In this document: piece after piece, positions 1-64,000 of the stretch | How positions within the stretch are numbered: position 1 is the stretch's first letter | Layout of the letters: each line of letters opens with the position of its first letter | Assembly: GCF_041080625.1 (NCBI RefSeq) | Contig: NZ_CP163518.1 | Coordinates: 3,968,001-4,032,000, forward strand | DNA from: Streptomyces sp. CG1 | GTDB lineage: Bacteria > Actinomycetota > Actinomycetes > Streptomycetales > Streptomycetaceae | Length of the DNA stretch: 64,000 nt | Direction: 5' to 3' | Notes under the pieces: model-generated | Told to the model about the DNA's origin: nothing | The model's input: the letters and a program-made list of their open reading frames with translations, nothing else | The model's database searches: none | Position numbers and translations under genes: made by a program

Positions 1-750
1 GTGGGCCGGGTCGAGGCAGTCGATGTCGATGGAGATGTACAGCGGGCGGTCGCCGATGCGCTGGCGCAGCTGGTCGGCCACCTCGTCGGCGCCCCGGCGG
101 TAGATGTCCGCGGAGGTGACGATGCCGAAGCCCATCTTCTCGTCGTCGGTGAGGTCCTGCTTGCCGTACAGGGGGCCGCGCGTGCCCACGTGGGAGAGGG
201 CCGAGGTGTCGAGGATGCCCTCCTCCACCGCGCGGCGGAACGGGGTGCCGTGCGTGTACTCGGCGCCGAAGTAGGTGTCCCAGGTGTCCAGGTGGGCGTC
301 GAAGTGCAGCAGGGCGACCGGGCCGTGCTTCTTCGCCACGGAACGCAGGAGGGGCAGCGCGATGGTGTGGTCGCCGCCCAGGGTCATCAGGCGGGCGCCG
401 GTGCCGAGCAGCTCGTCAGCCGCGGCCTCGATGGTCTCGACGGCCTCGTTGATGTTGAACGGGTTCACGGCGATGTCGCCACCGTCCGCGACCTGCGCGA
501 GGGCGAACGGGGAGGCGTCCTGCGCGGGGTTGTACGGGCGCAGCAGCCGGGACGCCTCGCGGATGGCGTTGCCGCCGAAGCGGGCGCCCGGCCGGTACGA
601 GACGCCGGAGTCGAACGGCACGCCCACGACGGCGACGTCGGCGGTGCCGACCTCGTCCAGGCGGGGCAGCCGGGCGAAGGTCGCGGGGCCGGCGTACCGC
701 GGAATGCGGGAGGAGTCGACGGGACCGCGGGGCGTCTCGTTGCTGTTCAT
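1..750 (-). CDS. speB: Agmatinase-type ureohydrolase (partial, C-terminus off window)
   Basis: Manganese-dependent ureohydrolase of the arginase/agmatinase family, which hydrolyses a guanidino compound to urea and an amine. Reading leftward from the ATG at 748-750, the metal-binding motifs of the family are present: GGDHTI, then HFDAHLDT, then [11 protein letters not shown] close to the window edge. The last part of the protein lies outside the window. It is transcribed leftward, 56 bases after a sodium:solute symporter gene, so the two probably form a uptake-and-hydrolysis operon. The exact substrate (agmatine, guanidinobutyrate or another guanidino acid) cannot be told from motifs. Confidence 0.9.
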
Positions 751-806
751 TGTGAAATGCCTTCTTTCTTGCGCTTCGTCGCGCATGTACTGCTTTCCCT
801 ACGACT

Positions 807-2267
807 CTACTGGTGAGCCGGGACCGGTTCGGACGCGAGTTCGGGGGTGCGGCCGGCGAGGCGTTCGCGCCAGGTGCCGAGAACGGTCTCGTCGGTGGGC
901 CGGGTCGCCAGGGAGACGGCGACATAAGCGGCGAGAGAGGCGAGCAGGCCGTAGTAGACGGGCTCGTTGGCGAGGATGCCGTACCCGGCCATCAGGCCGA
1001 TCACGGCGAGGCCGCCGGCGAGCACCGAGGCCAGCGCGCCCTGGGCGGTGCCGCGCTTCCACAGCAGGCCGCCGAGGATCGGGACGAGCAGGCCGCCGAC
1101 GAGCAGGTTGTAGGCGACGGTCAGCGCTTCGACCACGTTGTTCAGGGCGATCGCCGTACCGATCACCGCGATGCCCATGATCAGGATGAAGGCGCGGTTG
1201 CCGCCGACCTCGTCATGGTCGTCGGACGGCTTCTTGGCGATGCCCCGCAGTCGCGACCAGATGTCGTTGTTGGCGACGGTGGCGCAGGCGATCAGCGCGC
1301 CGGAGGACGTCGACATGACGGCGGCGAGGGCTGCGGCCAGCACCAACCCGCGTACGCCGACGGGGAGTTCGGCCTTGACGATGGTGGCGAAGGCGTCGTC
1401 GGGGCTGCCCAGCCTGGGGTAGAGCACCTTGGCGGCCGTACCGATCACCGCGCCGGCGAGGGCGTAGGCAAGACAGTAGGTTCCGGCGACCGTGCCGCCC
1501 CATCTGGCGGTCCTGTCGCTGCGGGCGGTGAACACGCGCTGCCAGATGTCCTGGCCGATCAGCATGCCGAACGTGTAGATCAGGACGTAGGTGAAGATCG
1601 TCTCGCCGCCGATGCCCAGCGGGTCGAAGTACGAGGTAGGCAGCTTGGCCTTCATCGCACCGAAGCCACCGGCCTTGACGACCGCGATGGGCAGGAGCAG
1701 GAGCAGCACGCCGATCGTCTTCACCACGAACTGGACCATGTCGGTCAGGGTGATCGACCACATGCCGCCGAGGGTGGAGTAGGCGACGACGATCGAGCCG
1801 CCGAGGACGATCGCGAGGGTCCGGTTCATGTCGAAGAGGACGTCGAAGATCGTGGCGTAGGCGATGGTGGAGGTGACGGCGAGCATCAGGGTGTACGCCC
1901 ACATGACCACGCCGGAGATCACGCCCGCTTTGCCGCCGTAGCGCAGGTCCAGCATCTCGGAGACGGTGTAGACCTTCAGCCGGGCGATGCGGGCGGAGAA
2001 GAAGACCGACAGGGCGAGCAGCCCGAGCCCGATGGTGAAGACCATCCAGGCACCCGACAGCCCGTACTTGTACCCCAGTCCCACGCCGCCGATGGTGGAC
2101 GCGCCACCGAGGACGATCGCCGCCATGGTGCCGGAGTACATGGCGGGCCCGAGGCGCCGCCCGGCCACCAGGAACTCGCTCTTCGACTTGGCGCGGCGCA
2201 TGCCCCACCAGCCCATGGCCAGCATCCCGGCGAGATAGACGACGATCACGGTGTAGTCGACGGCCAT
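807..2267 (-). CDS. Sodium:solute symporter (SSS family)
   Basis: Integral membrane sodium-coupled permease of 486 residues with about 12-13 hydrophobic segments. The N-terminal helix is followed by KSEFLVAGRRLGP, typical of SSS transporters. The start is the ATG at 2265-2267, preceded by a strong AAGGAGG ribosome site; the open frame extends further upstream but without one. It precedes the agmatinase gene in the same direction and faces a divergent PucR regulator 116 bases away, so it probably imports the substrate of the ureohydrolase. The substrate itself is inferred from context only. Confidence 0.85.
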   Translation of the reverse strand: MAVDYTVIVVYLAGMLAMGWWGMRRAKSKSEFLVAGRRLGPAMYSGTMAAIVLGGASTIGGVGLGYKYGLSGAWMVFTIGLGLLALSVFFSARIARLKVYTVSEMLDLRYGGKAGVISGVVMWAYTLMLAVTSTIAYATIFDVLFDMNRTLAIVLGGSIVVAYSTLGGMWSITLTDMVQFVVKTIGVLLLLLPIAVVKAGGFGAMKAKLPTSYFDPLGIGGETIFTYVLIYTFGMLIGQDIWQRVFTARSDRTARWGGTVAGTYCLAYALAGAVIGTAAKVLYPRLGSPDDAFATIVKAELPVGVRGLVLAAALAAVMSTSSGALIACATVANNDIWSRLRGIAKKPSDDHDEVGGNRAFILIMGIAVIGTAIALNNVVEALTVAYNLLVGGLLVPILGGLLWKRGTAQGALASVLAGGLAVIGLMAGYGILANEPVYYGLLASLAAYVAVSLATRPTDETVLGTWRERLAGRTPELASEPVPAHQ

Positions 2268-2383
2268 GAGGCCCTCCTTCACTCGAAGTCGTACTGGGGT
2301 CCGCCGGCGGGTGACGTCCCTCGACACTAGGTGGCCGGAAAGCAGCTGCGAAGTGTACGTTTCATCCATATGAGCGGGGGGAA

Positions 2384-3910
2384 GTGGATGGAACGCACAC
2401 CATGCCGGAGACGATCACCCCAGCCGTCCCACCGACCCCACCCGTAACGCTCTCGGCGCTGCTGGCCCGCGAGGATCTCGCCCTGCGGCAGATCGCGGGC
2501 CCGACGGATCAGGGGACCGTGATCCACTGGGCGCACACCTCGGAGATGGCCGACCCGTACCCGTATCTGCTGGGCGGCGAGCTGCTGCTGACGGCCGGGG
2601 TGCACATCCCGGAGGCGGCGGATTCAGAGGGGGGCGCCCCCGGTCAGGCGAAGTCGAGACTGGGGGAGTACTTCGACGGCTACGTCTCCCGGATCGTCGC
2701 GGCGGGCGGCGCGGCCCTCGGCTTCGGTCTGGCCCCGGTGCACGACACGGTCCCGCCGGCACTGGTCGCGGCCTGCGAGCACCACGGCCTCCCGCTGCTG
2801 GAGGTGCCGCCGCAGACCACGTTCTCCGGCGTGGCCCGCGCGGTGTGGCAGCTGATGGCCCAGGCTCGGCTGGCCGAACTGCGCCGCGTCACGGAGGCCC
2901 AGCAGAGCCTCGCCTCCGCCGCGGCCCGCCCCGACCCGGTCCCCTCGGTCCTACGGCAACTGGCCCAGCGCCTGGCCGGCCGGGCGGTGCTCCACGGCCC
3001 CGATGGCACGGAGATCGCCTCGGCGGGCCGGGAGGCGGGGCCGGGCGTACGGGAGGCGCTGACGGACCTGGCGGGGGTGGTACGGCCGACCGGGGCGGGC
3101 ACCCCCACCTCCGCCACCGACACGCTCGGGGACACCCACCTCGCCGCCTACGCCCTCGGTTCGGGCGAGGGTTTCGTCCTGGGCGTGGCCACCGCGCGGC
3201 GCGAACCCGGCGACCACACCATCGCCTCCGTGGCCTCCGTACTGCTGTCGCTGCTGACCGGGGAGCATCACAGCGGGGCCGGGGCCGCGCGGTCCTCGGC
3301 GTTCGTGCGGCTGCTGCTCGGGGCGCGCCCGGAGGAGGTCGCTCCGCTGCTCGGCGAGGGGAGCTGGGTCGTCGTACACGCCCGGCCCGAGGCACAGCTT
3401 CCGGACGCCGTCGCCGCCTCGGCGCTCGGCGCCGCGCTGGGCTCACCGCTGGTCGACCTCGCGCGCGATGTCGTACGGGTGCTGGTGCCGGGCGGGCGGG
3501 TACCGGAGCCGCAGCCCGGCTGGGCGCTCGGGGTGAGCGCCGCGGTGGAGCCGCGTGCGTGGCCGGCCGCCGACACCCAGGCGGCCCGCGCCCTGGCCCG
3601 CGCCCGCGCCACCCGCACCCCGCTGATCCGGCACGGCGCCCGCCCGGGCCTGGCGGACCTGGTCCCGCGGGCGGACGCCGAGACCCACGCCCGCGCACTG
3701 CTGGCACCACTCACCGGCCGGCCCGAGCTCACCGAGACCCTGCGCAACTGGCTTGCTTTGCACGGCAGTTGGGACCGCACGGCAGTGGCCATGGACGTGC
3801 ACCGCAACACGGTGCGCCAACGCATCGCCCGCTGCGCGGCCCTGCTGCACACCGATTTGGACGACCCGGACGTCCGCATGGAGTTGTGGTTCGCGCTGCG
3901 GCATGGCTGA
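2384..3910 (+). CDS. PucR-family transcriptional regulator
   Basis: Regulator of 508 residues with an N-terminal PucR ligand domain (about residues 25-160) and a C-terminal PucR helix-turn-helix (about 445-505; note LHGSWDRTAVAMDVHRNTVRQR). PucR proteins typically control nitrogen or purine catabolism, and this one is divergent from the symporter-ureohydrolase pair, its likely target. The start at 2384 follows a purine-rich GGGGGGAAG; an in-frame ATG at 2402 is an alternative. Around residues 83-96 there is a low-complexity stretch with a rare AGA codon that looks like an in-frame insertion (see findings). Confidence 0.88.
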   Translation: MDGTHTMPETITPAVPPTPPVTLSALLAREDLALRQIAGPTDQGTVIHWAHTSEMADPYPYLLGGELLLTAGVHIPEAADSEGGAPGQAKSRLGEYFDGYVSRIVAAGGAALGFGLAPVHDTVPPALVAACEHHGLPLLEVPPQTTFSGVARAVWQLMAQARLAELRRVTEAQQSLASAAARPDPVPSVLRQLAQRLAGRAVLHGPDGTEIASAGREAGPGVREALTDLAGVVRPTGAGTPTSATDTLGDTHLAAYALGSGEGFVLGVATARREPGDHTIASVASVLLSLLTGEHHSGAGAARSSAFVRLLLGARPEEVAPLLGEGSWVVVHARPEAQLPDAVAASALGAALGSPLVDLARDVVRVLVPGGRVPEPQPGWALGVSAAVEPRAWPAADTQAARALARARATRTPLIRHGARPGLADLVPRADAETHARALLAPLTGRPELTETLRNWLALHGSWDRTAVAMDVHRNTVRQRIARCAALLHTDLDDPDVRMELWFALRHG

Positions 3911-3982
3911 GCAGGAGTGACCCCCGTCCCAGCCCCCGATATGCCGAGGACTCCGGTCGCGCGCTGCCTCACAATGGGAGGC

Positions 3983-4771
3983 ATGCCGATATCCGGGACA
4001 CCCAGCCGCGCCCAGCTCGTCGACCACCTGGTGAGGACCCGTGTCGCGGGGGACGTCGCCACGCCCCGCGAGAACAACCTCTCCCACTACCGTCAGCTCG
4101 CCAACGGTGTCCGTAATTTCTGGCTCGGCCTGGAGCTGGGCGACCGCTGGACCGACGAACAGGACGTGCTCGCGGTGATGGCCGAGCGGGTGGGGGTCAA
4201 CGACGACCCCGAGTACCGGTACGGGCAGGACACCATCGACCCCGAGCTGACCGTGGCCGCGCTGGAGCGGATGGCGGCACGGCTGCGCAAGGCGGCCGAG
4301 GGGCAGCAGCGGGTGCTGTTCGCGACCGGGCACCCGGGGGGTCTGCTGGATGTGCACCGGGCCACGGCCGCCGCGCTGCGCGCCGCGGGCTGCGAGATCG
4401 TCGTCATCCCGGACGGGCTGCAGACGGACGAGGGCTACGTCATGCAGTTCGCGGACGTGGCGGTGCTGGAGCACGGGGCGACGCTGTGGCACACCCACTC
4501 CGGGGAGCCGATGCGGGCCATTCTGACGGGACTTGAGCGCGAGGGGCGTCCGCTGCCGGACCTGGTGGTCGCCGACCACGGGTGGGCCGGGTACGCCGGG
4601 CAGCACGGGGTCGATTCCGTCGGGTACGCCGACTGCAACGACCCGGCGCTGTTCCTCGCCGAGTCCGAGGGCACCGTCCAGGTCGTCGTACCCCTGGACG
4701 ACCATGTGCTCAGCCCCCGCCACTACGACCCGATGACGGCGTACCTGCTGGCGGCGGCCGGACTTTCCTGA
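3983..4771 (+). CDS. Conserved actinobacterial phosphatase-like protein
   Basis: Soluble protein of about 262 residues that matches the small actinobacterial Pfam family simply called Phosphatase, as I recall it. Visible landmarks are LFATGHPGGLLDVHRATA, HTHSGEPMRA and VVADHGWAGYAG, with several His and Asp residues that could bind metal. The biochemical substrate is not known to me. Two in-frame ATGs (3974, 3983) compete as start. A CACAAT hexamer just upstream could be a -10 box of a leaderless transcript, which would favour 3983. It follows the PucR gene by 72 bases in the same direction. Confidence 0.7.
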   Translation: MPISGTPSRAQLVDHLVRTRVAGDVATPRENNLSHYRQLANGVRNFWLGLELGDRWTDEQDVLAVMAERVGVNDDPEYRYGQDTIDPELTVAALERMAARLRKAAEGQQRVLFATGHPGGLLDVHRATAAALRAAGCEIVVIPDGLQTDEGYVMQFADVAVLEHGATLWHTHSGEPMRAILTGLEREGRPLPDLVVADHGWAGYAGQHGVDSVGYADCNDPALFLAESEGTVQVVVPLDDHVLSPRHYDPMTAYLLAAAGLS

Positions 4772-4795
4772 CCGGCCCCGCCGACGCCCACGCGG

Positions 4796-4830
4796 CACTG
4801 TGCGGCCCCGCGTCGCGGAGCCGCACAGTG
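4796..4830. terminator. Bidirectional terminator hairpin
   Basis: Perfect 11-bp stem CACTGTGCGGC / GCCGCACAGTG (4796-4806 with 4820-4830) lying between two convergent genes, the phosphatase-like gene and the His-rich protein gene. The loop itself is partly self-complementary. Confidence 0.75.
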
Positions 4831-4851
4831 TTGGGCGCTGTAGGCGTCGGA

Positions 4852-5205
4852 TCAGCGGCCGTTGTTGCCGTTGCCGCCACCCTTGTTGCCGTTGTCACCA
4901 CCGTTGTTGCCGTTGTCACCACGGCCGTTGTTCCCGTTGTCACCGCGACCGTTGTCACCGCGACCGTTGTCACCGCGACCGTTGTCGCCACGGCCGTTGT
5001 CGCGGTCGCCGCGGCCGCGGTCACGGTCGCCACGGCCGTGGTCGCGACCGTGGTGGTGGCCGTGGTGACGACCGCAGTGGTGATGGTGGTGGTGGTGTGC
5101 AGGTGCTGCCGAGGCGGTGCCCGCCGCGCCTATGGCGGTTCCGCCCGCCAGCAGGAAGCCTGCTGCGGACATCACGACATAACGCCTGATGCGCTGTGCT
5201 CGCAT
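4852..5205 (-). CDS. Secreted His-rich, Asn-Gly-Arg-Asp repeat protein
   Basis: Small protein of 117 residues. Residues 1-34 form a signal peptide (RRYVVMSAAGFLLAGGTAIGAAGTASAA, cleavage after ASA or nearby). The mature part begins with seven consecutive His, continues as an H/G/R/D-rich stretch, and then becomes a run of NGRGD/NGNNGRGD repeats to the C-terminus. There is a single Cys in the His-rich part. No enzyme domain is visible. The His block suggests metal binding and the rest is probably disordered; this is inference. Codon pattern and the clean signal peptide support a real gene. It stands alone, convergent with its left neighbour. Confidence 0.75.
   Translation of the reverse strand: MRAQRIRRYVVMSAAGFLLAGGTAIGAAGTASAAPAHHHHHHHCGRHHGHHHGRDHGRGDRDRGRGDRDNGRGDNGRGDNGRGDNGRGDNGNNGRGDNGNNGGDNGNKGGGNGNNGR
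4934..5008. repeat. 15-bp tandem repeat array inside the His-rich protein gene
   Basis: Five consecutive 15-bp units, the first three identical (CCGTTGTCACCGCGA) and the last two diverged, encode the repeated Asn-Gly-Arg-Gly-Asp block on the minus strand. Unit number is likely to vary between strains through slippage. Confidence 0.8.
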
Positions 5206-5465
5206 GGGAGATTGCCCTTTCGTTGTCCACCATCCCGAGCGGCTTCATGGGGGAGGCGCGGGATGGATGGCCGGCGCCGTGCTCACAGAAGGGGGAAGGG
5301 CACGGCGCGCTCTTGAGGTGTCACCGCAGAAGGTTGGTCACACGCCCGTCGCCGCCGACGTCTGCCGTTCCGGGTACCCGGAAACTCGTCGGCCGGTTAC
5401 GCCATGTGCTGCGGCTTTCACTCTTAGAGATTAGTGCCCCATGTGTCACTCGGCATCTCGGCGGA

Positions 5466-6344
5466 TCAGGCACGCGGAACGCGGACCACGCCCTCCTGGA
5501 TGACGGTGATCGCGAGCTGCCCGTCCTGGGTGTAGATCCGGGCCTGGCCGAGGCCGCGGCCGCCGTGCGCGGACGGGGACTCCTGGTCGTACAGCAGCCA
5601 CTCGTCGGCGCGGAAGGGCCGGTGGAACCACATCGCGTGGTCCAGGGAGGCTCCCACGACATCCCCGACTGCCCAGCCGCCGCGGCCGTGCGCGAGCAGG
5701 ATGGAGTCGAGGAGGGTCATGTCGGAGACGTAGGTGGCTAGGACGACATGCAGCAACGGTTCGTCAAAAGCACAGTCCAGCTTGCCGTTGGTGCGGAACC
5801 AGACCTGCGAGTGCGGCTCGCGCGGCTCGCCGAACTGCCCGTACGGCGGCTCCTCCACGTACCTCAGGTCGATCGCCTCGCGGGCCTCCAGGAACTTCTC
5901 GACGACCTCGGGGGCGAGGTGGTCGTAGCCGCGCAGGCGTTCCTGCGAGGTGGGGAGGGTCTCCGGGTCGGGCGATTCCGGCATGGGTGCCTGGTGTTCC
6001 AGGCCTTCCTCGTACGTCTGGAAGGACGCCGAGAGATGGAAGATCGGCTTGCCGTGCTGGACGGCGACCACGCGGCGGGTGGTGAAGGAACGGCCGTCGC
6101 GGATGCGGTCCACGGTGTAGACGATCGGCGCGCCGGGGTCGCCGGGGCGCAGGAAGTAGGCGTGCAAGGAGTGCGCGAGCCGGTCTGCGGGGACCGTCCG
6201 CCCGGCGGCGACCAGCGCCTGCGCCGCGACCTGCCCGCCGAAGACCCGGGGGACGACTGCGGAGCGGGACCGGCCCCGGAAGATGTTCTCCTCGATCTGC
6301 TCCAGGTCGAGCAGATCGAGGAGATCCTGAAGTGCCTGGCTCAT
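5466..6344 (-). CDS. tesB: Acyl-CoA thioesterase II
   Basis: TesB-type double-hotdog thioesterase of 292 residues, hydrolysing acyl-CoA to free acid and CoA. N-terminal hotdog: FRGRSRSAVVPRVFGGQVAAQAL and HSLHAYFLRPGD. C-terminal hotdog: SLDHAMWFHRPFRADEW followed by GRGLGQARIYTQDG, carrying the conserved Asp and Gln positions of the TesB active site. Length is usual for the family. It lies 35 bases upstream-to-downstream of the acyl-CoA dehydrogenase gene in the same direction and is probably the last gene of a TetR-dehydrogenase-thioesterase transcript. Confidence 0.92.
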   Translation of the reverse strand: MSQALQDLLDLLDLEQIEENIFRGRSRSAVVPRVFGGQVAAQALVAAGRTVPADRLAHSLHAYFLRPGDPGAPIVYTVDRIRDGRSFTTRRVVAVQHGKPIFHLSASFQTYEEGLEHQAPMPESPDPETLPTSQERLRGYDHLAPEVVEKFLEAREAIDLRYVEEPPYGQFGEPREPHSQVWFRTNGKLDCAFDEPLLHVVLATYVSDMTLLDSILLAHGRGGWAVGDVVGASLDHAMWFHRPFRADEWLLYDQESPSAHGGRGLGQARIYTQDGQLAITVIQEGVVRVPRA

Positions 6345-6379
6345 GGCGTCAGTTGTACCGGCCGGTGATTGCGGAGACC

Positions 6380-7537
6380 TTACAGACCCATGTCCTTGGC
6401 GATGATCGACTTCATGATCTCGCTGGTGCCGCCGTAGATGCGGTTGACACGGTTGTCCGCGTAGAGGCGCGCGATCGGGTACTCGTTCATGTACCCGTAG
6501 CCGCCGTGCAGCTGGAGGCAGCGGTCGATGACGCGGTGGGCGACCTCGGTGCAGAACAGCTTCGCGGAGGCGGCCTCGGCGGGGGTCAGCTCACCGGCGT
6601 CCAGGGCCTCCGTCGCGCGGTCGGCGACGGCCTCGGCGGCGTCGACCTCGGCCTGGCAGGCGGCCAGCTCGAACTTGGTGTTCTGGAAGTGCGCGACCGG
6701 CTTGCCGAAGACGGTGCGCTCCTGGACGTACTGCTTGGCGAACCGGACGGCGGCCTTGGCCTGCGCGTAGGCGCCGAAGGCGATGCCCCAGCGCTCGGAG
6801 GCGAGGTTGTGGCCGAGGTAGTAGAAGCCCTTGTTCTCCTCGCCGAGCAGGTCCTCGACGGGCACCTTGACGTCCACGAAGGCCAGCTCGGCGGTGTCGG
6901 AGGTCTTCAGGCCGAGCTTGTCCAGCTTGCGGCCGACGGAGTAGCCCTCGGACTTGGTGTCCACGGCGAACAGGGAGATGCCGTGGCGGCGGTCCTCGGC
7001 GGTGGGCGCGGAGGTGCGGGCGCACACGATCACACGGTCGGCGTGGACGCCGCCGGTGATGAAGGTCTTGGCGCCGTTGAGGACGTAGTGGGTGCCGTCC
7101 TCGGAGAGCTTGGCGGTGGACTTCATGCCCGCGAGGTCGGAGCCGGTGCCCGGCTCCGTCATCGCGATGGCCCACATCTCCTCGCCGGTGACGAACTTCG
7201 GCAGGTAGCGCTTCTTCTGCTCGTCGTCGGCGAGCATCTTGATGTACGGCAGGGCGAGCAGCACGTGCACGCCGGAGCCGCCGAACTGGACGCCCGCGCG
7301 GGCGGTCTCCTCGTAGAGGACGGCCTCGAACTTGTGGCTGTCCAGGCCCGCGCCACCGAACTCCTCGGGCACGTTGATGCCGAAGATACCCAGCTCACCG
7401 AGCTTGTAGTAGAAGTCGCGCGGCGCCTGGCCGGCGGCGAACCACTCGTCGTAGACCGGGACGACCTCGGCCTCGATGAAGGCGCGCAGGGTCTCCCGGA
7501 ACGCCTCGTGATCCTCGTTGAACACCGTACGGCGCAC
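6380..7537 (-). CDS. Acyl-CoA dehydrogenase
   Basis: FAD-dependent acyl-CoA dehydrogenase of about 385 residues, catalysing alpha,beta-desaturation of an acyl-CoA thioester. The usual signatures are visible: AITEPGTGSDLAG-like MTEPGTGSDLAGMKSTA, QERTVFGKPVAHFQNTKFELA, and LQLHGGYGYMNEYPIARLYADNRVNRIYGGTSEIMK at the C-terminus (written here in parts of the conserved blocks). The GTG at 7535-7537 is chosen because GGAGG lies 8 bases before it; a GTG three codons upstream overlaps that site. It sits between the TetR regulator and tesB. Chain-length preference is not evident. Confidence 0.9.
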   Translation of the reverse strand: MRRTVFNEDHEAFRETLRAFIEAEVVPVYDEWFAAGQAPRDFYYKLGELGIFGINVPEEFGGAGLDSHKFEAVLYEETARAGVQFGGSGVHVLLALPYIKMLADDEQKKRYLPKFVTGEEMWAIAMTEPGTGSDLAGMKSTAKLSEDGTHYVLNGAKTFITGGVHADRVIVCARTSAPTAEDRRHGISLFAVDTKSEGYSVGRKLDKLGLKTSDTAELAFVDVKVPVEDLLGEENKGFYYLGHNLASERWGIAFGAYAQAKAAVRFAKQYVQERTVFGKPVAHFQNTKFELAACQAEVDAAEAVADRATEALDAGELTPAEAASAKLFCTEVAHRVIDRCLQLHGGYGYMNEYPIARLYADNRVNRIYGGTSEIMKSIIAKDMGL

Positions 7538-7621
7538 GCCGCCCACCTCCAGGTACCTGTCTAAGCGCTTGCTCAGACTCGAAGATACCGGCGAGTAGGG
7601 CGATGCGTCCAGAGACGCAGG

Positions 7622-8224
7622 TCACTCCTCGTCGGCACCCGCCGCCTCGAACGCGCCGCACGCCATCCGGTGCAGCAGCGCCGCCGTCGTCCCCCGGCCG
7701 GGCAGCGTGCCCGCGCGGCCGAGGTGCGGGGTGGAGTTCAGCAGGCCGAAGACCGAGTGGACGGCGGAGCGGGCGGCGGGCTCGGTCAGTGCCGGGTACA
7801 CCTCGCGGACCACCTCGACCCACAGCTCGACGTACTGCCGCTGAAGCTGCCGCACCAGCTTGCGGTCGCTGTCGCGCAGGCGGTCCAGCTCGCGGTCGTG
7901 CAGGGTGATCAGGGGACGGTCGTCCAGGGCGAAGTCGATGTGGCCCTCGATCAGGGAGTCCAGGATCCGGCTCGCGGGCACCCCGTCGGCCTCCGCCAGG
8001 CGCCGCTTCGCCCCCGTCAGCAGCTGGCCGCTGATGCCGACCAGCAGCTCGGCGAGCATCGCGTCCTTGCCGGGGAAGTGCCGGTAGAGACCGGGGCCGC
8101 TGATCCCCACCGCGGCGCCTATCTCGTCGACACCGACGCCGTGGAAGCCGCGCTCGGCGAAGAGCCGGGCGGCCTCCTTCAGGATCTGCTCGCGGCGGGT
8201 CGGGGCGTCGGTTCTGGTGACCAT
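7622..8224 (-). CDS. TetR-family repressor of the acyl-CoA/leucine catabolic genes
   Basis: TetR regulator of 200 residues. The DNA-binding domain is at residues 10-60 (REQILKEAARLFAERGFHGV then GPGLYRHFPGKDAMLAEL); the C-terminal part is of the TetR_C type. It is divergent from the methylcrotonyl-CoA carboxylase operon and starts the leftward dehydrogenase-thioesterase set. The 107-bp intergenic region holds two copies of a GGTTARCGGTCRTTAAC element, so it probably represses both directions and responds to an acyl-CoA. The effector is inferred from context. Confidence 0.85.
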   Translation of the reverse strand: MVTRTDAPTRREQILKEAARLFAERGFHGVGVDEIGAAVGISGPGLYRHFPGKDAMLAELLVGISGQLLTGAKRRLAEADGVPASRILDSLIEGHIDFALDDRPLITLHDRELDRLRDSDRKLVRQLQRQYVELWVEVVREVYPALTEPAARSAVHSVFGLLNSTPHLGRAGTLPGRGTTAALLHRMACGAFEAAGADEE

Positions 8225-8245
8225 GCAGGCAATTCTAGACAGCGA

Positions 8246-8290
8246 GGTTAGCGGTCGTTAACCTGAAGGAAATGGTTAACGGTCATTAAC
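8246..8290. promoter_or_regulatory. Paired operator sites between TetR gene and carboxylase operon
   Basis: GGTTAGCGGTCGTTAACC at 8246-8263 is an almost perfect inverted repeat. A second copy, GGTTAACGGTCATTAAC, lies at 8274-8290, 28 bases further on. Their position between divergent promoters and next to the TetR start marks them as the likely repressor binding sites. Confidence 0.65.
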
Positions 8291-8331
8291 AGCGGATCGC
8301 AGGTTCGATCACCGGGTGAGGGGACCGCAGA

Positions 8332-9948
<1,617 letters not shown>

Positions 9949-9959
9949 GGAGGGGAACC

Positions 9960-11885
9960 GTGTTCGACACAGTGCTGGTCGCCAACCGGGGCGAGATCGC
10001 CGTACGCGTCATCCGTACGCTCCGCTCGCTGGGCGTGCGCTCGGTGGCGGTCTTCTCCGACGCCGACGCGGACGCACGGCACGTCCGGGAGGCCGACACG
10101 GCGGTACGGATCGGTCCGGCACCGGCCGCCGAGAGCTATCTGTCGGTGGAGCGACTGCTGGAGGCCGCCGCCCGCACGGGTGCGCAGGCCGTCCACCCGG
10201 GGTACGGCTTCCTCGCCGAGAACACGGGCTTCGCGCGCGCCTGCGAGGACGCGGGGCTGGTCTTCATCGGCCCGTCCGCGGACGCGATCGCGCTCATGGG
10301 CGACAAGATCCGCGCCAAGGAGACGGTGAAGGCGGCCGGAGTCCCGGTGGTCCCCGGCGGACGCGACCCCGAACTGGCCCAGGCAGCCCGCGAGTTGGGT
10401 GCGCCGGTGCTGCTGAAGCCGTCCGCCGGCGGTGGCGGCAAGGGCATGCGCCTGGTGCGGGACCTGACGGTCCTGGAGGAGGAGATCGCGGCCGCCCGCC
10501 GCGAGGCCCGCGCCTCCTTCGGTGACGACACGCTGCTGGTGGAGCGGTGGATCGACCGGCCCCGGCACATCGAGATCCAGGTCCTGGCCGACGGCCACGG
10601 CAATGTCGTCCATCTCGGCGAGCGCGAGTGCTCGCTCCAGCGACGGCACCAGAAGATCATCGAGGAGGCGCCGAGTGTGCTCCTGGATGAGCGGACCCGG
10701 GCCGCGATGGGCGAGGCGGCCGTGCAGGCGGCGCGCTCGTGCGGGTACCGGGGCGCGGGCACGGTGGAGTTCATCGTGCCGGGCAACGACCCCACTCAGT
10801 ACTTCTTCATGGAGATGAACACCCGCCTCCAGGTGGAGCACCCGGTCACCGAACTCGTCACGGGCCTGGATCTGGTGGAGTGGCAGGTGCGGGTGGCGGC
10901 CGGGGAGAAGCTGGGCTTCACGCAGGACGACGTACGGCTGACCGGGCACGCGATCGAGGCCCGTATCTGCGCCGAAGACCCCGCGCGCGGCTTCCTCCCC
11001 TCCGGCGGTACGGTCCTGCTCCTGAACGAGCCGCAGGGCGACGGCGTCCGCACCGACTCCGGGCTCAGCGAGGGCACCGAGGTCGGCAGTCTCTACGACC
11101 CGATGCTGTCCAAGGTGATCGCCCACGGCCCCGACCGCGCGACGGCGTTGCGCAAGCTCCGGGCGGCACTCGCGGAGACGGTCACGCTGGGGGTGCAGAC
11201 CAACGCGGGCTTCCTGCGCCGGCTGCTGGCCCACCCGGCCGTCGTACAAGGTGACTTGGACACCGGCCTGGTCGAGCGAGTCGTGGACGAGCTTGTCTTG
11301 GCGGACGTACCCGAGGAGGTCTACGAGGCGGCCGCCGCCGTACGCGCGCGTGCGCTGGAGCCGCGCACGGACGGCTGGGTCGACCCCTTCTCGGTGCCGA
11401 GCGGCTGGCGGCTCGGCGGCACCCCGAAGCCGCCCGCCTTCCACCTGCGGGTGCAGGACCCGGTGACGTACACCCCGCGCGGCACCGCGACGGTCGCCGA
11501 CGACACCGTCTTGGTCACCCTCGACGGCGTCCGCCACGCCTTCCACCGGGCCGGTGACTGGATCGGCCGCGACGGCGACGCCTGGCAGGTGCGGGACCAC
11601 GACCCGGTGGCCGCGTCCCTCGGCAGGTCCGCCCACGCGGGCGCCGACTCGCTCACCGCGCCCATGCCCGGCACGGTCACCGTGGTCAAGGTGGCCGTCG
11701 GCGACGAGGTGGCCGCCGGGCAGAGCCTGCTGGTGGTGGAGGCGATGAAGATGGAGCACGTCATCTCCGCCCCGCACGCCGGCACGGTCGCCGAGCTGGA
11801 CGTGACCCCGGGCACGACGGTCGCCATGGACCAGGTGCTCGCCGTGATCGCACCACACGACGAGGAAGAGGTGGTGGCGGAGTGA
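9960..11885 (+). CDS. Methylcrotonyl-CoA carboxylase, biotin-containing (alpha) subunit
   Basis: Biotin carboxylase fused to a biotin carrier domain, 641 residues. Order: biotin carboxylase N-domain ([19 protein letters not shown]), ATP-grasp domain with the [10 protein letters not shown] glycine loop and [14 protein letters not shown], linker, and a C-terminal BCCP with EAMKMEH; the biotinylated Lys is residue 597. It uses ATP and bicarbonate to carboxylate biotin for the preceding subunit. The GTG start at 9960-9962 lies 11 bases after the beta-subunit stop with GAGGAGG before it. The stop overlaps the next gene by GTGA, indicating translational coupling. Confidence 0.92.
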
Positions 11886-12826
11886 CTGTCGACGGTCTCC
11901 CCATGGTCGTACCGGCCGCCGATCTGCCCGCGCGGGTACGGATCCACGAGGTCGGCGCGCGCGACGGGCTGCAGAACGAGAAGTCGGCCGTACCGACCGA
12001 GATCAAGGCGGAGTTCATCCGCCGGCTCGCCGACGCGGGCCTGACGACGATCGAGGCGACGAGCTTCGTGCACCCCAAGTGGGTGCCTCAGCTGGCCGAC
12101 GCCGAGCAGCTGTTCCCGTTGATCAGCGACCTGCCGGGGGTCGAACTCCCGGTGCTGGTGCCCAACCAGCGGGGCCTGGACCGGGCGCTGGCGCTCGGCG
12201 CCGACCGGGTCGCCGTCTTCGCCAGCGCCACGGAGTCCTTCGCGAAGGCCAACCTCAACCGCACGGTGGACGAGTCGCTGGCCGTGTTCGAGCCGGTGGT
12301 CCGGCAGGCGAAGGACGCGGGTGCGCACGTACGCGGCTATGTGTCCATGTGCTTCGGCGACCCCTGGGAGGGGGCGGTCCCGCTCCACCAGGTGGCCCGC
12401 GTCTGCACGGCCCTGAGGGACATGGGCTGCGACGAGCTGAGCCTCGGCGACACCATCGGAGTCGCGACGCCGGGCCACGTACTCGAACTGCTCGCCCTCC
12501 TCAACGAGGAGCGCGTGCCGACGAACATGATCGGCGTCCACTTCCACGACACCTACGGCCAGGCGCTCGCGAACACCTACGCGGCCCTGGAGCACGGCGT
12601 GACCACCGTCGACGCCTCGGCCGGAGGCCTCGGCGGCTGCCCGTACGCCAAGTCCGCCACCGGCAACCTCGCCACCGAGGACCTCGTCTGGATGCTGCAC
12701 GGCCTCGGCATCGAGACCGGGGTCGACCTCGGCCGTCTGACCGCCACCAGCGTGTGGATGGCCGCCCATCTGGACCGGCCCAGCCCGTCCCGTACCGTCC
12801 GCGCTCTCTCCCACAAGGACCAGTGA
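11882..12826 (+). CDS. hmgL: Hydroxymethylglutaryl-CoA lyase
   Basis: TIM-barrel lyase of 314 residues that cleaves HMG-CoA to acetoacetate and acetyl-CoA, the last step of leucine breakdown. Recognisable are [14 protein letters not shown] at the N-terminus, [27 protein letters not shown], and the signature [15 protein letters not shown] with the catalytic Cys. The GTG start at 11882 overlaps the carboxylase stop by four bases. The operon order carboxylase-carboxylase-lyase-dehydrogenase is that of the liu locus. Confidence 0.93.
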
Positions 12827-12831
12827 TCAGC

Positions 12832-13992
12832 ATGGACCACCGTCTCAGCCCCGAGCTGGAGGAACTCCGCCGTACGGTGGAGGAGTTCGCGCACGATGTC
12901 GTGGCGCCGAAGATCGGCGACTTCTACGAGCGGCACGAGTTCCCGTACGAGATCGTCCGCGAGATGGGCCGTATGGGCCTGTTCGGGCTGCCGTTCCCGG
13001 AGGAGTACGGCGGCATGGGCGGCGACTATCTGGCGCTCGGTATCGCCTTGGAGGAACTGGCGCGGGTGGACTCGTCCGTGGCCATCACCCTCGAGGCGGG
13101 CGTCTCCCTGGGCGCCATGCCGATCCATCTCTTCGGCACGGAGGAGCAGAAGCGGGAGTGGCTCCCCCGCCTGTGCACGGGCGAGATCCTGGGCGCGTTC
13201 GGCCTGACGGAGCCGGACGGCGGCAGCGACGCGGGCGCGACCCGTACGACGGCCCGCCTCGACCCCGACACGAACGAATGGGTCATCAACGGCACGAAGT
13301 GCTTCATCACCAACTCCGGTACGGACATCACGGGCCTGGTGACCGTCACCGCCGTGACCGGCCGCAAGCCGGACGGCAAGCCGCGGATCTCGGCGATCAT
13401 CGTCCCGTCGGGCACCCCCGGCTTCACGGTGGCGGCCCCCTACTCGAAGGTCGGCTGGAACGCCTCGGACACCCGCGAGCTGTCGTTCGCCGACGTCCGG
13501 GTGCCGGCGGCGAATCTGCTGGGCGAGCAGGGCCGGGGCTACGCCCAGTTCCTGCGCATCCTCGACGAGGGCCGCATTGCCATCGCGGCCCTCGCGACGG
13601 GCCTGGCACAGGGCTGCGTCGACGAGTCGCTGAAGTACGCGAAGGAACGCCACGCGTTCGGTCGCCCCATCGGCGCCAACCAGGCCATCCAGTTCAAGAT
13701 CGCCGACATGGAGATGAAGGCGTACACGGCCCGCCTGGCCTGGCGCGACGCGGCGAGCCGCCTGGTGGCCGGCGAACCCTTCAAGAAGGAGGCGGCCCTG
13801 GCCAAGCTGTACTCCTCCACCGTCGCCGTGGACAACGCCCGCGACGCCACCCAGGTCCACGGCGGCTACGGTTTCATGAACGAGTACCCGGTGGCCCGCA
13901 TGTGGCGCGACTCCAAGATCCTGGAGATCGGCGAGGGCACGAGCGAGGTCCAGCGGATGCTGATCGCACGGGAGTTGGGACTGGTGAGCTAG
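12832..13992 (+). CDS. Acyl-CoA dehydrogenase, probably isovaleryl-CoA dehydrogenase
   Basis: FAD-dependent dehydrogenase of 386 residues with FGLTEPDGGSDAGATRT, WVINGTKCFITNSG and HGGYGFMNEYPVARMWRDSK plus GTSEVQRMLIAREL at the C-terminus. Its place at the end of the methylcrotonyl-CoA carboxylase/HMG-CoA lyase operon suggests it oxidises isovaleryl-CoA or a related branched acyl-CoA. The ATG at 12832 is five bases after the lyase stop, with AAGGA inside the end of that gene. The methylglutaconyl-CoA hydratase needed for the full pathway is not in this window. Confidence 0.9.
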   Translation: MDHRLSPELEELRRTVEEFAHDVVAPKIGDFYERHEFPYEIVREMGRMGLFGLPFPEEYGGMGGDYLALGIALEELARVDSSVAITLEAGVSLGAMPIHLFGTEEQKREWLPRLCTGEILGAFGLTEPDGGSDAGATRTTARLDPDTNEWVINGTKCFITNSGTDITGLVTVTAVTGRKPDGKPRISAIIVPSGTPGFTVAAPYSKVGWNASDTRELSFADVRVPAANLLGEQGRGYAQFLRILDEGRIAIAALATGLAQGCVDESLKYAKERHAFGRPIGANQAIQFKIADMEMKAYTARLAWRDAASRLVAGEPFKKEAALAKLYSSTVAVDNARDATQVHGGYGFMNEYPVARMWRDSKILEIGEGTSEVQRMLIARELGLVS

Positions 13993-14092
13993 ACACTGTT
14001 CGGCGAATCAGGTGGTTCTCCCGGGGCAGGGCATTGCGTGACGGGCGTGCGGGACGTTGGTCAGCGCGTCCGTCATCTGCCTGGAGGTAACC

Positions 14093-14509
14093 GTGAAAGC
14101 CGCGAAGTATGCGACGGGATTGACGCTGGGACTGATGGTGACCGCCACGCTGGTCACCCCGGCCGCTTCCGCCGCGCCGCACTCCGGTCGGGCCGACCGC
14201 CCCGCCCTCACCAACTCCGACAACGGCCGCACCGTGACCCGGTCGGTCGGTGACGACACCGGGATCCGCCTGAAAGCCACCCGCGAGCAGGGCTTGACAT
14301 ACACGTGGAGCATGCCGAGCACCCGCGACGCCCACGTCCTGACCCGGACCATCAGCGGCACGACACCTGCCGGTGACGCGTACGCGGTCCTGCACGCGGA
14401 AAGCCCGGGTACCAGCACCATCACCGCGGTGCGGCAGTGCCGCCCCGATCCCGGGTACAAGTGCCCCCGCGCCATCGCGCCGTGGAAGGTCACCATCAAG
14501 GTGAGCTGA
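14093..14509 (+). CDS. Secreted protein, possible chagasin-like (I42) protease inhibitor
   Basis: Exported protein of 138 residues; signal peptide at residues 1-31 ending SAAPHS. The mature domain resembles the chagasin/I42 cysteine protease inhibitor layout: a GD-containing strand (SVGDDTGIRLKAT), a Trp in TYTWSMPS matching the GYxW position, then a hydrophobic strand AVLHAESPGTSTITAV and a C-terminal WKVTIKVS strand. Two Cys (QCRPDPGYKC) probably form a disulphide, unusual for I42. The GTG at 14093 is chosen because GGAGG sits five bases upstream and a signal peptide follows. Function is a by-eye fold guess. Confidence 0.6.
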   Translation: MKAAKYATGLTLGLMVTATLVTPAASAAPHSGRADRPALTNSDNGRTVTRSVGDDTGIRLKATREQGLTYTWSMPSTRDAHVLTRTISGTTPAGDAYAVLHAESPGTSTITAVRQCRPDPGYKCPRAIAPWKVTIKVS

Positions 14510-14530
14510 GACAGTGTGCTGAGACCTCAC

Positions 14531-14596
14531 GCGGCGTCGGCCTTCAGGACATGCTGGTGCCTTAGGACATGCTGGTGCCCTGAAGACCGACGCCGC
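14531..14596. terminator. Long hairpin with tandem 16-bp repeat in the loop
   Basis: Arms GCGGCGTCGGCCTTCAG (14531-14547) and CTGAAGACCGACGCCGC (14580-14596) pair at 16 of 17 positions. The loop holds two copies of AGGACATGCTGGTGCC (14546-14561 and 14564-14579) separated by two bases. It follows the inhibitor-like gene by 21 bases and probably terminates it; the repeated loop is unusual. Confidence 0.6.
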
Positions 14597-14982
14597 GCAT
14601 CACCCCCTGCCGCTCCCCTCGCTCCTGCCCTGGGCCCCGGTCGGCGGATGGAGCGGATCATCACCGCGAGGACCGGCGAAGCAGCCGACGTCGTCGGCGC
14701 AGGACTGGGCGGCGAGCTGAGACGTCGGGCAGGCGATAGCGGATCCACCGCCCGGCCCGACCTCCACCAGGTGGCGACTGGAGCGGCTCACTCGGTTGAG
14801 TGCCTGGAGCGCCAGGCACGCCTTCTCCTCGCCATGCGCGTTGGCGGCCACATCGAGATAGCCCGATGCCGTCTTGATCGTTGTAGAGAACGTCGAAGCA
14901 GACACATGCCCTGCTGGGACGTACGTTGGAGCCCGCTCCCGCCACGTCCTGCTCGACACGACGGGAAGGGCGTTCGAAAGGT
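14597..14982. other. Intergenic stretch with no convincing gene
   Basis: No frame here has a ribosome site, a recognisable domain and normal Streptomyces codon bias together. Open frames exist on both strands (for example 14600-15007 on the minus strand), but they lack homology that I can see. The stretch may hold the decayed remains of an accessory gene that once followed the DUF6415 cassette. Confidence 0.4.
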
Positions 14983-15004
14983 GCGACCCTGACCCTGCGG
15001 TCGC
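14983..15004. terminator. Short hairpin after micro-peptide, copy 1
   Basis: GCGACC (14983-14988) pairs with GGTCGC (14999-15004). The same hairpin with nearly the same flanks follows the second cassette copy at 29162-29183, so it belongs to the duplicated unit and probably ends its leftward transcript. Confidence 0.5.
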
Positions 15005-15016
15005 CATGGGGGTGCG

Positions 15017-15118
15017 TCAGCCGGACGTCCGCGCCAGCACCAGGGCGAGGACCGGGGCGGAGACAATCGTCACGTACACAATCGCCACGTACACGAACCG
15101 GCCGGCGATCGCCTTCAT
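15017..15118 (-). CDS. 33-residue hydrophobic micro-peptide, copy 1
   Basis: Begins MKAIAGRF, continues as one hydrophobic segment (VYVAIVYVTIVSAPVLALVL) and ends ARTSG, so it is a predicted single-pass membrane peptide. It starts 11 bases after the DUF6415 stop. The equivalent ORF of copy 2 (28 residues, starting MKAIAS and ending VLARTSN) is conserved at both ends and in position, which is the main reason to believe it is translated. No Shine-Dalgarno is evident, so coupling to the upstream gene is likely. Confidence 0.6.
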   Translation of the reverse strand: MKAIAGRFVYVAIVYVTIVSAPVLALVLARTSG

Positions 15119-15128
15119 GGCCGGGGGA

Positions 15129-15524
15129 TCATGGCTGCCCGGCGCGCAGGTTCTCGTAGTGGTCGCACAGGGCTTTGACGCAGCGGGCGAGCTTCCGCGC
15201 CACGGCAACGCGGACGGGCGGCGTGCAGCCGTCTCCGAGCCGCAGCTTTCTGGTCGCCTCGCCGACGCAGGCGAGCGCGCAGTAGCGAGGGACACTGTCC
15301 TTCGGCAGCCGCCTGGCTTTCGCCTCCACTTCGGGGATCAGCAGCTCCAGGTGTCCGCGCAGCATCGCGGTGAGCGTGTCCAACTCGCATGGGGCTGGAG
15401 GCACTACGTCTGGTGCGTCGTCGGGGCCCAGCAAGATGGCCGCCGTCTCGCGGATCGTGCCGATGTCCAGGGGGAGGGTGGCGGCCCGTGGGTCGGCAGC
15501 GGATGAGGCTGTAACGTTCGGCAA
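15129..15524 (-). CDS. DUF6415-family protein, copy 1
   Basis: Soluble, mainly helical protein of 131 residues. I recall this family in Streptomyces being annotated as DUF6415 natural-product biosynthesis protein; no biochemical function is known to me. Conserved blocks are LRGHLELLIPEVEAKA, YCALACVGEATRKLR and LARCVKALCDHYENL, with four Cys. The TTG start at 15524 has GAGGAG six bases upstream. It shares about 80 percent of 109 aligned residues by eye with the copy at 29278-29673 and has exactly the same length. It is followed by a membrane micro-peptide and preceded by a GntR gene. Confidence 0.75.
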   Translation of the reverse strand: MPNVTASSAADPRAATLPLDIGTIRETAAILLGPDDAPDVVPPAPCELDTLTAMLRGHLELLIPEVEAKARRLPKDSVPRYCALACVGEATRKLRLGDGCTPPVRVAVARKLARCVKALCDHYENLRAGQP

Positions 15525-15564
15525 GTCGCGCTCCTCAGCAGCGTTGGCCGTGCCCGAGGCCGTG

Positions 15565-15639
15565 TCAGCGGTCGCCGGGCTTCGTCTTTTCCGCAGCCGG
15601 GCGCAGCAGGGCCACCTCCGCGACGTACTGGCGCGGCAT
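15565..15639 (-). CDS. Possible 24-residue peptide between GntR and DUF6415 genes
   Basis: A short frame starting MPRQYVAEVALL and ending KTKPGDR lies between a GntR operator and the DUF6415 gene. It has no clear ribosome site. Its only support is position, downstream of an operator and upstream of a cassette; it may be chance. Confidence 0.2.
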   Translation of the reverse strand: MPRQYVAEVALLRPAAEKTKPGDR

Positions 15640-15647
15640 GAGAAAGA

Positions 15648-15673
15648 GACTGGACCGGTGGACCGGTCCAGTC
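15648..15673. promoter_or_regulatory. Predicted GntR operator, cassette side
   Basis: GACTGGACCGGT and ACCGGTCCAGTC form a perfect 12-bp inverted repeat with a GG spacer. It contains the palindrome TGGACCGGTCCA (15659-15670), which recurs with one change (TGGACTGGTCCA) at 16431-16442 in front of the divergent methyltransferase gene. Lying just past the GntR stop and ahead of the leftward DUF6415 cassette, it would place the cassette under the same regulator. Confidence 0.65.
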
Positions 15674-15691
15674 AGCCGCTTGAGTCGGCCA

Positions 15692-16411
15692 CTACCCCAT
15701 CGGGTACGTCTCGACCTCCTCGAAGACGTGCGACGGCGTGACGCCCTCTTCGCACACCAACGGAAGACGGTCCTGGTCATAGGCCGTGTGGACCACGACG
15801 GCCACGGCGGCCGGCTGCTCCACCTCCAGCAGCCGGGCTTCCTCGTTACTGGCCAGGCGGACCGTGGTGATGTCGACACCCTCGCAGGGCGAGCGGCCGG
15901 TTTCACGACGCACGTAATGCGTGGTGCCCTCGGTGATCGGGCCGGGCAACGCCAGACGGGGCGCGACATCCGCGATGGCAGGCGGGAACCAGGCCGTGAC
16001 GACCGTCCCCGGCGAACCGTCGTCGAGCAGCACCAGACGCATCCGGCGCAGCGCGGTCTCACCGGGCTCCAGACCCAGGGCTTCCACCACGTGCGCGGGC
16101 GGCACGAGCCGGTCCGGCATGCCCAGCCGCCGGTACGGTGCACCACCCGTGACGCGACTGGAACCGGCCCGGCGACCGCCCGCCGGCCGCGCGACCGGCG
16201 TCTCCACCACCGTGAATCCAGTGCCCTGCCTGGCCGCGACCAGGCCGTCGGCCCTCAGCACGTCATACGCCTTGACCACGGTGGCCCTGGACACGGCCCA
16301 CTGTTCGGCGAGGTCACGACCCGACGGCAGCAGGTCGCCCGGGCCGAACTCACCTGCCGCGATCCGGGTCCGGAGATCGTCGGCGATCTGCTCGTACTTC
16401 AGAGGGGGCAT
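15692..16411 (-). CDS. GntR/HutC-type regulator
   Basis: Regulator of 239 residues: winged helix (1-70, KYEQIADDLRTRIAAGEFGPGDLLPSGRDLAEQWAVSRATVVKAYD in family order) and a C-terminal UTRA effector domain (about 85-235; VLLDDGSPGTVVTAWFPP, VRRETGRSPCEGVD). HutC members usually bind a small metabolite and release palindromic DNA. It is divergent from a SAM methyltransferase gene, and matching palindromes lie at both ends of the gene, suggesting autoregulation and control of the methyltransferase and of the DUF6415 cassette. Confidence 0.85.
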   Translation of the reverse strand: MPPLKYEQIADDLRTRIAAGEFGPGDLLPSGRDLAEQWAVSRATVVKAYDVLRADGLVAARQGTGFTVVETPVARPAGGRRAGSSRVTGGAPYRRLGMPDRLVPPAHVVEALGLEPGETALRRMRLVLLDDGSPGTVVTAWFPPAIADVAPRLALPGPITEGTTHYVRRETGRSPCEGVDITTVRLASNEEARLLEVEQPAAVAVVVHTAYDQDRLPLVCEEGVTPSHVFEEVETYPMG

Positions 16412-16430
16412 AAGGCATGTTTCCGATCAC

Positions 16431-16460
16431 TGGACTGGTCCACCGCTCGTGAACCAGAAT
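16431..16460 (+). promoter_or_regulatory. GntR operator overlapping a leaderless promoter
   Basis: TGGACTGGTCCA (16431-16442) matches the operator at 15659. TGGACT can serve as a -35 and CAGAAT (16455-16460) as a -10 with 18 bases between, six bases before the methyltransferase ATG, so the transcript would be leaderless and the operator would cover the -35. Confidence 0.5.
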
Positions 16461-16466
16461 GCCCGC

Positions 16467-17282
16467 ATGACACTTCCTGAGCTAGCGCCGGAGATCGTGA
16501 GGTTCTACACCGAGACCATCGACGAGGCGGACAGGCTGACCACCACAGCCGACGGGCGCCTGGAGCTGGTGCGCACCCAGGAACTGCTGCGCCGGTACCT
16601 GCCGACGCCGCCGGCCCGCATCCTCGACGTCGGCGGCGGCCCCGGCGCCCATGCGCGATGGCTGGTCGAGGACGGCTACAGCGTCCATCTCGTCGACCCG
16701 ATCCCCCGGCACGTCGAACAGGCGAAGGCCACCGGTGCCACCGTCGAAGTCGGCGATGCCCGGCGGCTCACCGCCGCCGACGGCTCGGCCGACGTCGTCC
16801 TGCTGCTCGGCCCGCTGTACCACCTGATCGACCGCGCCGACCGCGAGCAGGCGCTCGCCGAGGCCTACCGCGTGCTCAAGCCGGGCGGTCTGCTGGCAAC
16901 GGCCGGTATCAACCGGTACTCCAGCCTCTTCGAGCACGCCGCGTTCGCGCACCTCCACAAAGAACAGATGCAGAGGAGCATCAGCCAGATCCTCGCCTCC
17001 CAGATCCATGACGGGAAGAAGGCCTTCACAGCCGCCTACTTCCACAGCGGCGAGCAACTGCGCGACGAGGTGGGTGCGGCCGGAATCAACGATGTCCGTG
17101 TCTTCGGTGTCGAAGGCCCGGCCTGGTCCATGCTCGCGGCGGCCGAACGAAACACTGGCGGCGACTTCCGGGACACGCCCCTGTTCGAGTCGGCACTGGC
17201 TGCCGCTCGCCTGGCCGAGCCGTACCCCGAGCTGCTGGCGGCGAGTTCACATCTACTGGCGGTCGGCCGACGGCCGAGATGA
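16467..17282 (+). CDS. Class I SAM-dependent methyltransferase
   Basis: Soluble methyltransferase of 271 residues. Motif I is RILDVGGGPGAHARWL, followed by the acidic VHLVDP, GDARRL and the LLGPLYHL segment, then VLKPGGLL. It looks like a small-molecule methyltransferase of the UbiE/Methyltransf_11 group; the substrate is unknown. It is divergently transcribed from the GntR gene with a shared operator, so its expression is probably induced by the GntR ligand. Start 16467 is the first in-frame ATG and probably the 5' end of the mRNA. Its 3' end overlaps an opposite-strand small ORF by 30 bases. Confidence 0.85.
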   Translation: MTLPELAPEIVRFYTETIDEADRLTTTADGRLELVRTQELLRRYLPTPPARILDVGGGPGAHARWLVEDGYSVHLVDPIPRHVEQAKATGATVEVGDARRLTAADGSADVVLLLGPLYHLIDRADREQALAEAYRVLKPGGLLATAGINRYSSLFEHAAFAHLHKEQMQRSISQILASQIHDGKKAFTAAYFHSGEQLRDEVGAAGINDVRVFGVEGPAWSMLAAAERNTGGDFRDTPLFESALAAARLAEPYPELLAASSHLLAVGRRPR

Positions 17283-17405
17283 GTGGCCCAGCCGACCACC
17301 GGGGTCGCCGTCATGTGGCGACCAGGCCGATGCAGGCAGGGCGCCGGACACGGCTGCTGTCGCGGTGACCAGTGCGACCAGCCCGAAACGGGACGGGGAT
17401 CTCAT
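17253..17405 (-). CDS. Small exported peptide, possibly a truncated remnant
   Basis: A 50-residue frame with an excellent AGGAG site four bases before the ATG at 17403-17405. It encodes a clear signal peptide (FGLVALVTATAAVSGALPASA) but only about 22 residues after the predicted cleavage site. Its 3' end runs into the opposite strand of the methyltransferase gene. The strong start with almost no mature protein suggests either a real secreted peptide or the stump of a larger secreted protein cut off by rearrangement. Confidence 0.45.
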   Translation of the reverse strand: MRSPSRFGLVALVTATAAVSGALPASAWSPHDGDPGGRLGHSSRPSADRQ

Positions 17406-17500
17406 GGTTCTCCTGCGAATGCATGTCGCGCCGACGGCACCGTAGCCGGGCACAGCGAACAGCCGGGGGACATGCGCAGCCGCAGCGGTAGCGCTTGGGC

Positions 17501-18145
17501 TCACGAGGCACACCGCTGAGGTGGGGGCAGGTCGGCCGAGAGTGCCTCGGTGATGCGGGTCGTGTGGTGGTAGGCCCGGTCGGCGGCAGCCAGGGCGCGG
17601 GTCTGGGCGGCCGGGCCGGTGAGGGCCTCTTCGAGGCGGGTGGTGAACCGGGTCCAGCGGGCCCGGTCACCGCTGGCGTAGTAGGCGATGCCGTCGGTGC
17701 CGTGCAGGCCGTAGGCGCCGGTGACGTACCGGGACAGGTACCGCGCGCCGAGGGTGGAGCCCTCCAGGACGTAGAGGAAGCCGAGCAGCGAGAGCGGCTC
17801 CGCGACCGCGGTCGTACGGATCTCGCCCGCGAAGGCGACCGCCGCCGCGGCCGGCCAGCGGACCGGGGAGGCGCCGCGGGCCGCGAAATGGCGCAGGTCG
17901 CGCTCGATCAGCGGGACCTTCCGCAGGTCCTCCGCCGTCCAGAGCCCGGCGACGGCCGGTTCCGTGGTGTGGGAGAGCTCCGTTTCCAGGGTGCGCAACA
18001 CGACCCGGTAGGCGGCCAGTTGGGCCACGTAGCGGTCGAGCGGGAGGCTTCCGGCGAGCAGCGCGGTGGCGAAGGCGGTGGTCTCCAGGGCGTCGTGCCG
18101 GGCTCGGGTGCCGGTGCGGAGCCGGCCTGTGGCCGTCGCTGTCAT
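17501..18145 (-). CDS. Biliverdin-producing heme oxygenase
   Basis: Heme oxygenase-family protein of 214 residues, which opens heme to biliverdin, CO and free iron using reductant and oxygen. His17 in RARHDALE matches the proximal haem ligand, and LLGFLYVLEGSTLGARYL is the distal-helix signature with the usual small residues over haem. Its ATG overlaps the stop of the polyprenyl synthetase gene (ATGA at 18142-18145), so the two are translated together. The divergent desE promoter and iron box 1.4 kb upstream suggest a role in iron supply; the prenyl synthetase partner is unexpected for that role. Confidence 0.85.
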   Translation of the reverse strand: MTATATGRLRTGTRARHDALETTAFATALLAGSLPLDRYVAQLAAYRVVLRTLETELSHTTEPAVAGLWTAEDLRKVPLIERDLRHFAARGASPVRWPAAAAVAFAGEIRTTAVAEPLSLLGFLYVLEGSTLGARYLSRYVTGAYGLHGTDGIAYYASGDRARWTRFTTRLEEALTGPAAQTRALAAADRAYHHTTRITEALSADLPPPQRCAS

Positions 18146-19365
18146 ACGCCGCTCCGCTGCCGGAGGGTGTCGTGGAGCCGGTCGACAAGGTGGCCTTTGC
18201 GTTCGATGGTGATGTCGAAGTAGGCCGCACTCTCCGCCGTGCGGCACACCCGGTGCACGGCCTCCTTCGCGGCGCGCTTGCGTTCCACCGCCTCGGCCGC
18301 GAGGGCGAGCAGCGTCCGGTCGAGGTCCGGGTGGCCGAGGACGTGGCTGCGCAGCCGTTCGCCGGACGGGGTGCGGCGGATGTCGGGCGGTACGGAGTCG
18401 AGCAGTTCCAGCAGGACGCGGTTGCTCAGCGCGTCGAGGTCCTCGTGGGTGTTGGCGCCGCCGAGTTCCGGTACGAAGTCGGTGACGTCGTTGAACAGCT
18501 GGCTGGCGAGCCCGAGTTGACGCATCGCCTCGTCCAGGGCGGCGCGCTCGTCGGCGACCACGCGGAGGGCGGCCAGCGCCGCGTCGAGCGGCATCCGGAA
18601 CAGCGTGCCCGTCTTGAGCGCGGCCATCGACTCCCAGAAGCCGATCCGCTCCGTGTACGGGGCGTCGGTCAGTTCGGCGCGGGTGCGGTCCGAGCGGGTC
18701 GCGAGGTCGACGGCCTGCCCGGTGAATCCGTTCGCCACCGCCGCGAGCAGGCACTCCACGACGGCCGGGTCGGCCGCGTGCGCCAGTGCGGCCGTGATCA
18801 GCCAGGAGCCGGTGTTGAGGGCGACCGGGACGCCGTGCGTGAGGTGCAGCGCGGGTTCGCCGTAGCGGACGGTGCTGCCGTCCTGGATGTCGTCGAGCGC
18901 GACCGCGGCCTTCAGCAGGACCCGCACGGTGACGGCGGCCCGCCGGACCGCGGCAAGGTCACCGCCGCCGCCGTCACCGCCGTTGCCGTTGCCGTTGCCG
19001 TTGCCGTCAGAGACCTTGGATGCGTCGGAGATGTCGTGGAAGCCCCGGTAGTTGCGGTACGCCCAGTACACCATCGAGGGCCGCAGCGGGGCCCCGCCCC
19101 CGTGCACTCCGGGGTGCGGTCGCAGCGCCTCCTGCCCCGCCTTGGAGCCGAGGGCGTCGGCGACCGGCAGATGCAGCGCGCAGTCGAGCGCCGCGGCGTA
19201 GGCCGAGCCGTGTCCCGGAGCGCCGGGCGGCCGGCCCGTCAGCGATCCGAGGAACCGGGCCAGATCCTCCTCCAGCAACGCCGCGTCCGCACGGATGACA
19301 TCCTCCACCGCGCTCACGTCTCCACCCACTGTCGCGGTCACTCCTTCTCCGTACTCGGCCGCCAT
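18142..19365 (-). CDS. Polyprenyl synthetase-family protein
   Basis: Class I isoprenoid synthase-fold protein of about 407 residues. The first Asp motif is ALDDIQDGS and the second QLFNDVTDF, so metal binding for diphosphate chemistry is plausible. The sequence otherwise departs from ordinary geranylgeranyl diphosphate synthases; a Gly-Asn-rich loop (about residues 116-130) comes from a hexanucleotide repeat. The ATG at 19363-19365 is the best start, without a strong ribosome site; a GTG at the VTATVGG position is possible. It is divergent from desE, with the iron box between them, and is coupled to heme oxygenase. Confidence 0.75.
   Translation of the reverse strand: MAAEYGEGVTATVGGDVSAVEDVIRADAALLEEDLARFLGSLTGRPPGAPGHGSAYAAALDCALHLPVADALGSKAGQEALRPHPGVHGGGAPLRPSMVYWAYRNYRGFHDISDASKVSDGNGNGNGNGGDGGGGDLAAVRRAAVTVRVLLKAAVALDDIQDGSTVRYGEPALHLTHGVPVALNTGSWLITAALAHAADPAVVECLLAAVANGFTGQAVDLATRSDRTRAELTDAPYTERIGFWESMAALKTGTLFRMPLDAALAALRVVADERAALDEAMRQLGLASQLFNDVTDFVPELGGANTHEDLDALSNRVLLELLDSVPPDIRRTPSGERLRSHVLGHPDLDRTLLALAAEAVERKRAAKEAVHRVCRTAESAAYFDITIERKGHLVDRLHDTLRQRSGV
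18980..19003. repeat. CCGTTG x4 microsatellite in the polyprenyl synthetase gene
   Basis: Four exact CCGTTG units encode a Gly-Asn run in a loop after the N-terminal helices. In-frame slippage would only lengthen or shorten that loop. Confidence 0.7.
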
Positions 19366-19517
19366 CGGACAGCCGTCAGCGCGCGGACCAACATAACCGC
19401 GCGTGATCGCAACAACCAGGCAGGAAAAGGGAGGTGAGCGGCGGATGCGCGGCGAATGGCCGATTCCGCTCCCATGGCTCCGGACGCCCGGGACCACCCC
19501 CGACCCTGGACATCAAG

Positions 19518-19536
19518 TGAGGTTAGGCTAACCTAC
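19518..19536. promoter_or_regulatory. Iron box upstream of desE
   Basis: TGAGGTTAGGCTAACCTAC agrees with the DmdR1 iron box TTAGGTTAGGCTAACCTAA at 17 of 19 bases. It lies 51 bases before the desE ATG and 152 bases before the start of the divergent polyprenyl synthetase-heme oxygenase operon, so an iron-loaded DtxR-type repressor could act on both. Confidence 0.9.
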
Positions 19537-19587
19537 CTTCGAACCTGTCCGGCGGGCGCTCCGCCCCGTTCGAAAGCAGTCATACCC

Positions 19588-20634
19588 ATGTCCCAAGCCC
19601 GTGCCACCCACCTCACTCGCCGCGGCCTTCTCGTCGCGGGCGGCGCCGTCGGTCTCGGTGCCGCGCTCGCGGCCTGCGGGGACGACAAGGGCAAAGACGG
19701 TGGCTCGGGCAACGGGACGAAGGCCGCGAGGTCCGGCCCCTGGTCCTTCAAGGACGACCGCGGCACGACCGTGAAGCTCGACAAGGTCCCGGCGAACATC
19801 GTCGCCTTCACCGGCGTCGGCGCGGCCCTCTTCGACTACGGCGTCCAGGTCAAGGGTGTCTTCGGGCCGACGAGGACCAGCGCGGGCAAGCCCGATGTCC
19901 AGGCCGGCGACATGGACATCAGCAAGGTGACGATCCTCGGCAACACCTGGGGCCAGTTCAACATCGAGAAGTACGCGTCCCTCGCACCGGACGTGCTGAT
20001 CACCACGATGTTCGACAACGCCGGGACGCTCTGGTACGTCCCCGAGGAGTCGAAGAAGAAGATCGCGCAGCTCGCGCCCAGCGTCGGCATCTCCGCCTAC
20101 GACCGTCAGCTCACCCGGCCGTTGCAGCGGGTGTGGGACCTGGCGGAGTCGCTCGGCGCCGACATGAAGGCCGCCAAGGTGACGGACGCGAAGAAGCGCT
20201 TCGAGGCCGCGGCCGCCCGGCTGCGCGCCGCCACCAAGGCCAAGCCGGACATCAAGGTGATGGCCGGCAGCGCGAGCGATCAGCTCTTCTACGTCTCCGG
20301 CACCCGTCTCTCCATCGACCTGGAGTACTTCAAGGCCCTCGGCGTGAACTTCGTGGAGCCGCCGGAGAGCGCGAAGAAGCAGGGCGGCGGCTGGTTCGAG
20401 TCGCTCAGCTGGGAGAACGTCGACAAGTACCAGGCCGACATCATCATGATGGACGACCGGTCCTCGGCGATCCAGCCCGCCGGCATCTCCAAGCCGACCT
20501 GGAAGAAGCTGCCCGCGGTGAAGGCCGGTCAGGTCATCTCCCGCTCCCCCGAGCCGATCCTGTCGTACGACAAGTGCGTGCCGCTGCTGACGAGTCTGGC
20601 CGAGGCCCTGGAGAAGGCCAAGAAGGTCAGCTGA
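19588..20634 (+). CDS. desE: Ferrioxamine-binding lipoprotein
   Basis: Periplasmic-binding-type lipoprotein of 348 residues that delivers ferrioxamine to an ABC importer. The signal sequence has a TRRGLL segment and lipobox LAAC; the mature part is a type III siderophore-binding fold (VKLDKVPANIVAF, YASLAPDVLIT, KVMAGSASDQLFYV). Expression should follow the iron box 51 bases upstream. The importer genes are not in the window. It is the first gene of the des locus, as in other Streptomyces. Confidence 0.93.
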   Translation: MSQARATHLTRRGLLVAGGAVGLGAALAACGDDKGKDGGSGNGTKAARSGPWSFKDDRGTTVKLDKVPANIVAFTGVGAALFDYGVQVKGVFGPTRTSAGKPDVQAGDMDISKVTILGNTWGQFNIEKYASLAPDVLITTMFDNAGTLWYVPEESKKKIAQLAPSVGISAYDRQLTRPLQRVWDLAESLGADMKAAKVTDAKKRFEAAAARLRAATKAKPDIKVMAGSASDQLFYVSGTRLSIDLEYFKALGVNFVEPPESAKKQGGGWFESLSWENVDKYQADIIMMDDRSSAIQPAGISKPTWKKLPAVKAGQVISRSPEPILSYDKCVPLLTSLAEALEKAKKVS

Positions 20635-20684
20635 CCCTCCCGCACGGAAAAGTCCTGAATCCCACCCCCCTTCAGGAGCCACAC

Positions 20685-21518
20685 ATGACGACGGCCGTAG
20701 CCGCCCCGTTCCGATTCTTCGCTCTGCAGGTCATACGGACGAGGCGGCTGGGGCCGTCTCTCGTCCGGGTCACCTTCGGCGGGGGCGAACTGGAAGCCTT
20801 CCACTCCGACGGGCGCGACCAGTCCCTGTCGCTGTTCCTGCCGCACCCGGGCCAGCCCGAGCCCGTCGTCCCGCTGGAGCTGGGCGACGGCTGGTGGCAG
20901 GCCTGGCGGGAACTGCCGGACGGCGTACGGGCGGTGATGCGCTCGTACACGCTGCGCGCCCTGCGCCGGGACGCCCTGGGCCGCACGAACGAGATCGACA
21001 TCGACTTCGCCCTGCACACCCCCGCGGGCCCCGCCTCCCGCTGGGCCTCCCGCGCCGCCGCCGGCGACCGGGTGCTGCTGCTCGGGCCCGCCATCGCCGA
21101 CAACCGCGCCATCCGCTTCCGCCCGCCCGAGGACACCGACCTCGTCGTCCTGTGGGGCGACGAGACCGCCGTACCGGCGGCGACCGCCATCCTCGAATCC
21201 CTGCCCGCCGGCATCCGCGCCCGCGCCTGGCTGGAGGTGCCGCACGCCGGGGACATCCAGGACATCGCCACGGACGCGGACGCGGAGATCACGTGGCTCG
21301 TGCGGCACGACGGCGCCCCCATGGCCGTCGACGCCGTACGGGCCGCGCAACTCCCCCTCGACGGGCGGCCGTATGTGTGGATCGCGGGCGAGTCGGGGCA
21401 AGTGAAGGCGCTGCGGCGGCACTTCGTCGGCGAGCGCGGGGTCGACCGGCGGCGGGTGGCCTTCGTCGGGTACTGGCGGCAGGGGATGACCGAGGAACAG
21501 CTGCGGGCCACGGAGTAG
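20685..21518 (+). CDS. desF: Siderophore-interacting protein (ferric reductase)
   Basis: FAD-binding siderophore-interacting protein of 277 residues, which reduces the ferric siderophore to release iron. The flavin domain contains RSYTLRALRR and the SIP C-terminal NAD(P)H domain contains VVLWGDETAVPAA and PYVWIAGESGQVKALRRHF with GYWRQG near the end, the standard signatures. AGGAG precedes the ATG at 20685 by six bases. It follows desE by 50 bases and is presumably in the same iron-controlled transcript. The symbol desF follows usage for this gene position. Confidence 0.9.
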   Translation: MTTAVAAPFRFFALQVIRTRRLGPSLVRVTFGGGELEAFHSDGRDQSLSLFLPHPGQPEPVVPLELGDGWWQAWRELPDGVRAVMRSYTLRALRRDALGRTNEIDIDFALHTPAGPASRWASRAAAGDRVLLLGPAIADNRAIRFRPPEDTDLVVLWGDETAVPAATAILESLPAGIRARAWLEVPHAGDIQDIATDADAEITWLVRHDGAPMAVDAVRAAQLPLDGRPYVWIAGESGQVKALRRHFVGERGVDRRRVAFVGYWRQGMTEEQLRATE

Positions 21519-21574
21519 CCCCCGCACGCCCTTGACGCCGGTCACGGGTGAGGCACGCCTTGATCCAGAAAAAC

Positions 21575-21593
21575 TTAGGTTAGGCTAACCTAA
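21575..21593. promoter_or_regulatory. Perfect iron box upstream of desA
   Basis: TTAGGTTAGGCTAACCTAA is identical to the DmdR1/DtxR consensus and sits in a longer perfect palindrome (21573-21595). It starts 95 bases before the desA ATG and should govern desABCD. Confidence 0.95.
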
Positions 21594-21669
21594 GTTGAAT
21601 GGAGAAGCCGTTCACACCCCGAACCCGTTCAAACCCCCCGCACGGACTGTCCCCTCGGAGGACCCCCAC

Positions 21670-23136
21670 ATGCGCTCGCACCTGCTCAATGGCCTCACCG
21701 CGGAGCACTACCGCAGCTCCGTGACCGAAGGAGTCGAGCGGGTGGCGGCCAAACTCGCCACCACCGACCGTCCGTTCACCGGCGTCACCGTCGACGCCCT
21801 CACCCCGCGCGTCGACGCCATCGACCTGGACCGGCCACTCGGCGACACCGCCGCCGTCCTGGACGAGCTGGAGGACGTCTACCTCAAGGACGCGGTCTAC
21901 TTCCACCACCCCCGCTATCTCGCCCACCTCAACTGCCCGGTCGTCATCCCGGCGGTGCTCGGCGAGGCCGTGCTCTCCGCGGTCAACTCCTCCCTCGACA
22001 CCTGGGACCAGTCGGCCGGCGGCACGCTCATCGAGCGCAAGCTCATCGACTGGACAACCGCCCGGATCGGCCTCGGGCCCGCCGCCGACGGCGTGTTCAC
22101 CTCCGGCGGCACCCAGTCCAACCTCCAGGCGCTGCTGCTCGCTAGGGAGGAGGCCAAGCCAGATCGGGCAGGGTGGGAGGAGGGAGCCTCGCCGGCCAAG
22201 CTGCGCATCTTCGCCTCCGAGGTCAGCCACTTCAGCGTGAAGAAGTCCGCGAAACTGCTCGGCCTCGGGCAGGAGTCCGTGGTCGCCCTCCCCGTCGACC
22301 ACGACAAGCGGCTGCAGACCGTAGCCCTCGCCCGCGAGCTGGAACGCTGCCGGCAGGACGGTCTCGTCCCCATGGCAGTCGTCGCCACCGCCGGCACCAC
22401 CGACTTCGGCTCCATCGACCCGCTCCCGGAGATCGCCGAGCTGTGCGCGCAGTACGGCGTGTGGATGCACGTCGACGCGGCCTACGGCTGCGGGCTGCTG
22501 GCCTCCCTGAAGTACCGAGACCGCCTCACCGGCATCGAGCGCGCCGACTCGGTCACGGTCGACTACCACAAGTCCTTCTTCCAGCCGGTGAGTTCGTCCG
22601 CCCTCCTGGTCCGCGACGCGGCCACCCTGCGCCATGCCACCTACCACGCGGAGTACCTCAACCCGCGCCGGATGGTGCAGGAACGTATCCCCAACCAGGT
22701 CGACAAGTCCCTGCAGACCACCCGCCGCTTCGACGCCCTCAAGCTGTGGATGACGCTGCGGGTGATGGGCGCCGACGGCATCGGCGCGCTCTTCGACGAG
22801 GTCTGCGACCTGGCGGCCGAGGGCTGGAAACTGCTCGCCGCCGACCCCCGCTTCGACGTCGTCGTCGAGCCCACCCTGTCCACCCTGGTCTTCCGCCACA
22901 TCCCGGCGGCCGTCACCGACCCGGCCGAGATCGACCGCGCCAACCTGTACGCCCGCAAGGCCCTGTTCGCCTCCGGCGACGCCGTGGTCGCGGGCACCAA
23001 GGTCGGCGGCCGCCACTATCTGAAGTTCACCCTGCTCAACCCCGAGACCACGACGGCCGACATCGCCGCCGTCCTCGATCTGATCGCCGGCCACGCCGAG
23101 CAGTACCTGGGAGAGTCCCTTGACCGCGCTTCCTGA
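21670..23136 (+). CDS. desA: Lysine decarboxylase of desferrioxamine biosynthesis
   Basis: PLP-dependent group II decarboxylase of 488 residues converting lysine to cadaverine, the first step of desferrioxamine synthesis. [31 protein letters not shown] and the PLP-lysine in [12 protein letters not shown] are visible. The ATG at 21670 follows GGAGGA by seven bases. Between LAREEAK and AKLRIF there is a run of about nine residues encoded by non-preferred codons (AGG, CCA, GAT, GCA, GGA) that looks like a small insertion. desB begins inside its 3' end. Confidence 0.95.
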
Positions 23137-24412
23137 AGCCAGCCGCACCCATGACTTCGTGGGGATCGGGCTCGGCCCCTTCAACCTCGGCCTGGCCTGC
23201 CTCACCGAGCCCATCGACGGCCTCGACGGCGTCTTCCTCGACTCCAAGCCGGACTTCGAGTGGCACGCCGGGATGTTCCTGGACGGCGCTCATCTGCAGA
23301 CCCCGTTCATGTCGGACCTGGTCACGCTCGCCGACCCGACCTCGCCGTACTCCTTCCTCAACTACCTGAAGGAGAACGGCAGACTGTACTCGTTCTACAT
23401 CCGCGAGAACTTCTATCCGCTGCGGGTCGAGTACGACGACTACTGCCGCTGGGCGGCGGGCAGGCTGAGCAGCGTCCGGTTCGACACGACCGTGACCGAG
23501 GTGACGTACGAGGACGAGGACGAGCTGTACGTCGTCCGCACCCGGACCGGTGAGACGTACCGCGGCCGGCATCTGGTCCTCGGCACCGGCACGGTCCCCT
23601 TCGTCCCGCAGGCCTGCCGCGGGCTCGGCGGCGACTTCGTGCACAACTGGCAGTACATGCACCGCAAGGCGGAGCTGCAGGCGAAGAAGTCCATCACGAT
23701 CGTCGGCAGCGGCCAGAGCGCGGCCGAGATCTACCACGAGCTGCTCGCCGAGATCGACTCCTACGGCTACCAGCTCAACTGGGTCACCCGCTCCCCGCGC
23801 TTCTTCCCCCTCGAATACACCAAGCTGACCCTGGAGATGACCTCCCCGGACTACATCGACTACTTCCGCGCGCTGCCCGAGGAGACCCGCTACCGGCTGG
23901 AGAAGCAGCAGAAGGGCCTGTTCAAGGGCATCAACTCGGATCTGATCGACTCGATCTTCGACCTGCTCTACCAGAAGAACGTCACGAGCGGCGGACGCCC
24001 GGTCCCGACCCGGCTGCTCACCAACTCCAGCTTGACGAGTGCCCGTTACGACACCGACGGCGGCTATACCCTCGGCTTCCACCAGGACGAGCAGGACAAG
24101 GACTTCGAGATCGGCACCGAGGGCCTGCTGCTGGCCACCGGCTACCACTACGAGCCCCCGGCCTTCCTCGCCCCGATCCGCGACCGTCTGCTCTTCGACG
24201 GCCACGGCCGCTTCGACGTCGCCCGCAACTACGCAGTCGACATCACCGGCCGCGGCGTCTTCCTGCAGAACGCCGGCGTCCACACCCACAGCATCACCAG
24301 TCCCGACCTGGGCATGGGCGCGTACCGCAACTCGTACATCATCCGCGAGCTGCTCGGCACCGAGTACTACCCGGTCGAGAAGACCATCGCGTTCCAGGAG
24401 TTCTCCGTATGA
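23120..24412 (+). CDS. desB: Cadaverine N-monooxygenase
   Basis: FAD- and NADPH-dependent N-hydroxylase of 430 residues (lysine/ornithine monooxygenase family) that makes N-hydroxycadaverine. FAD motif [13 protein letters not shown] lies at residues 14-26 and NADPH motif [16 protein letters not shown] near 194. The start is TTG at 23120-23122 behind GGGAGAG, overlapping desA by 17 bases, so it is translationally coupled. Its stop overlaps desC by four bases. Confidence 0.93.
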
Positions 24413-24939
24413 CCTTCACCTTCCATGACGTCGATCCGCTGCAGGACGCCGAGCTGCTGCACTCCTGGGTCACCCATCCCAAGGCGTCCTTCTGGATGAT
24501 GCAGGACGCGAAGCTGGAGGACGTCGAGCGCGCCTACATGGAGATCGCGGCGGACGCCCACCACCACGCGCTGCTCGGGCTGCGGGACGGCGAGCCGGCC
24601 TTCCTCATGGAGAAGTACGACCCGGCGCACCGGGAGCTGGTCGGGCTGTACGAGCCGGAGCCGGGCGATGTTGGCATGCACTTCCTGGTCGCGCCGACCG
24701 ACACGCCAGTACATGGCTTCACCCGGTCCGTCATCACCGCCGTGATGGCCCACCTCTTCGAGGATCCGGCGGCCCTGCGGGTCGTCGTGGAGCCGGACGT
24801 GCGCAACACGGCCGTGCACGCCCTGAACGAGGCGGTCGGGTTCGTGCCCGAGCGGGAGGTCCAGAAGCCGGAGAAGAAGGCGCTGCTGAGCTTCTGCACG
24901 CGTGCGCAGTTCGCCGCCGCGACGGGGGTGGCCGCATGA
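24409..24939 (+). CDS. desC: N-hydroxycadaverine acyltransferase
   Basis: GNAT-type acyltransferase of 176 residues related to IucB/RhbD, transferring succinyl or acetyl groups from CoA to N-hydroxycadaverine. [16 protein letters not shown] and [18 protein letters not shown], then [22 protein letters not shown], are the typical blocks of siderophore acyltransferases. ATGA overlaps couple it to desB before it and desD after it. Confidence 0.93.
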
Positions 24940-26705
24940 GCCTCGCCGATGCCGTGGCCCATCTGTCCCCCGAGCGCTGGGCGAGCGCCAACCGGCTGCT
25001 CATACGCAAGGCGCTCGCCGAGTTCGCCCACGAGCGCCTGATCACGCCCGAGCAGGACGGTGACGGGTACGTCGTCCGCAGTGACGACGGACTGACCTCC
25101 TACCGTTTCTCCGCCGTCCGCCGCGCCCTCGACCACTGGCAGATCGACGCCGGCTCCCTCACCCGGCACCGCGAGGGCACCGAACTCCCGCTCGCCGCAC
25201 TGGACTTCTTCATCGAGCTGAAGACCTCCCTGGGCCTGAGCGACGAGATCCTGCCGGTCTATCTGGAGGAGATCTCCTCCACCCTGTCCGGCACCTGCTA
25301 CAAGCTCACCAAGCCCCGCATCACCTCCGCGGAGCTGGCGGGCGGCGGCTTCCAGGCGATCGAGACCGGGATGACCGAGGGCCACCCCTGTTTCGTCGCG
25401 AACAACGGGCGGCTCGGGTTCGGCATCCACGAGTACCTGTCGTACGCCCCGGAGACCGCGAACCCCGTCCGGCTGGTGTGGCTCGCGGCGCACCGATCCC
25501 GGGCCGCGTTCACGGCGGGCGTCGGGATCGAGTACGAGGAGTTCCTGCGGGAGGAGCTGGGCGAGAAGACGCTGGACCGTTTCCGCGCCACGCTGACCGA
25601 GCAGGGCCTCGACCCGGCCGACTACCTGCTCATCCCGGTCCACCCCTGGCAGTGGTGGAACAAGCTCTCCGTCACCTTCGCGGCCGAGGTGGCCCGCCGG
25701 CATCTGGTCTGCCTCGGCGAGGGTGACGACGAGTATCTGGCCCAGCAGTCCATCCGGACCTTCTTCAACTCCTCCCACCCGGAGAAGCACTATGTGAAGA
25801 CGGCCCTGTCCGTGCTCAACATGGGCTTCATGCGCGGCCTTTCGGCCGCCTACATGGAGGCCACGCCCGCCATCAACGACTGGCTGGCCCAGCTGATCGA
25901 GAACGACCCGGTGCTGCAGGCGACGGGCCTGTCGATCATCCGGGAGCGGGCGGCCGTGGGCTACCGGCACCTGGAGTACGAGCAGGCCACCGACCGCCAT
26001 TCGCCGTACCGCAAGATGCTGGCCGCGCTGTGGCGGGAGAGCCCCGTGCCCTCGCTGCAGGAGGGTGAGTCGCTCGCGACCATGGCCTCCCTGCTGCACG
26101 TCGACCACGCCGGCGCCTCCTTCGCGGGCGCGCTGATCGAGCGGTCCGGGCTCACCCCGACGCAGTGGCTCCGCCGCTATCTGCGGGCGTACTACACCCC
26201 GCTGCTGCACAGCTTCTACGCCTACGACCTGGCGTTCATGCCGCACGGCGAGAACGTCGTCCTGGTCCTGAAGGACGGGGTCGTGGAGCGGGCGGTCTAC
26301 AAGGACATCGCCGAGGAGATCGTGGTGATGGACCCGGACGCGGTGCTGCCGCCGGAGGTCCGCCGGATCCGGGTGGAGGTCCCCGAGGACGAGAAGCTGC
26401 TGTCCCTCTTCACGGACGTCTTCGACTGCTTCTTCCGCTTCCTCGCCGCGCACCTCGCGACCGAGGGGATCCTGGACGAGGACGACTTCTGGCGCACGGT
26501 CGCCGAGGTCACCCGCGCGTACCAGGACGCGAACCCCGAACTGGCCGACAAGTTCCGGCAGTACGACATGTTCGCCCCCGAGTTCGCGCTGTCCTGCCTC
26601 AACCGGCTCCAGCTGCGCGACAACCGGCAGATGGTGGACCTGGCGGATCCATCGGGCGCCCTCCAGCTGGTCGGAACCCTGAAAAATCCCATCGCGGGGT
26701 TCTGA
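24936..26705 (+). CDS. desD: Desferrioxamine synthetase (NIS family)
   Basis: NRPS-independent siderophore synthetase of 589 residues (IucA/IucC type), which adenylates succinyl-hydroxycadaverine carboxyls with ATP and joins and cyclises three units to desferrioxamine E or related chains. EGHPCFVANNGRLGFG, IPVHPWQWWNKLS and IRTFFNSSHPEKHYVKTALSV-type blocks (ATP and substrate residues) and a C-terminal FhuF-like region are recognisable. It ends seven bases before a strong terminator hairpin, closing the des operon. Confidence 0.95.
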   Translation: MSLADAVAHLSPERWASANRLLIRKALAEFAHERLITPEQDGDGYVVRSDDGLTSYRFSAVRRALDHWQIDAGSLTRHREGTELPLAALDFFIELKTSLGLSDEILPVYLEEISSTLSGTCYKLTKPRITSAELAGGGFQAIETGMTEGHPCFVANNGRLGFGIHEYLSYAPETANPVRLVWLAAHRSRAAFTAGVGIEYEEFLREELGEKTLDRFRATLTEQGLDPADYLLIPVHPWQWWNKLSVTFAAEVARRHLVCLGEGDDEYLAQQSIRTFFNSSHPEKHYVKTALSVLNMGFMRGLSAAYMEATPAINDWLAQLIENDPVLQATGLSIIRERAAVGYRHLEYEQATDRHSPYRKMLAALWRESPVPSLQEGESLATMASLLHVDHAGASFAGALIERSGLTPTQWLRRYLRAYYTPLLHSFYAYDLAFMPHGENVVLVLKDGVVERAVYKDIAEEIVVMDPDAVLPPEVRRIRVEVPEDEKLLSLFTDVFDCFFRFLAAHLATEGILDEDDFWRTVAEVTRAYQDANPELADKFRQYDMFAPEFALSCLNRLQLRDNRQMVDLADPSGALQLVGTLKNPIAGF

Positions 26706-26711
26706 TCCAGA

Positions 26712-26754
26712 CCGACGGGCTCCCCGCAGTACGGTCCTGCGGGGAGCCCGTCGG
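26712..26754. terminator. Perfect bidirectional terminator after desD
   Basis: An 18-bp perfect stem (26712-26729 with 26737-26754; arm CCGACGGGCTCCCCGCAG) and loop TACGGTC separate the convergent desD and tgm methyltransferase genes. A close relative with the same loop lies at 32234-32272, at the other end of the accessory island. Confidence 0.9.
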
Positions 26755-27876
26755 CTACCAACTGTAGGTCTGCCCCTCCGGCGTGACGCGGAGCGTAAAC
26801 CGCTCCAGCCCAGGTGCTCCAGCGGCATGCCAGCGGCCCAGCTGGTCTTCGGCAACGTCCCACAGAGCGCCCGGGCCGCCCTGCCGCACAGTCCACCGGC
26901 CGTCCTCCCGGTAGAGAGCGGCCCATGAGCCGGACTCGACGTCGATCAGGACATCCTCCTGGCGCCCGTCTCGTTCCATGGTCAGACGCTGGCCGTCGGG
27001 TACCACGGACTGCACGACGAAGCGGGACGTCCAGTCGTCCAGAGCACCGGCTCCCATGACGGTCTCGCGTTCCTCGCCCGCGCTGAGATCCGGCAGCAGA
27101 CCAAGAGCTGGCGGCAGCTGCGTGCGCGCGAGCATGAAGCTCACCCGGCCGCCCAGCAGCGGCCCGGATGCGGTGCCGTCGTCATGCACCGTCAGCGGAG
27201 CGAGTTCCGAGGCACCCAGCCAGCCGCCCGCAGTCGTCAAGATCTCCCCGCCGGGCCGGGTCTGCTCCACCCACTCCGAGGGCACCATACGCACGCCGCA
27301 GGTGGCAATGATCCGATCGTACGGCGCTCCCTTGGCGAAGCCGAGCAAACCGTCGCCGGTGACAAGCGTGGGGTACATCCGTACCCGGGCGAGGGCCGTC
27401 TGCGCTCGCGCGGATACCGCTTCGTAGTACTCGACGGAGGTGACGAAGTCGTCGCCCAGCCGGGCGCAGAGCAGCGCGGTCGAGTAGCCGGTGCCAGTGC
27501 CGATCTCCAGCACCGTCGCACCCGGCTCGACCCGCAGCTCCTCCAGCATGCGCATCACGAGGGAGGGCAGCGTGCTCGAACTGCTCGGCTCACGCCGGAC
27601 CTCCCCACGGATGTCCGCCGGCACGATCGTGTTCGCGATCTGCGTCACGAGCGACTCGTCTGCGTAGCAGCCCTGGATCCAGTCGGCGCTGCTCTCCAAC
27701 ACAGGACGCCAGGCCGCGGGGAAAGCGTTCGGAACCCGGCGGAAGAAGCCGTCGCGGAGGAACTCGTGCCACGGAACTGACTCCACTGCCCGCCTCCACG
27801 GCTCGGTGCACAGCGCCCCTGTCCGTTCCAGACGATCGACCAACTTCTGGTGCAGCTGCGCCACTTCGGTGCTCAC
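26755..27876 (-). CDS. tgmC: PIMT-like methyltransferase of graspetide maturation
   Basis: Protein-isoaspartate-methyltransferase-like enzyme of 373 residues, of the type annotated as ATP-grasp peptide maturase system methyltransferase. The PIMT core has SLVMRMLEELRVEPGATVL followed by EIGTGTGYSTALLCARL (SAM motif I) and YDRIIATCGVRMVPSEW; a C-terminal extension of about 130 residues is characteristic of this RiPP subgroup. In related systems it methylates an Asp of the crosslinked peptide, giving an aspartimide. The GTG at 27874-27876 is chosen for GAGAGGAC upstream and its GTGA overlap with the ATP-grasp gene. Confidence 0.88.
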   Translation of the reverse strand: MSTEVAQLHQKLVDRLERTGALCTEPWRRAVESVPWHEFLRDGFFRRVPNAFPAAWRPVLESSADWIQGCYADESLVTQIANTIVPADIRGEVRREPSSSSTLPSLVMRMLEELRVEPGATVLEIGTGTGYSTALLCARLGDDFVTSVEYYEAVSARAQTALARVRMYPTLVTGDGLLGFAKGAPYDRIIATCGVRMVPSEWVEQTRPGGEILTTAGGWLGASELAPLTVHDDGTASGPLLGGRVSFMLARTQLPPALGLLPDLSAGEERETVMGAGALDDWTSRFVVQSVVPDGQRLTMERDGRQEDVLIDVESGSWAALYREDGRWTVRQGGPGALWDVAEDQLGRWHAAGAPGLERFTLRVTPEGQTYSW

Positions 27877-28745
27877 GTCGTCCTCTCCAGTAGCTCCGCC
27901 ATGGCATCGAGCATCGGCAGACCGGTCTCGGGCTCCAGCCAGTACCACTGGCCGGACGGGGCGGCCGGGGCCGGGAGCGACGCCCTGATCCGTGGCGGGG
28001 GCTCCACGGGGGTGTACTTCAGACGGCTGTAGTCGGTGCGCCAGTCCAGCAGGTCGGAGTCGATCCGGACGCAGAACACCCGCGTGCCGATGACCGTGAC
28101 CCGGACGTCCGCCGACTTGAGGACGCGCTCCTGGAAGAGGTGTGCAGTCCCGGCCACATGGTCGTCGATGTCCTCGGCGGCGACCTCGGCGATCCTGACG
28201 ACGGACGAAACACCGTCGACGTGATAGGCAGGATTCGACAACGGCTTGTAGATGACCGAGTGGTGGCGTTCGACGAAGGCCCGGGCGGCATCCGGGCTGG
28301 AGGTGATGAGCGTGACCGGCAGGTCGAATCCGGCCCCGGCCGCCGCAGCGAGGCTGGACGGCTTGAACTCGGCGTCGCCGAAGCTGTGCGGGTGGTTGAC
28401 GTACAGGCAGCCGGGCAGGGACGCGAGCACGCCTCCGAGTCCGTACCGTGCCTGGGTGACGGCGAACCGAGCGTCCTGCTCGGTCAGGTGCGGGAAAGCA
28501 AACCCAGTCGGGCGACGGTAGTACAGGGATCGAACGGCGGCCAGGTCGGCGGTCCGGGTGGGGGTGAGGAGGCGGCCCTGCACGCCGTGCTGGGTGATCT
28601 CGGCCTCCACCGACAGTGATGCGGGGAAATCCCCGGAGTCGAGCCGCACGACCGGGACGCCCCGGTCATGCAGTTCACGGATCACCACGTCGGCGGTGGG
28701 GTCGTACAGGCTGGTGACGACCAGCACCGGACGTGGATCACTCAC
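27873..28745 (-). CDS. tgmB: ATP-grasp peptide macrocyclase (graspetide synthetase)
   Basis: ATP-grasp ligase of 290 residues of the MvdD/TgmB type, which phosphorylates Asp or Glu side chains of a precursor and joins them to Ser/Thr or Lys side chains. It has the pre-ATP-grasp domain typical of RiPP maturases (VLVVTSLYDPTADVVIREL, SLYYRRPTGF), then the ATP-grasp fold with SVIYKPLSNPAY and HLFQERVLKSADVRVTVIG, and the DLLDWRTDY metal/ATP region. The GTG start overlaps the precursor stop and its own stop overlaps the methyltransferase start, so all three are coupled. Confidence 0.9.
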   Translation of the reverse strand: MSDPRPVLVVTSLYDPTADVVIRELHDRGVPVVRLDSGDFPASLSVEAEITQHGVQGRLLTPTRTADLAAVRSLYYRRPTGFAFPHLTEQDARFAVTQARYGLGGVLASLPGCLYVNHPHSFGDAEFKPSSLAAAAGAGFDLPVTLITSSPDAARAFVERHHSVIYKPLSNPAYHVDGVSSVVRIAEVAAEDIDDHVAGTAHLFQERVLKSADVRVTVIGTRVFCVRIDSDLLDWRTDYSRLKYTPVEPPPRIRASLPAPAAPSGQWYWLEPETGLPMLDAMAELLERTT

Positions 28746-29038
28746 TGGTCGCCATCGCTCCCCTGGTCGGAGTCCGTGTTGCCCTGGCCCTGCCCGTCGG
28801 GGCTGGTGCCCGTCGACGGGGTGGTGCCGGTGCTGGTGCCGTGGCCGGGCATCTCAAGGACATGGCCGTCGGCATCGAAGAACACGGCGACCTGGGTGCT
28901 CGGGTCCAGTGCGGCGAGCGCATAGCCCGGGGCCGTCGTCGGATAGGGGGCCATGCGGCTCACCCCCCACGGGGCTGGGGTGCGGGTGCCGGATGGCCGC
29001 GGCGTCTCGGTCGGGAAGCGGTCGGAGTGGACGAACAA
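28742..29038 (-). CDS. tgmA: Graspetide precursor peptide (putative ATP-grasp-modified RiPP)
   Basis: Precursor of 98 residues starting at TTG 29036-29038, with AAGGAG six bases upstream; an ATG nine codons earlier has no good site. The leader shows the family pattern PWGVSRMAPYP, then LDPSTQVAVFFDADGHVLEM (residues 44-63), which the ATP-grasp enzyme is thought to read. The core, about residues 64-98, is Thr/Ser-rich first (HGTSTGTTPSTGTS) and Asp-rich later (PDGQGQGNTDSDQGSDGDQ), as expected for Thr/Ser-to-Asp ester links. Two Asp-Gly pairs (residues 81-82 and 95-96) are candidate aspartimide sites. Confidence 0.85.
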   Translation of the reverse strand: MFVHSDRFPTETPRPSGTRTPAPWGVSRMAPYPTTAPGYALAALDPSTQVAVFFDADGHVLEMPGHGTSTGTTPSTGTSPDGQGQGNTDSDQGSDGDQ

Positions 29039-29161
29039 GGTGTACTCCTTCGATGTTCGAGTCATTGATGCACCCGCTGCGGATCGCTCCGAGTGGGGCC
29101 CCTGCCCTTCCTGCCGAAGCCTTGCGGCACCGGCAGGAAGAAGCGTTTTGGGGATGCGGAT

Positions 29162-29183
29162 GCGACCCTGACCCGGCGGTCGC
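29162..29183. terminator. Short hairpin after micro-peptide, copy 2
   Basis: GCGACC (29162-29167) pairs with GGTCGC (29178-29183), the counterpart of the hairpin at 14983-15004. It lies between the cassette and the graspetide precursor, so it may end or attenuate the upstream transcript before tgmA. Confidence 0.5.
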
Positions 29184-29194
29184 CCGGGGGTGCG

Positions 29195-29281
29195 TCAGTT
29201 GGACGTCCTCGCAAGCACCAGGGTGAGGACGGGGGCCGTGGCGACGACCACGTACATGAGCAGACTGGCGATCGCCTTCAT
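29195..29281 (-). CDS. 28-residue hydrophobic micro-peptide, copy 2
   Basis: Starts MKAIASLLMYVVV, continues hydrophobic, ends VLARTSN; a predicted single membrane span. The ATG overlaps the DUF6415 stop (ATGA at 29278-29281), strong evidence of coupled translation. Both ends match the 33-residue copy at 15017-15118. Its distance to the precursor gene start is 157 bases. Function unknown; a membrane anchor or toxin-like peptide are guesses only. Confidence 0.65.
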   Translation of the reverse strand: MKAIASLLMYVVVATAPVLTLVLARTSN

Positions 29282-29673
29282 GACTGTTCGTCGACCGGGG
29301 TTGCCCCATCCAACTTCTCGTAGTGGTCGCAGAGGGCCTTGACGGAGCGGGCGAGCTTGCGCGCCACGGCGGCACGGACGGGCGGCGTACAGCCGTCCCC
29401 GACCCGTAGCTTCCTGTCCGCCTCGCCGACGCAGGCGAGCGCGCAGTAGCGAAAGACACAGTCCTTCGCCAGCCTCCCGGCCTTCGCCGTTACCTCGGGG
29501 ATCAGCAGCTCCAAATGTCCGCGCAGCGTCGCTGCGAGGGTGTCCAGCTCCTTGGGGGCCGGGGGCAGCGCTTCGGGCCCGTCGTCCGGCCCCAGCAGCA
29601 GCAAGGCGGTCTCACGCATCGTCGCGATGTCCACCGGGCCTGTGTCGTTGCCCTGCTTCAGCGTGGCGTTCAC
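29278..29673 (-). CDS. DUF6415-family protein, copy 2
   Basis: Helical protein of 131 residues, the same length as copy 1 at 15129-15524 and about 80 percent identical by eye over 109 aligned residues (LRGHLELLIPEVTAKA, YCALACVGEADRKLR, LARSVKALCDHYEKL). The GTG start at 29671-29673 overlaps the stop of the preceding small gene (GTGA), which decides the start over longer in-frame options. Found here upstream of a RiPP cluster, which agrees with the family's natural-product association as I recall it. Confidence 0.78.
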   Translation of the reverse strand: MNATLKQGNDTGPVDIATMRETALLLLGPDDGPEALPPAPKELDTLAATLRGHLELLIPEVTAKAGRLAKDCVFRYCALACVGEADRKLRVGDGCTPPVRAAVARKLARSVKALCDHYEKLDGATPVDEQS

Positions 29674-29963
29674 CGGCGCGCCGCCTGTCCAGCGCGGCAG
29701 CGGGGGCATGTGCGCGGCGGGTACCGGGTGTCCATGACCGGCGGCAGCGGCCGGTCCCCGTACGCCACGGTGATCGTGCCGCGGTCCAGGATGATCGTGC
29801 CATGGCGGTCCACGGTGTACACCCACATCGTCATGCCGGCGCCCCGTGCACTGGCCCGGGGGCGGGCTGTACCTTTCGTCATGTCGACGCTCCAAGCAGC
29901 GTTGGCCATGCCCCCGGACCGGTCGCACGGTCGCGGGGGTCTCCTCTGTCGGGGGCCGGTCAT
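29670..29963 (-). CDS. Small protein with C-terminal CPRC motif
   Basis: About 97 residues. The N-terminal 40 are Arg/Ala-rich; the conserved-looking part is WVYTVDRHGTIILDRGTIT and then YGDRPLPPVMDTRYPPRTCPRC. The ATG at 29961-29963 overlaps the previous stop (ATGA) and follows GGAA by eight bases. An internal ATG at 29880-29882 with GGAG seven bases before it would give a 70-residue form. No known function; it is part of a chain of four overlapping small genes ending in the micro-peptide. Confidence 0.6.
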   Translation of the reverse strand: MTGPRQRRPPRPCDRSGGMANAAWSVDMTKGTARPRASARGAGMTMWVYTVDRHGTIILDRGTITVAYGDRPLPPVMDTRYPPRTCPRCRAGQAARR

Positions 29964-30112
29964 GCCGTGGCTTCCTTACTGCGGCAGCCGCATGTGACGA
30001 TCTGCCACACGCACGTGCTTCCGCGGACCACGACCTGCCCGGCAGCGCGCAGGGTCTTGTTGACGGCCCCGCAGTAGAAGCAGGCCTCACCGTGCAACCG
30101 GACGACGCTCAC
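29960..30112 (-). CDS. Small Cys-rich (zinc-ribbon-like) protein
   Basis: A 50-residue protein with two Cys pairs, CFYCGAVNKTLRAAG and VTCGC, which could form a small zinc site. The GTG at 30110-30112 is preceded by GAAGGG. Small proteins of this FYCGAVN type are, as I recall, common next to XRE regulators in Streptomyces. It overlaps the next gene by four bases, opening the cassette operon, and lies 142 bases downstream of the XRE regulator gene. Confidence 0.6.
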   Translation of the reverse strand: MSVVRLHGEACFYCGAVNKTLRAAGQVVVRGSTCVWQIVTCGCRSKEATA

Positions 30113-30254
30113 GCGCCCTTCGACGACTGCAGGTGCGAGCCGAAGTGAATCAGGCACTCCCCGACTCCCATCTGCTGGTTCCTGCGCCTGCAACAGATGG
30201 TGATGGTGCGGCAACACCACAAGTACCCCTGTCGGGGGTAGTCACGGGACTACG

Positions 30255-31442
30255 TCAGATGGCGGCGCACCACTCTGCGAAGTTGGTGAGCGACTCGGAG
30301 TCGGCTCGCTTCAATCGGCGTAGTGTCGCGGCATCTTGACGGACCCAGGGGTGTTCACGCGTGTGTTGCGGTGCAATGTGACGGGCCACCTTCAGCGACT
30401 CGAACGCGTCGTCGGGGAGCCCAGACCAAAGCTGAGCACGGGCCAGTTCGATGTAGAAGCCACTGCGGCGTTCGGCGGGGAGATCCTTGGGCGGCTTCCA
30501 CTCATCGGCAATTTCAAGAGCACGCCCGACATGTTCGTCTCCGAGGCTGACGGCTACGGACACCTCGTGAGTCCGTACGGACTCGGGACCGAACGCGATG
30601 CCGCAGTACACACCTTCAGTGACACGGTCACCGAACTCGCGAGCCTCCGACAGGTGGCTGACAGCCGTCGAAGCGTCGCGTGCGCGACTGGCAATAACGG
30701 CGGCCCTCATGTGCAGCGAACCCCGTGCTGCGATCTCCGGGGCTGTGACGGGGGCGGGCGCTGCGTTCAGCGCTTGATGCAGCGCCCGCAAGCCTGACAG
30801 GTACGCACGGGCAGCAAAGAACGTCTCAGTGCGCACGTAAGCCACAGACGCCGAGAGGAGAGGATCCTCTGCTTCGGGGGTGGCCCACCGCATGACATCA
30901 ATGAGGCGGGCGGACAGATCCCGTGCGCCGAACTTGTACGCGACGGCATCAGCAGAGCGGCATGCCCTCACCAGGAGACCTGCCGCTTTCGCCCGTTCAT
31001 CCGGTACTGCGACGTGATAGGCGCGCAGGAGTTCTGTGAGCAGGCCGGGCAGCTCGCGGGCGATCTGGGTGTACTGAGCCGCGAGCCTCCACTGTGTTGC
31101 CTCCTGGACAGCCTCCCGCAGCTCGTGCCGCACCCGGACGGGGCCGTCCTCGGGCAGATCGTAGGCGGCGATGGCGGCGGAAAGGGCGGGCAGCGCATCG
31201 TGTACGCGGGTCTGCGCCACGTCGCGGTCTGTGCGCAGTCGGGCAGGATCGACACCGAGGGCGTCCGCGATCGCATCGAGAGTCGAGTCGCTCACGCCGC
31301 GCTCACCGCGTTCGATCTTGCGGATGGTTCCGAGGGCGACGCATGCCGCTTCAGCGAGTTGCTGCTGCGTCAGCTTCGGGCGCATGACACTGCGGTAGTA
31401 GGCGATCCGGTCACCAACTCCGCCACGGGGACGTAAGGGCAT
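30255..31442 (-). CDS. XRE-family regulator with TPR-like C-terminus and a TTA codon
   Basis: About 395 residues: an XRE helix-turn-helix at about residues 12-70 (LTQQQLAEAACVALGTIRKIERGERGVSD) and a long helical repeat region resembling TPR domains of signal-responsive Streptomyces regulators. The third codon after the ATG at 31440-31442 is TTA (31434-31436), the rare leucine codon read by the bldA tRNA, so translation should be delayed to late growth. An upstream start at 31463 would still include it. Codon use and GC are lower than in flanking core genes. It probably controls the genes leftward of it. Confidence 0.8.
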   Translation of the reverse strand: MPLRPRGGVGDRIAYYRSVMRPKLTQQQLAEAACVALGTIRKIERGERGVSDSTLDAIADALGVDPARLRTDRDVAQTRVHDALPALSAAIAAYDLPEDGPVRVRHELREAVQEATQWRLAAQYTQIARELPGLLTELLRAYHVAVPDERAKAAGLLVRACRSADAVAYKFGARDLSARLIDVMRWATPEAEDPLLSASVAYVRTETFFAARAYLSGLRALHQALNAAPAPVTAPEIAARGSLHMRAAVIASRARDASTAVSHLSEAREFGDRVTEGVYCGIAFGPESVRTHEVSVAVSLGDEHVGRALEIADEWKPPKDLPAERRSGFYIELARAQLWSGLPDDAFESLKVARHIAPQHTREHPWVRQDAATLRRLKRADSESLTNFAEWCAAI

Positions 31443-31546
31443 ACTGGCTCCAGTTCGACGCATCCGCTCCGAACGTACTCGTGGCCGTGCACCGCGTGCA
31501 CAGTAACGACCGCAGCGGCGCCCGTTGGTGCTGCCGTTCGCAGGTC

Positions 31547-32188
31547 TCAGTCACAGAGGAGCGCAGCAAGCTCGCCGAGGCTGTCGATCCGCCAATCCAC
31601 CGCAGCAATCACGTCCGGGTCGTCTGCCCACAGATGTCCCCACGGTCCACGGCGGATGTGAGCCGTGCGCAGTCCGGCTTCTTTCGCTGGAAAAACGTCA
31701 TTCGCCGGGTGGTCTCCCACGTACACAGTGCGCTGTGGAGGAGCCTGCCCCGCCTCCACAACTCGCCGGAAGAACTCCGGCTGAGGCTTGGCGACACCCC
31801 ACTCTGCCGATGTCGCGACGACGTCGGCCGGCAGGTCCAGGGCGCGCAGCAGCTCACCGGCTCGGACAGTCTGGTTCCCGGCGATCAACACCCGCACCCC
31901 GTACTGCCGTAGCGTGGTGAGAGCCGGTCGTACGTCCTCGTACAGGTCCGCCTCGCCGAGAGACTCACCGCGCCCCGCTGCTTCCCGAGCCCGGTACTCG
32001 GCAGCGACGTCGATGCCCGGGCGGACGAGTCTGAGGGCCTCTGCGTTGTCCAGGCCTTGGGCCACGACGGCTCCAACGAGCGCGGAAAGAGTATGACGAG
32101 GGACGTCCAGCCAGTCGGCCCAGGACGCCCAGTATCGGTCGTCCCGGGTGATCGTCTCGCCGACGTCGAGCACAACGGTGTCAATCAC
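31547..32188 (-). CDS. HAD-superfamily hydrolase
   Basis: Haloacid-dehalogenase-like hydrolase of 213 residues, probably a small-molecule phosphatase. Motif I is VVLDVGETIT, where the usual DxDxT nucleophile motif reads D-V-G-E-T, a common variant; motif II is around LIAGNQT, Lys in KPQPEFF, and motif IV is VYVGDHPANDV. Start is GTG at 32186-32188. It precedes the XRE regulator gene in the same direction by 104 bases; HAD-XRE pairs recur in Streptomyces. It is the outermost gene of the island. Confidence 0.82.
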   Translation of the reverse strand: MIDTVVLDVGETITRDDRYWASWADWLDVPRHTLSALVGAVVAQGLDNAEALRLVRPGIDVAAEYRAREAAGRGESLGEADLYEDVRPALTTLRQYGVRVLIAGNQTVRAGELLRALDLPADVVATSAEWGVAKPQPEFFRRVVEAGQAPPQRTVYVGDHPANDVFPAKEAGLRTAHIRRGPWGHLWADDPDVIAAVDWRIDSLGELAALLCD

Positions 32189-32233
32189 CTTGGCAGCCTA
32201 CGGCGCACCTCGTCCCCGTGACGCGCTCCAGCT

Positions 32234-32272
32234 GACGGGCACCCCGGAGTACGGTCCTCCGGGGTGCCCGTC
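32234..32272. terminator. Terminator hairpin at the right edge of the island
   Basis: Perfect 16-bp stem GACGGGCACCCCGGAG / CTCCGGGGTGCCCGTC with loop TACGGTC. The loop and most of the stem equal those of the hairpin after desD (26712-26754); the stem differences are compensated on both arms. Confidence 0.85.
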
Positions 32273-32295
32273 GGCGTGCCGTCAGCCGTTCGCAA

Positions 32296-33897
32296 TCAGC
32301 TCGGCGGCCACGGCACCTGCGGCGACCTGTAGTAGTCGATCCCGAGGGCATCCCAGCGCGGGGCCTGGGCGGCCAGCCGCACCTTGTACGCGTTCCAGTC
32401 GTGCGTGGCCGCCGGGGACCAGCCCAGCTCGGCCGCGCCCGGGAGCCGCGGGAACGCCATGTAGTCGATGTCGGCGTTCGTCTTCAGGGTCTCGGACCAC
32501 AGGGGTGCCTCCACGCCCCTGATGGCGGATGCCGGGGCGCCGGACAGGTAGGCGCCCGGATTCCAGTCGTACGACCGCTGCACCTCGACCAGGCCCGCCC
32601 AGTCCAGGCCCAGCTTGGTGTCCTTGGTGTACTTCATGTCGAGATAGATCCGGTCGGCCGGGGACAGGATCAGCCCGGTGCCGTTCTGCGCGGCCTTCGC
32701 GACCTGGGCCTTGTCGGCCGCGCTGGTGCTGTCCAGGCCCCAGTACTGGGCGATGGCGCCCTTGGCCGGATGCGCGCCGGTGAGCTGGTGCCAGCCGATG
32801 ACCGTCTTGCCGTACTTGGCGACGATGGGCTGCACGCGGTCCATGAACGTCACGTAGTCGGTGTGGCTGGTGGAGTGGGCCTCGTCACCTCCTATGTGGA
32901 GGTAGCGGCCCGGGGTGAGGGCGGCCAGCTCACGGACGACGTCGTCCACGAAGTCGTACGTCACCTGCTTCGGCACGCACAGCGAGCTGAAGCCGACCTC
33001 CGTGCCGGTGTACAGCGGGGGTGCCTGGCCGTTGCAGTTGAGCTGGGCGTAGGAGGCGAGGGCCGCGTTGCTGTGGCCGGGCATGTCGATCTCGGGGACG
33101 ACCTCCAGATAGCGGGAGGCGGCGTAGGAGACGATCTCCCGGTACTCGGCCTTGGTGTAGGAGCCGCCCTTGCCGCCGCCGACCTCGGTGGAACCGCCGT
33201 AGCCGGCGAGGCGCGGCCAGGAGTCTATGGCGATGCGCCAGCCCTGGTCGTCGCTGAGGTGCAGATGCAGCTCGTTGATCTTGTACAGGGCCAGCTGGTC
33301 GATGTACCGCTTGACCTGGGCGACGGTGAAGAAGTGCCGGGAGACGTCCAGCATGGCGCCCCGGTAGGAGTAGCGGGGGCGGTCCTCGATGGTGCCGCCG
33401 GCGATCTGCCAGGGGCCGGTCTGCACGGTCCTCTTCTCGACGGCCGCCGGGAGGAGCTGACGGAGTGTCTGGACGCCGTGGAAGAGGCCGGCCGGGGCGC
33501 TCGCGGTGACGGTGACACCGGCCGCGTCGCTGTGCAGCCGGTAGCCCTCGGCGCCGAAGTCGCCCTGGGCGAGGTGGAGCCGGATGCCGCCGGTGCCGTG
33601 GTCGGCGAGCGGCAGCGGATAGCCGGTGGAGGGCCGCAGGATGCCGGCGAGATAGCTGCCGATGCGGCGGACCTCGGCGGAGCCGTCGACGCGGACACCG
33701 GTCGCGCGGGTGATGCGGTACGGGGTGCCGCCCGCCGCGACCGAGGCGGGCGCCGGGACCACCTGGCCGAGGGGGGTCGGGGCGCTGGCTTCGGCGGCGG
33801 GGGCGGCGCCCAGGGTGAAGACCCCGGCCGCCGCGACGAGCAGCAGGGAACCGAGGATGCCAGGTGTCCGGGGAGTCGTGCTGTGGTTGCGTCTCAC
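32296..33897 (-). CDS. Secreted beta-N-acetylhexosaminidase (GH20)
   Basis: Exported GH20 enzyme of about 533 residues that releases N-acetylglucosamine from chitin oligomers by substrate-assisted catalysis. Signal peptide residues 1-36 (LLLVAAAGVFTLGAAPAAEA), N-terminal GH20b domain, then the TIM barrel with ELHLHLSDDQGWRIAI, VVPEIDMPGHSNAAL, and the catalytic Asp-Glu pair in YLHIGGDEAHSTSHT. The GTG at 33895-33897 has GGGAG five bases upstream. A DasR-like site lies 54 bases upstream, linking it to GlcNAc control. Confidence 0.93.
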   Translation of the reverse strand: MRRNHSTTPRTPGILGSLLLVAAAGVFTLGAAPAAEASAPTPLGQVVPAPASVAAGGTPYRITRATGVRVDGSAEVRRIGSYLAGILRPSTGYPLPLADHGTGGIRLHLAQGDFGAEGYRLHSDAAGVTVTASAPAGLFHGVQTLRQLLPAAVEKRTVQTGPWQIAGGTIEDRPRYSYRGAMLDVSRHFFTVAQVKRYIDQLALYKINELHLHLSDDQGWRIAIDSWPRLAGYGGSTEVGGGKGGSYTKAEYREIVSYAASRYLEVVPEIDMPGHSNAALASYAQLNCNGQAPPLYTGTEVGFSSLCVPKQVTYDFVDDVVRELAALTPGRYLHIGGDEAHSTSHTDYVTFMDRVQPIVAKYGKTVIGWHQLTGAHPAKGAIAQYWGLDSTSAADKAQVAKAAQNGTGLILSPADRIYLDMKYTKDTKLGLDWAGLVEVQRSYDWNPGAYLSGAPASAIRGVEAPLWSETLKTNADIDYMAFPRLPGAAELGWSPAATHDWNAYKVRLAAQAPRWDALGIDYYRSPQVPWPPS

Positions 33898-33950
33898 ATG
33901 CGCTCCCTTCAGATGGGGGGTGACCGTCGGACGTGGTGGTTCGTCAGACA

Positions 33951-33962
33951 TGGTCGAGACCA
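33951..33962. promoter_or_regulatory. DasR-like site (dre) upstream of hexosaminidase
   Basis: TGGTCGAGACCA, followed by CT, differs by one base from the DasR core TGGTCTAGACCA. It lies between the divergent hexosaminidase and SHOCT-protein genes; its distance and the GlcNAc-releasing neighbour fit the DasR regulon. Confidence 0.65.
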
Positions 33963-33994
33963 CTGTCCCGCAGATCCGGTGAAACAATCCCCCC

Positions 33995-34864
33995 ATGGCG
34001 GAAATCATCCAGAAGGACGGCACCTGGGCGTTCGACGGTGACGCCCTGCGGCTCACCCCGGGCCGGGACAAGAACGTGAGCCTGCTCCGCCGGGAGCTGG
34101 GCGAACTCGTCGTTCCGCTGGGCGCGTTGGCCGGTGTCTCCTTCGAGCAGGGGCGGAAGTCGGGGCGGCTGAGGCTGCGGCTGCGGGACGGCGCCGATCC
34201 GCTGACGCAGGCCACCGGCGGCCGGCTCGCCGAGCCGAACGACCCCTATCAGCTGACCGTGGAGTCCGACCGGTACGGCGTCGCCGAGTACTTCGCGGAC
34301 GAGGTGCGCAACGCGCTGCTGCTGGACGGGGTTTCCCCGGAGCCGGTCGCCGAGTATCTGCTGCCGGGGCCCTCACTGCCGGTGTCCGCCTCCGCCGGGG
34401 ACGGCACGGCGGGCTTCGACGGGGAGCGGGTGCGGCTGGAGTGGAACTGGAAGACCGAGGACGCCAAGTCCGCCGGCGGCCCCCGTACGATCCCCCTCAC
34501 GGACGTCGCCGGCGTGCAGTGGCAGCCCGCGGCCGGACTGGAGAACGGCCATCTGCGGTTCCTGGTGCGCGGCGCCCCGGTCACGGCGCCGCCCAAGTAC
34601 GACCCGAACGCGGTCGAGCTGTGGGGCTTCAAGAAGGACCCGCTGATGGCGCTGGTGGCCGCGGCCGTACAGGCGCGACTGCCGCATCCGGCGGCGGAGC
34701 AGACCGTACGGCAGGATCCGCCGGTGCTCGACAAGGCAGCCGACGGGGACGGCCACGACGCCCTGCTGCGCCGCCTGCGCGAGCTGGGCGACCTGCACCG
34801 CGACGGCATCCTGACGGCCGAGGAGTTCGCCCTGGCCAAGCGGGCGGTCCTCAAGCGCATGTAG
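33995..34864 (+). CDS. DUF4429/SHOCT-domain protein
   Basis: Protein of 289 residues with two DUF4429-like beta-rich segments (about 1-110 and 130-230; WAFDGDALRLTPGR and FDGERVRLEWNWKTED) and a C-terminal SHOCT helix pair (LLRRLRELGDLHRDGILTAE). Such proteins are common in Streptomyces; a role in membrane-associated oligomer assembly is often supposed but unproven. Start ATG at 33995; it is divergent from the hexosaminidase gene. Confidence 0.8.
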   Translation: MAEIIQKDGTWAFDGDALRLTPGRDKNVSLLRRELGELVVPLGALAGVSFEQGRKSGRLRLRLRDGADPLTQATGGRLAEPNDPYQLTVESDRYGVAEYFADEVRNALLLDGVSPEPVAEYLLPGPSLPVSASAGDGTAGFDGERVRLEWNWKTEDAKSAGGPRTIPLTDVAGVQWQPAAGLENGHLRFLVRGAPVTAPPKYDPNAVELWGFKKDPLMALVAAAVQARLPHPAAEQTVRQDPPVLDKAADGDGHDALLRRLRELGDLHRDGILTAEEFALAKRAVLKRM

Positions 34865-34899
34865 CGCATGTGAGAACCGCCCGCGGTGGGGTCAAGGAC

Positions 34900-36480
34900 C
34901 TACTTCGCCGTGCGGGACACCGTGAAGTGGTCGATGCGGTCGCCGGTCTCGGCGATGCCCGACACCGTCAGCGTGGTCTGCCGGCCCTTCGGCGCGGGGG
35001 TGACGTCCACGCGCAGGAAGGAGTAGTTGAGGTAGCGCACCCGGGACCAGGTGACGGTCTCGTTGACCTTGCCGTCCTTGGTGTTGATGAAGGACGCGAC
35101 CGAGTCGACCTCGTGCTCGTGGCCCTCGTAGGAGTCCGGGGCGCTGAACGCGTACAGGCTGCGGCCCGCCGCGCCGGCGGTGACGTAGACCACGCCCTCG
35201 GTCTCGGGGTAGGCGGTGCCGCCGATCGGGAGCTTCTTGGTGACGGCGCCGGCCTTGATGACGTCGGTGCGCTCGTACTGGTGGTTGTGGCCGTTGATGA
35301 CCAGGTCCACCTGGTACTTCTCGAACAGCGGCACCCACTCCTGGCGCACGCCCCCCTCCGAGGCGTGCGCCGTGGACGTGCAGTACGCGCAGTGGTGGAA
35401 GAACACGACGATGAAGTCGATGTCGTCGCAGGCCCGGAACTTCTTCAGCTGGGCCTCGAACCACTTGGTCTGGGTTCCACCCGATATGCCCAGGTTCGCC
35501 GGGATCTCGAAGGAGACATCGTTCGGGTCCAGGGAGATGACCGCGGTGCTGCCGTAGACGAAGGAGTAGACGCCGGGCAGGTTCTTCGCGTCCGGGCCGT
35601 TGTCCGGGAGGGTCCAGCGGGCCTCCTCGCCGCCGTAGCCGTTGGGCGAGTACCAGGCCTCCATGTCGTGGTTGCCGTACGAGACCATCCACGGGACCTG
35701 CTTGGCGACCGACTCGGTCTGGTACAGGAACTGGTCCCAGGTGCGCGAGTCGAAGCCCGTGTCGGTGGACTTGCCCTGGCCGGCCGGGTCGCCGTACGCG
35801 ATGTCGCCGGCGTGCAGGTGGAAGGCCGGGTTCTGGCCGAGGATCAGGGCGTTGTTGGCCAGGCCGTGGTAGCCCACACCCTCGTCACCGAAGGCGGTGA
35901 AGGTGAACGGCGCCTTGTGGGCGGGGGCGGTGGTGAAGGTGCCCAGGGTGCCCAGCAGGTGCCGCTCGGCCGGGTCGAAGCCCTCGTGACCGACGCCGTA
36001 GTAGTAGGTCCTGCCCGGGCGCAGGTGGGTGAGCTGGGCGTGCAGGTAGTACTGCGTGTGGTCGCCGCTCGCGCCGACGCCGGCCGGGGTGTAGAGGCTG
36101 CGGACCTCGGCCTCGATCTTGCGGGAGAGGTCCCAGGGGTGGGCGCCGATCCGGATGAACGGCTTGTTCACGGCGACGGGGACCTGCCAGGAGACGGTCA
36201 TCTCCCGGCTCGGGTCGCTGCCGTAGGCGAGGTGGCGGCCGAAGGGCGCGACGAGTGCGCCGTCGACCGTCTCGGCGGCGGGGGCGGTGCCCTGCGTCGG
36301 CACGGCCGCCTGGGCGGTGGCACCCGGCACAAATGCGCCACCCGCGACGGCGCCCAGCGTGACGGCGCCGCCTCTGATCATGGTGCGCCGCGAGAATCTG
36401 GCGCGCAGGTACTCATGCTGCTCGGCCATGCTCATGCGCTCGGCCAGCTTCTCGGGTACTCCCATACGAGGAATGTCCAT
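34900..36480 (-). CDS. Tat-exported purple acid phosphatase-like metallophosphatase
   Basis: About 526 residues. A twin-arginine signal (FSRRTMIRGGAVTLGAVAGG) sits after a 35-residue cytoplasmic lead. An N-terminal fibronectin-like purple acid phosphatase domain is followed by the metallophosphoesterase core: FGDEGVGY, HAGDIAYGD, SYGNHDMEAW, FFHHCAYCT and VINGHNHQYERT. It should hydrolyse phosphate esters outside the membrane with a dinuclear metal centre. Start is the ATG at 36478-36480, with an alternative ATG at 36465. It is convergent with the SHOCT-protein gene. Confidence 0.88.
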   Translation of the reverse strand: MDIPRMGVPEKLAERMSMAEQHEYLRARFSRRTMIRGGAVTLGAVAGGAFVPGATAQAAVPTQGTAPAAETVDGALVAPFGRHLAYGSDPSREMTVSWQVPVAVNKPFIRIGAHPWDLSRKIEAEVRSLYTPAGVGASGDHTQYYLHAQLTHLRPGRTYYYGVGHEGFDPAERHLLGTLGTFTTAPAHKAPFTFTAFGDEGVGYHGLANNALILGQNPAFHLHAGDIAYGDPAGQGKSTDTGFDSRTWDQFLYQTESVAKQVPWMVSYGNHDMEAWYSPNGYGGEEARWTLPDNGPDAKNLPGVYSFVYGSTAVISLDPNDVSFEIPANLGISGGTQTKWFEAQLKKFRACDDIDFIVVFFHHCAYCTSTAHASEGGVRQEWVPLFEKYQVDLVINGHNHQYERTDVIKAGAVTKKLPIGGTAYPETEGVVYVTAGAAGRSLYAFSAPDSYEGHEHEVDSVASFINTKDGKVNETVTWSRVRYLNYSFLRVDVTPAPKGRQTTLTVSGIAETGDRIDHFTVSRTAK

Positions 36481-36642
36481 GGCGCCTGAAAATGGTCCAC
36501 ATCTCCAACGAGACGTAAGACACAGGATGGACAGCCTGCGAACAGAGATCCACCAGCCCGACAACAGGTCGACTCATGACCCACTGCCCGATATCGGGCA
36601 CGATTCTTGCGAATCCGGCGCCGGTACCCCAGGATCTACCGG

Positions 36643-36900
36643 GTGCACGACGAACTCGTTGATCATCTGACGCGGTCCACGCCCCTGAACCGGGGCGAGG
36701 CGCTGCGGGTGGTCCAGGACGTGCTCGCCTACTTCGACGAGTCGACGGAGGACTACGTCCGTCGCCGCCACCGCGAGCTCCAGACCCAGGGTCTGGTGAA
36801 CGCGGAGATCTTCGAACGGATCGGGGCGGATCTGAAATACCGCGCGGTGGCACCGCCCGAGCTGACGCTCAGGCAGCTGCGCCGCATGGTCTACGGCTGA
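36643..36900 (+). CDS. Conserved small hypothetical protein
   Basis: Acidic/basic helical protein of about 85 residues with no domain that I recognise. It starts VHDELVDHLTRSTPLNRGEA if the GTG at 36643 is used, which has AGGA eight bases upstream; a TTG at 36607 is less likely. It ends 26 bases before glmS in the same direction and may be co-transcribed with it. The pattern of many charged residues without hydrophobic segments indicates a cytosolic protein. Confidence 0.65.
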   Translation: MHDELVDHLTRSTPLNRGEALRVVQDVLAYFDESTEDYVRRRHRELQTQGLVNAEIFERIGADLKYRAVAPPELTLRQLRRMVYG

Positions 36901-36926
36901 GACGCCAGGCTGAGAGATACCTGTAT

Positions 36927-38744
36927 ATGTGTGGAATTGTCGGATACATCGGGAAGCGTGATGTCGCCCCTCTCCTCCTGGAGGGCCTGCAGCGGCTGGA
37001 GTACCGCGGCTACGACTCCGCGGGCATCGTCGTCACCTCCCCGAAGGCGCCCGGCCTGAAGATGGTCAAGGCCAAGGGCCGGGTGCGCGACCTGGAGGCC
37101 AAGGTGCCGGCGCGCTTCAAGGGCACCACCGGGATCGCCCACACCCGCTGGGCCACCCACGGCGCCCCCTCCGACGTCAACGCCCACCCGCACATGTCGG
37201 CCGACAGCAAGGTCGCCGTCGTGCACAACGGCATCATCGACAACGCCGCCGACCTGCGCCGCAAGCTGGAGGCGGACGGTGTCGAGTTCCTCTCCGAGAC
37301 CGACACCGAGGTCCTCACCCACCTCATCGCCCGCGCCACGGCCGAGAAGCTGGAGGACAAGGTCCGCCAGGCGGTCCGGGTGATCGAGGGCACGTACGGC
37401 ATCGCCGTGCTGCACGCCGACTTCCCCGACCGGATCGTGGTGGCCCGCAACGGCTCCCCGGTCGTCCTCGGCATCGGCGAGAAGGAGATGTTCGTCGCCT
37501 CCGACATCGCCGCCCTGGTCATGCACACCCGGCAGATAGTGACCCTCGACGACGGCGAGATGGCCACACTGAAGGCCGACGACTTCCGCACCTACACCAC
37601 CGAGGGCACGCGCACCACCGCCGAGCCCACGACCGTGGAGTGGGAGGCCGAGTCGTACGACATGGGCGGCCACGACACCTACATGCACAAGGAGATCTTC
37701 GAGCAGGCCGACGCCGTGGACCGCGTGCTGCGCGGCCGCATCGACGACCGCTTCTCCACCGTGCACCTCGGCGGCCTCAACCTGGACGCCCGCGAGGCCC
37801 GGCAGATCCGCCGCGTGAAGATCCTCGGCTGCGGCACCTCGTACCACGCGGGCATGATCGGCGCCCAGATGATCGAGGAGCTGGCCCGTATCCCGGCGGA
37901 CGCCGAGCCGGCCTCCGAGTTCCGCTACCGCAACGCGGTCGTCGACCCCGACACCCTGTACGTCGCCGTCTCCCAGTCCGGTGAGACGTACGACGTCCTC
38001 GCCGCCGTGCAGGAGCTGAAGCGCAAGGGCGCCAAGGTCTTCGGCGTCGTCAACGTCGTCGGCTCGGCGATCGCGCGCGAGGCGGACGCCGGGATCTACG
38101 TCCACGCGGGCCCTGAGGTCTGCGTGGTCTCGACGAAGTGCTTCACGAACATGACGGTGGCCTTCGCCCTCCTCGCCCTCCACCTCGGCCGCACCCGTGA
38201 CCTCTCGGTCCGCGACGGCAAGCGGATCATCGAGGGCCTGCGCAAGCTGCCGGAGCAGATCACCGAGATCCTCAAGCAGGAGGAGGAGATCAAGGAGCTG
38301 GCCGAGCTGTACGCCGACGCCCGCTCGATGCTCTTCATCGGCCGCGTCCGGGGCTACCCGGTGGCCCGCGAGGCCTCCCTGAAGCTCAAGGAGGTCTCCT
38401 ACATCCACGCCGAGGCCTACCCCGCCTCCGAGCTGAAGCACGGCCCGCTGGCCCTGATCGAGCCGGCTCTGCCCACGGTGGCGATCGTCCCCGACGACGA
38501 CCTCCTGGAGAAGAACCGCGCAGCCCTGGAGGAGATCAAGGCCCGCAGCGGCAAGATCCTCGCGGTGGCCCACCAGCAGCAGGACAAGGCGGACCAGACG
38601 ATCATCGTCCCGAAGAACGAGGACGAACTGGACCCCATCCTGATGGGCATCCCGCTCCAGCTCCTGGCGTACCACACGGCAAAGGCGCTGGGCCGGGACA
38701 TCGACAAGCCGAGGAACCTCGCGAAGTCGGTGACGGTGGAGTAA
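36927..38744 (+). CDS. glmS: Glutamine-fructose-6-phosphate aminotransferase
   Basis: GlmS of 605 residues, making glucosamine-6-phosphate from fructose-6-phosphate and glutamine, the entry to amino-sugar and wall precursor synthesis. N-terminal class II amidotransferase with catalytic Cys2 (MCGIVGYIGKRDV), HTRWATHGAPS and HNGIIDNA; two SIS domains follow (LGCGTSYHAGM, SQSGETYDV) and the end is PRNLAKSVTVE. Streptomyces carry a second glmS elsewhere; this locus corresponds to the glmS2 position as I remember it. A terminator follows 17 bases downstream. Confidence 0.95.
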   Translation: MCGIVGYIGKRDVAPLLLEGLQRLEYRGYDSAGIVVTSPKAPGLKMVKAKGRVRDLEAKVPARFKGTTGIAHTRWATHGAPSDVNAHPHMSADSKVAVVHNGIIDNAADLRRKLEADGVEFLSETDTEVLTHLIARATAEKLEDKVRQAVRVIEGTYGIAVLHADFPDRIVVARNGSPVVLGIGEKEMFVASDIAALVMHTRQIVTLDDGEMATLKADDFRTYTTEGTRTTAEPTTVEWEAESYDMGGHDTYMHKEIFEQADAVDRVLRGRIDDRFSTVHLGGLNLDAREARQIRRVKILGCGTSYHAGMIGAQMIEELARIPADAEPASEFRYRNAVVDPDTLYVAVSQSGETYDVLAAVQELKRKGAKVFGVVNVVGSAIAREADAGIYVHAGPEVCVVSTKCFTNMTVAFALLALHLGRTRDLSVRDGKRIIEGLRKLPEQITEILKQEEEIKELAELYADARSMLFIGRVRGYPVAREASLKLKEVSYIHAEAYPASELKHGPLALIEPALPTVAIVPDDDLLEKNRAALEEIKARSGKILAVAHQQQDKADQTIIVPKNEDELDPILMGIPLQLLAYHTAKALGRDIDKPRNLAKSVTVE

Positions 38745-38760
38745 TTCCCGACAACAGAAC

Positions 38761-38796
38761 GGACCCCCACGTGTGCCACCAAGCACGTGGGGGTCC
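38761..38796. terminator. Terminator after glmS
   Basis: Perfect 13-bp stem GGACCCCCACGTG / CACGTGGGGGTCC with a 10-base loop, followed by TTC-rich sequence, between convergent glmS and the GPR1-like gene. Confidence 0.85.
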
Positions 38797-38814
38797 CTTC
38801 GGTGCCGCTGAGAA

Positions 38815-39375
38815 TCAGCCGGTGGCCGTCACCCCCCGGCCGGCGGCACGCCCCGGAAGAGCTGTCGGCCAGTGCGCGAGCCGCGCAGTCGCCGCGTACC
38901 AGGCCACCGCGCCGGACACCGCCGCGACCCAACCCCCGACCTTGGTCAGGGAGGAACTGTCGGCGAAGGCCGCGACGGCCAGCACCAGCATCGCCAGGAA
39001 CAGCAGCCCGTGCATGACCTGTCCGAGGCTGTCCCCGCCCGCGAGGGTCAGGGTGAGCGCCACGAGGGCGAACAGAAGCAGGAAGAGTCCGGCCGCGTTG
39101 GCCGAGGAGTGACCTGCGACGGCCCAGGTGAACCACAGGGCGCCGAGAGCCACAGAACCCGTACCGGAGGCGCTGTCGCCGCCCCGGAAGGCCACCAGGC
39201 CGACGAGGAACAGGGCGACTCCGCCCACATAGTGGGCCACTGACACGGCGTCGGACGCGGCCACGCCGTGCATCACGCCAGTCGTACCGAGGCCGAACGC
39301 CAACAGGGTGATTCCCAGGGCGAGTCGGCCTACTACCGTAGTGCTTCCGCTTCCCGCAGAGACTTCGCTGTCCAC
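38815..39375 (-). CDS. GPR1/FUN34/YaaH-like membrane protein
   Basis: Integral membrane protein of about 186 residues with six hydrophobic helices. It resembles the acetate/succinate uptake family (SatP, FUN34/YaaH): LALGITLLAFGLGTTGVMHG, VGGVALFLVGLVAF and TWAVAGHSSANAAGLFLLLF. The signature NPAPLGL is not present as such, so transport of acetate is a family inference only. The GTG at 39373-39375 has AAGGGAG six bases before it. Confidence 0.75.
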   Translation of the reverse strand: MDSEVSAGSGSTTVVGRLALGITLLAFGLGTTGVMHGVAASDAVSVAHYVGGVALFLVGLVAFRGGDSASGTGSVALGALWFTWAVAGHSSANAAGLFLLLFALVALTLTLAGGDSLGQVMHGLLFLAMLVLAVAAFADSSSLTKVGGWVAAVSGAVAWYAATARLAHWPTALPGRAAGRGVTATG

Positions 39376-39504
39376 GGCGGGCTCCCTTCGTGCTGTGCTG
39401 ATGCGGGGTGACCGATATATGCCCTTCACAAGGACACAAACCACCTCTACGCGCGAGTAGTTTCGCGCTGCACAAAGGGAGTTGGAGTACTCACGGAATG
39501 ACGA

Positions 39505-40032
39505 TCACGGGATGACGATCACGGGCCGCTGCGCCCGCTTGGCGAGCCGCCCCGCGACGGAGCCGAAGATCCGGCCGACGATGCCGTGCGTGGAGCCGAC
39601 GACGATCGCATCGGCCTCGTACTCCCGGCCCACCTCTTCGAGTTCGTGGCAGATGTCCCCGCCCCGCTCGACCAGGATCCACGGCACCTCGGCCAGATAG
39701 TCCGCGCACGCCAGCTCCAGCCCGAGGACCTCGGTGCGATGGTCCGGCACGTCGACGAAGACGGGTGGCTCGCAGCCGGCCCACACGGTGGTCGGCAGCC
39801 GGTTGGCGACATGGACGATGATCAGGCCCGATTGGGAGCGGTGGGCCATACCGATGGCATAGGCGAGGGCGCGCTCACTGGAGGTGGAGCCGTCGAAGCC
39901 GACGACGACTCCGTGCCGGAAGGCAGGGTCGCATGAGGGGCGTGACTCTTCCGCCGCCAGGGGATCGGCCGCCGTGGGATCGGCGACCGGCCGCTTGCGG
40001 TCCGCGGGTTCGAAGAATTCGTGACCGGCCAT
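39505..40032 (-). CDS. Universal stress protein (UspA family)
   Basis: Single-domain UspA protein of 175 residues with an N-terminal extension of about 38 residues. VVVGFDGSTSSERALAYAI at the start of the domain and IVVGSTHGIVGRIFGSVAGRLAKRA form the ATP-binding G-2x-G-9x-G(S/T) pattern, so nucleotide binding is likely. At the 3' end a 14-bp sequence (GATGACGATCACGG) is present twice in tandem; the second copy gives the C-terminal VIVIP and stop, the other lies just beyond it. Confidence 0.88.
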   Translation of the reverse strand: MAGHEFFEPADRKRPVADPTAADPLAAEESRPSCDPAFRHGVVVGFDGSTSSERALAYAIGMAHRSQSGLIIVHVANRLPTTVWAGCEPPVFVDVPDHRTEVLGLELACADYLAEVPWILVERGGDICHELEEVGREYEADAIVVGSTHGIVGRIFGSVAGRLAKRAQRPVIVIP

Positions 40033-40360
40033 GGCTGTCTCGGCGTTGTGATCCTTTATGGGTGGGACGACAGTGTGCGCAGAGCTGTGTCACGGAGCTG
40101 TGTCCGGGAAACATCTTCCCAACCCCATACCCCCAAGGGTACGGCGGCACGCCTCCTGAGCCCAGATCCCGCGCACGCTCCGTAAGCGTTCCCCCGACGT
40201 CCGTAGGGGTTCACCGGAGCATGCACGAGCGGCGCCCGTAACGCAATGGTTGCTGCCCCGTACAGGCGGTTTGCTCGGAATTCACAGACGTGCGGCCGGT
40301 GACCGACCGGTCGAACAGACGTTGAACCCGGGTGACCCACCGCCACAGGGAGTACGAGTG
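40033..40360. other. Intergenic region upstream of usp and of a small membrane protein gene
   Basis: About 330 bases between divergent genes, holding both promoters. I see no repeated element, RNA gene or clear operator. Short AT-richer patches around 40070-40110 are the best place for the leftward usp promoter. Confidence 0.4.
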
Positions 40361-40651
40361 ATGCCCGGTCCCCGATCCACCTCCGAGCCGCCTTCCGCGC
40401 CGGACACCGTGAGCGATGTGATCCGCTGGGCCGCCTTCAGCTGCGTTCTCGTCCCCGTGGTCCTCGTCTGGTACGGCTCCTCGCTGGCCGGCGCGGCGGG
40501 CGCGGCGCTGGGCCTGGCCGCGGTCACGGCCGTGTGCCGGATCCTGCTGCGCCGGTCCGAGCGGTATGCCGAGCGACACGCCTGTTCCGCAAAGCGTTGC
40601 GTGGTGCAAAGAGGCGGACGTCACACCCGCCGACGGACACCGGTCGAATGA
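40361..40651 (+). CDS. Small two-helix membrane protein upstream of adpA
   Basis: A 96-residue protein with a Pro/Ser-rich N-terminus, two adjacent hydrophobic helices (VIRWAAFSCVLVPVVLVWYG and AAGAALGLAAVTAVC) and a basic C-terminal tail. GGGAG lies eight bases before the ATG at 40361; GTG at 40358 is an alternative. I recall a similar small membrane protein upstream of adpA in other Streptomyces. Function unknown. Confidence 0.65.
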   Translation: MPGPRSTSEPPSAPDTVSDVIRWAAFSCVLVPVVLVWYGSSLAGAAGAALGLAAVTAVCRILLRRSERYAERHACSAKRCVVQRGGRHTRRRTPVE

Positions 40652-41029
40652 CCTGTTTCCGTACCCTCGAACGTTTCTTTTCAGCCAACTTCTGAATGTC
40701 GCCCCAGGGGGCCCCGAACCACCCCCCAACCCCCGTTCGACCTGCACGGAAAGGGTCTACGGGCAGCTGTGCACCCTACGCGGTTTGGCCACTGCGACGA
40801 GGCGCACTTCCCTGCACGCCTCGTGAGTGCAACGCTTCGTGATCGAATGCTTCACGCCAAGTTGTCATGTCGACAATCTGGGGCGTGTGGAACTGGTCAC
40901 CGTGAGACCGCGGGAGCCAGTAGATTCGATCTTGACTGTCTTACGGCGGGGGACTCGTGCAGGACCGAGGGGAAACGTGCAGGAGCGACACAACCGAGGA
41001 GCCGCGACCACCGAGGGGGGCTTAGCAGT
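40652..41029 (+). promoter_or_regulatory. adpA: Long upstream region of adpA
   Basis: About 380 bases without a convincing gene. adpA is known to have a long regulated upstream region where repressors and AdpA itself bind. TTGTC at 40862-40866 and GACAA at 40872-40876 form an inverted repeat with a five-base centre that could be an operator or part of a promoter. The ribosome site GAGGGGGGC lies about 12 bases before the ATG. Confidence 0.5.
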
Positions 41030-42250
41030 ATGAGCCACGACTCCACTGCCGCACCGGAGGCCGCTGTCCGGAAACTTTCCGGGCGCCGCCGCAAGGAGAT
41101 CGTCGCGGTGCTGCTGTTCAGCGGCGGCCCCATCTTCGAGAGTTCCATTCCGCTGTCGGTGTTCGGCATCGACCGCCAGGACGCCGGGGTGCCGCGCTAC
41201 CGGCTGCTGGTGTGCGCCGGTGAGGAAGGCCCACTGCGGACCACAGGGGGCCTGGAACTCACCGCGCCGCATGGGCTGGAGGCGATCTCCCGTGCCGGGA
41301 CGGTCGTCGTACCGGCCTGGCGTTCGATCACCGCGCCACCGCCGGAAGAGGCGCTCGACGCGTTGCGCCGGGCGCATGAGGAGGGTGCCCGCATCGTCGG
41401 GCTGTGCACCGGGGCCTTCGTCCTCGCGGCGGCGGGCCTGCTGGACGGCCGCCCGGCGACCACCCACTGGATGTACGCGCCGACGCTGGCAAAGCGCTAT
41501 CCGTCGGTCCACGTGGATCCGCGGGAGCTGTTCGTCGACGACGGAGACGTGCTCACGTCAGCCGGTACGGCGGCCGGTATCGATCTCTGTCTCCACATCG
41601 TGCGGACGGACCACGGCAACGAGGCGGCCGGCGCGCTCGCCCGGCGCCTGGTGGTCCCACCGCGCCGAACAGGCGGCCAGGAGCGCTACCTCGATCGATC
41701 TTTACCAGAGGAGATCGGCGCCGACCCGCTCGCCGAGGTCGTCGCCTGGGCGCTGGAACACCTCCACGAGCAGTTCGACGTGGAGACCCTGGCGGCACGC
41801 GCCTATATGAGCCGCCGTACGTTCGACCGCCGGTTCCGCTCGCTGACCGGCAGCGCGCCGCTGCAGTGGCTGATCACGCAGCGGGTGCTGCAGGCGCAGC
41901 GGCTGCTGGAGACGTCGGACTACTCCGTGGACGAGGTGGCGGGCCGGTGCGGTTTCCGCTCCCCCGTCGCGCTGCGCGGCCACTTCCGCCGCCAGCTCGG
42001 CTCGTCCCCCGCCGCCTACCGGGCCGCCTACCGGGCCCGCCGGCCGCAGGGCGACAAGCCGGTGGACGCGGAGCCGGCGCTGCCCGCGCCAGGCCAGCCC
42101 GGCCCGCCCCCGGGCCTGCCGGGCCCAGGTGCGATAGGTCACCCGCCCACCATGCTGCACCCGGACCGCGACAACGGAGTCCCGATGCAGACCCGCCGCC
42201 AGGCAGCGGGCGCGGTGGGACTGCTGCCGGGGCCACGCAGCGGTAGCTGA
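41030..42250 (+). CDS. adpA: Global developmental regulator AdpA (AraC/XylS family)
   Basis: Transcription factor of 406 residues controlling aerial growth and secondary metabolism. The N-terminal ThiJ/PfpI/DJ-1-like dimerisation domain (about 25-200) includes IVGLCTGAFVLAAAGLLDGR; the C-terminal AraC domain (about 230-330) has DVETLAARAYMSRRTFDRRF and SVDEVAGRCGFRSPVALRGHF. Codon 225 (41702-41704) is TTA, exactly between the two domains, making translation dependent on the bldA tRNA as known for adpA. The tail is Pro/Gly-rich. The start ATG at 41030 matches family length. Confidence 0.97.
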   Translation: MSHDSTAAPEAAVRKLSGRRRKEIVAVLLFSGGPIFESSIPLSVFGIDRQDAGVPRYRLLVCAGEEGPLRTTGGLELTAPHGLEAISRAGTVVVPAWRSITAPPPEEALDALRRAHEEGARIVGLCTGAFVLAAAGLLDGRPATTHWMYAPTLAKRYPSVHVDPRELFVDDGDVLTSAGTAAGIDLCLHIVRTDHGNEAAGALARRLVVPPRRTGGQERYLDRSLPEEIGADPLAEVVAWALEHLHEQFDVETLAARAYMSRRTFDRRFRSLTGSAPLQWLITQRVLQAQRLLETSDYSVDEVAGRCGFRSPVALRGHFRRQLGSSPAAYRAAYRARRPQGDKPVDAEPALPAPGQPGPPPGLPGPGAIGHPPTMLHPDRDNGVPMQTRRQAAGAVGLLPGPRSGS

Positions 42251-42259
42251 GAGAGACGG

Positions 42260-42285
42260 GAGGGGGCGAGCACACTCGCCCCCTC
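42260..42285 (+). terminator. Terminator after adpA
   Basis: GAGGGGGCGAG and CTCGCCCCCTC pair perfectly over 11 bp with a CACA loop and are followed by a T-rich run (TGTCTTTTC), a classical intrinsic terminator. Confidence 0.9.
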
Positions 42286-42313
42286 TGTCTTTTCGCTCTG
42301 TCTTTTCACCGTC

Positions 42314-42350
42314 TTTTCAGCACAGGCCGGCCCTTTTCAGCACAGGCCGG
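42314..42350. repeat. Direct repeats in the adpA-ornA intergenic region
   Basis: TTTTCAGCACAGGCCGG occurs at 42314-42330 and 42334-42350; a partial third copy (CAGCACAGG) follows at 42354-42362. Just before, TCTGTCTTTTC is also repeated. They lie within 90 bases of the ornA start and may affect its promoter. Confidence 0.7.
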
Positions 42351-42399
42351 AACCAGCACAGGGGCATCCAAAAGCGCAGGCCCGCTTTAGGGTGGTCGC

Positions 42400-43002
42400 A
42401 TGAACGATCGCATGGTGTGGATCGACTGCGAGATGACCGGCCTCTCGCTGTCCGACGACGCTCTCATCGAGGTGGCCGCCCTCGTCACCGACTCCGAGCT
42501 GAACGTACTCGGCGAGGGGGTGGACATCGTCATCCGCCCGCCGGACCAGGCGCTGGAGACGATGCCGGAGGTGGTGCGTCAGATGCACACCGCGTCCGGG
42601 CTGCTCGCCGAGCTCCCGAACGGCACGACTCTCCAGGACGCCGAGGCGCAGGTCCTCGCGTATGTGAAGGAGTACGTGAAGGAGCCCGGCAAGGCTCCGC
42701 TGTGCGGCAACTCCGTCGGCACCGACCGCGGCTTCCTGGAGCGGGACATGTCGGCCCTGGAGAGCTACCTCCACTACCGGATCGTGGACGTCTCCAGCAT
42801 CAAGGAACTGGCGCGGCGCTGGTACCCGCGGGCGTACTTCAACAGCCCGGAGAAGAACGGCAACCACCGGGCCCTCGCCGACATCCGCGAGTCGATCGCC
42901 GAGCTGCGCTACTACCGCGAGGCCATCTTCGTCCCGCAGCCCGGTCCCGACTCCGACACGGCGAAGGCGATCGCCGCCAAGCACGTCCTGCCTGCTCAGT
43001 AA
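42400..43002 (+). CDS. ornA: Oligoribonuclease
   Basis: DEDDh 3'-5' exonuclease of 200 residues that degrades RNA of two to five nucleotides, including linear cyclic-di-GMP products. Asp9 and Glu11 in MVWIDCEMTGLSL and the C-terminal NHRALADIRESIAELRYYR motif supply the metal-binding and catalytic residues. Its position directly after adpA is conserved in Streptomyces, where ornA loss affects growth and sporulation. It ends 114 bases before tRNA-His. Confidence 0.96.
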   Translation: MNDRMVWIDCEMTGLSLSDDALIEVAALVTDSELNVLGEGVDIVIRPPDQALETMPEVVRQMHTASGLLAELPNGTTLQDAEAQVLAYVKEYVKEPGKAPLCGNSVGTDRGFLERDMSALESYLHYRIVDVSSIKELARRWYPRAYFNSPEKNGNHRALADIRESIAELRYYREAIFVPQPGPDSDTAKAIAAKHVLPAQ

Positions 43003-43116
43003 GTCTTCGGAGGTCCCGCGCAAGGGTGCCGTAAAACGTGTGCGCGAGCACCCCTCCGGACCCTGTAGACTTCTTCTCGGCCGGTCGGGGAAACGACAAG
43101 TTCCACCGCCGGTCAT

Positions 43117-43190
43117 GGTGGGTGTAGCTCAGCTGGTAGAGCACCTGGTTGTGGTCCAGGATGCCGCGGGTTCGAGTCCCGTCACTCACC
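43117..43190 (+). tRNA. tRNA-His (GTG anticodon)
   Basis: Complete cloverleaf. Acceptor GTGGGTG (43118-43124) pairs with CACTCAC (43183-43189). Anticodon loop TTGTGGT (43149-43155) has GTG at 43151-43153. The T arm is GCGGG-TTCGAGT-CCCGT. The histidine-specific extra G at position -1 (43117) faces discriminator C73 (43190). CCA is not encoded. The efflux pump gene on the other strand ends at 43192, one base beyond the tRNA. Confidence 0.97.
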
Positions 43191-43191
43191 C

Positions 43192-44694
43192 TCACCGATC
43201 AGCCGGTGACTCAGTCGCGAGACGGGTCACCGGCTGAGTCGTTTGCGCCCTGTTCTTGTTTCCGGCGTTCTTGTTTCCGGTGCCGGGCCCGCCCCGCAAC
43301 GGCACCTCCCGCACCAGCAGCGCCAGTACGAACGCCACCGCGCAGACCGCCGCCGTCGTCAGATATATGTGCCGGGTGCCGGCCGCCACGGCGTGCCGGT
43401 ACGCCTCGCCCTTCGCCGTCCCCGGCACCGCCCGGGTGAACAGCGAGCCGAAGACGGCCACGCCGACGGAGCCGCCGAGAGTGCGGAACAGGTTCGTCGC
43501 CGCCATGGCCGCCCCCATGTCCCGCAGCTCCACGCTGTTCTGCGCGAGGGTGGTGGCCATCTGCAGGGTGAAGCCCAGGCCGAGGCCGACGAGGGCCATC
43601 CAGCAGCCGGCGACTTGGCGGGAGGTGCCCGTGTCCATGGTGGCGAGCGCCACCGTGCCGATCGTCAGCAGCAGCGTGCCGAGCACCGGGAACACCTTGT
43701 ACCGGCCGGTGCGGGACATGACCTTCCCGGCGATGTTGGAGGCGATCACCACGGGGATCATCAGCGGCAGCAGAAGCAGCCCGGAGCTGGTCGCCGTGGC
43801 GCCCTGGACGGTCTGCTGGAACAGGGGCAGATAGAGCGCCGAGCCGAACATCACCACTCCGGTCGCGGCCAACAGGCCGATGCCGAGCGGGAAGTTGCGG
43901 TGCCCGGTGAACACACGGGGGGGCAGCAGGGGTTCGGCGACGCGCCGCTCCACGGCGACGAACACCGCCGTGCCGAGGACGGCCACCGCGCCCAGGGCGA
44001 GTATCCGCCAGGACGTCCAGGCGTATGTCGTACCGGCCCAGGTCGCCGCGAGGACCGCCGCACCGATGGTGGCCGCGAGCACGGCGGTGCCCGCCCAGTC
44101 GATGCGCGGCCGGGCCTTCCGGGGCTGCGCCGGCAGCCGGAGCATCAGCTGGACCCAGACCAGGGCGACGATCCCGAGCGGCAGATTGACGTAGAACGCC
44201 CAGCGCCAGCCGAGGTGGCCGGTGACCAGGCCGCCGACCAGGGGTCCGCCGACCACGCCGAGAGCCATCACGGAGGCGGTCATGCCCTGGTAGCGGCCCC
44301 GCTCCCGGGGTGGCACGAGGATGCCGATCAGGGCGAACGCCCCGGCGGCCAGCCCGCCCGCGCCGATGCCCTGCAGGGCGCGGAACTCGATCAGCTGGGC
44401 CATCGAGTGGGCGGCGCCGGCGAACAGCGAGGCCAGCAGGAAGAGCGCGACCGAGGCGAGGAAGACGTGCTTGCGGCTGTACAGGTCACCGAGCTTGCCC
44501 CAGACGGGAGTCGACACGGCGGTGGCGAGTGTGTAGGCGGTGACGACCCAGGAGATGTGCTCCAGGCCGCCCAGGTCACGGACGATCGTCGGCATCGCCG
44601 TACCGACGACGTTGTTGTCGAGCATGCCCAGCAGCATGGCGAGCATCACGCCGAGCAGCGTCCAGCGGACGTTCTTGGGAGGTGGTGTGGTCAT
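43192..44694 (-). CDS. DHA2-family drug efflux transporter (EmrB/QacA type)
   Basis: Major facilitator transporter of 500 residues with 14 predicted helices, a proton antiporter for drugs or toxic metabolites. TLLGVMLAMLLGMLDNNVVGTA at the start and the motif LGKLYSRK-like GKLGDLYSRKHVF in the first half, and GPLVGGLVTGHLGWRWAFYVN (motif C region), are typical. The ATG at 44692-44694 is preferred to a GTG-type start six codons upstream. The divergent TetR gene 82 bases away is the expected repressor. Confidence 0.9.
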   Translation of the reverse strand: MTTPPPKNVRWTLLGVMLAMLLGMLDNNVVGTAMPTIVRDLGGLEHISWVVTAYTLATAVSTPVWGKLGDLYSRKHVFLASVALFLLASLFAGAAHSMAQLIEFRALQGIGAGGLAAGAFALIGILVPPRERGRYQGMTASVMALGVVGGPLVGGLVTGHLGWRWAFYVNLPLGIVALVWVQLMLRLPAQPRKARPRIDWAGTAVLAATIGAAVLAATWAGTTYAWTSWRILALGAVAVLGTAVFVAVERRVAEPLLPPRVFTGHRNFPLGIGLLAATGVVMFGSALYLPLFQQTVQGATATSSGLLLLPLMIPVVIASNIAGKVMSRTGRYKVFPVLGTLLLTIGTVALATMDTGTSRQVAGCWMALVGLGLGFTLQMATTLAQNSVELRDMGAAMAATNLFRTLGGSVGVAVFGSLFTRAVPGTAKGEAYRHAVAAGTRHIYLTTAAVCAVAFVLALLVREVPLRGGPGTGNKNAGNKNRAQTTQPVTRLATESPADR

Positions 44695-44776
44695 GCGGCC
44701 AGAAAAGCACACCGACTCACTAAGTGCAATGACTCAACTTTTTGTCTACGACAACCGAGCGGGTAGGCTACGGACC

Positions 44777-45358
44777 ATGACGGAGACGATGGGCCGGCGC
44801 GAACGCAAGAAGGCCGCGACCCGCCAGGCACTGGCGGACGCGGCACTGGAGCTCTTCCTGGAGCACGGCTTCGACGCGGTGAGCATCAAGGACATCGCGG
44901 AGGCGGCCGACGTCTCCACCACGACCCTGTTCAAGCACTTTCCGAGCAAGGAAGCGCTGCTGTTCGACATGGACGCGGACCTGGAACAGGCGCTGGTCGC
45001 CGCCGTACGCGACCGGGCGCCCGGCACCCCGCTCGTCCAGGCCCTGCGCGAGCACATGGTGCGCGCCCAGGCGTTCAAGTCCGAGTACGGCGAGCAGATC
45101 ACCACGTTCCAGCGGCTGGTCACCAGCACTCCGGCGCTCGTGGAGTACTACCGGCGCATGTGGATGCGGCACGAACGCGCCCTGGCCGAGGCGATCGCCG
45201 CCGACACGGGCGCCCCCGCCGACGACCCCGCCTGCGCGGCCCTGGCCCACCTCGCCCTGGAGGCCCGGGCCCTCGCGGCGACGGCCCCGGACCGGGTCGC
45301 CGCCGTCGAAGCGGCCTTCGATCTGCTGGAGCGGGGCTGGGAGGCGGTACGGCCGTAA
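44777..45358 (+). CDS. TetR-family repressor of the adjacent efflux pump
   Basis: Regulator of 193 residues; DNA-binding domain at residues 8-58 (KKAATRQALADAALELFLEH then VSTTTLFKHFPSKEALLFD) and an all-helical ligand domain. TTGTCT and TAGGCT, 16 bases apart, sit just upstream so that transcription would begin at or next to the ATG (leaderless). It is divergent from the DHA2 pump and therefore most likely controls it and itself. Confidence 0.88.
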   Translation: MTETMGRRERKKAATRQALADAALELFLEHGFDAVSIKDIAEAADVSTTTLFKHFPSKEALLFDMDADLEQALVAAVRDRAPGTPLVQALREHMVRAQAFKSEYGEQITTFQRLVTSTPALVEYYRRMWMRHERALAEAIAADTGAPADDPACAALAHLALEARALAATAPDRVAAVEAAFDLLERGWEAVRP

Positions 45359-45387
45359 GCCTCAAGAGGCTTCAGGAGCGGCCGTCG

Positions 45388-46323
45388 TCATCTCTTCGGC
45401 AGGCGGGCGATGTCCGACACCGGGCCGAGGTGGCCGAGTTTGTCGGGGTTGGAGACCGAGTGGATCGCCCGGATCGCGCCGTCGGCGATGTCGAGTTCGA
45501 CCACGCTGGCCACGCGGCCCTCGGCGTCGTGGATCACGGCGCCCGGGCGGCCGTTGATCCAGGCCGCGCGGAGGGAGGCGCCGAGCATCCCGACCCGGCG
45601 GAGGCCGCCGACCATCAGCTGTGCCACGTGGCGCGGCTCGGTGACCGACCTCGCGAGCGCCCGCGCCTTGCCGCCGCCGTCGCCCTGGAACACCACCTCC
45701 GGGGCGAGCATGCCGAGCAGCGCGTCCATGTCACCGCCCTCGGCGGCCGCGAAGAACCTACGGGCCAGCTCCTCCCCCTCGGCCCGCCGCACCGGGGGCG
45801 GCGGCGCGAGGTCGGCCGGCTGCCCGCCGGGAGCGATGCGCTTTCCGGCGCGGGCGAAGATCTGCCGGCAGTTCGCCTCGGACTTGCCGACGATCCTCGC
45901 CACGTCCGGATAGCCGTACCCGAACACCTCGCGCAGCACGAACACCGCGCGCTCCGCCGGGGCGAGGGTCTCCAGCAGCACGAGGAACGCCATCGACAGC
46001 GAGTCGGACAGCTCGGCGTGCTCGGCCGGTCCGGGCCGTTCGGTGGACACCACGACCGGCTCGGGCAGCCAGTCGCCCACATAGGTTTCCCGCCGTACCC
46101 GGGCCGAACTCAGGTGGTTGATGGCGAGCCGTGTCACCGACGTGGTCAGATACGCCTTCAGATTCCCGACCGTCGTCCCGGCCCGGCGCGCCCGGGTCAG
46201 GTTGAGGAAGGCGTCCTGCACGAGGTCCTCGGCGTCGCCCACCGACCCGGTCATCCCATAGGCGATGGAGAAGAGCAGCGACCGGTACCGGTCCGCGTCC
46301 GTCCCCACTGCTGATCCCGCCAC
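45388..46323 (-). CDS. ECF41-type RNA polymerase sigma factor with SnoaL-like tail
   Basis: ECF sigma factor of about 311 residues: sigma region 2 (SLLFSIAYGMTGSVGDAEDLVQ), the ECF41 linker motif WLPEP, sigma region 4 (LAPAERAVFVLREVFGYGY), and a C-terminal SnoaL/NTF2-like domain with DGGGK and NPDKL. These three motifs define ECF41, in which the tail replaces a separate anti-sigma factor. The GTG at 46323 (GGGGGAATCC upstream) is chosen over a GTG five codons earlier. It is divergent from the DoxX and nitronate monooxygenase genes, its probable targets. Confidence 0.92.
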   Translation of the reverse strand: MAGSAVGTDADRYRSLLFSIAYGMTGSVGDAEDLVQDAFLNLTRARRAGTTVGNLKAYLTTSVTRLAINHLSSARVRRETYVGDWLPEPVVVSTERPGPAEHAELSDSLSMAFLVLLETLAPAERAVFVLREVFGYGYPDVARIVGKSEANCRQIFARAGKRIAPGGQPADLAPPPPVRRAEGEELARRFFAAAEGGDMDALLGMLAPEVVFQGDGGGKARALARSVTEPRHVAQLMVGGLRRVGMLGASLRAAWINGRPGAVIHDAEGRVASVVELDIADGAIRAIHSVSNPDKLGHLGPVSDIARLPKR

Positions 46324-46456
46324 GGATTCCCCCTTCACCCATCCGCAAGACGTCCAGCAGCGTATCCGCTCGTGTCACAGCGCGCCGGGCTGTCCTGTCT
46401 CAGAGGGGCGACAGCGAACGACAGAAAAGCGAACGACAGGAACAAGGAGAGAGCGG

Positions 46457-46843
46457 ATGAACCTCGCTCTGTGGATCGTCACCGGACTGCTCGCCGTCGC
46501 CTACCTGCTCGGCGGTGGCGGCAAGGTGGTCATGGCGAAGGAGAAGATCGCGGCGTTCGGGCCGAGTTCGCGATGGGTCGACGACTTCGGCGGCGGCAGT
46601 GTGAAGGCCATCGGCGCCCTGGAGGTGCTGGCCGCGGTGGGGCTGATCCTGCCCGCCGCGCTGGACATCGCGCCGGTGCTGGTACCGCTGGCCGCAACCG
46701 GCCTGGTGCTGCTCATGATCGGGGCGGCGATCACCCGACTCCGCCGTCACGAGCTCACGTTCATGGCGGTGGACGTGCTCTACATCGTCCTGGCAGCCTT
46801 CGTGGCCTGGGGCCGCTTCGGCCCGGAGTCCTTCGTCCACTGA
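46457..46843 (+). CDS. DoxX-family membrane protein
   Basis: A 128-residue protein with four predicted membrane helices (ALWIVTGLLAVAYLLGGGGKV, AIGALEVLAAVGLILPAAL, VLVPLAATGLVLLMIGAAI, LYIVLAAFVAWGRF). DoxX-like proteins are linked to redox or thiol stress functions in actinobacteria. The ATG at 46457 has AAGGAGAG upstream. It is the first gene in the rightward direction from the ECF41 start, and 31 bases separate it from the nitronate monooxygenase gene. Confidence 0.85.
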   Translation: MNLALWIVTGLLAVAYLLGGGGKVVMAKEKIAAFGPSSRWVDDFGGGSVKAIGALEVLAAVGLILPAALDIAPVLVPLAATGLVLLMIGAAITRLRRHELTFMAVDVLYIVLAAFVAWGRFGPESFVH

Positions 46844-46874
46844 CAAGAGTCCACTGACAAGAGGAGATCGCTTC

Positions 46875-47840
46875 ATGGCGTTGTCCACGGCCTTCACGCG
46901 GCTGTTCGGGGTGGAGCATCCGATCGCGCTGGCGCCGATGGGCGGTTCGGCGGGCGGGGCCCTGACGGCGGCCGTGTCGCGCGGTGGCGGGCTCGGGCTG
47001 CTGGGCAGCGGGAACGGCGACCGGGACTGGCTGGACCGCGAACTGCCCGTCCTGACCGCCGAAAGCGCCGGAAAGCCCTGGGGTGTCGGCTTTCAGGCCT
47101 GGGCGACCGATGCCGGTGCGGTGGAGTGGACGCTGGAACGCGGTCCGGCGGCCGTGATGCTGTCCTTCGGTGACCCCCGGCCCTTCGCGGAGCGCGTCCG
47201 CGACGCGGGCGCGGCGCTGATCGTGCAGGTCACCGACCTGGAGGAGGCCCACAGGGCGGTGGACGCGGGCGCCGACGTGATCGTGGCGCAAGGCACCGAG
47301 GCGGGTGGGCACGGGGCCCGGCACGGGCGGTCCACACTGCCGTTCGTGCCCGTCGTGGTGGACCTGGCGGCGCCCGTCCCGGTGCTCGCGGCCGGGGGAA
47401 TCGCCGACGGCCGCGGTGTGGCCGCCGCCCTGGCCCTGGGTGCCGCCGGGGCGTTGCTCGGTACCCGGTTCCAGGCCACGGCCGAGGCCCTGGTGGACCG
47501 CGCGACCGCCCGGGCCATCGTCGCCGGCCACAGCGAGGACACCGAGCGCAACCGCGTGCTGGACATCGCCCGCGGCTCACACTGGCCCGCGAAGTACACC
47601 GCCCGCACCCTCCCGCACCCCTTCCTCGACCGCTGGCGGGACCGGGAGGCGGAACTCGCGAACGACGCCCAGGCCAGGCAGTCGTACCAGGAAGCCGTCG
47701 CACGCGGCGAGATCCCCGCGCTCCCGCAGTGGGCCGGCGAGGCCGTCGACCTCATCGACGACCTGCCCTGCGCCGCCGGCCTGGTCGGCACCCTGGCCGC
47801 CCAGGCCGAGGACGCGCTGAAACGGGCCTGTGGGGGCTGA
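46875..47840 (+). CDS. Nitronate monooxygenase (2-nitropropane dioxygenase-like)
   Basis: FMN TIM-barrel oxidoreductase of 321 residues. PIALAPMGGSAGGALTAAVSRGGGLG at the N-terminus, VIVAQGTEAGGHGARHG (catalytic His region) and VPVLAAGGIADGRGVAAALALGAAG-type phosphate-binding block are diagnostic. It oxidises alkyl nitronates such as propionate-3-nitronate. It is probably co-transcribed with the DoxX gene under the ECF41 factor; ECF41 loci usually carry a small oxidoreductase or similar gene, which this pair would represent here. Confidence 0.88.
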   Translation: MALSTAFTRLFGVEHPIALAPMGGSAGGALTAAVSRGGGLGLLGSGNGDRDWLDRELPVLTAESAGKPWGVGFQAWATDAGAVEWTLERGPAAVMLSFGDPRPFAERVRDAGAALIVQVTDLEEAHRAVDAGADVIVAQGTEAGGHGARHGRSTLPFVPVVVDLAAPVPVLAAGGIADGRGVAAALALGAAGALLGTRFQATAEALVDRATARAIVAGHSEDTERNRVLDIARGSHWPAKYTARTLPHPFLDRWRDREAELANDAQARQSYQEAVARGEIPALPQWAGEAVDLIDDLPCAAGLVGTLAAQAEDALKRACGG

Positions 47841-47852
47841 CGGGTACGAGCG

Positions 47853-48908
47853 TCACGACGACGCCCGTGCCACCAACTCCGTGGGCAGTACGGCATGTTG
47901 CCGCTCCAGCCCCCGCGAGGCGGGCGGGCGGCGGCCGGCGATCTCCGTCAGGAGCAGGTCGAGCATCGCGCGGCCCATCTCCTCGATGGGCTGGCGGACG
48001 CTGGTCAGCGGCGGGTCCATGTGCCGGGCGATGGCGGAGTCGTCGTAACCGACCAGCGCCACGTCGGCCGGGATACGGCGGCCCGCCTCGCGCAGCACCT
48101 GCCGGGCACCGGCCGCCATCACGTCCGAGCCCGCGAAGACCGCGTCCAGGTCCGGGCGCCGCTCCAGGAGTACGGACATCGCCCGCCGGCCGCCCTCCTC
48201 CGTGAAGTCCCCCGGCTCCATGAGGAGTTCGTCCACCTCGTGCCCCGCGTCACGCAGCGCGTCGCGGTAACCGTCGACGCGGCACTGGGCGCCGTACACG
48301 TCGAGGCGGCCGGTGATGTGGGCGATACGGATGCGCCCCCGGGAGAGCAGGTGCTCGACGGCCGAGCGGGCGCCACCGTAGTTGTCCGAGTCCACCGAGG
48401 TGAGCGCCTCACCGGCCGAGCGGGGGCCACTGATCACGGCCGGGATCTCCAGCTGGGCCAGCAGATCCGGCAGGGGGTCGTCGGCGTGGACGGAGACGAG
48501 GAGTACGCCGTCGACCCGGTGGGCCGCGAGGTACTGGGCCAGACGCCGGCGCTCCCGGTCGCTGCCCGCGAAGATCAGCAGCAACTGCATCTCGGTGTCG
48601 GCGAGCTGAGAGCCGACACCGCGCAGCATGTCGGAGAAGTACGGCTCCGCGAAGAACCGGGTCTCCGGCTCGGGGACGACGAGCGCGATGGCGTCGGTGC
48701 GGTTGGCGGCGAGGGCGCGGGCGGCGGTGTTGGGGACGTAGCCGAGTTCCGCGACCGCCGCCTCGACCGCGGCGCGGGTCGCGTCGCTGACCCGGGGCGA
48801 GCCGTTGATCACGCGCGAGACCGTGCCCCGGCCGACCCCGGCCCGGGCGGCGACCTCTTCGAGCGTGGGCCGACCCCCGCTGCGGCCCCGCGCTCCCTGG
48901 CTTGCCAT
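47853..48908 (-). CDS. cebR: LacI-family repressor of cellobiose utilisation
   Basis: LacI regulator of 351 residues; HTH at residues 14-60 (PTLEEVAARAGVGRGTVSRVINGSP) and a periplasmic-binding effector domain (DAIALVVPEPETRFFAEPYF, LVGYDDSAIARHMDPPLTSVRQP). It is divergent from cebE and the neighbouring TGGGAGCGCTCCCA sites fit CebR, which releases DNA on binding cellobiose. The ATG at 48906-48908 is used. The gene is convergent with the nitronate monooxygenase gene, 12 bases apart. Confidence 0.93.
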   Translation of the reverse strand: MASQGARGRSGGRPTLEEVAARAGVGRGTVSRVINGSPRVSDATRAAVEAAVAELGYVPNTAARALAANRTDAIALVVPEPETRFFAEPYFSDMLRGVGSQLADTEMQLLLIFAGSDRERRRLAQYLAAHRVDGVLLVSVHADDPLPDLLAQLEIPAVISGPRSAGEALTSVDSDNYGGARSAVEHLLSRGRIRIAHITGRLDVYGAQCRVDGYRDALRDAGHEVDELLMEPGDFTEEGGRRAMSVLLERRPDLDAVFAGSDVMAAGARQVLREAGRRIPADVALVGYDDSAIARHMDPPLTSVRQPIEEMGRAMLDLLLTEIAGRRPPASRGLERQHAVLPTELVARASS

Positions 48909-49109
48909 GGGCTCCGCCTCTCTCGACCGACTCCTGGTGCCGGCCTGGAATGTAACAGCACCGTTCGCTGCCCTTACCCACCCTGGGGCTGCCGCCCCCC
49001 GGACAGGCTCAGGCGGGTCCAGTTAACGACCCAATAAACGAACGCCGTTGTCGTCGTCCGCTCCCTTGACACCCCGCCCCGTACCGACGACTCTTCAACA
49101 CATCACATA

Positions 49110-49123
49110 TGGGAGCGCTCCCA
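49110..49123. promoter_or_regulatory. CebR box upstream of cebE
   Basis: TGGGAGCGCTCCCA is a perfect 14-bp palindrome identical to the CebR consensus. It lies 119 bases before the cebE start inside the 333-base cebR-cebE divergent region, where I see no other feature. Confidence 0.95.
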
Positions 49124-49241
49124 CACTACCTGACACCTACATATCCCGCACGTTCCCCGCCCGAGCCGCAGCGAAGACGAACGGGCCCGAATTCCATGCA
49201 GTTGGCCGGGGGGTCGGCACGTCAGGCAACAGGAGGACGCA

Positions 49242-50576
49242 ATGCGCACGAGCATCCGCCGGTCCCAGCGGCTGATGGCCCTCGCGGCCGTAGCCGCCCT
49301 GACCACGGGGCTGCTGGCCGGCTGCGCCAAGGACTCGGCCGACGGCTCGTCGGACCACTCCGACGGCGGCGGCAACGGCACTGGCAAGGGCAAGATCACG
49401 CTGACCGTCGGCACCTTCGGCGTCTTCGGCTACCAGCAGGCCGGCCTCTACGACGAGTACATGAAGCTGCATCCGGACATCAGCATCAAGGAGAACGTCA
49501 CCACCCGCACCGATGTGTACTGGCCGAAGGTGCTCACCCGCCTCCAGGCCGGCTCCGGTACGGACGACATCGAGGCCATCGAGATCGGCAACATCACCGA
49601 GGCCGTGCAGACCCAGGCCGACAAGTTCGTGGACCTGGGCAAGGACGTCGACACATCCCAGTGGCTGGGCTGGAAGAACGCCCAGGCCACCACCAAGGAC
49701 GGCAAGCTCATCGGGCTCGGGACCGACATCGGGCCGATGGCCATCTGCTACCGGAAGGACCTGTTCCAGAAGGCCGGGCTGCCGACCGACCGGACCAAGC
49801 TCGCCGAGCTGTGGAAGGGCGACTGGTCCAAGTACGTCGACGTCGGCAAGCAGTACATGCAGAAGGCGCCCAAGGGCACCAAGTTCGTGGACTCGGCCTC
49901 CTCCGTCTACAACGCGGCGGTGGGCGGCGCGAGCGAGCGGTACTACGACAAGGGCGGCAACGTCGTCTGGGACAGGTCCGAGGGGGTGAAGAAGGCCTGG
50001 GACGCCGCCATGACCGTCGCGACCAGCACCATGTCGGCGAAGCTGAAGCAGTTCGACCCCACCTGGGACCAGGGCTTCGCCAACGGCGGCTTCGCCAGCG
50101 TCGCCTGTCCGGCCTGGATGATCGGCTACATCGAGCAGAAGTCGGGTGACTCCGGCAAGGGCAAGTGGGACGTGGCGGCGGCGCCGGCGGCGTCCAACTG
50201 GGGCGGCTCCTTCCTCGGCGTGCCGACCGCGACCAAGCACCAGAAGGAGGCCGTCGCGCTGGCGAAGTGGCTGACCGCGCCCGCGCAGCAGGCGAAGGTG
50301 TTCGCCAAGCAGGCCAGCTTCCCGTCGACCCCGTCGGCGTATCCGGGCCTGCGGCCGCAGGCCGACACCACGGCGTACTTCTCGAACGCGCCGCTCACCC
50401 AGATCTTCTCCGACGCGGCGAAGGCCATCCCCTCGCAGCCCCTCGGCCCCAAGGACAAGCCGATCGACAACGCGATCAGCGACATCGGCATCCTCCAGGT
50501 CGAGCAGAAGGGCAAGTCGCCGTCCCAGGGCTGGGACGCGGCAGCCAAGGAGATCAAGGACGTGCTCGGCCAGTGA
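49242..50576 (+). CDS. cebE: Cellobiose/cellotriose-binding lipoprotein
   Basis: Extracellular solute-binding lipoprotein of 444 residues; signal with lipobox LLAGC (Cys28), then an acidic Ser/Gly linker and the type I sugar-binding fold (KITLTVGTFGVFGYQQAGLYDEY, WKNAQATTKDGKLIGLGTD). It captures cello-oligosaccharides for the CebFG permease. Its stop overlaps cebF by GTGA. The ATPase of the importer (MsiK in other Streptomyces) is not encoded here. Confidence 0.93.
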   Translation: MRTSIRRSQRLMALAAVAALTTGLLAGCAKDSADGSSDHSDGGGNGTGKGKITLTVGTFGVFGYQQAGLYDEYMKLHPDISIKENVTTRTDVYWPKVLTRLQAGSGTDDIEAIEIGNITEAVQTQADKFVDLGKDVDTSQWLGWKNAQATTKDGKLIGLGTDIGPMAICYRKDLFQKAGLPTDRTKLAELWKGDWSKYVDVGKQYMQKAPKGTKFVDSASSVYNAAVGGASERYYDKGGNVVWDRSEGVKKAWDAAMTVATSTMSAKLKQFDPTWDQGFANGGFASVACPAWMIGYIEQKSGDSGKGKWDVAAAPAASNWGGSFLGVPTATKHQKEAVALAKWLTAPAQQAKVFAKQASFPSTPSAYPGLRPQADTTAYFSNAPLTQIFSDAAKAIPSQPLGPKDKPIDNAISDIGILQVEQKGKSPSQGWDAAAKEIKDVLGQ

Positions 50577-51598
50577 CCGGTCCCAAGCAGGCTCTCGCGC
50601 ACTCCGCGCCGAGCGCCGACGCCGCGCCCGGCAGCTCGCCGGGCGCGGCCCGGGGCGCTCACGGCCGCGGTGCGCCGGCGGGCGCCGACTCCTGGCGCAG
50701 CCGGCTGTACCGCTGGGACATGAAGGCGTCGCCGTACGCGTTCGTGTCCCCGTTCTTCGTCCTGTTCGCGGCGTTCACGCTGGTCCCGCTGCTCTACACG
50801 GCCTGGTACTCGCTGCACCATGTGCAGCTGTCCGCGCTGGACCACCAGAGCTGGGCGGGCCTGGACAACTACAAGAACCTGTGGTCCTCGGACTTCTTCT
50901 GGAACGCGCTGCGGAACACCCTGACCATCGGCGTCATCTCGACCGTGCCGCAGCTGCTGGCCGCGCTCGGGCTCGCGCACCTGCTGAACTACCGGCTGCG
51001 CGGCTCGACCGTGTGGCGCGTGGTGATGCTGACCCCGTACGCCACCTCGGTGGCCGCCGCGACCCTGGTGTTCACGCTGCTGTACTCGTGGGACGGCGGC
51101 ATGGTCAACTGGATCCTGCACTTCTTCGGGGTGGGTCCGGTCAACTGGCGTGAGTCCGACTGGGGTTCACGGTTCGCGGTGTCCTCGATCGTGATCTGGC
51201 GGTGGACCGGCTACAACGCGCTGATCTATCTGGCGGCGATGCAGGCGATCCCGGCCGACCTCTACGAGTCGGCGGCGATCGACGGTGCAAACCGCTGGCA
51301 GCAGTTCTGGCATGTGACGGTTCCGCAGCTGCGGCCGACGATCCTGTTCACGGTCGTCGTCTCCACGATCGGCGCGACGCAACTCTTCGGCGAGCCACTG
51401 CTGTTCGGCGGGGTGAGCGGGTCCAAGGGCGGCTCCGAGCACCAGTACCAGACGCTCGGTCTGTACATGTACGACCAGGGCTGGATCATCGGCAACCTCG
51501 GCAAGGCGTCCGCGATCGCCTGGTCGATGTTCCTGGTGCTGTTGGTCGTCGCCGCGGTCAATCTGCTGCTCACCCGACGGCTGAGGAAGTCCCCATGA
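50573..51598 (+). CDS. cebF: Cellobiose ABC transporter permease
   Basis: MalF-type permease of 341 residues with a 45-residue Ala/Pro/Ser-rich cytoplasmic N-terminus and six helices (PYAFVSPFFVLFAAFTLVPLLY is the first). The EAA loop reads YESAAIDGANRWQQFWHVTVP, where the ATPase docks. GTG start overlaps the cebE stop; the stop overlaps cebG by ATGA. Confidence 0.93.
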   Translation: MTGPKQALAHSAPSADAAPGSSPGAARGAHGRGAPAGADSWRSRLYRWDMKASPYAFVSPFFVLFAAFTLVPLLYTAWYSLHHVQLSALDHQSWAGLDNYKNLWSSDFFWNALRNTLTIGVISTVPQLLAALGLAHLLNYRLRGSTVWRVVMLTPYATSVAAATLVFTLLYSWDGGMVNWILHFFGVGPVNWRESDWGSRFAVSSIVIWRWTGYNALIYLAAMQAIPADLYESAAIDGANRWQQFWHVTVPQLRPTILFTVVVSTIGATQLFGEPLLFGGVSGSKGGSEHQYQTLGLYMYDQGWIIGNLGKASAIAWSMFLVLLVVAAVNLLLTRRLRKSP

Positions 51599-52479
51599 CC
51601 ACGAGTGAACTGACGCTGCCCGCGGCGAAGGTGAAGCGTCACCGTGTGATGGGCGCCGGCAGACAGCTGCACGCGGGCCCGGTGACGTACGTCGTCCTGA
51701 CCGTCTTCGCCCTCGTCTCCCTCGCCCCGCTGGTGTGGACCGCGATCGCCGCCTCCCGCACCGACCGGCGCCTGGCCGAGACCCCGCCGCCACTGTGGTT
51801 CGGCGGCAACCTCTTCAAGAACCTGCAGAGCGCCTGGGACCAGGCGGGGCTGGGCACCGCGATGCTCAACTCGGTGATCGTGGCGGGCACGATCACCGTG
51901 AGCACGGTGCTGTTCGCCACGCTGGCCGGCTTCGCCTTCGCCAAACTGCGGTTCCGCTTCTCCAGCCTGCTGTTGCTGCTGACCATCGGCACGATGATGG
52001 TCCCGCCGCAACTCGCCGTCGTTCCCCTGTACTTGTGGATGTCGGACCTGGGCTGGTCCAACCAGCTGCAGACGGTGATCCTGCCGAGTCTCGTCACCGC
52101 GTTCGGTACGTTCTTCATGCGGCAGTACCTGGTGCAGGCGCTGCCGACCGAGCTGATCGAGGCGGCCCGGGTGGACGGGGCGAGCAGCCTGCGGATCGTC
52201 TGGCACGTGGTCTTCCCGGCCGCGCGTCCGGCCATGGCCGTACTCGGCCTGCTGACGTTCGTCTTCGCCTGGAACGACTTCCTGTGGCCGATCATCGCCC
52301 TGAACCAGCAGAACCCGACGGTGCAGGTGGCCCTGAACTCACTCGGCACCGGCTATGTCCCGGACCAGGCGGTGATCATGGCGGGCGCACTGCTCGGCAC
52401 GCTGCCGCTGCTCTTCGCCTTCGTGCTGTTCGGCAAGCAGATCGTGGGCGGGATCATGCAGGGGGCGATCAAGGGCTGA
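51595..52479 (+). CDS. cebG: Cellobiose ABC transporter permease
   Basis: MalG-type permease of 294 residues with six helices; its EAA loop is IEAARVDGASSLRIVWHVVFP. Together with CebF it forms the membrane channel for cellobiose and cellotriose. The ATG overlaps the cebF stop by four bases. A hairpin 59 bases downstream probably separates the transport operon from bglC. Confidence 0.93.
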   Translation: MTTSELTLPAAKVKRHRVMGAGRQLHAGPVTYVVLTVFALVSLAPLVWTAIAASRTDRRLAETPPPLWFGGNLFKNLQSAWDQAGLGTAMLNSVIVAGTITVSTVLFATLAGFAFAKLRFRFSSLLLLLTIGTMMVPPQLAVVPLYLWMSDLGWSNQLQTVILPSLVTAFGTFFMRQYLVQALPTELIEAARVDGASSLRIVWHVVFPAARPAMAVLGLLTFVFAWNDFLWPIIALNQQNPTVQVALNSLGTGYVPDQAVIMAGALLGTLPLLFAFVLFGKQIVGGIMQGAIKG

Positions 52480-52537
52480 CCGCCGGCCGACAGGGGCTGA
52501 CCGCCAGCTGAACCGACAGGGCTGATCGCCGCTGAAA

Positions 52538-52563
52538 GGGGCCGGGCACCGCCACCCGGCCCC
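52538..52563 (+). terminator. Hairpin between cebG and bglC
   Basis: GGGGCCGGG (52538-52546) pairs with CCCGGCCCC (52555-52563) across an eight-base loop, followed by TCCCC-rich sequence. It likely ends or attenuates the cebEFG transcript. Confidence 0.7.
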
Positions 52564-52605
52564 TCCCCTCTCCCCACCCCTTTCCCGGATCTCCTACGAC
52601 CTCGA

Positions 52606-52619
52606 TGGGAGCGCTTCCA
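52606..52619. promoter_or_regulatory. CebR box overlapping the bglC ribosome site and start
   Basis: TGGGAGCGCTTCCA matches the CebR palindrome at 13 of 14 bases. Its GGGAG half is the only ribosome site of bglC and its last A is the first base of the ATG, so repressor binding sits directly on the translation initiation region. Confidence 0.85.
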
Positions 52620-54046
52620 TGTCTGACTCCGTTTCTCCCTCCCCGGTGGCCTTTCCCCCCGCCTTCCTCTGGGGCACCGCGACCTCCGCCTACCAGATCG
52701 AGGGGGCGGTGCGTGAGGACGGCCGTACACCCTCGATCTGGGACACCTTCAGCCATACGCCGGGCAGGACGGCCGGCGGTGAGACCGGTGACATCGCCGT
52801 CGACCACTACCACCGTTACCGCGACGACGTGGCGCTGATGGCCGAGCTGGGCGTGAACGCGTACCGCTTCTCGGTGTCCTGGCCCCGGGTGCAGCCCACC
52901 GGCCGGGGCCCGGCGATCCAGACGGGCCTGGACTTCTACCGCCGTCTGGTGGACGAACTCCTCGCCCACGGCATCAAACCCGCGCTCACCCTCTACCACT
53001 GGGACCTGCCGCAGGAGCTGGAGGACGCGGGCGGCTGGCCGCAGCGGGACACCGCGTTCCGGTTCGCCGAGTACGCGCAGCTGGTCGGCGCGGCGCTGGG
53101 CGACCGGGTGGAGCAGTGGATCACCCTCAACGAGCCCTGGTGCAGCGCCTTCCTGGGCTACGGCTCCGGTGTGCACGCCCCCGGCCGCAGCGACCCGGAG
53201 GCCGCCCTGCGCGCGGCCCATCACCTCAACCTCGCCCACGGCCTGGCGACCTCGGCGCTGCGCTCGGTGATGCCGGCCCGCAACGAGATCGCGATCAGCC
53301 TCAACTCCTCCGTGATACGGCCGCTTTCACCGGACCCGGCCGACCGTGCGGCGGCCCGCCGGATCGACGACCTGGCCAACGGGATCTTCCACGGCCCGCT
53401 GCTGCACGGGGCGTACCCGTCGTCGCTGCTCGCGGCGACGGCGCCGGTCACCGACTGGTCGTTCGTCCTCGACGGCGACACCCGCACGATCAACGTCCCG
53501 CTGGACGCGCTGGGCCTGAACTACTACACCCCGTCCCTGGTCTCGGCGGCGTCCGGCGAGGCGCAGCCGGGCCCACGGGCGGACGGCCACGGCGCCAGTG
53601 CCCACTCCCCCTGGCCGGGCGCCGACGACGTACGGTTCCACCAGACGCCGGGCGAGCGCACCGAGATGGGCTGGACGATCGATCCGACGGGCCTGTACGA
53701 CCTGGTCATGCGGTACACGAGGGAGGCGCCCGGCCTGCCGCTGTACGTGACGGAGAACGGCGCGGCCTACGACGACAAGCCCGACCCCGACGGCCGCGTC
53801 CACGATCCCGAGCGCATCGCGTACTTGCGCGGCCATCTGTCGGCGGTCCACCGGGCCCTCACCGACGGCGCCGATGTGCGCGGCTACTACCTGTGGTCCC
53901 TGATGGACAACTTCGAGTGGGCGTACGGCTACGGGAAGCGGTTCGGGGCGGTGTACGTGGACTACGGGACGTTGGAGCGGACGCCCAAGTCGAGTGCCAG
54001 GTGGTACGGAGAGACGGCTCGGACGGGGGTGTTGCCGGGGGTGTGA
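52619..54046 (+). CDS. bglC: Beta-glucosidase (GH1)
   Basis: Cytosolic family 1 glycoside hydrolase of 475 residues that splits imported cellobiose to glucose. Acid/base Glu172 is in ITLNEPW and nucleophile Glu379 in [29 protein letters not shown] is the N-terminal signature. No signal peptide. It follows the ceb transport genes with its own CebR box, so hydrolysis is controlled with uptake. A strong terminator follows. Confidence 0.96.
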
Positions 54047-54055
54047 GGGGCGGAG

Positions 54056-54088
54056 GGGCGCGGCACCCCACCGTGGTGCCGCGCCCCT
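54056..54088. terminator. Terminator between bglC and chitinase gene
   Basis: Perfect 13-bp stem GGGGCGCGGCACC / GGTGCCGCGCCCC with a seven-base loop between two convergent genes. Confidence 0.9.
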
Positions 54089-54101
54089 TCGGGGGTGTGC
54101 G

Positions 54102-55568
54102 TCAGTTGAAGGCGGCGAAGGCCTTCGAGAAGGCGTACTTGTCCTGGACGATCGAGCTGCAGGTCGGGTCGGCGGAGTTCTTCGCGCCGCCGTCGCACTG
54201 CTTGTCGCGGGCCGCGGACCACATCGACAGGCCGCCAAGGCCCTTGGACTTGGCGAAGTTGGCCAGCTGGGTGGCGTCGGCCACCTTGAAGACCTCGGAG
54301 GAGACGTCGTTGACGCCGATCAGCGGGGTGACCGCGACCGCCTTCCAGGCCGCGGAGTCGGACAGGCCGAGGACACCCTTGACCTGGGCCTGGGTGGCCG
54401 TCGCGGCCTGCTGGGCGTAGTCGCCCATGTCGCCGCTGTACGAGGAGCCGTAGTCCATCGCCATGATGTTGACGGTGGAGATCTTCACGCCGTTGGACTT
54501 GGCGTTGGAGAGGAGGTTCACGCCGTCCTGGGTGAGGCCCTCGGGCATCACCGGGAGGGTGAAGGAGACGTCCAGGTCAGGGTGGAGCGCCTGGAGCTTC
54601 GCTATCGCCTTCGCCCGCAGGGTGTTCGCCGCCGTGTTGGGCAGTGCCCCGCCCTCGACGTCGAAGTCGACCTTGGTGAGCTTGAACGCGTCGACCGCCT
54701 TGCCGTACGCCGCCGCCAGCGCGTCGGCGGAGGAGCAGGTGGTGGCCAGTTCGGAGCCGGAGGCGCCGCCGAAGGAGACCCGGACGTCGCCGCCCTTGGC
54801 GCGCAGCGAGCCGATCTGCTGGGCCACCGCGTCGCCGTTCAGGTCGGTCACGCCGCCCCACTTGGGGGTGCAGCCGCCGCCGTCGGTGATGAAGGCGAGG
54901 TTGTAGTTCTTCACGCCGGTCGCGCCGGCCGCACCCACCAGGTCGAAGGCCGGGTAGAGGGAGGTGTCGACGTACGGGGCGAAGCCCGCGGCGGACTTGG
55001 TGCCGCTGCCGGTGCTCTGGGAGGTGGTCGGGGTCGGCGTGGCGCTCTTGGTCGGGGTGGGGGTGGCGCTCTTGCTCGGCGTGGCGGTCGGGGCCGGCGA
55101 CTGGGTCCCGGTGGGCCGGCCGCTCGGCTCGGGGGTGGCGCCGCCGTCCGCGGAGCACTGGGCGTTGTCGATACGACAGCCGGTCGGGGCGCCGCCGCCG
55201 TCGACCACGAAGCCGATGGTCACCGACTTGCCGGGGGCGAGGCCCGCGGTGTCCCATTTCGGGGGCTTCACGGTGACGTGCGAACCGCTGACGGTCGACT
55301 CGCCGTTCCACAGGGAGCTGAGCTTGGCGCCCGCCGGGAGGTCGAACTCCAGGGTCCAGGTCTTCTCCTGCTGGCTGCTGTTGTTGGTGACGACGTACTG
55401 GCCGGTGTAGCCGGTGGACCAGTCGCTGGTCGTGGTGTACGCGGCGTTCACGCCGGCGGCGTTGGCGGTGCCGGTGAGCAGGACCGCGCCCCCACCGACG
55501 ACGGCCGCGGCCACGAGACCGCCTATCGCCTTGTTCCTGCCACTGATCCTGCGCCGGTGCGTGCTCAT
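54102..55568 (-). CDS. Secreted GH18 chitinase with CBM2-type binding domain
   Basis: Exported enzyme of 488 residues. Signal peptide 1-37 (GLVAAAVVGGGAVLLTGTANA). An N-terminal CBM2-like domain (about 40-135; YTTTSDWSTGYTGQYVVTNN, WDTAGLAPGKSVTIGFVVDG) is followed by a Thr/Pro/Ser linker of KSATPTPT repeats and a C-terminal GH18 domain. The catalytic DxDxE motif is KVDFDVEGG, preceded by VRVSFGGASG. It belongs to the short bacterial GH18 group seen in Streptomyces. It would cleave chitin outside the cell. No DasR site was found in the 130 bases upstream. Confidence 0.92.
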   Translation of the reverse strand: MSTHRRRISGRNKAIGGLVAAAVVGGGAVLLTGTANAAGVNAAYTTTSDWSTGYTGQYVVTNNSSQQEKTWTLEFDLPAGAKLSSLWNGESTVSGSHVTVKPPKWDTAGLAPGKSVTIGFVVDGGGAPTGCRIDNAQCSADGGATPEPSGRPTGTQSPAPTATPSKSATPTPTKSATPTPTTSQSTGSGTKSAAGFAPYVDTSLYPAFDLVGAAGATGVKNYNLAFITDGGGCTPKWGGVTDLNGDAVAQQIGSLRAKGGDVRVSFGGASGSELATTCSSADALAAAYGKAVDAFKLTKVDFDVEGGALPNTAANTLRAKAIAKLQALHPDLDVSFTLPVMPEGLTQDGVNLLSNAKSNGVKISTVNIMAMDYGSSYSGDMGDYAQQAATATQAQVKGVLGLSDSAAWKAVAVTPLIGVNDVSSEVFKVADATQLANFAKSKGLGGLSMWSAARDKQCDGGAKNSADPTCSSIVQDKYAFSKAFAAFN

Positions 55569-55700
55569 GCGCGTGCCTGCCTTCGCTGTTCACGGGGGTG
55601 GGGTGCGGCAGCACGCTAGCGATCCGGAATCGGGCAAATCACTTGATCGGGACGGCGCTTGCAGACCTTAGGGTTCACTTAAGGAAGGGATCGGAGACGA

Positions 55701-57092
55701 TTAATGGTCGAGACCAGTCGCGACCGCTTTGCCCGATCTGCGTCTTCGCACCGGCCCCCGGTGCCCGCGCCCGACCGGCTTGCGCCCGTCCAGCTGGAAC
55801 CAGATCCGCACCTCCGCACCACCGAGCACCGAGGCGCCGATGCGGACGTCACCGCCGGTGGACTCGGCGAGCCGGCGCACGATGTCCAGGCCGAGACCGG
55901 TCGAACCGGCGCTCCCGGAGCCGCGGCCACGGGCCATCGCCGCGTCCGGGTCGGGTATGCCGGGGCCCGCGTCCGAGACCAGCACGATCACCGCGTCCTC
56001 GCCATTGTGCACGTCGACCGCGAAGGCGGTGCCCTCGGCGGTGTGCCGGAAGACATTGCCGAGCAGGGCGTCCAGGGACGCGGCCAGATCGGCGCGGGCC
56101 ACGGGTATCCGCACCGGCCGCTCGACACCGGCCACCCGCCATTTACGGCCCTCGTCCTCGGCGAGCGCGGACCAGAACTCCATGCGCGCACGGACCACTT
56201 CCGCCGCGTCGCACCCGGCACCGGGCCCGGCCGCGACCGTCTGCGGCTTGGCCTCCCGGGCGGTGCGGATGATGGTGTCGACCTCGCGCTCCAGCTGGGC
56301 GACGGCGGCCCGGGTCTGGTCGGCGGCCGGACCGGCGCCGAGGGAGGCCGTGTTCAGCCGGAGCACGGTCAGCGGGGTGCGCAGCCGGTGGGAGAGGTCC
56401 GCGGCCAGCTCTCTCTCGTTCGCAAGGAGCTGGACGACCTGGTCGGCCATGGAGTTGAACGCCACGGCCGCGAGCCGCAGTTCGGTCGGGCCGTCCTCCG
56501 GCACCCGGGCGCCCAACCTGCCCTCGCCCAGTTCGTGCGCGCCCCGGACCAGCCGCTGGGCGGGCCGCACCATGCGCACCCCGAGCCGGTCGGCGACCGC
56601 GACCGAGCCGAGGATCAGCCCGAGGCCGACGGCCGCGAGGACCGCCCAGGCCGTGCCGACGCCGTTGGTCACCTCGGACTCGGGGACGTAGACCTCGACG
56701 ACCGCGATGTCGCCGGAGCCGAGCGCGACCGGCTGGAGCAGGGTCGATCCGCCGGCCACGGTGGTCGTGGAGGCCCGGCCCAGTTTCCGCACGGCCTGGA
56801 TGTCGCGGCCGGCGGCACGCTGCCGGCCGAGGTCGAGCGCGGACCGGCCGTCACCGGCGGGCAGATGCACGGCCATCCCGGAGTCGGCGCCGGCGGAGGC
56901 CACGACCCGCTCCAGTTTGTCCCGGTCGGTGGTGATGGACAGCGCGGGCGCCACCGCGGCGGCCTCCCGCTCGGCGTTCGAGAACGCGCGGTCGCGGGCC
57001 ATCTCCTTGACGACCAGGCCGAGCGGCACGGCGAAGGCGACCACGACCATCGTGGTGACCGCGAGGCAGACCTTGACCAGAGCCCACCTCAT
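55701..57092 (-). CDS. Sensor histidine kinase
   Basis: Membrane kinase of 463 residues: helix 1 (VCLAVTTMVVVAFAVPLGLV), an extracellular loop of about 115 residues, helix 2 (VLAAVGLGLILGSVAVADRL), HAMP, then HisKA with the phospho-acceptor His235 in AADLSHRLRTP, and a HATPase with N-box DALLGNVFRHTAEG, G1 SDAGPGIPD and G2 GSTGLGLDIV. Its start overlaps the response-regulator stop (ATGA at 57089-57092). The signal is unknown; the chitinase gene lies just downstream but separate. Confidence 0.93.
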   Translation of the reverse strand: MRWALVKVCLAVTTMVVVAFAVPLGLVVKEMARDRAFSNAEREAAAVAPALSITTDRDKLERVVASAGADSGMAVHLPAGDGRSALDLGRQRAAGRDIQAVRKLGRASTTTVAGGSTLLQPVALGSGDIAVVEVYVPESEVTNGVGTAWAVLAAVGLGLILGSVAVADRLGVRMVRPAQRLVRGAHELGEGRLGARVPEDGPTELRLAAVAFNSMADQVVQLLANERELAADLSHRLRTPLTVLRLNTASLGAGPAADQTRAAVAQLEREVDTIIRTAREAKPQTVAAGPGAGCDAAEVVRARMEFWSALAEDEGRKWRVAGVERPVRIPVARADLAASLDALLGNVFRHTAEGTAFAVDVHNGEDAVIVLVSDAGPGIPDPDAAMARGRGSGSAGSTGLGLDIVRRLAESTGGDVRIGASVLGGAEVRIWFQLDGRKPVGRGHRGPVRRRRSGKAVATGLDH

Positions 57093-57796
57093 CGCACCGG
57101 CTCCCCGTCCAAGGGCGGCTCCAGTTTCACGCCGACCCCCCGGAGCGTGTGCAGATAGCGGGGCCTGGCGGCCGTCTCCCCCAATTTCCGGCGCAACCAG
57201 GACAGATGGACATCGATGGTCTGGTCGTCGCCGTAGGACTGCTGCCAGACCTCGGCGAGGAGTTCCTTGCGCGGGACGACCACCCCCGGCCGGCCGGCCA
57301 GGAAGGCGAGCAGGTCGAACTCGCGCCGGGTCAGGTCGAGACGGGCCCCGTCCAACTCGGCCTGGCGACGCAGCGGGTCGACGGTCAGGCCGCCGACCCG
57401 GAGCACGGAAGAGGGCGCGGCCTCGGCGCCCACGGAGCGGGTCCTGCGCAGCACGGCCGCGATCCGCGCGGAGAGGTGGTCGACGGAGAACGGCTTGGTC
57501 AGGTAGTCGTCCGCACCGGCGTTGAGCAGCCGGACGATCTCCGTCTCGTCGTCCCGCGCGGTGGCGATGATGACGGGCACGTCGGTGATGCCGCGGAGCA
57601 TCTTCAGCGCCTCGGAGCCGTCCAGGTCCGGCAGTCCGAGGTCCAGGATGACCACGTCGAAAGGGAAATGGGCGACCTCGCGCAGCGCCTCCAGTGCCGT
57701 ACCGACGCTGCGCACGGTGTGTGCGGCGTCGGTCAGATGCCGGATGAGCGCCGAGCGTACGAACTGGTCGTCCTCGACCACGAGCACACTTGCCAT
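57089..57796 (-). CDS. OmpR-family response regulator
   Basis: Response regulator of about 235 residues. The receiver domain has Asp52 in VVILDLGLPDLDG with acidic pocket VEDD near the start and Lys in YLTKPF; the C-terminal winged helix has LDLTRREFDLLAFLAGRPG and DDQTIDVHLSWLRRKLGE. It forms an operon with the following kinase. ATG 57796 is preferred over a GTG three codons upstream; neither has a strong ribosome site. Confidence 0.93.
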   Translation of the reverse strand: MASVLVVEDDQFVRSALIRHLTDAAHTVRSVGTALEALREVAHFPFDVVILDLGLPDLDGSEALKMLRGITDVPVIIATARDDETEIVRLLNAGADDYLTKPFSVDHLSARIAAVLRRTRSVGAEAAPSSVLRVGGLTVDPLRRQAELDGARLDLTRREFDLLAFLAGRPGVVVPRKELLAEVWQQSYGDDQTIDVHLSWLRRKLGETAARPRYLHTLRGVGVKLEPPLDGEPVR

Positions 57797-57894
57797 GCGC
57801 CGCACCGTACGCCATGCGGCTCACCCCGGCGGGTGCCTGTGGATAACTCGGGGGGTGTGCGTACGGCGGTGTCCCTGAGGCAGTATGGCCCGCG

Positions 57895-58407
57895 ATGCGC
57901 AGAGGACTCGTACACGTACTGGCGTGGCTGCTCGCGACGGGAGCGGCGGTCACGCTGTCGTGGTGGGGTGTGCACACGGTGATGGCCGGGACGGCGTACG
58001 ACCCGCCGCGCGCCCTGCCGATCACGGCCGCCGACGCGACCACGCAGGGCGCGCAGTCCCTGGGCTCGCCGACACAGCGGCCGAACCCGTCGACGCGGCC
58101 GTCGGCCAGCCCGGCGGCACCGGCCCCGTCCCGCACCACCCGGACGCCGAGCCACTCGCCCTCCGCCTCCGCTCCCGCGTCCTCCGGCCAGGTCAAGTCC
58201 TACGACACCGACGGCGGCCGGGCGGTGTTCGAGCTGGGCGGGTCCAGCGCCACGCTCGTCTCGGCGACGCCGGGGGCCGGCTGGTCGATGCAGCTGTGGA
58301 AGACCGATACCTGGATCCGGGTGGAGTTCAGCCGGGGGACCAGCCGGGTGTCGGTGATCTGCACCTGGCACGACGGGCCGCCGCATGTGGAGGTCGGGAA
58401 CTACTGA
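57895..58407 (+). CDS. Membrane-anchored or secreted protein with Pro/Ser/Thr linker
   Basis: A 170-residue protein: an N-terminal hydrophobic segment (VLAWLLATGAAVTLSWWGVH, signal anchor), a low-complexity Ala/Pro/Ser/Thr stretch (about 50-100), and a small beta-rich domain (FELGGSSATLVSATPGAGWS, VSVICTWHDGPPHVEV). I do not recognise the domain. It is divergent from the two-component pair by 98 bases and convergent with the spermidine-synthase-like gene. Confidence 0.75.
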   Translation: MRRGLVHVLAWLLATGAAVTLSWWGVHTVMAGTAYDPPRALPITAADATTQGAQSLGSPTQRPNPSTRPSASPAAPAPSRTTRTPSHSPSASAPASSGQVKSYDTDGGRAVFELGGSSATLVSATPGAGWSMQLWKTDTWIRVEFSRGTSRVSVICTWHDGPPHVEVGNY

Positions 58408-58417
58408 CCGACGCCGC

Positions 58418-59296
58418 TCAGCGGAACACCGAGGGCGGTGGGGCCGGTGAGGCCACGGCCGCCACGTCCGTCACGGGGGTGGCACCGCCGGTGAAGTCCG
58501 TGAGCGGCTTGCCGTGTTCGACCCGGGCCGGGTGCGGGTCGGAGGCGGCGCGGCGGGTGAGTTCGGCGAGCGGGAGCGGGGCGTCGCAGGCCACGAGGAT
58601 CGCGTTGCCGAAGCGCTTGCCGCGCAGTACGGCCGGGTCGGCGATCAGCGCGAGTTCGGCGAACCGGGCGGCCGCGGTGGCGATCTGGCCGCGCAGATGG
58701 GCAAGCGGCGGGCCGTCGGCGAGATTGGCGGCGTAGACCCCGGACGGTTTCAGGGCCCGGCGGACCTCGTCCAGGAACTCGGTGGAGGTGAGGTGAGCGG
58801 GGGTGCGGGCACCGCTGAAGACATCGGCGATGATCAGGTCCGCCCAGCCGTCCGGCACCTTGGCGAGACCCTCGCGGGCATCCGCCGAGCGCACCCGGAT
58901 CCGGGCGTTCGGGTCCAGCGGCAGCTCCCGGCGGACCAGTTGGACCAGGCTCGCGTCCCGCTCGACGACCTGCTGGGTGGAGCGGGGGCGGGTGTGGGCG
59001 GCGTACCGGGCGAGGGTGAACGCGCCACCGCCGAGGTGCACGGCGTGCACGGGCTTGCCGGGCGGAGCGACGAGGTCGATGACATGGCCGAGGCGGCGCT
59101 GATACTCGAAGGAGAGATGGGCGGGGTCGTCCAGGTCGACGTGCGACTGGGGCGCGCCGTCGATCAGCAGTGTCCATGCGCGGCCCCGGTCGGGGTCGGG
59201 CACGAGCTGTGCGAGCCCGCCGTCGACCGCCTCCACGACGGCTTCGGCGGCGGCCGATCCGCGCCGCCTGCCCCGGGTGTTCCTGGACCTGCCCAT
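58418..59296 (-). CDS. Spermidine synthase-like methyltransferase-fold protein
   Basis: About 292 residues with the spermidine synthase Rossmann fold: VDLDDPAHLSFEYQRRLGHV, HLGGGAFTLARY (cofactor loop), VVERDASLVQLVR and the catalytic-region DLIIADVFSG, then YAANLADGPPL. Actinobacterial members like this often lack polyamine synthase activity, so the substrate is open. The basic N-terminus (RSRNTRGRRRG) is unusual. Start ATG at 59294-59296. Confidence 0.8.
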   Translation of the reverse strand: MGRSRNTRGRRRGSAAAEAVVEAVDGGLAQLVPDPDRGRAWTLLIDGAPQSHVDLDDPAHLSFEYQRRLGHVIDLVAPPGKPVHAVHLGGGAFTLARYAAHTRPRSTQQVVERDASLVQLVRRELPLDPNARIRVRSADAREGLAKVPDGWADLIIADVFSGARTPAHLTSTEFLDEVRRALKPSGVYAANLADGPPLAHLRGQIATAAARFAELALIADPAVLRGKRFGNAILVACDAPLPLAELTRRAASDPHPARVEHGKPLTDFTGGATPVTDVAAVASPAPPPSVFR

Positions 59297-59365
59297 CGCA
59301 TCATTTTCGCAGGTCGCCCGGGACCGCGCCGCACCGGCGCACGTGCGGCTGCCGACCGCATCGCC

Positions 59366-59785
59366 TCACTTGCGGTTGTCGGCCGCCTCGATCAGCCGGG
59401 CCGCCTCCCCGAGGGCCCGGCGCAGCACCACCGGGTCGGTGGCGAGGTCGGCGTCGCCGGGCGGCAGCAGCCAGTCGGAGCCCTCCACCGGTGGCTCGGG
59501 GGTCAGCTTGAGTCCGCGCCCGTCCGTCTCCGTGCAGGTGCTGCCGGGCACGTCCCAGCAGGCTGCCGTGCCGGCCGGGACCAGGAAGCCGAGGGTGGCG
59601 CAGCCGCCGTCGTGCAGCACGGACCCCACCGCGTCCCCGGCACCGCGCCGCAGGATGTCGACCGCCTCGAGTCCCTGCCGGGCCGGCACCGTCACGAGGT
59701 CACAGGCCGCCGGGTCCTCCTCGGGCGACGGCGGCGAAGGTGACGACGACGGCGTACAAGGTTCGTTGCTCTGGCTGGTCTCCAT
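59366..59785 (-). CDS. Hypothetical protein
   Basis: A 139-residue acidic protein with a Ser/Pro-rich N-terminus (EPCTPSSSPSPPSPEEDPA), three Cys in the middle (GGCATLGFLVPAGTAACW, GSTC) and a C-terminal helix (RRALGEAARLIEAADNRK). No known domain recognised. The ATG at 59783-59785 has GGAGG upstream; the frame is open 20 codons further. It lies 69 bases upstream of the spermidine-synthase-like gene, in the same direction. Confidence 0.65.
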   Translation of the reverse strand: METSQSNEPCTPSSSPSPPSPEEDPAACDLVTVPARQGLEAVDILRRGAGDAVGSVLHDGGCATLGFLVPAGTAACWDVPGSTCTETDGRGLKLTPEPPVEGSDWLLPPGDADLATDPVVLRRALGEAARLIEAADNRK

Positions 59786-60051
59786 GCCGGCCTCCACCAC
59801 ACAGCCCTGTTGCGGTCCACGGAGTCCAACGCATGAGCGCGTCAACGGCTACGGCACAAGTGCGCCGCAAAGGATGGCACTTCATGGCAGATCGTGGATG
59901 AGATATCCGGTTTGTAGCTAAACACAGCGTGGCGGGTCCTTCACAGCAGGTACGTTCATGCCCGCCGGAACCAGGGCGCCACTCGGACAACTCGTCCCGA
60001 ATCCGTCCCGGATCCGGCATGGTTCGACGGTTCGCACGAGAGGACCCGGCC

Positions 60052-61521
60052 ATGGCGTCGTCAAGCGTGACCTCGTCACAGCACGAACGGCCACCCCGGC
60101 CCAACCTCGCCTTCCGGCAACTGCGCGGCAGGCGTTCACCGGCCGAGTTCGCGGCGCTCGTACGGCGCGCCGCGCGCGAGATCGGTGAGCGGGTGAGCTG
60201 TGACGCCCGTTACGTCGGAAGGGTCGAGGCGGGCGAGATCCGCTGCCCGAACTACGCCTACGAACGGGTGTTCCTGCACATGTTCCCCGGTCGCACCCTC
60301 ACCGACCTCGGGTTCGCGCCGCGCTCATCAGTGCGCGGCCGTACGGCGCGTACGGCGGCGGACGCGTCCGAGACACTCATCACCGGTGGGCGTCAGGGGG
60401 CGGGTGAGACGCCGGGGGCGTTCGAACCGTATGACACACCGGATGTGCAGGACCCGCACGAGCCGTACGCGAAAGACCACCTGAACCACGAGGAGAGCGA
60501 CGTGCTGCGTCGCGCATTCATGACCGGCGGAGGCGCCACGATGGCCGCCGCCACGCTGAGCCCGCTGGGGCTCACCACGGACGCCGCGGCGGCGGTACGG
60601 TCCGCGCGCCGGCCCGGAAGCCCCGAGGCGGCCGCCCTGGAGGAGGCCGTCCGCCGGATCCGGCTGCTCGACGACCGGCACGGCGCGGACGGCCTCTACC
60701 GGCGCGCAGCGGCTCCGCTGCGCGCGGCGTACGCGCTGCTGGACGCCGGCGCGACCCGGCAGACCACCGCGGACCGGCTGCACTCGGGCGCCGGTGAACT
60801 CGCCATCTCCGTGGGCTGGCTGGCGCATGACTCCGGCCGCTTCGACGATGCCCGCTCACACTACGCGGAGGCGCTGGCCACGGCCCGGATGACCGGGGAT
60901 CCGGCGCTGGAGGCGCACGCGTTCTGCAACACCGCGTTCCTGGCGCGGGACTCGGGCCGCCCCCGGGAGGCGGTCCGCGCGGCGCAGGCCGCCCAGCGCG
61001 CCGCCCGCCCGCTGGGCTCCGACCGGCTGATGTCGCTGCTCGCGCTGCGCGAGGCGGGCGGCTGGGCGGGGCTCGCCGACCGCACCGGCTGCGAGCAGGC
61101 GCTCGCCCGGGCGCATGCCCTCTTCGGGCGGGGCCGCTCGGACGCCGACCCCGAGTGGATGAGCTTCTACGGAGAGGCCGAACTGGAGGGCCTGGAGGCG
61201 CAGTGCTGGTCCACGCTGGGCGACTGGCGGCGCGCGTCCCGGCACGCGCGCCGGGCGGCGCATCTGCAGGATCCGCACTTCACGCGGAACATCGCCCTGT
61301 ACACGGCGGAACTGGCCGACGACCTCGCCCGTGAGGGCCGCCCCGACGAGGCGGCCGCCGCCGGCCTACAGGTGCTGTCCCTGCTGGACCAGGTCCAGTC
61401 CTCCCGCATCCAGGGGATGCTGGCGGGGACGGCGCGGGTGTTGCTGCCGCACCGGCGGGCGTCGGGGGTGTCGGAGTTCCTGGACCGGCATGCGTCCGTA
61501 CCGAGGACTGGGCGGGCGTAG
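60052..61521 (+). CDS. NsdA-like regulator with N-terminal DNA-binding region and TPR domain
   Basis: A 489-residue protein. The N-terminal part (about 20-90; RQLRGRRSPAEFAALVRRAA, VSCDARYVGRVEAGEIRCPN) looks like a helix-turn-helix, and the C-terminal half is a set of TPR-like helices (SAGELAISVGWLAHDSGRFD and following). This layout is that of NsdA and related Streptomyces regulators that hold back antibiotics and sporulation; I infer the relationship by eye. A hydrophobic RRAFMTGGGATMAAATLSPLG segment in the middle resembles a twin-arginine signal but is internal. ATG 60052 has GAGGA upstream. Confidence 0.75.
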   Translation: MASSSVTSSQHERPPRPNLAFRQLRGRRSPAEFAALVRRAAREIGERVSCDARYVGRVEAGEIRCPNYAYERVFLHMFPGRTLTDLGFAPRSSVRGRTARTAADASETLITGGRQGAGETPGAFEPYDTPDVQDPHEPYAKDHLNHEESDVLRRAFMTGGGATMAAATLSPLGLTTDAAAAVRSARRPGSPEAAALEEAVRRIRLLDDRHGADGLYRRAAAPLRAAYALLDAGATRQTTADRLHSGAGELAISVGWLAHDSGRFDDARSHYAEALATARMTGDPALEAHAFCNTAFLARDSGRPREAVRAAQAAQRAARPLGSDRLMSLLALREAGGWAGLADRTGCEQALARAHALFGRGRSDADPEWMSFYGEAELEGLEAQCWSTLGDWRRASRHARRAAHLQDPHFTRNIALYTAELADDLAREGRPDEAAAAGLQVLSLLDQVQSSRIQGMLAGTARVLLPHRRASGVSEFLDRHASVPRTGRA

Positions 61522-61529
61522 CGGACCGG

Positions 61530-61567
61530 GGCGGGGTGCCGGTGCGCTTGAGCGACCCCACCCCGCC
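61530..61567. terminator. Hairpin between NsdA-like gene and histidine phosphatase gene
   Basis: GGCGGGGTG (61530-61538) pairs with CACCCCGCC (61559-61567) across a 20-base loop, between two convergent genes. Confidence 0.55.
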
Positions 61568-61572
61568 ACCCG

Positions 61573-62169
61573 TCAAGCAGCCAGGTGCCCCAAGTCGTTC
61601 CAGCTCTCGATCGCCGGCTCCCCATAGGCCCAGCCCAGCACGGACAGCGAGGTCGGGTTGAGGCGTATCCGCGCGGCGAAGTCCAGCGGCAGGCCGAGCC
61701 AGCGGGCGCCTATGGAGCGAAGAATGTGGCCGTGGGCGAAGACCAGCACGTCGCGGTCCGCCGACCTCGCCCACGCCACCACCTCGTCCGCACGCGCGGA
61801 GACGTCGGCGATGCTCTCGCCCTCCGGCACCCCGTCCCGCCAGATCAGCCACCCCGGCCGCACGGCCTGGATCTCGGCCGGCGTCATGCCTTCGTAGGCG
61901 CCGTAGTCCCACTCCATGAGCGTGTCCCAGGTGGCGGCACGGTCGCCGAAGCCGGCCAGTTCGCACGTCTCACGCGCGCGTGCCAGCGGACTGGTGCGCA
62001 CCTCCACCCCCGGCAGCCCGTCCAGCGGAGCGCGGTGCAGTCGCTCACCGAGCAGCTTGGCCCCGCGCCGGCCCTCCTCCAGCAGCGGCACGTCGGTCCT
62101 GCCGGTGTGCTTGCCGGACAGTGACCATTCCGTCTGTCCGTGCCGGGCCAGCAGGATGCGCGGTGCCAT
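61573..62169 (-). CDS. Histidine phosphatase (phosphoglycerate mutase-like)
   Basis: A 198-residue member of the histidine phosphatase superfamily. [20 protein letters not shown] carries the RHG motif with the phosphorylated His; [32 protein letters not shown] and [18 protein letters not shown] (second His) complete the active site. Acts on a small phosphomonoester; the substrate is unknown. The start is ATG at 62167-62169; the longer reading frame lacks a ribosome site. Confidence 0.9.
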
Positions 62170-62390
62170 GGGGAACCTTTCCGGGAGCGGGACGCCACAC
62201 AGACGCCACAAGAACAAGGAGAGAGGACTTCTCCATCATCGCTCACACCCGTTCGGGGCAACCCGGCGGGCGATCTCGGCGTCTTTGTGGGCCGGAGGGC
62301 CCTCATGGGCGAGATACGGACGCCGTAAGGTGGCACGGTCGCCCGCCGGGGCGCACCGCAACAGCACAGCCGAAGGGGGCGGGCGATCGG

Positions 62391-63335
62391 ATGCCGCAGA
62401 CCGAGACACCGGGCACCGAGGGGGCCCCGCGTACCCGGCTGCGGTGGTGGACCGAGCTGCCCCTGATCCTCCTGGTCTACGGCTGTTACTCGGCCGGCCG
62501 CCTCCTCGCGCGCGGTGACGTGCACAGCGCCGTCGACCACGGTCTGGCGATCCTGCGCCTCGAGCAGAGTCTGCACCTCGACGCCGAGCACCCGCTCAAC
62601 CGGCTGTTCACGCGCGAGCCCTGGCTCGGGGTGCCGGCGGACTTCTGGTACGCCTCGCTGCACTACCTGGTCACGCCCGTCATCCTCATATGGCTGTTCC
62701 GGGCCCGCGCCGAGCACTACCGGCGGGCCCGCACCTGGCTGATGACCTCCACGTTCATCGGCCTGATCGGCTTCACGCTGGTGCCGACCTGCCCGCCCCG
62801 GCTGCTCGCCGCCGGGCACGGTTTCGTGGACACCATGGCGCACTACAGCTCGTACGGCTGGTGGGCCGGTGACGCGAGCGCGCCGCGCGGCATGGGCGGG
62901 ATGACCAACCAGTACGCGGCGATGCCGAGCCTGCACGTCGGCTGGGCGCTGTGGTGCGGGGTGATGCTGTGGCGGCACGGCGGCACCCGCCTCACGAAGA
63001 TCCTCGCCGTGGTCTATCCGCTGGGCACCGCGCTCGTGGTCATGGGCACCGCCAACCACTACCTCCTCGACGCGGTCGCGGGTGTCGCCGTGATGGGCGT
63101 CGGCTCCCTGCTGGCACCGCGCGTGATGGGGGTGCTGGACCTGCTCCGGTCCCGTCTGTTCCCGCGCAGCACAGCCGTCGCGGGCGGCACCGCTTCCCCG
63201 ATTGTCAGTGGCGGATGCCAGACTTCCGCGGGTGAGCGAATTCCACGGCAGCGCGAGTCGCAGCTCGACGCCGGGGCCGAACCGGACGCCTCCCCCAGCG
63301 ACGCGGGAGAAGGGGCTCCGGCGCCGGCTCGCTGA
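62391..63335 (+). CDS. PAP2-type membrane enzyme (inositol phosphorylceramide synthase-like)
   Basis: Six-helix membrane protein of 314 residues of the AUR1/PAP2 superfamily. The split phosphatase signature appears as the residues around NQYAAMPSLHVGWALW (C2) and NHYLLDAVAGVAVMGV (C3). Enzymes of this group transfer or hydrolyse phospholipid head groups; the lipid is not predictable. The C-terminal 60 residues are hydrophilic and overlap the next ORF in another frame by about 100 bases. Confidence 0.85.
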   Translation: MPQTETPGTEGAPRTRLRWWTELPLILLVYGCYSAGRLLARGDVHSAVDHGLAILRLEQSLHLDAEHPLNRLFTREPWLGVPADFWYASLHYLVTPVILIWLFRARAEHYRRARTWLMTSTFIGLIGFTLVPTCPPRLLAAGHGFVDTMAHYSSYGWWAGDASAPRGMGGMTNQYAAMPSLHVGWALWCGVMLWRHGGTRLTKILAVVYPLGTALVVMGTANHYLLDAVAGVAVMGVGSLLAPRVMGVLDLLRSRLFPRSTAVAGGTASPIVSGGCQTSAGERIPRQRESQLDAGAEPDASPSDAGEGAPAPAR

Positions 63336-64000
63336 GCTGCGCGGTCCCGACGTACCGGCCAAGGCCCTGGACGCGCGTGCCCTCGCGGCGCTCGCCGCGA
63401 ACCCTGGGTGCGCGCGGCGGGCGATCCTGGACGGCGCCGGGGTGGACAAGGCGCGCCTCGCCGGCGCGCTGGGCGCACCGTCCGGTTTCGGGCAGTCGCA
63501 GTTCGCGCTGACCCGGGGCAACGCGTTCGAGGCACGGGTGAAGGCAGACGGCGGCGCGGAGCTGCTGCGCCTCGCGCACGCCCGCCTCGACCCGGGTGCC
63601 GAACCGCCGGCCGGGGCCGCCGTGCCCGACCTGACCGCGCACGGCCCCGAGGGGCGTACGGCCCGTACGGCGCTGGCGCTGCGCGAGGCCACGCGCGCGG
63701 GCGGCTGGACGCTCCTCGACCATCCGATGCTGGCACTGGACGTGGCCGGCTCGCTCGCCTTCCTGGAGCCGGACGCGGTGGTGGTGCACCCGGACGGCAG
63801 CTGGTCGGTGGTGGAGATCAAGTCCTTCCCGATGCTGGACGGTTCGGCGGATCCGGCCAAGGTCGGCGCGGCGGCCCGGCAGGCGGCGGTGTACGTGCTC
63901 GCCCTGGAGGACGTCGCCGCCCGGCTCACCCACGAAGAGGCTCCCGCCCCGCGCGTGCGGCACCGGGTGCTGCTGGTGTGCCCGAAGGACTTCTCCAACC
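63232..64000 (+). CDS. PD-(D/E)XK nuclease-like protein (truncated by window end)
   Basis: An open frame of about 256 residues continues past the window. Its middle contains SLAFLEPDAVVVHPDGSWSVVEIKSF, which fits the PD-(D/E)XK core (Asp then Glu-x-Lys), followed by a helix with Gln and Tyr (AARQAAVYVLALED), the QxxxY element of RecB/Cas4-type nucleases. A Cys in LAANPGCARRAIL near residue 60 recalls, loosely, the N-terminal Cys of Fe-S Cas4-like enzymes. The start is unclear (GTG at 63232 or 63208, no ribosome site), and it overlaps the PAP2 gene. Confidence 0.6.
   Translation, partial: MSEFHGSASRSSTPGPNRTPPPATREKGLRRRLAELRGPDVPAKALDARALAALAANPGCARRAILDGAGVDKARLAGALGAPSGFGQSQFALTRGNAFEARVKADGGAELLRLAHARLDPGAEPPAGAAVPDLTAHGPEGRTARTALALREATRAGGWTLLDHPMLALDVAGSLAFLEPDAVVVHPDGSWSVVEIKSFPMLDGSADPAKVGAAARQAAVYVLALEDVAARLTHEEAPAPRVRHRVLLVCPKDFSN

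Follow-up and report, generated by a model that had tools for sequence, protein, structure and literature searches.

Three genes on the minus strand at positions 26755-29038 of the 64-kb stretch of DNA analysed here (hereafter the window) very probably constitute an SsfA-type group-13 graspetide cluster whose ATP-grasp synthetase has recently become inactive. This reading is drawn from sequence comparison and centres on an internal in-frame deletion in the synthetase gene.

Gene organisation and family assignment

The span runs exactly from the stop codon of the methyltransferase gene to the TTG start of the precursor gene, and comprises three ORFs (precursor, ATP-grasp protein and PIMT-like methyltransferase) which run leftward. 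The first-pass annotation had described these ORFs as joined by GTGA overlaps, and both four-base overlaps were verified, at 28742-28745 and 27873-27876. The features of the locus are as follows:

29045-29050, minus strand: AAGGAG, a ribosome-binding-like site six bases 5′ of the precursor TTG (from the sequence)
28742-29038, minus strand: precursor peptide, 98 aa, TTG start (TIGR04186, 80.1 bits, cut-off 25; PF14408)
27873-28745, minus strand: gene for the ATP-grasp graspetide synthetase, shortened by an in-frame internal deletion, product 290 aa (TIGR04187, 349.9 bits, cut-off 350)
28330-28344, plus strand: the 15-base filler sequence again, exact but inverted, within the synthetase gene; its likely template (search of the 64-kb window)
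27960-27974, minus strand: deletion junction, 15 bases, CCGGCCCCGGCCGCC, encoding PAPAA (comparison with the relative P0096)
26755-27876, minus strand: PIMT-like (PAMT) methyltransferase, 373 aa, full length (TIGR04188, 422.6 bits, cut-off 380, full model)
26700-26756, minus strand: strong hairpin separating the methyltransferase gene from the convergent DesD-like gene (-46.6 kcal/mol, z -7.8)

All three products match NCBIfam models (E values of 9.3e-23 for the precursor with TIGR04186, 1.2e-104 for the ATP-grasp protein with TIGR04187 and 1.5e-126 for the methyltransferase with TIGR04188) and, in gene order, the Pfam families PF14408, PF21068 and PF01135, so the family assignment is not a matter of chance; the earlier proposal of an ATP-grasp-modified RiPP family with a PIMT-like methyltransferase is thereby upheld. 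Judged by these matches, the locus belongs to the TIGR04186/04187/04188 (GRASP_targ, GRASP_SAV_5884 and methyltr_grsp), group-13 graspetide (‘graspimiditide’) system. The precursor and methyltransferase score above the curated cut-offs, whereas the ATP-grasp protein falls 0.1 bit below its own, with model positions 258-286 absent. Three hallmarks of group 13 are present, namely a GRASP_targ precursor adjoining the synthetase gene (80.1 bits against 25, with the GTGA overlap), a core with a hydroxyl block, a loop Asp-Gly and an acidic block, and a PIMT homologue with an extra C-terminal domain and a WxxxGxP motif (422.6 bits; WHAAGAP at residue 349). The fourth, a complete ATP-grasp enzyme with the conserved D and E-x-N on its C-terminal strands, is lacking in the window synthetase. 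Assignment to the imiditides/pamtides, in which a PAMT is the sole modifying enzyme, was rejected on sequence grounds, since the cluster does carry a synthetase gene, albeit a defective one, and its precursor falls within the graspetide family.

The system itself is already described and common, and the window holds an ordinary system in a defective copy. Of 199 genomes sampled from the genus, 142 have a TIGR04187 match above the cut-off, as against none of the control genomes; at E <= 0.001 the model finds a match in 171 of the 199, yet also in 7 of the 14 controls. Three groups count 1326, 962 and 1432 group-13 graspetide/graspimiditide clusters, with four products characterised (PMC13001092, excerpt), and TIGR04188 methyltransferases rank among the commonest partners of graspetide ATP-grasps (PMC8939145, excerpt).

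The downstream DesB/DesC/DesD-like genes are convergent with the cluster and lie outside the graspetide system; a conserved link to desferrioxamine-like neighbours was considered and dropped, a DesB relative occurring in 1 of 49 related loci and DesC and DesD in none (flanks of up to 7 kb). The hairpin at 26700-26756 has no T-run and is not a canonical terminator, and a terminator scan found no terminator-like site. Upstream, an XRE-type regulator and a HAD hydrolase (30255-31463 and 31547-32188) have counterparts of 65-79% identity in L008, L012 and L019; with weaker matches counted, the regulator is found in 9 of the 49 loci and the hydrolase in 4.

A deletion in the ATP-grasp synthetase gene

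The second gene had been annotated as an ATP-grasp macrocyclase, a description that has to be revised because the gene is internally deleted and the D, E, C and N of its GAFDF/ECN segment are gone. Its product has 290 aa, against 308-317 aa in the 119 other relatives among the matches listed (120 proteins including that of the window, from 903 homologues). Twenty-five alignment columns, seven of them invariant, are missing from the window synthetase and from none of the 119 relatives listed, and the adjacent E-C-N reads P-A-A. As a net change, the 30 residues FRYLDHFGLVFGAFDFCVGGDGRWWFLECN of the intact relative P0096, from Streptomyces sp. NPDC007971, give way to PAPAA in the window synthetase, with loss of both GAFDF and ECN; the PAPAA codons are CCGGCCCCGGCCGCC at 27974-27960. 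The D, C and N are each conserved in 119/119 of the relatives listed and the E in 118/119, the exception being P0195, which has Lys. The equivalent segment reads GALDF/ECN in 9bou and GAIDM/EIN in 5ig9 and 7mgv, three of the solved homologues. We take the D, E and N of this segment to be Mg2+ ligands, as in the ATP-grasp family generally. ATP-grasp enzymes use two Mg2+ ions, both coordinated by a conserved carboxylate on a β-sheet (PMC13397572, excerpt), and the MdnC reaction is abolished on substitution of key residues of the ATP pocket (PMC7823629, excerpt).

Three intact relatives score 429-440 bits against TIGR04187, compared with 349.9 (cut-off 350) for the window synthetase; on alignment to solved synthetases the latter stops at residue 265 or less in all eight matches, while intact P0096 reaches 309-313. 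PruB of Streptomyces coelicolor (PDB 9bou) is the nearest solved structure by both sequence and model comparison, and has an intact ECN motif, which the window synthetase lacks. With narrow alignments as input, AlphaFold2 modelled the window synthetase at pLDDT 53.5 and pTM 0.51, and P0096 at 64.1 and 0.65. In the P0096 model, which is of low-to-middling confidence, the lost residues 258-287 form the end of a helix (251-264) and two strands (268-276 and 281-287), neither of which is present in the window model, of similarly low-to-middling confidence. Foldseek returned 504 matches at E <= 0.001 for the P0096 model and 38 for the window model, with 9bou as the top match for both (E 2.2e-23 against 1.7e-12). 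The models are weak, and play a supporting role only for the loss of the strand pair. Taken from the sequence, we infer that the window synthetase is inactive.

The origin of the junction bears on whether the lesion is real. Within the window, the 15-base filler has one further exact copy, inverted, at 28330-28344 of the same gene and 355 bases upstream; the two form the only inverted repeat of at least 12 bases found in the synthetase gene. Once flanking bases are included, the inverted match is 22 nt long at 86%, GTCG being shared on one side. In a post hoc test, the 15-mer arose on either strand in 3 of 20000 simulated gene-length sequences. The 21-base junction sequence is unique in both the window and the genome, and the 141 bases around the junction contain only short repeats. 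Deletions filled from a nearby inverted site are a hallmark of template switching, so the junction more likely records such a mutation than an error in the reads.

In our estimation it is very unlikely that the deletion is an artefact of assembly, library preparation or sequencing in a strain with an ordinary working cluster. The short form is known from one record only (P0095, represented by a single sequence on a single contig), GC content at the junction is very high, and a chimeric molecule could also give an inverted filler. Against this, a net in-frame loss of 75 bases with a 15-base inverted filler from the same gene is atypical of base-calling error, the assembly consists of 2 contigs and is 100% complete, and relatives also carry lesions, several of them multi-residue deletions. 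The inverted copy of the filler thus lent weight to a genuine inactivating deletion and took it from an artefact. Such a deletion is probably recent, since the rest of the synthetase is not accelerated: outside the gap it is 89% identical to P0096, and a relative-rate count gives 6 changes unique to the window protein against 10 unique to P0096 once the junction is excluded (p 0.45), or 9 against 10 with it included.

Precursor, methyltransferase and predicted consequence

The leader of the window precursor carries PWG...LDPSTQ...EM, and its core is PGHGTSTGTTPSTGTSPDGQGQGNTDSDQGSDGDQ. The TTG start matches the MFVH or MYVH N-terminus of 60 of the 93 precursor relatives; an in-frame ATG at 29065, 27 bases upstream of the TTG, has no ribosome-binding-like site of the kind that precedes the TTG. 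A search at E <= 0.001 gave 94 precursor-family proteins, counting that of the window, and 92 of them have an HGT motif at the start of the core; within this group of 92, the C-terminus is DQ in 88 and the final 12 residues include four Asp in 90. A core with a Thr/Ser block followed by an Asp block had been noted from the letters; a Thr block and an Asp block are indeed there, with the loop Asp-Gly as well. The suggestion that this core is a new sequence did not survive comparison, as P0009 (Streptomyces sp. NPDC059597) has the same 35 residues letter for letter.

On residue positions, SsfA(BM), a pentacyclic isoaspartate graspetide, is the closest characterised relative and a better match than fuscimiditide. 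SsfA(BM) has five esters (from four Asp and, it is suggested, the C-terminus) and isoAsp at 81, and SsfA/SsfB/SsfM of Streptomyces sp. F-3 is likewise a three-gene cluster with a PIMT homologue bearing a C-terminal extension (PMC10787088, excerpt). E62, G77, T78, D81, G82 and four Asp among the last 12 residues of the window precursor agree with SsfA, a comparison confined to published positions, and alignment to relatives together with these SsfA positions indicates that the ring positions are retained. The precursor has 98 aa against 97 in SsfA, its loop is one residue longer, and Q83 stands in place of N83; all SsfA descriptors, N83 and S89 included, are shared by 29 of 46 precursor homologues of 97 aa. 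Unlike the SsfA system, the window synthetase lacks the D/E/N strand pair. The first-pass annotation had named the fuscimiditide type as the characterised relatives: the graspetide family stands, whereas fuscimiditide as the best model was dropped in favour of SsfA. Shared with fuscimiditide (ThfA/ThfB/ThfM) and amycolimiditide are a Thr-Asp ester stem, a loop Asp-Gly and a PIMT homologue acting after cyclisation (excerpts of PMC13001092, PMC12291112 and PMC13003496); these products have two and four esters, respectively, while the window core would fall in a five-Thr / four-Asp-plus-C-terminus class. By analogy, an intact form of the window cluster is expected to give an SsfA-like product of the same kind.

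The methyltransferase has the motif GTGTG at residue 126, and its changes at conserved sites include R36W and D151Y. Compared with the 120-protein set, it is changed at 6/123 of the 97%-conserved columns (the highest), at 5/112 of the 98% columns (joint highest) and at 3/89 of the 99% columns (set maximum 4); in a smaller set it is changed at 5/63 invariant columns, the highest of 50. Relative-rate tests on the methyltransferase were not significant (14 against 9, p 0.40; 17 against 8, p 0.11). These sequence comparisons are suggestive only of relaxed selection.

In an intact cluster, the ATP-grasp enzyme would bind the leader and, using ATP and Mg2+, phosphorylate the four core Asp side chains, plus the C-terminal carboxylate as postulated for SsfA; Thr hydroxyls of the core would then attack to give up to five esters, after which the PAMT would methylate the loop Asp (here D81-G82), leading via an aspartimide to isoaspartate. 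In the window, 30 residues spanning a helix end and two C-terminal strands with the D and E-x-N have been exchanged for PAPAA, probably through template switching to the inverted site 355 bases upstream, from which the 15 bases were copied. The shortened enzyme would presumably be incapable of productive Mg2+-ATP binding and hence form no esters, which would leave the full-length methyltransferase without a substrate. Uncyclised or partly cyclised SsfA precursor was not an efficient substrate of SsfM (PMC10787088, excerpt), and ThfM does not modify the linear precursor (PMC13003496, excerpt). If the window methyltransferase behaves like SsfM, which acts on fully cyclised peptide only, the cluster in its sequenced form probably goes no further than the linear precursor and yields no cyclic peptide. 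The earlier proposal that the first enzyme forms esters and the second an aspartimide is thus unlikely to hold here, the strand pair with D, E and N being gone and SsfM needing a cyclised substrate.

The genome (G000) holds other members of the family. A TIGR04186 precursor at G000:C1:1064074-1065206 (L001, L116) adjoins a full-length ATP-grasp gene; at another, G000:C1:10952752-10953116 (L117, L004), the ATP-grasp match covers the first 51 model positions only, with a TAG. Apart from the full-length enzyme at C1:1064286, two ATP-grasp remnants in the genome carry a TAG. A second TIGR04188-like PAMT (251 bits; L119, G000:C1:3830120-3831031) lies beside a Pro/Gly-rich ORF, which we take to resemble an FHA-domain partner. 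An FHA-domain partner is described in PMC10787088 (excerpt).

The full-length TIGR04187 enzyme at C1:1064286 (387 bits) raises the question of whether another synthetase of the same genome modifies the window precursor in trans, such that the product is still made. This is highly improbable from the sequences, as that enzyme is divergent (34% identity to the window synthetase over 225 residues), belongs to the PruB type, matching 9bou at 534.8 bits where the window synthetase reaches 113.7, and lies beside its own 63-aa precursor, whose leader and core differ from those of the window precursor; leader dependence is moreover described for the graspimiditide synthetase ThfB (PMC13003496, excerpt). 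We give still less credence to a non-catalytic role of the shortened protein, in leader binding or as a scaffold, combined with an imiditide/pamtide-like methyltransferase that modifies the linear core. In its favour, no stop interrupts the shortened frame and the remainder of the synthetase is conserved, there are PAMTs that modify linear peptides (PMC13001092, excerpt), and in one other branch the ATP-grasp protein encoded is typically truncated and without catalytic activity (PMC8939145, excerpt). However, the short form is seen in one genome only, and so gives no sign of having been selected; SsfM handles linear precursor poorly, as noted above, and the window methyltransferase is itself altered at conserved sites, R36W and D151Y among them.

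Inactivation among related loci

Relatives were surveyed in two sets. The first comprises 49 precursor-anchored loci and is biased toward intact precursors. The prediction that the three genes are kept together in related genomes is confirmed here, at least a piece of each lying side by side in 45 of the 49; no match was found for the methyltransferase in L010, L035 and L038, or for the precursor in L054. The synthetase is disrupted in 7 of the 49 (L010, L017, L026, L034, L035, L036 and L038) and the methyltransferase disrupted or not found in 10 (L010, L015, L020, L026, L034, L035, L038, L039, L041 and L046), so that one or both are affected in 12 loci in all. In L015, L020, L036 and L039 a single frameshift is the sole lesion seen, and may be an error in draft assemblies. 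L026 combines a frameshifted synthetase with an incomplete methyltransferase, and in L025 the core is frameshifted despite the bias of the set.

The second set is synthetase-anchored and drawn from the 199 genomes; it covers the stronger and longer matches listed, those with an identity to P0096 of 63% or more. Among the matches listed, the synthetase is disrupted in 7 of 32 loci, that of the window included; residues are lost in G037 and G051, frameshifts occur in G007, G096 and G104, and in G099 the first ~50 synthetase residues and the precursor were not found. The two sets overlap (L038 and G037 are apparently the same locus), and their counts are not additive.

Some loci show particular rearrangements. 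In L034 (S. barkulensis; 7951-8200) the synthetase runs in frame from about residue 234 into the methyltransferase tail at about residue 305, which removes both catalytic regions; in L035 (S. rhizoryzae; 3560-3720) the synthetase match stops at residue 223, and a methyltransferase-like tail follows in another frame, as judged by eye. The precursors of both are intact. L030 (S. olivaceus) has Asn-Gly in place of the loop Asp-Gly, and L036 (S. albus) has lost the motif; from these sequences the target of the methyltransferase may be gone in both.

No publication treating graspetide pseudogenes as such was found, though PMC8939145 (excerpt) mentions the inactive truncated ATP-grasps of another branch. 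We regard it as unlikely that the window is a single case among numerous natural ‘non-producer’ morphs, in which synthetase and methyltransferase are repeatedly knocked out by deletions, frameshifts and fusion while the precursor stays mostly intact. If true, this might reflect selection against making the cyclic peptide, or a role of the unmodified precursor, for example in self-protection, as may be compared with polymorphic bacteriocin loci. Recurring inactivation is the sole aspect of the locus that might be of specialist interest. Gene order alone can hide a cluster that is dead at its first enzyme, which makes the strain unsuited to product isolation, and repeated inactivation raises the testable point that these peptides may be costly, or only conditionally useful, to their makers.
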